Positions 1 through 21,256 of a DNA stretch of 21,256 bases are shown one piece after another (positions within the stretch are counted from its first letter, which is position 1; the number at the start of each line of letters is the position of its first letter). The DNA is taken from the IMG/VR virus record IMGVR_UViG_3300025128_000417, positions 1-21,256 of that record; one strand, given 5' to 3'. The DNA is from a virus. Both the position numbers and the translations under genes were made by a program. The notes below the pieces were generated by a model, which did no database searches, was not told the DNA's origin, and saw only the letters and a list, made by a program, of their open reading frames with translations.

Positions 1-1192
1 GCCCACTATTAAACGGCCTTTCTATTTCTTTTTGTAAATCGCCCAAACGCCTAAGTTCTCTGGACTTTAAGTCATCCAACTGGATCGTAAGCTCGCGGTA
101 ATTCTCGCTCGGGCCTTCAATTCTGTAGTCACCGAACTTGGGAGTTCCAGAAGGACCGAAACCAGCGAGTTCTTCTTGGGCGTGAGTCACCTCACTAACT
201 TCATCCCACAGAGCTCTTGCTAAAGTTTCATTTCCGCGTTGTTGAGCCTGGTGGGCTTGTCTTTCCAAATCTTCTATTTCAGTTACAAAATCATCTTCAT
301 TCCAGCCCTCATAGCCGGTTTTTTCGTGTGTTCGCCATGTCTCTTTGAGCTTGACTCCGCGCTCGTCCATTATTTGCAGTAATTCTTGCCGGGTAAACAC
401 TCGATCTGGATTATCGCCCAACAACCCCGTAATACCCGTCCACTCCATCTCACCTGACGGCACACCTCCAGGTGCTTTACGCAATTGGCCTTGCCATTGT
501 GACCCAGTCGCCTTCTCGGAAGGAGCATTTGCGATAGCTGTCTCCAGGCGTGAGGTAGACATCGCGTCTAGTCCCTGTCGAGCACTTCGTAAAGCCGGAA
601 CAGCTGCCATCCCTAAAAATGGCACTGAAGATGCAAGTTCTAAAAGTCCCACTGCGGTGCTGCCTTGCGGATCTAATAATTCACCAACGCCTCTTTTGGC
701 TGAAGCTGCGTCAGCTCCTAAACCAGCAACAACTTCACTGGTTAACATTCCACCGAAACCGCCAGCTTGACCGGCTCCTGTTTCTGGAGCTCGAGGCGAC
801 CAAGGCTGATCAATGAGATTTGTGATCCAGCCACCCGGGCCACCAACTGATTCAGCGCCTAAATCCCGAGCCAAACTCAATAATCCTCGAGGAGTTTCAC
901 GGGCCAAGCCCTGGCCGAAGTCTTTCATCACCCTGGGAACTGCGTAGCGCACTTGATCGAGTATTCGACTACCGAACGATGGCTTGGGGCCGATGGATGC
1001 AAAATTCGGATCACCCGACATTGCACGTTCTCTGTTCATCTGCTGCATACGCAGCACTGGGTCCATCTGTCCTTCAGGGCTATTCGCCCAGGTTTCCGCA
1101 CTTGCTAACAATGAGGGTGGTAGTTGCGGACGCAGCCACGGCGGGTCGGGAGTACGACCATTAAGCAATCCGTGACCAGGCAGATGTGGCAT
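1..1192 (-). CDS. Large virion-associated protein, partial (3' end cut by window edge)
   Basis: I translated this frame by hand. It opens with ATG (beginning MPHLPGHGLLNGRTPDPPWL), runs 397 codons without a stop, and leaves the window still open, so the C-terminus is missing. Residues about 95-200 are glycine/alanine-rich with hydrophobic stretches. From about residue 230 there is a segment with QWQGQLRKAPGGV, EMEWTGITGLL and RQELLQIMDERGVKL. That W-x-G-x-L / E-x-E-W-T-G / ELL-x-x-(M/L)-D-x-x-G-V pattern recalls, from memory, a module in very large proteins of aquatic phages. The last visible 110 residues are charged and helical (EIEDLERQAHQAQQRGNETL), probably coiled coil. It follows the 523-residue gene after a 4-nt gap, as in one transcript. 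The likely role is an internal virion or polyvalent protein. No enzymatic motif is visible. Confidence 0.7.
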   Translation of the reverse strand, partial: MPHLPGHGLLNGRTPDPPWLRPQLPPSLLASAETWANSPEGQMDPVLRMQQMNRERAMSGDPNFASIGPKPSFGSRILDQVRYAVPRVMKDFGQGLARETPRGLLSLARDLGAESVGGPGGWITNLIDQPWSPRAPETGAGQAGGFGGMLTSEVVAGLGADAASAKRGVGELLDPQGSTAVGLLELASSVPFLGMAAVPALRSARQGLDAMSTSRLETAIANAPSEKATGSQWQGQLRKAPGGVPSGEMEWTGITGLLGDNPDRVFTRQELLQIMDERGVKLKETWRTHEKTGYEGWNEDDFVTEIEDLERQAHQAQQRGNETLARALWDEVSEVTHAQEELAGFGPSGTPKFGDYRIEGPSENYRELTIQLDDLKSRELRRLGDLQKEIERPFNSG

Positions 1193-1196
1193 CTAA

Positions 1197-2768
1197 TTAG
1201 CGAGGCATAGGCGCATTAGAGTAATTGATAAGGAAATCATCCCCACTCAATGCTCGACCCAGCAATGTTCGCAAGTCGGCCGGCGAAGTGCCGAGCCCTC
1301 TATCGCGAGCTGTCTGCGCTGTGACATCGGCTAAAATTTCTGCAAATGTCGATGTAGGTGATGATTTCAACCCAGTGTGTTGACCACCTCCTACCCATCT
1401 AGGTGCTTGATATTGCGAAGGCGTGAGCAATCCATATCTCTCTTGGCCTCCACGATACAAATCAGTGATCCGATTGTAATCTGGGGCGTTTCGTATCGGT
1501 ATCGTTGACTTCTCAGCGGCTTCGGCGCTTTGCTTCGCTGTCCATATACGATCTGCTTCTCTAGCTAAACGCGGATTCTGTTGGATCGCCTGGTAGATAC
1601 GTCTACGCTCATGGGTGTCCAAGGGGACCATCGCTCTGGGGTCAGTGTTCTGGCCCATCCTTGCACCTACATACGAAGGGATTTTCCAGTCTTGGCTGTC
1701 CCATTGCATTGGTCGGGCCACGCCTTCGTCTAAATAACGACCTACCCTTGCGACCGCGTCAGCGTTCAAGCCCCAGGGATTGGCTGGCAACCCTTTTTCA
1801 TTTACGCCTCTCGGTACACCAGTAGTTCTGTGGTATTCCTGAATCGCTTCATCTAGCGTCATGCCACGTTTTCTTCTGAACATATCGATGGTCGTATTGG
1901 CAATCTCTTGATGCACTGGTGTCTGAGAAGACAGAGCGCCGCCAAATAAATTAAATTCTGTAAAATCGTAGGGACCATCGAGCTCTTCTACGAATTGTTT
2001 CACAGGACCGAGCTCATACCAACGATGTGCAGCCCTTTCGCCCATCAACCCCAGACCACGCTCGTAATCTGCGTCTAATACTTCAGGAACAGTTCGCGAG
2101 TTAAGTAATTTTTCAGTAAACGGACTAGGCGTACCACTGAAATAGTCTCTAGTGGTGGTTCGATGTGGTGAAGATCCGGGCGTGTACAAGGATACATCGG
2201 GCATCGTACCCTGAATGTCCGGTGCTTCATAATCCATGATGCCCCGAAGGTTGCGTTGCCCTTCAGCCACATCAGCTGCCGATGTTTTCGTGACTGTCTG
2301 AATATTGGGAGCCTCAATGTCAGGAGCTCCTTTCACTGCATCAGCAACCTCGCCACCGACTTTTCGTAGTGTAGATCCCGCAACAAACGGAAGCAGCAAT
2401 CCAGCTGCAGCCCACGATGATCGAGCCCAGTCGCCGTCCTCTACGCCAGCAATGAAATCTATAACGTCCACTGCTTCACCAAGCCCTGGAGCGATTGATA
2501 CTCCTACCAAGCCAGCCATCTCTGCACCAGTCTCTGGCTCGACTGCTCTACGCATACGTTGCCACAGGCTTGGATCTTCCTCTGGAGCTCGTTCTGGGTA
2601 GACGTAGCCTTGCTGATACGGCCCAGGTTGCGGGCTGGCCCCGTATGCTAGTGTGAGCTCGAGGGGAGCTCCTTCGGTCGGATACTCATGTGGTATACCC
2701 TGAAAGCTCATCCAGCCGTCATCTGGCAACGCCATCGTAGGATCAAAATGCGGTCTGCCTTGGTGCAT
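1197..2768 (-). CDS. Large phage protein of unknown function (virion-associated candidate)
   Basis: This 523-residue ORF starts at an ATG preceded by AGGAGC at good spacing; the start overlaps the stop of the 50-residue gene upstream (TAATG). Residues about 1-60 are proline-rich. Residues about 80-145 are Ala/Gly-rich with hydrophobic runs (MAGLVGVSIAPGLGEAVDVI, WAAAGLLLPFVAGSTL). The C-terminal half (about 240-520) looks like a globular helical domain. It contains WKIPSYVGARMGQNTDP, VPLDTHERR and APRWVGGGQHTGLKS. From memory, the K-x-x-S-(F/Y) ... V-x-x-D-T-H order is reminiscent of domains at the C-termini of large phage polyvalent proteins (DUF7178-like), but I could not test this. It sits between small conserved phage genes and another large virion-type gene, so a structural or co-injected protein is the best guess. 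Confidence 0.65.
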   Translation of the reverse strand: MHQGRPHFDPTMALPDDGWMSFQGIPHEYPTEGAPLELTLAYGASPQPGPYQQGYVYPERAPEEDPSLWQRMRRAVEPETGAEMAGLVGVSIAPGLGEAVDVIDFIAGVEDGDWARSSWAAAGLLLPFVAGSTLRKVGGEVADAVKGAPDIEAPNIQTVTKTSAADVAEGQRNLRGIMDYEAPDIQGTMPDVSLYTPGSSPHRTTTRDYFSGTPSPFTEKLLNSRTVPEVLDADYERGLGLMGERAAHRWYELGPVKQFVEELDGPYDFTEFNLFGGALSSQTPVHQEIANTTIDMFRRKRGMTLDEAIQEYHRTTGVPRGVNEKGLPANPWGLNADAVARVGRYLDEGVARPMQWDSQDWKIPSYVGARMGQNTDPRAMVPLDTHERRRIYQAIQQNPRLAREADRIWTAKQSAEAAEKSTIPIRNAPDYNRITDLYRGGQERYGLLTPSQYQAPRWVGGGQHTGLKSSPTSTFAEILADVTAQTARDRGLGTSPADLRTLLGRALSGDDFLINYSNAPMPR

Positions 2769-2920
2769 TATTTGCTCCTAGTCGGCCGTGAATGTTCGAC
2801 ATTTGCCCGTAACGCTCTCAAGTGGGCAAGTGCAGCACTGCGGTTCTTGTGAACCTTCAGTGTTTTCCAGCCGTTGGCTCGCTCTACCTGGACAGTGGTG
2901 TCTTTTATCCGATACGGCAT
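2768..2920 (-). CDS. Small phage protein, 50 residues, unknown function
   Basis: Hand translation of the gap between the 64- and 523-residue genes gives a complete 50-residue frame from ATG (cat at 2918-2920) to TAA. The TAA overlaps the next ATG as TAATG. The product begins MPYRIKDTTVQVERANGWKT and ends in a basic helix-like tail (SAALAHLRALRANVEHSRPT). The start MPY(R/K)I and an alanine-rich helix with A-L-x-H-L-x-A-L recall tiny proteins often found beside phage head genes. The upstream Shine-Dalgarno is weak, so translation may depend on coupling to the upstream gene 13 nt away. The one-base overlap and gap filling support a real gene. The role is unknown. Confidence 0.6.
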   Translation of the reverse strand: MPYRIKDTTVQVERANGWKTLKVHKNRSAALAHLRALRANVEHSRPTRSK

Positions 2921-2933
2921 CAGTACAAAGTTT

Positions 2934-3128
2934 TCATTTCTTAATCAGTCCCGGATAGCGGCTTTTGATCGCTGCTTTAATTCTTTTCTGTTCGGCTGGG
3001 GTCGCATTATGCAGTCGAGATAATGCGTTTCTGGCGTGAGCCTTATCATTGATCGGATAGGCCCTCTGCTCAGGTAAAGCAAACGAACGCGCTTGCATAC
3101 GATTGCGCTTGTTTGTGGTCAACTTCAT
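2934..3128 (-). CDS. Small conserved phage protein with HARNALSR motif
   Basis: This 64-residue basic protein contains FALPEQRAYPINDKAHARNA followed by LSRLHNATPAEQKRIKAAIKSRYPGL. The order F-A-(L/G)-P-x-x-R-x-Y-P-I-x-D-x-x-H-A-R-N-A-L-x-R ... A-A-(I/V)-x-x-(R/K)-Y-P is a recurrent module in phage proteins, some annotated DUF6582 and found near scaffold or protease genes. I recognise the motif from memory; its biochemical role is not established. The ATG overlaps the stop of the 74-residue gene upstream as TAATG, so translation is coupled. The gene belongs to a run of three very small genes between the gene-poor region and the large virion genes. Lys/Arg richness suggests nucleic-acid or capsid-surface contact (inference). 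Confidence 0.7.
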   Translation of the reverse strand: MKLTTNKRNRMQARSFALPEQRAYPINDKAHARNALSRLHNATPAEQKRIKAAIKSRYPGLIKK

Positions 3129-3352
3129 TAGACGCTGTAGTCGCCAAATGAGGCCGTGCCAGCACTGGTCGGACGTTTGGTCATCCCGAGCAACCTCTTC
3201 AAACGCCGTCCCTGGCGAGGATTGGTCACCCGAGACATTGCATCAGTAATCGCGTCCCTCTCATTACCTGGCACTTGAGCTGCCTGAGCCTGGCGAGCTG
3301 CAGCCATACCAGCTGGGGTGTATGGAAATTTTCTACCAGCGACATTGGGCAT
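3128..3352 (-). CDS. Small phage protein, 74 residues (FPYTPAGM motif)
   Basis: I chose the start at ATG 3350-3352 (MPNVAGRKFPYTPAGMAAAR) because AGAGGAG lies just upstream. A longer frame from 3394 adds 14 residues but has no ribosome site. The N-terminus has the pattern GxxFPYTPxGMAAA followed by a Gln/Ala helix, which I have seen at the start of many short phage proteins from head/packaging regions. The C-terminal part is basic (RQGRRLKRLLGMTKRPT). The stop overlaps the start of the 64-residue gene (TAATG). The function is unknown. The context suggests a virion-assembly accessory protein, and the protein is too small and polar to be a membrane protein. Confidence 0.65.
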   Translation of the reverse strand: MPNVAGRKFPYTPAGMAAARQAQAAQVPGNERDAITDAMSRVTNPRQGRRLKRLLGMTKRPTSAGTASFGDYSV

Positions 3353-3436
3353 AACGAGCTCCTCTTCTGAAATCACGCGCAAATAACCGACCATCTAACT
3401 ATGCACACACCTATAGCTATTCGTCAAATCTCAGAA

Positions 3437-3538
3437 CTACTTGTACCAATCGAGCTCGCTTGAGTCCTCTCGAGTCAGCCATGTAAGCATCGTACCGACC
3501 ACCAGGCCCAGTACAACACCAGCACCAAAAACCTTCAC
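3437..3538 (-). CDS. Tiny single-span membrane protein (GTG start)
   Basis: Hand translation finds a 33-residue frame starting at GTG (cac at 3536-3538), preceded by an AGGGGGGA purine tract eight bases upstream, and ending in TAG at 3437-3439. The product (VKVFGAGVVLGLVVGTMLTW, then LTREDSSELDWYK) has one glycine/valine-rich transmembrane segment at about residues 3-20 and a short charged tail. The good ribosome site, clean membrane segment and lack of another gene in this gap support it. Its role is unknown. Such one-span peptides in phages can be antiholins, spanin partners or superinfection factors, but nothing here decides between them. Confidence 0.5.
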   Translation of the reverse strand: MKVFGAGVVLGLVVGTMLTWLTREDSSELDWYK

Positions 3539-3587
3539 CTCAGTCCCCCCTAGTTATTTAGTTTTTTAAACTTACTTAGTTACTATT

Positions 3588-3755
3588 GTCTTGACCTCCG
3601 TCTAGAAGGGTGTCTAGAAGGGTGTCTAGATGTCCAAATTCATAGACCCCTAAAGCCTTATAAACACTAGCCTTTAGAACCCATGCGAGGTGTCTAGAAG
3701 GGTGTCTAGAAGGGTGTCTAGAAAGGTGTCTTGACCTCTAGCTGTCTAGGTCAAG
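3588..3755. repeat. Iteron-like array of 12-bp repeats (GTCTAGAAGGGT)
   Basis: Exact GTCTAGAAGGGT units start at 3600, 3612, 3692 and 3704. Variants are GTCTAGATGTCC at 3624 and GTCTAGAAAGGT at 3716. In the same 12-base register, GTCTTGACCTC(C/T) starts at 3588 and 3728, one at the outer end of each cluster. Two clusters of four units therefore flank an AT-richer 56-base spacer (3636-3691). At the right end CTTGACCT (3730-3737) and AGGTCAAG (3748-3755) form an inverted repeat reaching into the end of the 77-residue gene. Each unit contains TCTAGA, itself a palindrome. Evenly phased repeats around an AT-rich core fit a protein-binding array, such as replication iterons or an operator. The direct evidence is only the repetition. 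Confidence 0.8.
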
Positions 3756-3971
3756 CTTTTCGAGCTGCTTTTTGGTCAGCTTTATGCCACGCTCATGTAA
3801 CCAGTCCTGGACCGATTCAGCTGTCATCGAGCCTTCTCCGCCAGCTAATGAACGCAAAGTAGCAAACGCAGTCTCGAGCAACCTACGATGCGGGTCGCCA
3901 ACATGATAAAACTTGACCCGGCCCTGAATCTTGTCCGCTAAATCCAAAATGTCCGTCCCGTTTACTGTCAT
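3738..3971 (-). CDS. Small unknown protein, 77 residues
   Basis: The ATG is preceded by CGGAG at suitable spacing. The product begins MTVNGTDILDLADKIQGRVK, is mixed-charge and mainly helical, and ends with a segment (MTAESVQDWLHERGIKLTKK) whose helix-turn-helix-like rhythm is not strong enough to claim DNA binding. No known family is recognised. The gene lies between the gene-poor region and the 12-bp repeat array; the array begins inside its last codons. This position would suit a protein acting on the array, but that is a positional inference only. A weak promoter candidate lies about 280 bases upstream. Confidence 0.55.
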   Translation of the reverse strand: MTVNGTDILDLADKIQGRVKFYHVGDPHRRLLETAFATLRSLAGGEGSMTAESVQDWLHERGIKLTKKQLEKLDLDS

Positions 3972-4141
3972 AATTTTCTCCGAAATTTTTTGAGGAAATA
4001 ATGTGTGTTGAGCTGCTCAAGCAGACGCCTCCCAACTTTTGGTCGGGGGGTCAAATCCATCGACCCGACCCCAGTATCGACCCCGACCCGATGCATAAAA
4101 TCCCATCGAGTATGCAGTCTCGGCCGTGAGATCTTATGCAT
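3968..4141 (-). CDS. Possible small basic protein, 57 residues (uncertain)
   Basis: A frame from ATG (cat 4139-4141) runs 57 codons to a TGA that overlaps the next gene's ATG as ATGA. The product begins MHKISRPRLHTRWDFMHRVG and ends LLEQLNTHYFLKKFRRKL, very basic. No clear ribosome site precedes it. The support is that its stop is coupled to the well-supported 77-residue gene, and its start overlaps the stop of a 27-codon frame (4141-4224), itself overlapping a 60-codon GTG frame (4224-4406). The sequence also holds inverted repeats, so this may instead be noncoding. I rate it a candidate, not an established gene. Confidence 0.25.
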   Translation of the reverse strand: MHKISRPRLHTRWDFMHRVGVDTGVGSMDLTPRPKVGRRLLEQLNTHYFLKKFRRKL

Positions 4142-4254
4142 TATGCAGCTCGATTCTGTCCCATAATCAGCCAGTCTCTGAAACCCCAGTAACTAAGCCA
4201 AATCCTTGTCCATATAACAGACATTATCGGAAGCTGGGACTGCGTATAATATCT

Positions 4255-4284
4255 ATTATGTTACCCTGGAGCTCATATCGGCAA
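4255..4284 (-). promoter_or_regulatory. Candidate sigma70-type promoter
   Basis: On the minus strand TTGCCG (4279-4284) and CATAAT (4255-4260) are separated by 18 bases. They differ from the consensus by two bases and one base respectively. It would transcribe leftwards into the 77-residue gene and onward to the small virion genes. It lies in the gene-poor stretch where a promoter would be expected, but a match of this quality can occur by chance. Confidence 0.3.
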
Positions 4285-4445
4285 TGATCCATGCATATTT
4301 GTGCATTGCCTTGATACCAACCAAACTGACCCAGTTTGCCCGAACCGGTTCTGAACTGGTTTGGTCGTATCGGTTCTAGTTCCACGAACCTAAACCCTTG
4401 CACCACAACGACTTACGAGGCCGTTCACGGGCACACGCGAGTGTT

Positions 4446-4465
4446 CGGGGGCTGGTATGCCCCCG
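4446..4465 (-). terminator. GC-rich hairpin after the small-terminase operon (terminator-like, no T tract)
   Basis: CGGGGGC (4446-4452) and GCCCCCG (4459-4465) form a perfect 7-bp stem with a six-base loop, starting ten bases beyond the stop of the 106-residue gene. The position is right for ending leftward transcription. However, the minus strand continues AACACTCG with no run of T, so it is not a classic intrinsic terminator. It could protect a 3' end, act with a termination factor, or be another structural element. Confidence 0.4.
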
Positions 4466-4474
4466 AGGGCTCCA

Positions 4475-4795
4475 TTACCCCTTATCATATCTATCCTTTA
4501 GCCTTCCGAACACTTGAATCCCATCCTCTAGCAGTTGTCGCTCTTCTACATCGAGCTCAGGGCTACCTAACAGCTCCTGAGCATAGGTCATCCAGTCATT
4601 CACCCACAGCACATTGAACTGGCTTACACCGGCTCCATCGAACCAGGCTGCAGCTTGTCGTGACCCTAGCCATATCATCGCATCGATGTGCTCAGCTTCG
4701 GTCGGAGCGGTCGTGTTCTTTGCCCCATGTTTCTGCATATCTCTCACGGCTCTCAGGATCACAGCCAACGCCAGGTATCGGGTTGCTGGGTCCAC
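4475..4795 (-). CDS. Small unknown protein, 106 residues
   Basis: It starts at GTG (cac 4793-4795), two bases after the stop of the AT-hook/zinc gene, with only a weak ribosome site; translation is probably coupled. The product begins DPATRYLALAVILRAVRDMQ after the initiator. A central segment reads MIWLGSRQAAAWFDGAGV, and the C-terminus is acidic (ELDVEERQLLEDG). The pattern of an N-terminal A-(I/V)-(I/L)-R-A-V-x-D-M helix and a W-L-x-x-x-x-A-x-x-W-(F/L)-D-x-A-G segment is one I have seen in short phage proteins of unknown role. It is the last gene of the small-terminase operon, before the GC hairpin. No catalytic or membrane features are visible. Confidence 0.6.
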   Translation of the reverse strand: MDPATRYLALAVILRAVRDMQKHGAKNTTAPTEAEHIDAMIWLGSRQAAAWFDGAGVSQFNVLWVNDWMTYAQELLGSPELDVEERQLLEDGIQVFGRLKDRYDKG

Positions 4796-4797
4796 TA

Positions 4798-5031
4798 CTA
4801 CTCACTGACACGAAGCTGGAACTCTCGCGAGTATCGATTCCAATTCCCTCTCATAGTCCACCAGCAATCGAGCGAACAAAATCTGCGTCTGGCCCATCGC
4901 TTCCACGGCTCGTTGGCCGGCTTCGCATAGGCATCGCCACAGCATTCGCAGAGCTTGGTTCTCTCGAGCAGTGTCGGACCCTGTTCACCCTTCCTCGGCC
5001 GTCCCGGCTTCCTGGCCCGCTCAGACACCAC
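4798..5031 (-). CDS. AT-hook plus zinc-finger small protein
   Basis: I place the start at one of two tandem GTG codons (5029-5031 or 5026-5028), because AAGGA lies just upstream and the frame overlaps the last codons of the PAPS-reductase-like gene. An ATG at 5094 gives a longer frame without a ribosome site, deep inside that gene. The 76-77 residue product has an AT-hook core (ARKPGRPRKGEQ, about residues 5-16), then CECCG about residues 28-32, then RRRFCSLDCW about 48-57. The two Cys pairs (C-x-x-C and C-x-x-x-C) probably bind one zinc. The many tryptophans and arginines afterwards suggest a compact DNA-binding fold. A role in DNA recognition during packaging or transcription is inferred from neighbours only. 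Confidence 0.6.
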   Translation of the reverse strand: MVSERARKPGRPRKGEQGPTLLERTKLCECCGDAYAKPANEPWKRWARRRFCSLDCWWTMRGNWNRYSREFQLRVSE

Positions 5032-5869
5032 ACATTCCTTCGCATTCGTTGTCAAACAAGTCAACCTGGTTGGGATCAGCTCCAAACACAGCATCCTTTA
5101 GCGGTACACATGATCGATGTATATATCCAGGCGCTTCTCGCTCACGCATTGTCATATCTCGAATCCCTTCATCAAAATCAACAGCTTTTTGGAACTCTTC
5201 TGGATGATCATTCTTCATCCATTGCCAGTAAGCATCAGAATGAAATGGGCAATAAACACAAGCTGATCGTTGTGGTTCTGGTAGCCCTGCATCCTCTATG
5301 ATCTTGTAGCAGTCTTCTCGCCGAATGCTCAGGTCTATCAAAGGCCAACTGTGAGTAATCCACCCGTGCCACGACTCTTTCATCCTCTGGATTTCATCCA
5401 ATGAAATGCCGAGCATACACCTCACTCGTTCTTTGACACGTTGCCTCGGCTTATATCCCAAGTGCGTTCTTACTGCTTGGATGATGGGATCAATCTTGAA
5501 CTCTCGAGTGCATTGTCGGCGCAGCATCCCCTTCGATCCGTCAGAGTTTTTGGTGAACAACGGCACAGTTACAAATCGCTTACCGGCTTTTTGTCTGTCG
5601 ATCACCCACTCACTCAACACGCCCTTCTGGGCCACCACCACCTCTACGCCATACGGCTCTGCAAACTCCTTCAACACCTCCAAGTATTCATAGACCCACG
5701 CCGGCTCATCACCTGTGTCTGCGAACACCGCAATGTCAGGTTTAGGCACTCGATCATCGGTACACGCCAACACCAGTAACGCCGAGCTCTGGACCCCAGC
5801 TCCTAACGACAGATAGGTGAAATCATAATCACCCGATGTCGTGTCGATTAGCCGACTAGCTGGCTTCAT
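5021..5869 (-). CDS. Phosphoadenosine-phosphosulfate-reductase-like (PP-loop) protein
   Basis: This 282-residue adenine-nucleotide alpha-hydrolase-fold protein has an N-terminal PP-loop variant (YLSLGAGVQSSALLVLA, residues 19-35). FADTGDEPAWVYEYL follows at 49-63, as in PAPS reductases. LRRQCTREFKIDP (116-128) and GISLDEIQRMK (154-164) come next, then SACVYCPFHSD (202-212), a Cys pair (204, 207) with a conserved Pro-Phe. This combination is typical of the PAPS-reductase-like proteins common in phage genomes. The C-terminal redox ECGLH motif of true PAPS reductases is absent, so sulfate assimilation is doubtful. DndC-type sulfur chemistry on DNA or a tRNA-thiolation-like activity are alternatives. 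Its ATG overlaps the end of the small terminase gene (ATGA), placing it in the packaging operon. Three cysteines (120, 204, 207) could hold an Fe-S cluster or zinc (inference). Confidence 0.85.
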   Translation of the reverse strand: MKPASRLIDTTSGDYDFTYLSLGAGVQSSALLVLACTDDRVPKPDIAVFADTGDEPAWVYEYLEVLKEFAEPYGVEVVVAQKGVLSEWVIDRQKAGKRFVTVPLFTKNSDGSKGMLRRQCTREFKIDPIIQAVRTHLGYKPRQRVKERVRCMLGISLDEIQRMKESWHGWITHSWPLIDLSIRREDCYKIIEDAGLPEPQRSACVYCPFHSDAYWQWMKNDHPEEFQKAVDFDEGIRDMTMREREAPGYIHRSCVPLKDAVFGADPNQVDLFDNECEGMCGV

Positions 5870-6345
5870 GGTGACTCCTCGATAACCACTTCGTTCTGGG
5901 CCTCCTTGGCTCGCTCTTGTGCCAATCGTTCGACCTCTTTCAACGAGCTCAGGAACTCGTCACCGATTTGGATACCCACAGCTGCGATCACTTCGGGCTT
6001 GCCAAACTGATTCCGATTGAACTTCTCAGCTAACCACTTCCTGGTGTCGGCCCTAAGCCTAGCGACCTGGACATTGTCAGGGTCGGCAGAATCGACAATC
6101 TCGAGCGCCTCTTCAGCCCACTGGTTCGCACGAATCTCCTGGACTGCTTGCCACTTCGACCACCTCTCAGCTGTCTCTTTCAGCCACTCATAGAACACGC
6201 CATGCGACATCGTTCCTATCGCCTTCGGCATATTCTTGAGCAGCTTCCGGACGCTGCCGTGCTTCAAGTACAATGCAAAGATTTCATCCTCGCCGTGCTT
6301 TGAAAGTTTGCGGCCGATAGACCGGGTAAGCTTTTTTCCTGGCAT
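5866..6345 (-). CDS. terS: Terminase small subunit (Sf6-like family)
   Basis: I chose ATG at 6343-6345 (MPGKKLTRSIGRKLSKHGED), preceded by CAGGAGAC; an ATG at 6405 gives 20 extra residues without such a site. The 159-residue product begins with a basic helix-turn-helix-like DNA-binding region (about 15-60, FALYLKHGSVRKLLKNMP ... VFYEWLKE). It continues with the family's signature central segment: W-A-E-E-A-L-E-I-V-D, then ARLRADTRKWLAEKFNRNQFG (about 92-112), close to the R-L-R-(V/A)-D-(A/T)-R-K-W-L-x-x-K of Sf6-type small terminases. Small subunits recognise the packaging site and hand DNA to the large subunit. The C-terminus is acidic and helical. The gene overlaps its upstream neighbour by 62 nt and the PAPS-reductase-like gene by 4 nt. 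The large subunit is not in the window. Confidence 0.8.
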   Translation of the reverse strand: MPGKKLTRSIGRKLSKHGEDEIFALYLKHGSVRKLLKNMPKAIGTMSHGVFYEWLKETAERWSKWQAVQEIRANQWAEEALEIVDSADPDNVQVARLRADTRKWLAEKFNRNQFGKPEVIAAVGIQIGDEFLSSLKEVERLAQERAKEAQNEVVIEESP

Positions 6346-6604
6346 AGCGTTTCGTCTCCTGTTCCCATGACGGCCAACTCTCAATAATGCTCTCGAGCTT
6401 GGCATCTAGTTCTTCTCTACTCAGGCGTTCGCCTCTCTCATTAAAACGCAACGGATCGTTGTCTGGCAACCTCGGCGTGGTGTCTAGCTCCTTAATCGCT
6501 TGGGCAATATCCGCTCGCCATTCAGCTGCGTGATCGGTGGCATCCTCTAGTGGCAGCATCGACACGCCAGCCAGCACTCGCATCACATAATTAACGTCTG
6601 CCAT
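6284..6604 (-). CDS. Small unknown phage protein, 106 residues
   Basis: The ATG at 6602-6604 is preceded by TGGAG six bases away and overlaps the end of the helicase gene by 14 nt. The N-terminal part (MADVNYVMRVLAGVSMLPLE) is mildly hydrophobic. The middle is acidic and helical (RLSREELDAKLESIIESWPS) and the end is basic (RYARKKAYPVYRPQTFKARR). No family is recognised. The last 62 bases also encode the first 20 residues of the small terminase subunit in another frame, a long overlap for this genome. Either both ends are used, or the small terminase starts at the upstream ATG at 6405, which would lengthen the overlap. Its place between helicase and terminase gives no firm functional clue. Confidence 0.6.
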   Translation of the reverse strand: MADVNYVMRVLAGVSMLPLEDATDHAAEWRADIAQAIKELDTTPRLPDNDPLRFNERGERLSREELDAKLESIIESWPSWEQETKRYARKKAYPVYRPQTFKARRG

Positions 6605-7472
6605 TGCTACTCCACGGATCGATGTCAGGGTCTACCTCGGACACTCTCAACGTAGAGAAATCTATCTCGAGTGGGATACCACCCTGAATCAATTCCCCGT
6701 GGCGGTTCTTCAAGGTCAGCAACTTGAAGTAGCCCTTCGAGCCCTGCCTAATGACAGTCGTGTGGTCGAGCCCGAGCACTAAATCGCAACTAGCTTCTAC
6801 CACCATCCCTCCGTGCAAATGTTGGGCTGTCGGCGGGTTCTCAGACGTTGAGCCAGTCCTGTTCCACTGCGACAGCATCAGCACAGTGGACTCCGTCTCC
6901 AAGCAGAATCGCCTGAGCTCGGTGACCACACGCTGTGTCGATTCGTAGATGGCTGCCTCTGTCCCGCTCGTAGCGAGCTGGAGATAATCCAAGCAGAAAA
7001 ACTTGCAGCCCTCTTCAGCGCATGACCTCGCATAGGCTAGGATCTCTTCCCAGCTCATAAGTATGCCCTCGGGGACATACAAAGCTGGAGCGTCCTCAAA
7101 CGCTTGCTTCGTCACTGTCCAAGCAAATTTATTGAAACCACCTGGCTCCAAATCTCTCAACTTCTGGCCTGTATAGATCGAATACAGTCTTGTACTCAGC
7201 TGGATGTTGGTCTGCTCCAGATTGATCATGCCGACCGAATGACCTTGCTTCAGAGCTGTTGCACACATCGAAAGCGCAAGCGTAGTTTTCCCGATTCCAG
7301 GATTTCCGGCCAGGCAGTTGAGCCAAGGTCCACTCCCTTTTCTCATCCCCTGGTCATGGCAAGTCCGATCCAAACTGGGTAGACCGAAGCTGATCGAATG
7401 CACCTTCGGATTCGCTTGCAGCTCCTCATATTCTGCCAGCCATTCATCGCCAAAGATGTTGACCTTCTTCAT
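6591..7472 (-). CDS. DnaB-type replicative helicase (RecA-fold ATPase domain only)
   Basis: This 293-residue protein has a Walker A motif AGNPGIGKTT (55-64), a downstream E in MINLEQTN (82-89) as in DnaB-family helicases, and Walker B KFFCLDYLQL (157-166). LMLSQWNRTGS and an H-G-G-x-x-x-E-A-x-x-D-L-V segment (about 200-230) follow, as in the DnaB/RadA core. It lacks the N-terminal primase-interaction domain of full-length DnaB (about 450 residues), so it is a short phage form. It should unwind DNA at the fork, probably loaded by the winged-helix protein encoded two genes upstream. The start overlaps the exonuclease stop as ATGA. An alternative is a RadA- or KaiC-like ATPase, but the gene context favours the replicative helicase. 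Confidence 0.85.
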   Translation of the reverse strand: MKKVNIFGDEWLAEYEELQANPKVHSISFGLPSLDRTCHDQGMRKGSGPWLNCLAGNPGIGKTTLALSMCATALKQGHSVGMINLEQTNIQLSTRLYSIYTGQKLRDLEPGGFNKFAWTVTKQAFEDAPALYVPEGILMSWEEILAYARSCAEEGCKFFCLDYLQLATSGTEAAIYESTQRVVTELRRFCLETESTVLMLSQWNRTGSTSENPPTAQHLHGGMVVEASCDLVLGLDHTTVIRQGSKGYFKLLTLKNRHGELIQGGIPLEIDFSTLRVSEVDPDIDPWSSNGRR

Positions 7473-8272
7473 CGCTGCGCCCAGACCGGCAGATCAATCG
7501 TGTGGACAACTTCCTCATAGGCCGGCCACTCGCCATCGAGCCCGTATTGATCGATGCACTCTGCCCACTGGTGAAGCAATGCTTGCACTTCAAACTGTCC
7601 TTGACGCACGGATGCATCACCCACCAAGTACACGGCCACAGCATAGGGTGGTTTCTTTTCACAGCAGATCATGTAGAACTGGTCGCGTGTCTCAAATGGA
7701 GACAGGTAGTGTCCGGCCTGTCTGTAATACCCAAAATTTGAGATGGCTTTTGCCATGTGTTCTGGGCTCGCATCAATTGTCGATTTGAGATCGACTAAGT
7801 AACCATCATCGCCAGGCAAGGCATCGATCTTAGCCTTACAAGAAATGCCTGAGTCTTCATCAGTCCACAGAGCAGCGACTTCAGTCTTCGCACCCTCGAG
7901 TAGCTCAGATGCCACTGGGTGACGAAGTACAGCGTCACGCATCCGACAAACAATGTCATAGTCAGCTGGCTTCAGGATCTTGTCAGGGGAAAATTGCATG
8001 GCGAGCTCTTTTTTGGCGGCCTTGCCCTCCTTGGTCGTACCTTTGAGCTCAGACCCCCGAGCCCAATGCTTCTCGAATTTGTCGGCCTCGAGCGTAGCCA
8101 CATGAAACGCCGACCCTAAACGCATAGCTGGTGTAGGCGGTGCTGGGTTGTTAATCGCTTCCATTAAATGAGCTGGGCTGGTCTTCAGCTTGCTCAGCAA
8201 ACTGTTGCTTGCAGCTGGGTAGCCGAAATAGTCGGCGTCAGTCATGTCGTAGTGCAGTTTCAAGTCCTTCAT
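7469..8272 (-). CDS. RecE-like PD-(D/E)XK exonuclease
   Basis: This 267-residue nuclease opens with YFGYPAASNSLLSKLKTSPA (15-34), the Y-x-x-x-x-x-(I/L)-S-x-S-x-L-x-x-(L/F)-x-x-S-P region of RecE/exonuclease-VIII C-terminal domains. It continues with MRLGSAFHVATLE (50-62). The catalytic core is TEVAALW (E131), CKAKIDALPG (D150) and LVDLKST (D161, K163), followed by FGYYRQAGHYL (180-190) with the family's Q. Such enzymes resect 5' strands to create single-stranded DNA. The partner would be the ERF-type annealing protein at 11520-12245, making a recombination pair split by about 3 kb. The ATG overlaps the upstream stop (TAATG). All expected active-site residues are present. Confidence 0.88.
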   Translation of the reverse strand: MKDLKLHYDMTDADYFGYPAASNSLLSKLKTSPAHLMEAINNPAPPTPAMRLGSAFHVATLEADKFEKHWARGSELKGTTKEGKAAKKELAMQFSPDKILKPADYDIVCRMRDAVLRHPVASELLEGAKTEVAALWTDEDSGISCKAKIDALPGDDGYLVDLKSTIDASPEHMAKAISNFGYYRQAGHYLSPFETRDQFYMICCEKKPPYAVAVYLVGDASVRQGQFEVQALLHQWAECIDQYGLDGEWPAYEEVVHTIDLPVWAQR

Positions 8273-9036
8273 TATTCATCGCTCCATAGCTCTTTGAGGC
8301 TTACGCCTTGAGCTTGTTGTGGGTTGTGTGGGTGGTTCTCAAGTGATTTTAGATACCAAGACTCCCTACGCTCAGGTGAACGCAGGAAACTCTCGGGTAA
8401 CTGGTACTGTCTTTTGCTGTTGTGGAACTCGCTTGCCTTTAAGCATTTCACCATTTCACGAAACAGCTTGGATGGATCTGACTCACCATTTTTTAAATGC
8501 TCAGAATACAAAGCATTCAGAAGGCGAGCTCGCTTGTCGGTCAGGGTGGGGTGTGGCCCTTTCGGGCTCAACTCATCGAGCCAGACGTTCCACAGCTCAA
8601 TCGAATGATCTACGCCATTAGCTTTCGGCTGCTTGGCCTTAGATGTCGATTTTTGTTCACTGTTTGTATAACTAGCTATGCTCTGCCACTTATCGTAATT
8701 GATCACCTCAATAAGTGTGCCGACATTCGGTTCGCCGTGAGGGATGATCCGAATCCTGCCGTCCTTCACCAGCGTGTTCATCATGCGCTCGACCTTGCCG
8801 ACAGACCACTGCACCTTCCTGCCACGCAAGCTGTACGCACAGTCCCGGGCTATCGCTCGATAGCTTCTAAGGAACTGACCACGGCCGACCTTCACACCCG
8901 AATACTCGTAGCTCTTCTTGCCGAAGTTCGTCCTGAGTAGGATAAAGATCCACAGCTTGAGCATATCGGGCTCGCCAAAGATGCTCTTATCCAGCAGATC
9001 CCTGCTGAGCAGAATGAAGCCAGGAGCCTTAGCCAT
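8272..9036 (-). CDS. Winged-helix replication initiator / helicase-loader-like protein
   Basis: I place the start at ATG 9034-9036 (MAKAPGFILLSRDLLDKSIF), preceded by ACGGAG, rather than at the frame's 9084 start; this gives 254 residues. The N-terminal 125 residues resemble a phage replication-protein winged helix: FGEPDMLKLWIFILLRTNFG, GRGQFLRSYRAIARD, VGKVERMMNTLVKDGRIRII, then a beta hairpin (GTLIEVINYDKWQ). A charged linker leads to a C-terminal helical part (LWNVWLDEL ... WYLKSLENHPHN). DnaD/phage-O-type proteins with this layout bind the origin and bring in the helicase, which is encoded two genes downstream. It overlaps the RusA gene by 8 nt. The fold is likely; loader versus initiator is not decided by sequence. 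Confidence 0.7.
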   Translation of the reverse strand: MAKAPGFILLSRDLLDKSIFGEPDMLKLWIFILLRTNFGKKSYEYSGVKVGRGQFLRSYRAIARDCAYSLRGRKVQWSVGKVERMMNTLVKDGRIRIIPHGEPNVGTLIEVINYDKWQSIASYTNSEQKSTSKAKQPKANGVDHSIELWNVWLDELSPKGPHPTLTDKRARLLNALYSEHLKNGESDPSKLFREMVKCLKASEFHNSKRQYQLPESFLRSPERRESWYLKSLENHPHNPQQAQGVSLKELWSDE

Positions 9037-9415
9037 CGCCGTGAGCTCCGTAGCTGATCTCAACCCGGGGATACTCGCGATCAATACCCATGTTTTCCCA
9101 TGACAGCTTTTCTATCTGCTTATCATCGACATAGACAATGCCTTCCAGTGCGTCAGCGATTCCTTTGAGTAGGTTGTTAGGATCTCTCCTGCGCTTGTCT
9201 GGCATATAGAACGCCAGATGCATCCACACAGCACCTTCCGGATGCACAGGCCGACCTCGCACCTGAGTCATCGCCAACGTAGCGCACAGCTCTTTCCCTG
9301 CTCGATAGCGTTTCGTGAGGATATGTCCCTTGCCACCGATAAATCTGCGGTTGTCAGGAACTAACCCTTCCCACGGCAACACAATGTCGTAGGGGTAATC
9401 GCTACCCTTCGCCAC
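9029..9415 (-). CDS. rusA: RusA-family Holliday junction resolvase
   Basis: The 128-residue product has the RusA-fold pattern: an N-terminal VLPWEGLVPDNRRF strand, a helix, a central WMHLAFYMPDKRRRDPNNLL segment (64-83), then KGIADALEGIVYVDDKQI (84-101). Acidic residues D78, D88 and D97/D98 match the metal-binding aspartates of RusA. Length and order fit the family (about 120 residues). RusA-type enzymes cut four-way junctions in phage replication and recombination intermediates, consistent with the exonuclease and ERF genes in the same operon. The start codon is GTG (cac 9413-9415) with a weak ribosome site; the gene overlaps the preceding 84-residue gene by 14 nt, so coupled translation is likely. 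Confidence 0.88.
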   Translation of the reverse strand: MAKGSDYPYDIVLPWEGLVPDNRRFIGGKGHILTKRYRAGKELCATLAMTQVRGRPVHPEGAVWMHLAFYMPDKRRRDPNNLLKGIADALEGIVYVDDKQIEKLSWENMGIDREYPRVEISYGAHGDG

Positions 9416-9656
9416 GACTTCGCTGGTGCTGAAGTTGCTTCCTGGCTTCGATTAAAGCGCCTTCAGCTTGCACTAAATGAGTGCGAGCCCTCTCCAGATA
9501 GCCTTGGCCGGCCTCGTTCACGATGTCCCAAGGCACGTTGCCTAACTTCGCTCTCAACCTCTCTGAATCTTTGCTGACTGCCCCCAATATTGCAGCACAA
9601 TCGTCGAGCAATTTGTCGCGATCTAGCTGCAATCTACTTGTTGTTTTACTTGCCAT
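9402..9656 (-). CDS. Small coiled-coil protein of unknown function
   Basis: This 84-residue, highly helical and charged protein begins MASKTTSRLQLDRDKLLDDC and ends in GALIEARKQLQHQRSRGEG, with heptad-like leucines. The ATG follows AGGAGAG and overlaps the last 11 bases of the methyltransferase gene. No family is recognised. Its position between the methyltransferase and RusA suggests an accessory to replication or recombination, but nothing in the sequence shows this. It has no cysteine pairs, membrane segment or clear DNA-binding motif. Confidence 0.6.
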   Translation of the reverse strand: MASKTTSRLQLDRDKLLDDCAAILGAVSKDSERLRAKLGNVPWDIVNEAGQGYLERARTHLVQAEGALIEARKQLQHQRSRGEG

Positions 9657-10881
9657 TCATTCTCTCCTGAGATTCTGCGTGAGCCAACACTCGCCTACCG
9701 ATATATTCTGCTACCTGTGGCACTATGGCGTTTCCGAGTCCTTTAAGTCTGTCCACCCTGTTGGGAACCCCATGAGCCACTCGACCCACGTCGGGTTCAA
9801 CTGCCCAGTTGCGTTCCCAACTCTGCCCGCCACTACCTCTTCCAAATTGGACTTGTTTCGATTCGCCAACTTCTCCCTGTTTTTTTCCGTAATCATCGGA
9901 TGAACTTTGTTCGCCTTGGGCGTGGGCCACCTCTTCTGCATCTTCTCGTAAGATCGATGGTTTTCCAACTTCGTTGCTGTCATTATCTCCATCTCTTCTT
10001 TTGTGATCTCGCCTTGTATCATCTTCTTGTAGAGATTCTGATATTGACCTTCGCTTCCGTGTCCGTAACCCTTCGTGGTGGGTGTCGGCCACATCTCCTG
10101 CTTTGCCCCCCTTGTCCGAAGACCTTCGGCTATCAAGACTTCCTCGTTCAATATCTTCCCCCCTTTGCCGTTGGGTCTGCTCCCTGGATTTCCGGCTCTG
10201 GGCGTGGGCCACATCTTTACTTGGTTCGATAGACTCTTTTGGTTGGAGCTGTCCATGTTTTTGTAATCGGATGACAGAGGTGTCGGCCACACCTCCTGCT
10301 TTGCCACCTGTACCCTGAGAGAGTCCCTCGTCCCTGCGTGATCGGTCTCCAGTTCCCATTGCGTCACGTCTCCGTGCTTTGCTTCTTGAGCCAGTGGCGT
10401 GGGCCATGATGAAGATCCTTTTTCTGAGGTGGGGAGCACCCACTGAGGCAGCGGAAACAATGCCCCACTCCGCATCATACCCGAACTCGGAAAGGTCTCC
10501 GAGAACGTCTCCCATGCCTCGAACAAGCAACCCTGGTACGTTCTCCATAATTGCGTATCTGGGTCGTAGCTCGCGTATGATCCGTCCGAATTCCGGCCAT
10601 AACCATCTGTCATCGTCTTGTCCTTTTCGTTTGCCAGCTACGCTGACTGGTTGACATGGAAATCCTCCAACTAGAACATCCACTGGCGCTAAATTGTGAG
10701 CACCGACATCGTGTATGTCGCCATAGCATGGCACACTCGGCCAATGCTTTGCGAGCACCTTCTGGCAATAAGAGTCCCACTCAACTTGCCATACGACCTC
10801 AAACCCATTTGTTCGCTCTAGCCCAAGATCAAAACCACCTATGCCAGCGAACAGTGAGCCTACTCTAAAAGGGCTTGTCAT
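9646..10881 (-). CDS. dcm: DNA (cytosine-5) methyltransferase
   Basis: This 411-residue enzyme methylates cytosine C5 using S-adenosylmethionine. Visible motifs are I, GSLFAGIGGFDLGLE (8-22); IV, GGFPCQPVSVAG with catalytic Cys76; VI, MENVPGLL (112-119); VIII, VGAPHLRKRIFI (147-158); and the C-terminal IX-X block, RVAHGVPNRVDRLKGLGNAI (367-386) then VPQVAEYIG. Between VIII and IX, where the target-recognition domain should lie, about 200 residues are unusually hydrophilic and low in complexity (RRDAMGTGDRSRRDEG and similar). They contain periodic VAHA/VADT tetrapeptides. A second long frame runs through exactly this part (see the nested gene). No restriction endonuclease is next to it, so it is probably an orphan phage methylase for self-protection. 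It overlaps its upstream neighbour by 17 nt and its downstream neighbour by 11 nt. Confidence 0.9.
   Translation of the reverse strand: MTSPFRVGSLFAGIGGFDLGLERTNGFEVVWQVEWDSYCQKVLAKHWPSVPCYGDIHDVGAHNLAPVDVLVGGFPCQPVSVAGKRKGQDDDRWLWPEFGRIIRELRPRYAIMENVPGLLVRGMGDVLGDLSEFGYDAEWGIVSAASVGAPHLRKRIFIMAHATGSRSKARRRDAMGTGDRSRRDEGLSQGTGGKAGGVADTSVIRLQKHGQLQPKESIEPSKDVAHAQSRKSREQTQRQRGEDIERGSLDSRRSSDKGGKAGDVADTHHEGLRTRKRRSISESLQEDDTRRDHKRRDGDNDSNEVGKPSILREDAEEVAHAQGEQSSSDDYGKKQGEVGESKQVQFGRGSGGQSWERNWAVEPDVGRVAHGVPNRVDRLKGLGNAIVPQVAEYIGRRVLAHAESQERMNGK
9723..10613 (-). CDS. WPTP-repeat protein nested in the methyltransferase gene
   Basis: A 296-codon ATG frame on the same strand lies wholly inside the methyltransferase gene, covering its residues about 90-386 in another frame. 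AAGGA sits seven bases before the ATG. The product opens MTDGYGRNSDGSYASYDPDT, then LWRTYQGCLFEAWETFSETF and SGMMRSGALFPLPQWV. Five WPTP motifs start at residues 70, 109, 135, 175 and 229, usually after K-x-x or K-R. It ends LNPTWVEWLMGFPTGWTDL. Unlike the methylase frame, which is charged and repetitive here, this frame has normal protein composition. From memory, similar WPTP/LNPxWVEWLMGFP proteins accompany C5 methylases in many phages, with no known function. It could be a real overprinted gene, or partly a shadow of conserved methylase codons (VAHG in one frame is WLMG in the other). Confidence 0.6.
   Translation of the reverse strand: MTDGYGRNSDGSYASYDPDTQLWRTYQGCLFEAWETFSETFPSSGMMRSGALFPLPQWVLPTSEKGSSSWPTPLAQEAKHGDVTQWELETDHAGTRDSLRVQVAKQEVWPTPLSSDYKNMDSSNQKSLSNQVKMWPTPRAGNPGSRPNGKGGKILNEEVLIAEGLRTRGAKQEMWPTPTTKGYGHGSEGQYQNLYKKMIQGEITKEEMEIMTATKLENHRSYEKMQKRWPTPKANKVHPMITEKNREKLANRNKSNLEEVVAGRVGNATGQLNPTWVEWLMGFPTGWTDLKDSETP
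10611..10625 (-). promoter_or_regulatory. Internal Shine-Dalgarno and start codon for the nested WPTP frame
   Basis: On the minus strand AAGGA (10621-10625) precedes ATG (10611-10613) by seven bases. It lies within the methyltransferase coding sequence just after its catalytic motif IV. This spacing is ideal for initiation and is the strongest sequence sign that the nested frame is translated independently. Confidence 0.5.
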
Positions 10882-11134
10882 CTGAGTCAGTTGGCTTCGC
10901 TGACTGATAGGTGTTCACCTCGAGGTAAAGAGGTGGAGCCTCTAGGTTTTTGCCGTCATAAATCTTGACATCGATCTTGACCATCTCCTGGTCGGACTTC
11001 TTCGCTAAAAATTCGATCAACTGCTCTGGATACAGACGCAACGTGCAACAGATAAATTTGGCCTGTGCCGGTGAGCTCGGAGCAGAGACAGTCAATCCGC
11101 TCGAGCGATTCACAAATTCCTTATCTCTTGGCAT
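10865..11134 (-). CDS. Small unknown phage protein, 89 residues
   Basis: I place the start at ATG 11132-11134 (MPRDKEFVNRSSGLTVSAPS), with AAGGAAAG just upstream; the first possible ATG at 11164 would overlap the previous gene and lacks such a site. After a short polar N-terminus the protein has alternating strand-like segments (KFICCTLRLYPEQLIEFL, VKIDVKIYDGKNL, PPLYLEVNTYQ) and an acidic tail (PTDSDDKPF). An all-beta core with an acidic C-terminus recalls single-strand-binding-type phage proteins, but no OB-fold signature is firm. It sits between the winged-helix gene and the methyltransferase in the replication/recombination operon and overlaps the latter by 17 nt. Confidence 0.6.
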   Translation of the reverse strand: MPRDKEFVNRSSGLTVSAPSSPAQAKFICCTLRLYPEQLIEFLAKKSDQEMVKIDVKIYDGKNLEAPPLYLEVNTYQSAKPTDSDDKPF

Positions 11135-11148
11135 TCTTCTTTCCTTGG

Positions 11149-11523
11149 TTAAATGATGCGCCATATTCTGGCGCGACGACCACTGCGAGTTGCAGCGGTA
11201 TCTTCAGTCATCTTTGCTAACCCGAGCTCCCTTAGCTCAGGTAGCCGGCGACTGGCAGCAGCGTGACGCCATCCAAATACTTCTTCGATAGCATCGGCCG
11301 TTCCACCCTCTGGATTGTTCCGTAGCCACTCCAGAATCTGACCTCGCCGTGAAGCAGCAGAAACGTGCATCGATTTCGCTGCCTCATGTGAAGTGTCTGG
11401 GTCAGAGTTGCGAGCTCTAGGCGGGACGCCAAACAATGATTCCTGGTTGGGGTCGTGAAATTGTCTTTTCCGTTTCGGCTCTTCCTCAAAGTCCTGTTCG
11501 TCCATGCCTGTCCGGCGCGTCAC
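11149..11523 (-). CDS. Winged-helix DNA-binding protein
   Basis: This 124-residue product starts at GTG (cac 11521-11523) with AAGGA nine bases upstream; the GTG overlaps the ERF stop (GTGA). An ATG seven codons in is an alternative. Residues about 1-38 are charged and disordered. From SDPDTSHEAAKSM the sequence matches a common phage winged-helix family: RRGQILEWLRNNPEGGTADA, then EVFGWRHAAASRRLPELREL (recognition helix) and GLAKMTEDTAATRSGRRARI forming the wing. I know this layout from many phage genomes, usually unnamed. It probably binds DNA, perhaps as a regulator or in replication. Its place directly after ERF suggests early expression. Confidence 0.72.
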   Translation of the reverse strand: MTRRTGMDEQDFEEEPKRKRQFHDPNQESLFGVPPRARNSDPDTSHEAAKSMHVSAASRRGQILEWLRNNPEGGTADAIEEVFGWRHAAASRRLPELRELGLAKMTEDTAATRSGRRARIWRII

Positions 11524-12245
11524 TTCGGTGTATCCTTCAACGCCGACTCGAGATAATCGATAGCAGCCGAAGTCAGCTCTAAAGGCGACCTTTCCTCATC
11601 GGATAGCTTGCCTTTTTTTGCCAACACGTTCTTAGCTACATCGATGGCTTTCGCTTCTACGTTTCCATTCTCTTCAGCTGCAACAATCAGCTTCTTCAAA
11701 ACCGATAACTCAGACTTCAGTACATCTGGGTCATCCACTTTTTCCTCTTTCGGCTCAAAAGCTGGGGTAGCTTTTTTCTTTGGAGCTCTTTTCTTCGGAG
11801 CTTTCTTCGGAGCCTGAGCGGTCGCCTCATTGCCATCGTCATCGTCTGACAAGCCGACAGAGATTCCGAGGGCTGCTTGCGTAGTGTAGCGCCGGAGATA
11901 GCTGATCGCTGAGCCGAACCCGTGAGCCGTTTGTGCTTGAAGCGGAATTGACGCTGGTGGAAGCAATATCCATTCACCGCTCTCATGGATAAGCATCGTG
12001 GTCATCGTCACTCGACCATCTGTCTCGCCAGGAAACTGTGTGAGGGCCAACCCATGTTTCGCTAGAGCTGGCTTCGACACCTCTAGGACGGCGGTTAGAT
12101 CTGCGTACTGGGATTTGAAATGAGAGTTCTCTTGGTTCTTGAGAGCTTTGCCGACATCGGCCTGGGCTCCGACCAGAGCCTTGCTGACGTTCTCAATACT
12201 CTCGCTCATTAAAACTCTATGTGTCAGTGCTTGCGTATCATCCAT
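11520..12245 (-). CDS. erf: ERF-family single-strand annealing protein
   Basis: This 241-residue protein has the ERF core: an N-terminal helical stretch (SKALVGAQADVGKALKNQ), FKSQYADLTAVLEVSKPALA (43-62), GLALTQFPGETDGRVTMTTM (65-84), ESGEWILLPPASIPLQ (88-103) and GSAISYLRRYTTQAALGI (111-128). These are the family's hallmark blocks, followed by an acidic DDDDG. A lysine/alanine/proline-rich linker (QAPKKAPKKRAPKKKATPAF, about 144-163) and a helical C-terminus follow. ERF proteins coat single-stranded DNA and anneal complementary strands, working with a 5'-3' exonuclease such as the RecE-like one encoded downstream. The start has AGGAG six bases upstream and overlaps the HTH gene by 8 nt. It probably lies on the leftward transcript from the divergent region. 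Confidence 0.9.
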   Translation of the reverse strand: MDDTQALTHRVLMSESIENVSKALVGAQADVGKALKNQENSHFKSQYADLTAVLEVSKPALAKHGLALTQFPGETDGRVTMTTMLIHESGEWILLPPASIPLQAQTAHGFGSAISYLRRYTTQAALGISVGLSDDDDGNEATAQAPKKAPKKRAPKKKATPAFEPKEEKVDDPDVLKSELSVLKKLIVAAEENGNVEAKAIDVAKNVLAKKGKLSDEERSPLELTSAAIDYLESALKDTPK

Positions 12246-12495
12246 GTGTTGCTCCTGTGGGTTGCTGGGGATTTGTTCTCTCGAGCTCAGCTAGAGCAGG
12301 AGACAACATCTTCCGATAGACCTTCGGGATTCGATTGTCACCTCTGAGCCATTTGTAGACAGAGGAGTGTCCCGCAAAAAGAAATTCTTCTGCGTAACGC
12401 TCAACCGACCGGCCGTCCAGCTCGATAGCCCGATGTAACTTTTCACACGCCCAGTCATCGGCGTATGGTCCTGACCTCACGACATTAATTGCCAT
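12238..12495 (-). CDS. Helix-turn-helix protein (Cro/Cox-like candidate)
   Basis: The start is ATG 12493-12495, five bases after a near-perfect AAGGAGG (12500-12507 on the complement). An upstream GTG in the same frame overlaps that site and is unlikely. The 85-residue product carries a short DNA-binding helix-turn-helix: RSVERYAEEFLFAGHSSVYK then WLRGDNRIPKVYRK (about 30-63). It resembles the S-x-x-x-(F/Y)-A ... S-x-x-(Y/V)-x-W-L-x-G-x-x-x-I-P pattern of Cro-like proteins. It is the first leftward gene beside a region with three TGTC-N4-GACA sites, so it may bind them and control itself and the rightward genes (inference). The C-terminus is Pro/Gln-rich. Confidence 0.7.
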   Translation of the reverse strand: MAINVVRSGPYADDWACEKLHRAIELDGRSVERYAEEFLFAGHSSVYKWLRGDNRIPKVYRKMLSPALAELERTNPQQPTGATHG

Positions 12496-12549
12496 GACCA
12501 CCTCCTTGTTCTGGCTACTACACTACACCAAAGGTTTGCCGAAAGCAAA

Positions 12550-12574
12550 TGTCCATCGACACTGTCCCTCGACA
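12550..12574. promoter_or_regulatory. Operator-like sites 1 and 2 (TGTC-N4-GACA)
   Basis: TGTCCATCGACA (12550-12561) and TGTCCCTCGACA (12563-12574) are two near-identical palindromic sites one base apart, so their centres are 13 bases apart. They lie on the leftward side of the divergent region, upstream of the HTH gene. Matching arms and a shared T in the spacer argue for binding by one dimeric regulator. Confidence 0.6.
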
Positions 12575-12605
12575 GATAGCGACAACACCAAATGTAGATG
12601 AAAGC

Positions 12606-12635
12606 TTGCGTTTTCCTATGTATCGGGTTTATATT
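12606..12635 (+). promoter_or_regulatory. Rightward sigma70-type promoter candidate
   Basis: TTGCGT (12606-12611) and TATATT (12630-12635) are 18 bases apart. They are two and one mismatches from consensus and end about 40 bases before the first rightward start codon. The -10 box overlaps operator-like site 3, the layout expected of a repressible phage promoter. Confidence 0.45.
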
Positions 12636-12649
12636 GTCCGTAGACAATA
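12632..12649. promoter_or_regulatory. Operator-like site 3 (TATTGTC-N4-GACAATA)
   Basis: TATTGTC (12632-12638) and GACAATA (12643-12649) form a perfect 7-bp inverted repeat around CGTA. Its core TGTCCGTAGACA matches sites 1 and 2. It covers the -10 box and probable transcription start of the rightward promoter candidate, so bound protein should block that promoter. Confidence 0.6.
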
Positions 12650-12674
12650 ACCCACAACCCACGAGGAAAATTTT

Positions 12675-13073
12675 ATGATAACAGAAATGAATCCAACCGA
12701 AATCAAGAAACTCAGGGCCACCCTAGAGAACGAGCTGACTCCTATATTGGCTGGGCTAGGGCTGACCTTTGAGTTGGGTAATGCTCGTTACGACAACGAC
12801 TCTGTGAAGTTCACAGGGTTTCGCATTGCTTTAGAAAATGCCCAAGACCCAACGGCAAAAGCTTTAGAGCAAGAGAACGCTTTTCGCCGACAGATGGGGG
12901 ACGTTGTTTTTGATCTTACCAAGATTGGTGAAACCTCTCAGGGTAAGTATTCGCTAGTGGGGTACAAGCCAAGGAATCGCAAGTATCCATTTATTTGCCT
13001 CAACTTGGACAATGGTGGTCACTACAAGTTTTCTGAATCGCAAGCAGAACGGATGTTTGCTGTAGCCAAGTAA
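12675..13073 (+). CDS. Conserved phage protein of unknown function, 132 residues
   Basis: The ATG follows CGAGGAAAA. The product begins MITEMNPTEIKKLRATLENE. It continues with a domain I recognise from many phage genomes without a known role: FELGNARYDNDSVKFTGFRI, then ENAFRRQMGDVVFDLTKIGE, then GKYSLVGYKPRNRKYPFICL and a lysine/phenylalanine end. The order G-x-(A/I)-x-Y-x-x-x-x-x-x-F ... G-x-x-x-x-x-x-G-x-x-Y-x-(I/L)-x-G-x-x-P-R-x-R-K-Y-P is characteristic. It is the first rightward gene, directly under the operator-overlapped promoter, and is followed by a strong terminator. It is therefore probably the most strongly expressed gene of the island and may act early. No catalytic motif is visible. 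Confidence 0.75.
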   Translation: MITEMNPTEIKKLRATLENELTPILAGLGLTFELGNARYDNDSVKFTGFRIALENAQDPTAKALEQENAFRRQMGDVVFDLTKIGETSQGKYSLVGYKPRNRKYPFICLNLDNGGHYKFSESQAERMFAVAK

Positions 13074-13082
13074 CCACAAAAG

Positions 13083-13115
13083 AGAGAGGGGGGCGAAAGC
13101 CCCTCTCTTTTTTTT
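13083..13115 (+). terminator. Strong intrinsic terminator
   Basis: A purine-rich arm closing with GGGGC (13090-13094), a GAAA tetraloop (13095-13098) and GCCCC with a CTCT arm (13099-13107) form a stem of ten or more pairs with G-U pairs near its base. Eight T residues follow (13108-13115). It lies 10 bases past the stop of the 132-residue gene, so most rightward transcripts should stop here. The reverse strand also ends in TTTT, so it may work in both directions. Confidence 0.85.
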
Positions 13116-13142
13116 GCCTTTCAACTTTGAATGGAGTAACGC

Positions 13143-13376
13143 ATGACAGAAGCAGAATGGACAACACTTATTAGTGAGCATTTGGTTGGAAAAACGATTG
13201 CTCAGATAGAGTATATGCCCCTAAAGGAAGCAGAGGGTCAGGGTTGGTACTCTCGACCAGTGGCAATACGACTAGACGATGGCACATGGCTTGTGCCAAT
13301 GTCCGATGACGAAGGTAATAATGGGGGAGCGATAAGCACAAACATTAAGGGGCTACCCATTCTTCCAGTTCTTTAA
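13143..13376 (+). CDS. Small conserved protein, 77 residues, unknown function
   Basis: TGGAG lies six bases before the ATG. The product has LVGKTIAQIEYMPLKEAEGQ, then GWYSRPVAIRLDDGTWLVPM, then SDDEGNNGGAIST. The pattern L-(V/I)-G-x-x-I-x-x-(I/V)-x-Y-M ... G-W-x-x-R-P-V-x-(I/L)-x-L-D-D-G-x-x-(L/I)-x-P-x-x-D-(D/E)-E-G-N is one I associate with a widespread short family in phages and bacteria with no assigned role. It begins 28 bases after the terminator with no obvious promoter, so expression may need readthrough or antitermination. The next gene follows after 12 bases. Confidence 0.7.
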   Translation: MTEAEWTTLISEHLVGKTIAQIEYMPLKEAEGQGWYSRPVAIRLDDGTWLVPMSDDEGNNGGAISTNIKGLPILPVL

Positions 13377-13388
13377 CGAGGGGAACGC

Positions 13389-13808
13389 ATGACCGATAAT
13401 ATAAAAATCGTAGTCTCACCAGACGAAGCCGAGTGCATCTATCGAGCGATCAACTACTACGTTGAGGCATTTGACGAAGGCCGTGGAAATGAAGTCTTCA
13501 GGGGCAATGTTGAGGAAGAGTGGCGTATGAGTGACGGCCTCCTTCACAGGCTAGCCGACCTGGTTTTTCCTGAGCCGAAGTATGACCCTTACGGCCAACG
13601 GATGACAGATTGTTGTGGGGGCTTTTCCACTTACGGACCAGATGTGAATCTAGATAATCTAGACAGCGTACCTCTGAAGTGTGCAGTCTGTGGCAGATTG
13701 ACCACAAAAGGCGAGGGCGACCAAACCGAGTTCGAGGATGGCGTTACTCCAGAGATCTGGTTAGCTCGCTGGAAGGCCCACGAAGCTTTAGCTCAGGAGG
13801 AAGGATGA
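13389..13808 (+). CDS. Zinc-ribbon-containing small protein, 139 residues
   Basis: GAGGGGAAC precedes the ATG. The N-terminal part (MTDNIKIVVSPDEAECIYRA) is helical and acidic, with tyrosines. The middle has TDCCGGFSTYGPDVN (about 76-90) and VPLKCAVCGRLTT (about 97-109), two Cys pairs about 21 residues apart that look like a zinc ribbon. The C-terminus is acidic and helical. No family is recognised. Its stop overlaps the start of the 37-residue membrane protein (ATGA), and it belongs to the rightward island. The cysteine spacing is the only functional hint, suggesting a nucleic-acid- or protein-binding accessory factor. Confidence 0.65.
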   Translation: MTDNIKIVVSPDEAECIYRAINYYVEAFDEGRGNEVFRGNVEEEWRMSDGLLHRLADLVFPEPKYDPYGQRMTDCCGGFSTYGPDVNLDNLDSVPLKCAVCGRLTTKGEGDQTEFEDGVTPEIWLARWKAHEALAQEEG

Positions 13809-13918
13809 ACGGACCTTACGGCCAAGACGATTTGTTTGTTTTTTGGGTAGTGGTAATCGGCTTTGTTTTTCTGTGCGTGGTTGGGCTTATTGAGTGGTGG
13901 GTTACTCGCCGGCGATAA
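13805..13918 (+). CDS. Tiny single-span membrane protein, 37 residues
   Basis: Hand translation gives ATG (13805-13807) to TAA (13916-13918), with AGGAGGAAGG directly before the ATG and a 4-nt overlap with the previous gene. The product (MNGPYGQDDLFVFWVVVIGF then VFLCVVGLIEWWVTRRR) has an acidic N-terminus, one transmembrane helix (about 11-29) and a basic end, predicting an N-out/C-in orientation. It is the last rightward gene; its final 17 bases overlap, tail to tail, the end of the 210-residue gene on the other strand. Possible roles include antiholin, superinfection exclusion or a membrane-targeting peptide; none is proven. Confidence 0.65.
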   Translation: MNGPYGQDDLFVFWVVVIGFVFLCVVGLIEWWVTRRR

Positions 13919-14534
13919 GGTAGCCAGCGGTAAATCCAATCGCTGCCATCCACCAGTCAGCTTTAAGTCGTAAGCCGAACGAAGGCGAGGCAGCGTTTCT
14001 GAGGGCGGTGATCTGAGAGTCTTGGATCATCGCCCTTTCCTCATGCTCCACGATCACAGAGCGTAGGCTCAAGACCAGAGCATTCGATTGAGTAGCCCTC
14101 ATTCGCTCTGCAGCCGTCAACGCTCGCTCAACTTCTATGACTTCCTCTAGTGTAGCTATCTGTATTTCGTAGCTCTCCACCACCAGGTCTAGCTCTATTG
14201 CTTGAGTAGAATCCAAACTAGCTCTCAGGCTCTCAGATAGGCTCTGTGAGCGAGCTCGCTCTTCTAGTCGAACCTGACTCAACCTAGCTACCTCACGTTC
14301 AGCTATAGCCCTCTGGGCGATTACCGCTGAGTCAGCCCTGGCGAGTTCTTCGTCTAACGAATCTGCGACCGACCGAACTGAATCCAGCACAACTTCTTGG
14401 ACCTCTAGTCTTTGCTCAGCATCATCGGCTATGCCTCGATAGTAGCTCGCCTGAGTAGCACCCCGGATACCTACAGCGAGCAGTCCTATGACGGAGATCG
14501 CTATCCATACCCACGCTGGAACTTTAGTTGGCAT
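13902..14534 (-). CDS. Membrane-anchored coiled-coil protein (spanin-like candidate)
   Basis: This 210-residue product has an N-terminal membrane segment (VPAWVWIAISVIGLLAVGI, about 5-23). About 150 residues of continuous coiled coil follow (EQRLEVQEVVLDSVRSVADS, EELARADSAVIAQRAIAERE, TLEEVIEVERALTAAERM). A second hydrophobic segment lies at the extreme C-terminus (WWMAAIGFTAGYLIAGE). It is the last gene of the lysis cassette and overlaps its neighbour by 11 nt. Rz-type spanins have one N-terminal membrane segment and a periplasmic coiled coil; one-piece spanins have a lipobox plus a C-terminal membrane segment. This protein has two membrane segments and no lipobox, so it fits neither scheme exactly. 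A spanin-like role is inferred from position and coiled coil. Confidence 0.55.
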   Translation of the reverse strand: MPTKVPAWVWIAISVIGLLAVGIRGATQASYYRGIADDAEQRLEVQEVVLDSVRSVADSLDEELARADSAVIAQRAIAEREVARLSQVRLEERARSQSLSESLRASLDSTQAIELDLVVESYEIQIATLEEVIEVERALTAAERMRATQSNALVLSLRSVIVEHEERAMIQDSQITALRNAASPSFGLRLKADWWMAAIGFTAGYLIAGE

Positions 14535-14808
14535 CGATCTGTAACCTTAGTTTCAGGAGCGCCATCTCTTTCTCGAGCTCGGCCAAACGAGCATCCAGGC
14601 TTTCTAGCTGTTCGGTCAGCACTCCCGACGTTCCAATGTACCTTCGCTGCCGTTCACTGACCGAGGTAATTTCGGTTAGAGCCTGAGTGTCAGCTCGCTC
14701 CATTCTTTCAAAGCGAGCTCCTGCGACCCAGGTCGCAACCAAAATTGAAACCGCCAATCCCACTGAGATTGCTGGCAGTGCTGTCGCTTTAGATAGTCCG
14801 TTAGCCAT
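14524..14808 (-). CDS. Single-span membrane protein with coiled coil (lysis accessory candidate)
   Basis: I place the start at ATG 14806-14808 (MANGLSKATALPAISVGLAV), where the start overlaps the endolysin stop as ATGGCTAA and a G-rich AGGTGGGG lies upstream. A longer frame from 14892 lies inside the endolysin gene and is unlikely. The 94-residue product has one membrane helix (ISVGLAVSILVATWVAGARF, about 14-33). A heptad-rich soluble part follows (LESLDARLAELEKEMALLKL). A one-span, small, coiled-coil protein next to an endolysin fits an inner-membrane spanin subunit or holin-associated protein. The neighbouring 210-residue protein has a similar layout. Confidence 0.6.
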   Translation of the reverse strand: MANGLSKATALPAISVGLAVSILVATWVAGARFERMERADTQALTEITSVSERQRRYIGTSGVLTEQLESLDARLAELEKEMALLKLRLQIDAN

Positions 14809-15292
14809 TGGAGCCCCACCTAGCTGGCGCGGGTCTGTCGAGCTTGCCTCGGATGTCGATGTGCGTGAAGCTGTTGTATCGGCCGATCCCAAACTTGTCT
14901 GCCTCTTGATGGTTCGCGAACCAGTCGGCTACTTCTCGATGGCTCCAGCCTATCTTCGTGATGTCGGCAGCTCCCCCAGTTGTATGCATAGAATTGGTAA
15001 CGCCACCAATGGTGTAGTTGTACAAGCGATCTCTATACCAACTGTTGATCAGCACAGGTCCGAATGGTGCAGCTTCTCGTAATTCACATAGTAGCTCACA
15101 TAGCATCAGAGCAGCCGGTATGCTGTCTGCGTTGGGAGCCTTCAAGGCTGTTTTCCATCGAGGTCGGTCATTGGTTTCCGACATAGCAATGGCTTCTCGG
15201 CCAACGTCTGCTATTTCTAGTGGGTGGAAATGCTTGATGCCTTTTGCTTGGAGCGCAGCTCCACACACGGCGACCCACTCATCTTTCGTCAT
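14801..15292 (-). CDS. Endolysin, M15-type peptidase (D-Ala-D-Ala-carboxypeptidase fold)
   Basis: The frame begins GTG-ATG; I use the ATG at 15290-15292 (163 residues), overlapping the holin gene by 14 nt. Beginning TKDEWVAVCGAALQAKGIKH, it has the M15 zinc-peptidase pattern: INSWYRDRLYNYTIGG (about 82-97), NSMHTTGGAADITKIGW (zinc ligands H103 and D110), then FGIGRYNSFTHIDIRG (H144). This S-x-H-x-x-G-x-A-x-D ... H-x-D arrangement is diagnostic of peptidases that cut peptidoglycan cross-links or stems, a common phage endolysin type. No signal peptide or wall-binding domain is present, so export needs the holin encoded just upstream. The active site looks intact. Confidence 0.88.
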   Translation of the reverse strand: MTKDEWVAVCGAALQAKGIKHFHPLEIADVGREAIAMSETNDRPRWKTALKAPNADSIPAALMLCELLCELREAAPFGPVLINSWYRDRLYNYTIGGVTNSMHTTGGAADITKIGWSHREVADWFANHQEADKFGIGRYNSFTHIDIRGKLDRPAPARWGSNG

Positions 15293-15596
15293 CACGGAAA
15301 CCTGGCGTACTGTCCAACACTTCCGGCCGGCGTGGTTCTCTCTTCAGAGATGCACCAATACCGCTGGCAATTGAACCGAGCTGTGGTCCAAAATATTGAG
15401 CAATGCGAGGACCAGCCGTCCATCCAAGCAAGCCTGTGAAAATCGTCCCTAAGAGAGCATAAGCTGCATTTGGGACAGTCGCCCACAGGATAGCGTCAAA
15501 AATGATTAGAACAGCTGTAAACGCGAGAGAAGCAGTAAGCAGCACCCGAGCAGCCGACAGTTTGCCTTTCTCGTCAGCGAGAATCTCGAGCATCAT
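15279..15596 (-). CDS. Holin-like two-helix membrane protein
   Basis: This 105-residue product begins MMLEILADEKGKLSAARVLL. It has two membrane helices, about residues 18-40 (LLTASLAFTAVLIIFDAILW) and 46-62 (YALLGTIFTGLLGWTAG), then GPRIAQYFGPQLG and a basic, proline-containing tail (KREPRRPEVLDS). The start overlaps the upstream virion gene's stop (TAATG). Size, two helices, a charged C-terminus and a position directly before an endolysin fit a class II-type holin. Length and topology support the role; no family-specific motif proves it. Confidence 0.7.
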   Translation of the reverse strand: MMLEILADEKGKLSAARVLLTASLAFTAVLIIFDAILWATVPNAAYALLGTIFTGLLGWTAGPRIAQYFGPQLGSIASGIGASLKREPRRPEVLDSTPGFRDDER

Positions 15597-17455
15597 TATC
15601 TATTACCTATATTGCGGTTTCGTTCTCTCCATAACTCGAGCAGTCCCGGAGCAACAGTGCCAGTAAGTCCAGGTACATACTGTCCAACACCACCACCTCT
15701 AAACATCGGTTGTCCCATCGAATACTGAATGTAAGGATTACTGCTTACTACACGACCAGCTGTATTTAACAAACCTTGTCTTATAGCTGGTCCGGCTGCC
15801 ATCCCGGCTAGTGTCGTCATAACGTCACCACCCCCGACTGCGTATCCGACACCACCACCACCCATAGCAGCTCCACCTGACGAAATGCTTGGCAAGTTGA
15901 ATTTTCCAGTTGGACTAGGCAATCGATTTAAATTGCTACGCCCAGCCATCTGCGTCATTCTACTCAACGCTTGCGCGTCTTCTAATGCTCCGGGCGTATT
16001 CCGAAAAGCGAGCGTTCCGGCTTGTGGCCGAGCTGTAGTTCCTACGTTTAGGCGGTTAAATAATTGCGAAGGAGAAAAAGCAGTATTAGCGAACCCAGCG
16101 CCACTAACGTGTGCTGCGTTTTGTGCCACATCTCGAGCCACAGCATCACGGCCAGCTTGTGGCAAAAGATCCATCAATCGTTGTACTTGGTCGGGCCTTC
16201 CTCGGCCGCCGTAGCCTACCACTGATTCAATTAGCTTATCGGCTCCTTTAGGGCCTCCAGTAGCAGCTTCAAAGATTTTTGGATCAACCCTATAGGGAGC
16301 CACCCTATTTCTAAAAAACTCCATCGCTGCGTTGTGAGCCTGACCGCCAGCCTTTAGCCCAGCCTCGGAAGTTCCCCATTGATCCAAATCATCCATGATG
16401 CCACCAAGCAGAAACTTAGCTCGGCCGTCCATCGCGCCAGTAGCAGCCAAAGGCCTGTCAATTATTTCGTTAAATCCCTTCTGCCAAATACGCATTGTTT
16501 CATACGGAATTGGCTTTCCAGCTTTTATAGCTGCCTGGATTTGCTTTGCTATATCTGTCACTGTGCCACCAGGAGTCCCTAGTGCTTCCAGCTCACGAAG
16601 CACTTGAGTAACACGGGTGCTTGTTTCGTTTAGTGGTATCTTAGCTCCGCTGGCAGCTTGGGCTGCATCATCAAACAAAGCTCCCGATTGCTGCTTCGCT
16701 TGTCGGTAACCCGCCTCAAGCATATCGGCTACTACGCGATCTGGTCTTTGGTTAGCAATGTTTGGTGCTATGTCATCTGCAAACTGGGTTGCTGCCGTTC
16801 TCAGTTGCGTTGCTTGGTTAGTCGCCTGTTGAGTTGCTGGCACACTGCCTTGAGCAACAAGTCTGTTCTCCAGCACTCGAGCTGCGTCATCAATGTCACC
16901 AGCTCTTGGCGACACGTTTAATCGGGCTGCGTCATCGAGGTACTGCTCGGCTCCTTCTTGTAATACGCCGAAAGCTCGATTTGCTACGCGACCGCCTACC
17001 TTAGATACACCGCCTCCTGCTGCCATGCTAAGAGGAAAGCGAACGTAACCAGGAACGTCTGGGACACCATCGTCATTCATATCTATTAGTGACAAGCCGT
17101 GGTCGGTCGCTGTCCCTGCAATCCCAGACGCAAAACCAATAGCAGCGCCAGGTGGGCCACCCATGAGAAAGCCCATCCCTCCACCGACTAAGCCAGAGAT
17201 GACATAGTCTGACATCCGCGACCTGTCTGTGGGATCTTCCGGGTTTATAGTACCTACTTTTTCTATCAAGTCCTCATAGGTCCATCCAGGATCACCCTCC
17301 GAAATACCGCCCTGTTGGTTACCATCTTTGTCTATGAAGCCCGTAGAGCCAGGCGCATAAAAATCTTGATGGATCGCTCTATACAACGCTTGACCTTCCA
17401 AGTCGCCATACCTCTCAGGAAATTGTTGTTTCACGCTCTGAAAAAATTCGTCCAT
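15596..17455 (-). CDS. Internal virion / ejection-type protein, 619 residues
   Basis: The ATG has AGGAGG nine bases upstream. The N-terminus (MDEFFQSVKQQFPERYGDLE) is followed by a Gly/Ala hydrophobic stretch (YVISGLVGGGMGFLMGG). Next comes DMNDDGVPDVPGY (about 125-137), which fits a D-x-N-x-D-G-x-x-D calcium-binding loop. The central 200-430 region is helical with YRQAKQQSGALFDDAAQAAS, IPLNETSTRVTQVLRELEAL, YETMRIWQKGFNEIID and LLGGIMDDLDQWG. This layout recalls phage DNA-ejection proteins. The C-terminus is glycine-rich. It lies between the 486-residue gene and the holin. Exact family unknown; ejected inner-core protein is the best guess. Confidence 0.65.
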   Translation of the reverse strand: MDEFFQSVKQQFPERYGDLEGQALYRAIHQDFYAPGSTGFIDKDGNQQGGISEGDPGWTYEDLIEKVGTINPEDPTDRSRMSDYVISGLVGGGMGFLMGGPPGAAIGFASGIAGTATDHGLSLIDMNDDGVPDVPGYVRFPLSMAAGGGVSKVGGRVANRAFGVLQEGAEQYLDDAARLNVSPRAGDIDDAARVLENRLVAQGSVPATQQATNQATQLRTAATQFADDIAPNIANQRPDRVVADMLEAGYRQAKQQSGALFDDAAQAASGAKIPLNETSTRVTQVLRELEALGTPGGTVTDIAKQIQAAIKAGKPIPYETMRIWQKGFNEIIDRPLAATGAMDGRAKFLLGGIMDDLDQWGTSEAGLKAGGQAHNAAMEFFRNRVAPYRVDPKIFEAATGGPKGADKLIESVVGYGGRGRPDQVQRLMDLLPQAGRDAVARDVAQNAAHVSGAGFANTAFSPSQLFNRLNVGTTARPQAGTLAFRNTPGALEDAQALSRMTQMAGRSNLNRLPSPTGKFNLPSISSGGAAMGGGGVGYAVGGGDVMTTLAGMAAGPAIRQGLLNTAGRVVSSNPYIQYSMGQPMFRGGGVGQYVPGLTGTVAPGLLELWRERNRNIGNR

Positions 17456-17457
17456 TA

Positions 17458-18918
17458 TTATGAGCCTCCTGGTCCGCGACCGATACCGAAAGGATCGACA
17501 AACTCGTAATATCCGCGTTCCTCTTCATCGTATTGATCTAAGATGTTTTGCGCTCGAGATCGGAAGCCGGCGTTTACATCGGCAAATTCCCCTTCTATAG
17601 GCGCAAGATTTTGGATGTCTCTTGCCCAGCGCACAGCCTCTTGCACATATGCTTTTCTCATTAACTCAAGAGCGCCTCGCATTTCATCCGCAGTCATGCT
17701 GCGATCCCCTTGAGCCATCTTTTGCGCCATGTCTAATTCGTAATTCGATTTAGCACCAGTAAAGTTTGCTAAGATCTGAAGCGTTCTGGTTTGACCGAGT
17801 CTTTCAAATGTCCCTAGCATTCCCAGCAATTCAGCATCGCCTCGCACTCGAGTGACTAAATCAGCCGGCGCATTGCCACGCAACACGCCAGATATTTCGC
17901 CAAACCTGGGATCGTTTACGATAGCAAGTGTCTGATTAATATTCTGCAGCCCTGGCAACGTCTGAGTCTCAATTGTTTGACGCATATCGTACAAACTTGT
18001 CACCCACTCACCCATTGCCTTTTCAGATGCGCTTTGTTGCGTGACAGTGTCTCCAGTATTGATGTTGGTTTGGGCCGGAGGATTCCTTTTGTAGCGAATA
18101 AACAAATCTTGTTGTTCTGGGCCTAGTTCGGAAAACCACTTAAATTGTTCTACGTCTAGTTCTTGCGACGTTGGATCTGGGTTTAATAAACCTTCAAGCA
18201 TTTGCAGTGTTTGAGAACTATCTGCATAGCCCATGTATTTTTCTCTATCTTCTTGCGATAGATCTGGTATGTCGGCAATCAAATCTGCTACAACAGCCTG
18301 ACGCCTTTCTAAAGAATCAGCATCTGTTTCTGCTTCTGTTGTAGCCGTTGCTTGTTCGGCCCGTAACTTATCTTCTGCCATTCGTTGAGCGCGGATTTGT
18401 CCTAACTGTGCTACACCAGCTTGTGTACCAGCTCCAAGCGACCCCAAGAACGATGCCCCCGGCTGAGACGCAGCTTGCGACATTGCGCCACCAGTTGACA
18501 GTAACAGCTCGGCCGTCCCTGGACGCCTAAAGAACCCACCGACTTTGCCGAAAAATCCTTGAGGATCTTGTGCGACATCGCCAGGGTTGACTACTGGTTC
18601 ATTTAGATCGGCTACAGCACTTCCCGGCACACCAGATAATACGTTAGCTACACTTTGAGCTGCGTTTACTGGGCGTTGAGCTCCTGGTGGAGTTGTTCCC
18701 ATAATAGCTGACGGAGTTCCATAAGCAGCAGATTGTTGTCGCCTGGCTTCGCCCTCGGCCATCATCGAGCGCCAATCTCTTCGCGGATCAGCACCCTGGC
18801 GGTTCAAGAAATCACCTGTCGCATCGAGTACGTTTCCGGCTGTCCCTAGATCAGTCATCCGAGTCCCGGGTCTACGCCGAAGTAGATCCAGCCACTGTTG
18901 CGGATTGGTGTATGCCAT
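17458..18918 (-). CDS. Virion-associated protein of unknown function, 486 residues
   Basis: ATG follows GGAGG seven bases upstream and overlaps the S74 tail gene's stop as TGATG. The product begins MAYTNPQQWLDLLRRRPGTR. It contains a Gly/Ala/Ser-rich segment about residues 130-175 (TAELLLSTGGAMSQAASQPG), then a coiled-coil stretch (QLGQIRAQRMAEDKLRAEQA), then a longer helical domain with acidic patches. It ends YYEFVDPFGIGRGPGGS. No enzymatic motif is visible. Between a tail protein and an ejection-like protein, an internal or tail-tube-associated structural role is likely. Gene order and composition resemble the cluster of large low-complexity virion proteins in podovirus-like phages. Confidence 0.6.
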   Translation of the reverse strand: MAYTNPQQWLDLLRRRPGTRMTDLGTAGNVLDATGDFLNRQGADPRRDWRSMMAEGEARRQQSAAYGTPSAIMGTTPPGAQRPVNAAQSVANVLSGVPGSAVADLNEPVVNPGDVAQDPQGFFGKVGGFFRRPGTAELLLSTGGAMSQAASQPGASFLGSLGAGTQAGVAQLGQIRAQRMAEDKLRAEQATATTEAETDADSLERRQAVVADLIADIPDLSQEDREKYMGYADSSQTLQMLEGLLNPDPTSQELDVEQFKWFSELGPEQQDLFIRYKRNPPAQTNINTGDTVTQQSASEKAMGEWVTSLYDMRQTIETQTLPGLQNINQTLAIVNDPRFGEISGVLRGNAPADLVTRVRGDAELLGMLGTFERLGQTRTLQILANFTGAKSNYELDMAQKMAQGDRSMTADEMRGALELMRKAYVQEAVRWARDIQNLAPIEGEFADVNAGFRSRAQNILDQYDEEERGYYEFVDPFGIGRGPGGS

Positions 18919-21251
18919 CAGACCGCCTCCATCTCTAGCCCGAGAGCACTATAGTTCACTGCTAACATTCCTCCGCGCATACTGACAGCATCTGGTCGAT
19001 ACAACATCACTTCTTGAGCCATCACTCCACGCCATCGAGCGTCTTGGTTTCTGTAGTTGAACTCGTAGAGGTTATGGCCGTTCTTGGAGCCTACTAGTTC
19101 GATGTTCTCTTTCAACCTGACATCAGAAGCAAACGGAGTTGCTCCTAACGCTGCTGCCGCTCCTGCGCCTTGCAGTAAACCACCACCGATCTGGCCTAAG
19201 ACCGAAGGCTTACGGCCGTATTGGTACTGAGCGCCACCAGGTTGCAGTGCTTGCAGCATCGCTAACTGTTCAGCGCCACCCTCAAGTCCTCGCAGCCACT
19301 GGTCATAACCAAATGCTTGCTGAGCTCTCCGGGCTTGATCTTGAGCTGCACCCATTCCAGCCAACTGTTGAGCAGCCCCAAATGTTGCGCCTTGTCTCAT
19401 GCCGCCAATGTCAGCTAATTGCTGAGCAGCCGCTAACTGTTGAGCTCGGAACGCCTGTTGAGCATCTAGGCCCATGCCAGACGCTTGTAGGCTAGACCCT
19501 TGATTGGCGCGTTCTTGTTCGAGTTTTGCTTGAGCTAACGCAATCTGCTGCTGAGCTTTCATCGCACCGAGCTGATCATTTTCTTGCAGTCTTGCTTGCA
19601 AGTTTGCTTCAGCTAATCTCAGCTGATTGTTAGCGTCTTGCATACCTACTCGAGCTGCTAGGTCTTGGCCCTGCATCCCAGCCTGTAAGCCTACCTGTTG
19701 GTTTTGTATCAGTCGTTCAAAATCCATTTCCCGGCTACGCAGATTCATTTGTGCGTCAAGCTGGGCCTGACGATCTGCTGTCTGCATTGTCGCATCGAGA
19801 TTTGCTCGCGCTGACACAAGATCATTCTGCGCGTTCTGGATTTCCGCTTGAGCAGCTAACTGCTGTGTTTGCATTCCAGCAGTAGTTTGAAGCTGCTGGG
19901 TCTGCATACCAAGCCTAGATGCTATATCCTGACCTTGCATACGAGCTTGCTGTAATCTGGCCGCATCCTGTTGTCTGCGTTCGGCTTCAATGGTTTGTTG
20001 TTGCAGACGAGACTGTTGCGTAAGCTCGGCTCCGCGAATGTCTCCAGCTTGAGATAACTGTTGTGTCTGCATCTGCGCCTGAGTGCCTAGCTGCTGACCC
20101 TGCATACGAGCTTGCTGCTCCCTAGCAGCATCTTGTTGCCTACGCTCAGCCTCTATGCTCTGTTGCTGTAATCGAGCCTGTTGTGTGAGCTCCGCTCCAC
20201 GAATGCCACCCTGTTGTGCAAGTTGCTGGGTTTGCATTGCAGCCTGAGTACCTAATTGCTGTGTCTGCATTTCAGCTGCTTGCTGTCGAGCCAAATCTCG
20301 TTCGAGTCGATCAGCTGCATCTGTAAATCCTTGCCTACGAATATTAGCAATTCTTGCCAACATTTGAGCTTCCTGCTCAGCTCTCGGTATATCGCCTCGA
20401 GTTCCCCAAGCATAAGAGCCAGCTCTGCGAGCTTGTTCCTCATTTTGAGCTCGAGCATAGTCCAGTCCAGCTGCTTCTATTTGTGCATCGACACCCAGCT
20501 GGTCCATGTAGGGAGCGAGGTCGCTTCCCAAAAACGATGCACCTGTGAACGGATTTACGCTGACATCCTGTGGCCCAGCAAACGACCCAGGATCAATCGT
20601 TTGCACTCCTCCTGTCGTGACACCACTGATTGGATCAACAGAAACATTTTGCACGTCTCCAATTGTTGCAGGAGTAAAAGCTTGAAGCCCTCCAGTCGTA
20701 ACACCTGTGATAGGATCTACACTAGGCGTCGTTGGAACTGACTCAAAAAATTTGGTTGGGTCATTTACAGTTGCAATGTCTTCGGCTTGGATAGTATCAA
20801 TAAATTGACCTCTCTCACCGCCCACAATCGGAGTCGTAACATCAGTTGCGTATTTTGGAATGCCTCCAGACATAGCGCCTGTGTTGGGATCAATGCTAAC
20901 CCCCGTGTCGTAACCATAGCCTGTGTCGATTAACGTCCCGTCTTCGGCAAACCGCGAACCAACATTTCCGGTATTTGCGGCGATAGCCGTTGTAGCAGTA
21001 AGCGTAGGAGTGGCAATAGTAGGAGCCGTGACGGCGCTGTAGGATGGGTCCACTGGTCCAGTTTGTCCTAACAATGCTCGAGTAGCATCGCCAGCTCGTT
21101 GCATTTCTTCGACGCCAACTGTTGTCGAATAGCCGTCAGGTCTATCAATGTCGATAGAGCCCATACCTGGAAGAGCTGGTGGAGTTGAATCCACGATAAC
21201 CGGCGGCATATCGAAGCCGTAGCCGTCTTTGCCGAATGCTCCACGCTCCAT
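18918..21251 (-). CDS. Tail protein with C-terminal S74 intramolecular chaperone (N-terminus possibly cut)
   Basis: From ATG 21251 there are 777 residues, but the start is only five bases from the window edge and the frame stays open, so it may begin further right. Residues 115-240 hold degenerate V-S-(V/I)-(D/N)-P-x-(T/S)-G repeats. A Gln/Ala-rich coiled coil fills about 270-640, including a 55-residue tandem repeat (334-388, 389-443). A Gly/Ala hydrophobic segment (about 683-708) precedes FASDVRLKENIELVG. There Ser709 and Lys714 are the S74 catalytic pair (S-D-x-R-L-K-x-N-I), followed by WRGVMAQEVMLYRPDAV. S74 domains trimerise tail fibre or needle proteins and then cut themselves off after folding. 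Long coiled coil plus S74 fits a trimeric tail or spike protein. Confidence 0.8.
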   Translation of the reverse strand: MERGAFGKDGYGFDMPPVIVDSTPPALPGMGSIDIDRPDGYSTTVGVEEMQRAGDATRALLGQTGPVDPSYSAVTAPTIATPTLTATTAIAANTGNVGSRFAEDGTLIDTGYGYDTGVSIDPNTGAMSGGIPKYATDVTTPIVGGERGQFIDTIQAEDIATVNDPTKFFESVPTTPSVDPITGVTTGGLQAFTPATIGDVQNVSVDPISGVTTGGVQTIDPGSFAGPQDVSVNPFTGASFLGSDLAPYMDQLGVDAQIEAAGLDYARAQNEEQARRAGSYAWGTRGDIPRAEQEAQMLARIANIRRQGFTDAADRLERDLARQQAAEMQTQQLGTQAAMQTQQLAQQGGIRGAELTQQARLQQQSIEAERRQQDAAREQQARMQGQQLGTQAQMQTQQLSQAGDIRGAELTQQSRLQQQTIEAERRQQDAARLQQARMQGQDIASRLGMQTQQLQTTAGMQTQQLAAQAEIQNAQNDLVSARANLDATMQTADRQAQLDAQMNLRSREMDFERLIQNQQVGLQAGMQGQDLAARVGMQDANNQLRLAEANLQARLQENDQLGAMKAQQQIALAQAKLEQERANQGSSLQASGMGLDAQQAFRAQQLAAAQQLADIGGMRQGATFGAAQQLAGMGAAQDQARRAQQAFGYDQWLRGLEGGAEQLAMLQALQPGGAQYQYGRKPSVLGQIGGGLLQGAGAAAALGATPFASDVRLKENIELVGSKNGHNLYEFNYRNQDARWRGVMAQEVMLYRPDAVSMRGGMLAVNYSALGLEMEAV
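19923..20252 (-). repeat. Tandem 165-bp (55-residue) duplication in the tail protein
   Basis: Residues 334-388 and 389-443 of the S74 tail protein align without gaps, with 46 of 55 identical. Each runs from GTQA(A/Q)MQTQQL through GAELTQQ(A/S)RLQQQ(S/T)IEAE to ARMQGQ. The differences are mostly conservative. This is an in-frame duplication inside the coiled coil that would lengthen the rod; later segments with MQTQQL and MQGQDL look like older, decayed copies. Confidence 0.85.
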
Positions 21252-21256
21252 AGCAA

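Follow-up and report, generated by a model that had tools for sequence, protein, structure and literature searches.

What is a second long reading frame doing inside the gene for a phage DNA-cytosine methyltransferase? The question is raised by an IMG/VR virus record of 21,256 bases, which was analysed at its full length (the window). On its minus strand, within a phage recombination/replication operon (Erf, DnaD-like, exonuclease VIII-like, DnaB-like and RusA-like genes), lies a 411-residue C5-cytosine methyltransferase frame (M, positions 10881-9646), alpha-like in its content of motifs I-VIII and X (PF00145, E 1e-49; match to M.HhaI; motif X profile, E 7e-20). Nested in it on the same strand, +1 relative to M, is the 296-residue frame of a beta-like WPTP-repeat protein (W, 10613-9723); the two genes share 891 bases. 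W has its own ATG and, seven bases before it, the Shine-Dalgarno-like sequence AAGGA (10621-10625, minus strand), which lies within the M codons for GKRKGQ; the bases preceding the W start are GAAAAGGACAAGACG. An earlier note on this DNA had located both frames and the ribosome site correctly. Two small genes without a PHROG match directly flank the pair, one on each side, with overlaps of a few bases (window positions 9402-9656 and 10865-11164, minus strand). The same operon also holds a PAPS-reductase-like gene (5021-5869, minus strand; phrog_424, E 8e-44); phage genes of that kind are sometimes connected with DNA sulfur or nucleotide modification.

The repeats of the two proteins come from the same DNA. 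Five words, at 10395-10406, 10278-10289, 10200-10211, 10080-10091 and 9918-9929, are each read as WPTP in the W frame and, in that order, as MAHA, VADT, VAHA, VADT and VAHA in M. The earlier note had listed these words with small offsets in position, and had described M as charged in the shared part and W as normal in composition, which the counts bear out: 38% of M residues 166-372 are charged, versus 21% of residues 1-165 and 24% of W.

W is a real, conserved gene that is overprinted on M. It belongs to PHROG family 1008 (phrog_1008, E 3e-35), and its 296 codons are free of stops where shuffling of M's synonymous codons predicts 8.5 +/- 2.0 (none of 20,000 shuffles was stop-free). A scan of viral sequences seeded with W yielded more than 590 relatives; in all 80 of those kept for analysis W lies exactly +1 of M, and the third frame, at 4.6 stops per 100 codons across the W stretch, is open in none. 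Loci that were not chosen through W agree: a viral scan seeded with M gave 72 of 80 with motif IX in the +1 frame and motif X in the M frame, the arrangement of the window. It is also the arrangement of 73 of 80 W-seeded prokaryotic loci, and the GTDB scan found 349 relatives in many phyla, one archaeal MAG among them. The statement in the earlier note that WPTP proteins occur beside phage C5 methylases is too weak: the genes are not merely adjacent, they overlap, in the same +1 phase, at nearly all loci examined. Among side observations, the Roseovarius MAG OX638333.1 has five near-identical M/W copies of equal score and length on one chromosome (L239, L240, L242, L243 and L244), which points to a repeated element or to several prophages related to one another.

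The positions of nucleotide substitutions tell the two frames apart, as the earlier note had proposed that they might. In the WPTP part, 61% of the substitutions among relatives fall at the first position of M codons, which is the third position of W codons, and 15% at the third position of M (the second of W), although these totals are not independent counts, since the pairs overlap, and close relatives of the window are few. Where M alone is encoded, third positions take 61% of the substitutions before W and 69% beyond its end, and in a control set of 80 canonical C5 methylases they take 57-62% in all regions, with no shift. Single close pairs also display the shift: L014 and L034, for instance, differ at 34, 7 and 2 first, second and third M positions. 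In its WPTP part the window differs from L024 at 25, 6 and 10 and from L086 at 6, 2 and 2; the longer alignment with L001 is short there and gives an unclear 4, 8 and 3. Over the N-terminal domain of W, the variation of M's four-fold-degenerate third bases is 0.52, versus 0.68 upstream (p 3e-14); the matching comparison in the canonical controls gives 0.705 and 0.705. Of 209 loci, 95 have, in the W frame, a start codon with a Shine-Dalgarno sequence of at least four bases at the place of the W start; in the two remaining frames 25 and 21 loci have such a pair there.

Across the shared part, hardly any constraint at the protein level acts on the reading of M, in contrast to that of W. From 10401 to 9760 M encodes the charged, low-complexity stretch that is overprinted on the W repeats; its character is brought out by the substitution positions and by stop shuffling. 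Over 197 loci the M frame contains no stops in the overlap, versus 669 expected when the synonymous codons of W are shuffled (none versus 6.9 in the window itself), yet 26 stops, with 38 expected, are found in the six loci whose W itself reaches motif X. M is therefore held open, and its charged stretch is apparently a linker that is kept stop-free so that motif X stays attached to motifs I-VIII. The earlier note had supposed that the target-recognition region of the methylase is overprinted with a second protein. The overprinting and the conservation of W stand; the assignment does not, for it is W that supplies the target-recognition position, together with motif IX, over an M reading that is barely constrained.

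In C5 enzymes target recognition sits between motifs VIII and IX, and motif IX links the domain responsible for it with the core of the enzyme, as in M.HhaI. The catalytic and SAM-binding part of M, with the PCQ loop and ENV, is present (10402-10866, minus strand; motifs I-VIII matching M.HhaI 13-170 at E 4e-24). Motif X follows at 9697-9759 (RVDRLKGLGNAIVPQVAEYIG): M residues 375-395 align weakly with residues 295-315 of M.HhaI, with a negligible score of their own, and the alignment and the profile together place the motif (RLKGLGNAIVPQVAEYIG) in the M frame, where, past the end of W, substitutions return to third positions as already stated. What was not found in the M chain is motif IX; its profile matches the W frame only. 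W begins with a domain that overlies motifs V-VIII of M (10407-10613; YDPDTxxWRTxQ...SETFPSSGMMRSG...; profile E 1e-35) and that coincides with the reduced wobble variation of M. The WPTP-repeat stretch that follows (9801-10406) falls between motifs VIII and IX, where target recognition is located, judged by its placement in single-chain relatives, and the C-terminus of W ends in the motif IX equivalent LNPTWVEWLMGFPTGWTDL (9744-9800; profile E 2e-18).

The identification of that C-terminal motif is indirect. A direct search of W against Pfam, NCBIfam and PDB sequences gave no C5 match and left motif IX unrecognised; nor does a profile of the W C-terminus by itself score significantly on Dcm. 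The link runs by way of relatives in which the whole methylase is a single chain. Compared as profiles with Dcm and six phage C5 methylases, these can be aligned through motifs IX and X with a probability of 99.9: RLAAAFPEWMMGWP of the single-chain relatives stands opposite Dcm RLTPRECARLMGF, as does RLAAAFPEWMMGWPAGWVT, and the next segment, LGNGVVPQQ, stands opposite FGNSVVVPV. The motif IX of W then reads LNPTWVEWLMGFP, with LTPRECARLMGF as its Dcm counterpart.

Relatives divide the motifs between the frames in three ways: motif IX in +1 while motif X stays in the M frame, which is the layout of the window and of most loci; motifs IX and X both in +1; and motifs I-X in a single chain. The second is represented by 15 actinophage-type loci in which M ends directly past motif VIII, at 164-204 residues, and one W reading frame holds IX and X; M likewise ends past VIII, with W continuing through IX and X, at L166, L172, L187, L198 and L097. 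The third is represented by Babsiella gp54, prophi104-2 gp17, xhp1 and 57 viral loci, and many of these single chains have PTP repeats between motifs VIII and IX. The number of PTP repeats ranges from 0 to 7 across loci. Over all loci searched, motif IX is found in +1 only at 264 and in frame 0 only at 63; no locus has it in both, and at a few it lies in frame 2 or was not found. The frame 2 cases (L215, L143, L144 and L288, relative to motifs I-VIII) may be copies that have suffered a frameshift or are decaying, or may reflect errors in sequencing. A further oddity is L248 (bases 875-2411, on the Paenibacillus polymyxa plasmid pAP1), where two successive W-type C-terminal motifs lie in +1 under a 511-codon M frame, as if the end that encodes motif IX had been duplicated. 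Where an actinophage-type locus has a complete single chain, the W N-terminal domain is in most cases still present in +1, and at L124, L133, L083 and L264 a nested +1 gene for this domain, with a few PTP words, is still open beside a complete I-X chain. The domain may therefore act beyond supplying motif IX, perhaps in a separate function.

Structure models bear on the same division. An AF2 model of one single-chain relative (L262) matches M.HhaI end to end (1-407; Z 23.5, 242 residues aligned, rmsd 3.8), with motifs I-VIII and IX-X predicted at pLDDT above 90 (91-98 for IX-X) and the repeat part below 50. W modelled alone gives a weak result (pLDDT 64.5, pTM 0.34), and a fold search with that model had no PDB match, which shows neither a new fold nor the absence of one. 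So weak a model would be expected of half a domain, but proves nothing.

Taken together, these observations are best explained by W and M being the two chains of one naturally split C5-cytosine DNA methyltransferase encoded by overlapping genes, to which we give a probability of roughly 0.87. The design would be related to that of M.AquI and M.EcoHK31I. Both frames are under selection, and motif IX, missing from M, is present in W, at its C-terminus; the frames in which IX occurs are mutually exclusive, and the motif aligns with IX of Dcm, so that it lies on a second polypeptide and the parts are complementary. The earlier note had taken W for a second protein without a known function. That description does not survive: W carries the variable region and the motif that M lacks, and some relatives have it joined in one chain with motif X or with motifs I-VIII.

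Other readings of the locus differ in how much of this they accept. That W is merely a shadow frame, held open by the codon usage of M, has a negligible probability. Its one point of attraction is that part of the profile of the W N-terminal domain weakly matches the +1 frame of four canonical methylases, so that some of the resemblance is a by-product of the conservation of M and, by itself, is no proof of a gene; the substitution, stop and wobble tests with their canonical controls rule the shadow frame out, for the +1 frame of the canonical enzymes has 4.5 stops per 100 codons and is fully open in none of 80 loci. A real but separate protein, such as an anti-restriction or regulatory factor that happens to share DNA with a complete methylase, would account for W having its own start signals and its own family, and for the N-terminal domain being kept in +1 even beside a single I-X chain. 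We consider it unlikely, because the supposedly complete methylase lacks motif IX here and in most loci, and because the C-terminal motif of W aligns with canonical IX and is the very part that relatives fuse to X or to I-VIII.

One could also imagine a single long methylase, made by ribosomes that shift +1 from the M frame to the W frame past motif VIII, with no start of W's own. At loci where M ends just past VIII such a shift would yield a full I-X chain; with the layout of the window it would lose motif X. The N-terminal domain of W lies upstream of any shift point and is itself constrained, as seen in the lowered wobble variation that canonical controls do not share, and Shine-Dalgarno and start sequences are enriched at the start of W. 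An independent start and a constraint upstream of the shift point are both found, which disfavours frameshift fusion and makes it very improbable.

The proposed split enzyme has precedents. The smaller chain of M.EcoHK31I is read from an alternative frame inside the larger gene. As far as the account in PMC3404938 goes, M.EcoHK31I is a two-polypeptide C5 methyltransferase specific for YGGCCR whose larger chain has motifs I-VIII and X and whose smaller chain has motif IX, as in the window, and it is the closest description, likened here by motif layout. The two differ in that the same account predicts the target-recognition domain of M.EcoHK31I in the larger chain, whereas here the variable region is in W, and in that M.EcoHK31I belongs to a restriction system, whereas none of the phage neighbours examined here was recognised as a restriction gene. 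M.AquI (CYCGRG), also of two polypeptides, has its break between VIII and IX, and its second chain carries both IX and X (PMC3404938), like L166, L172 and L187; in the window, unlike M.AquI, motif X stays on the first chain and the genes overlap by the 891 bases already mentioned. Both natural split enzymes are active, as are C5 methyltransferases bisected artificially between motif VIII and the recognition domain (PMC3404938, PMC5944983). The actinophage protein Babsiella gp54 has, like the window, a catalytic part, PTP repeats, a motif IX (FPEWMMGWPAGWVT) and a motif X, with the difference that its M frame also encodes IX and X, which makes the chain complete; gp55 is a nested +1 gene for the W N-terminal domain within it. 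A ShiLan phage methylase with a hidden HNH endonuclease (PMC11855218) is likewise a case of a methylase gene read a second time in another frame, but that insertion is a mobile homing endonuclease of patchy distribution, whereas W is integral and conserved. Single nested genes have been annotated (Lily gp63, 'g62 internal gene'; the Kagunavirus 'Mte8-like' gene; Babsiella gp55), and our literature search found no paper that describes or explains the nested gene, 'Mte8-like' having one passing mention without explanation.

How a split methyltransferase of this kind would work can be sketched from the distribution of its motifs. One message with two overlapping genes would yield both chains, W being translated from its own ribosome site inside M. 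M would supply motifs I-VIII (SAM binding, the catalytic PCQ loop and the base-flipping core), a long unstructured linker and then motif X; W would contribute its N-terminal domain, motif IX and, at the place of target recognition, the variable region of PTP repeats. The location of the PTP region between VIII and IX suggests that it reads DNA. M and W would bind each other and, as an active complex with a specificity of its own, methylate cytosine in phage DNA. Orphan phage methylases usually serve to shield the phage's DNA against restriction by the host, and escape from restriction is the most likely benefit here also, which would give M/W an anti-restriction role.

A wider conjecture, which we hold tentatively and think somewhat more apt to fail than to stand, is that C5 methylases of bacterial and archaeal mobile elements include a large, obligately bipartite family with a +1 overlap, in which motifs IX and X have swapped frames several times. 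Its new recognition module would be the small N-terminal domain with a variable number of PTP repeats, gain and loss of repeats would change specificity, and M would follow passively as a linker.

The M/W type of putative split enzyme is widespread and hardly described: hundreds of phages share its layout, as do genomes of prokaryotes from many phyla. What is new, as far as we have searched, is this breadth, the evidence that both frames are under selection, the finding that one enzyme can be divided in three interchangeable ways, and the recognition of WPTP proteins as the missing part. Many annotations of "complete" DNA-cytosine methylases in phages and prophages probably encode part-enzymes, the remainder, including the likely specificity part, being encoded by an overlapping frame of a kind often discarded in gene prediction. 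If so, functional screens would fail when the annotated frame alone is cloned, and predictions of phage methylation specificity would be made without the right sequence. M/W is, besides, an unusually clean case of a long, deeply conserved same-strand overlap: since the motifs of one enzyme are shared out over its two frames and have changed frame from lineage to lineage, it allows one to trace directly how overlapping genes evolve.
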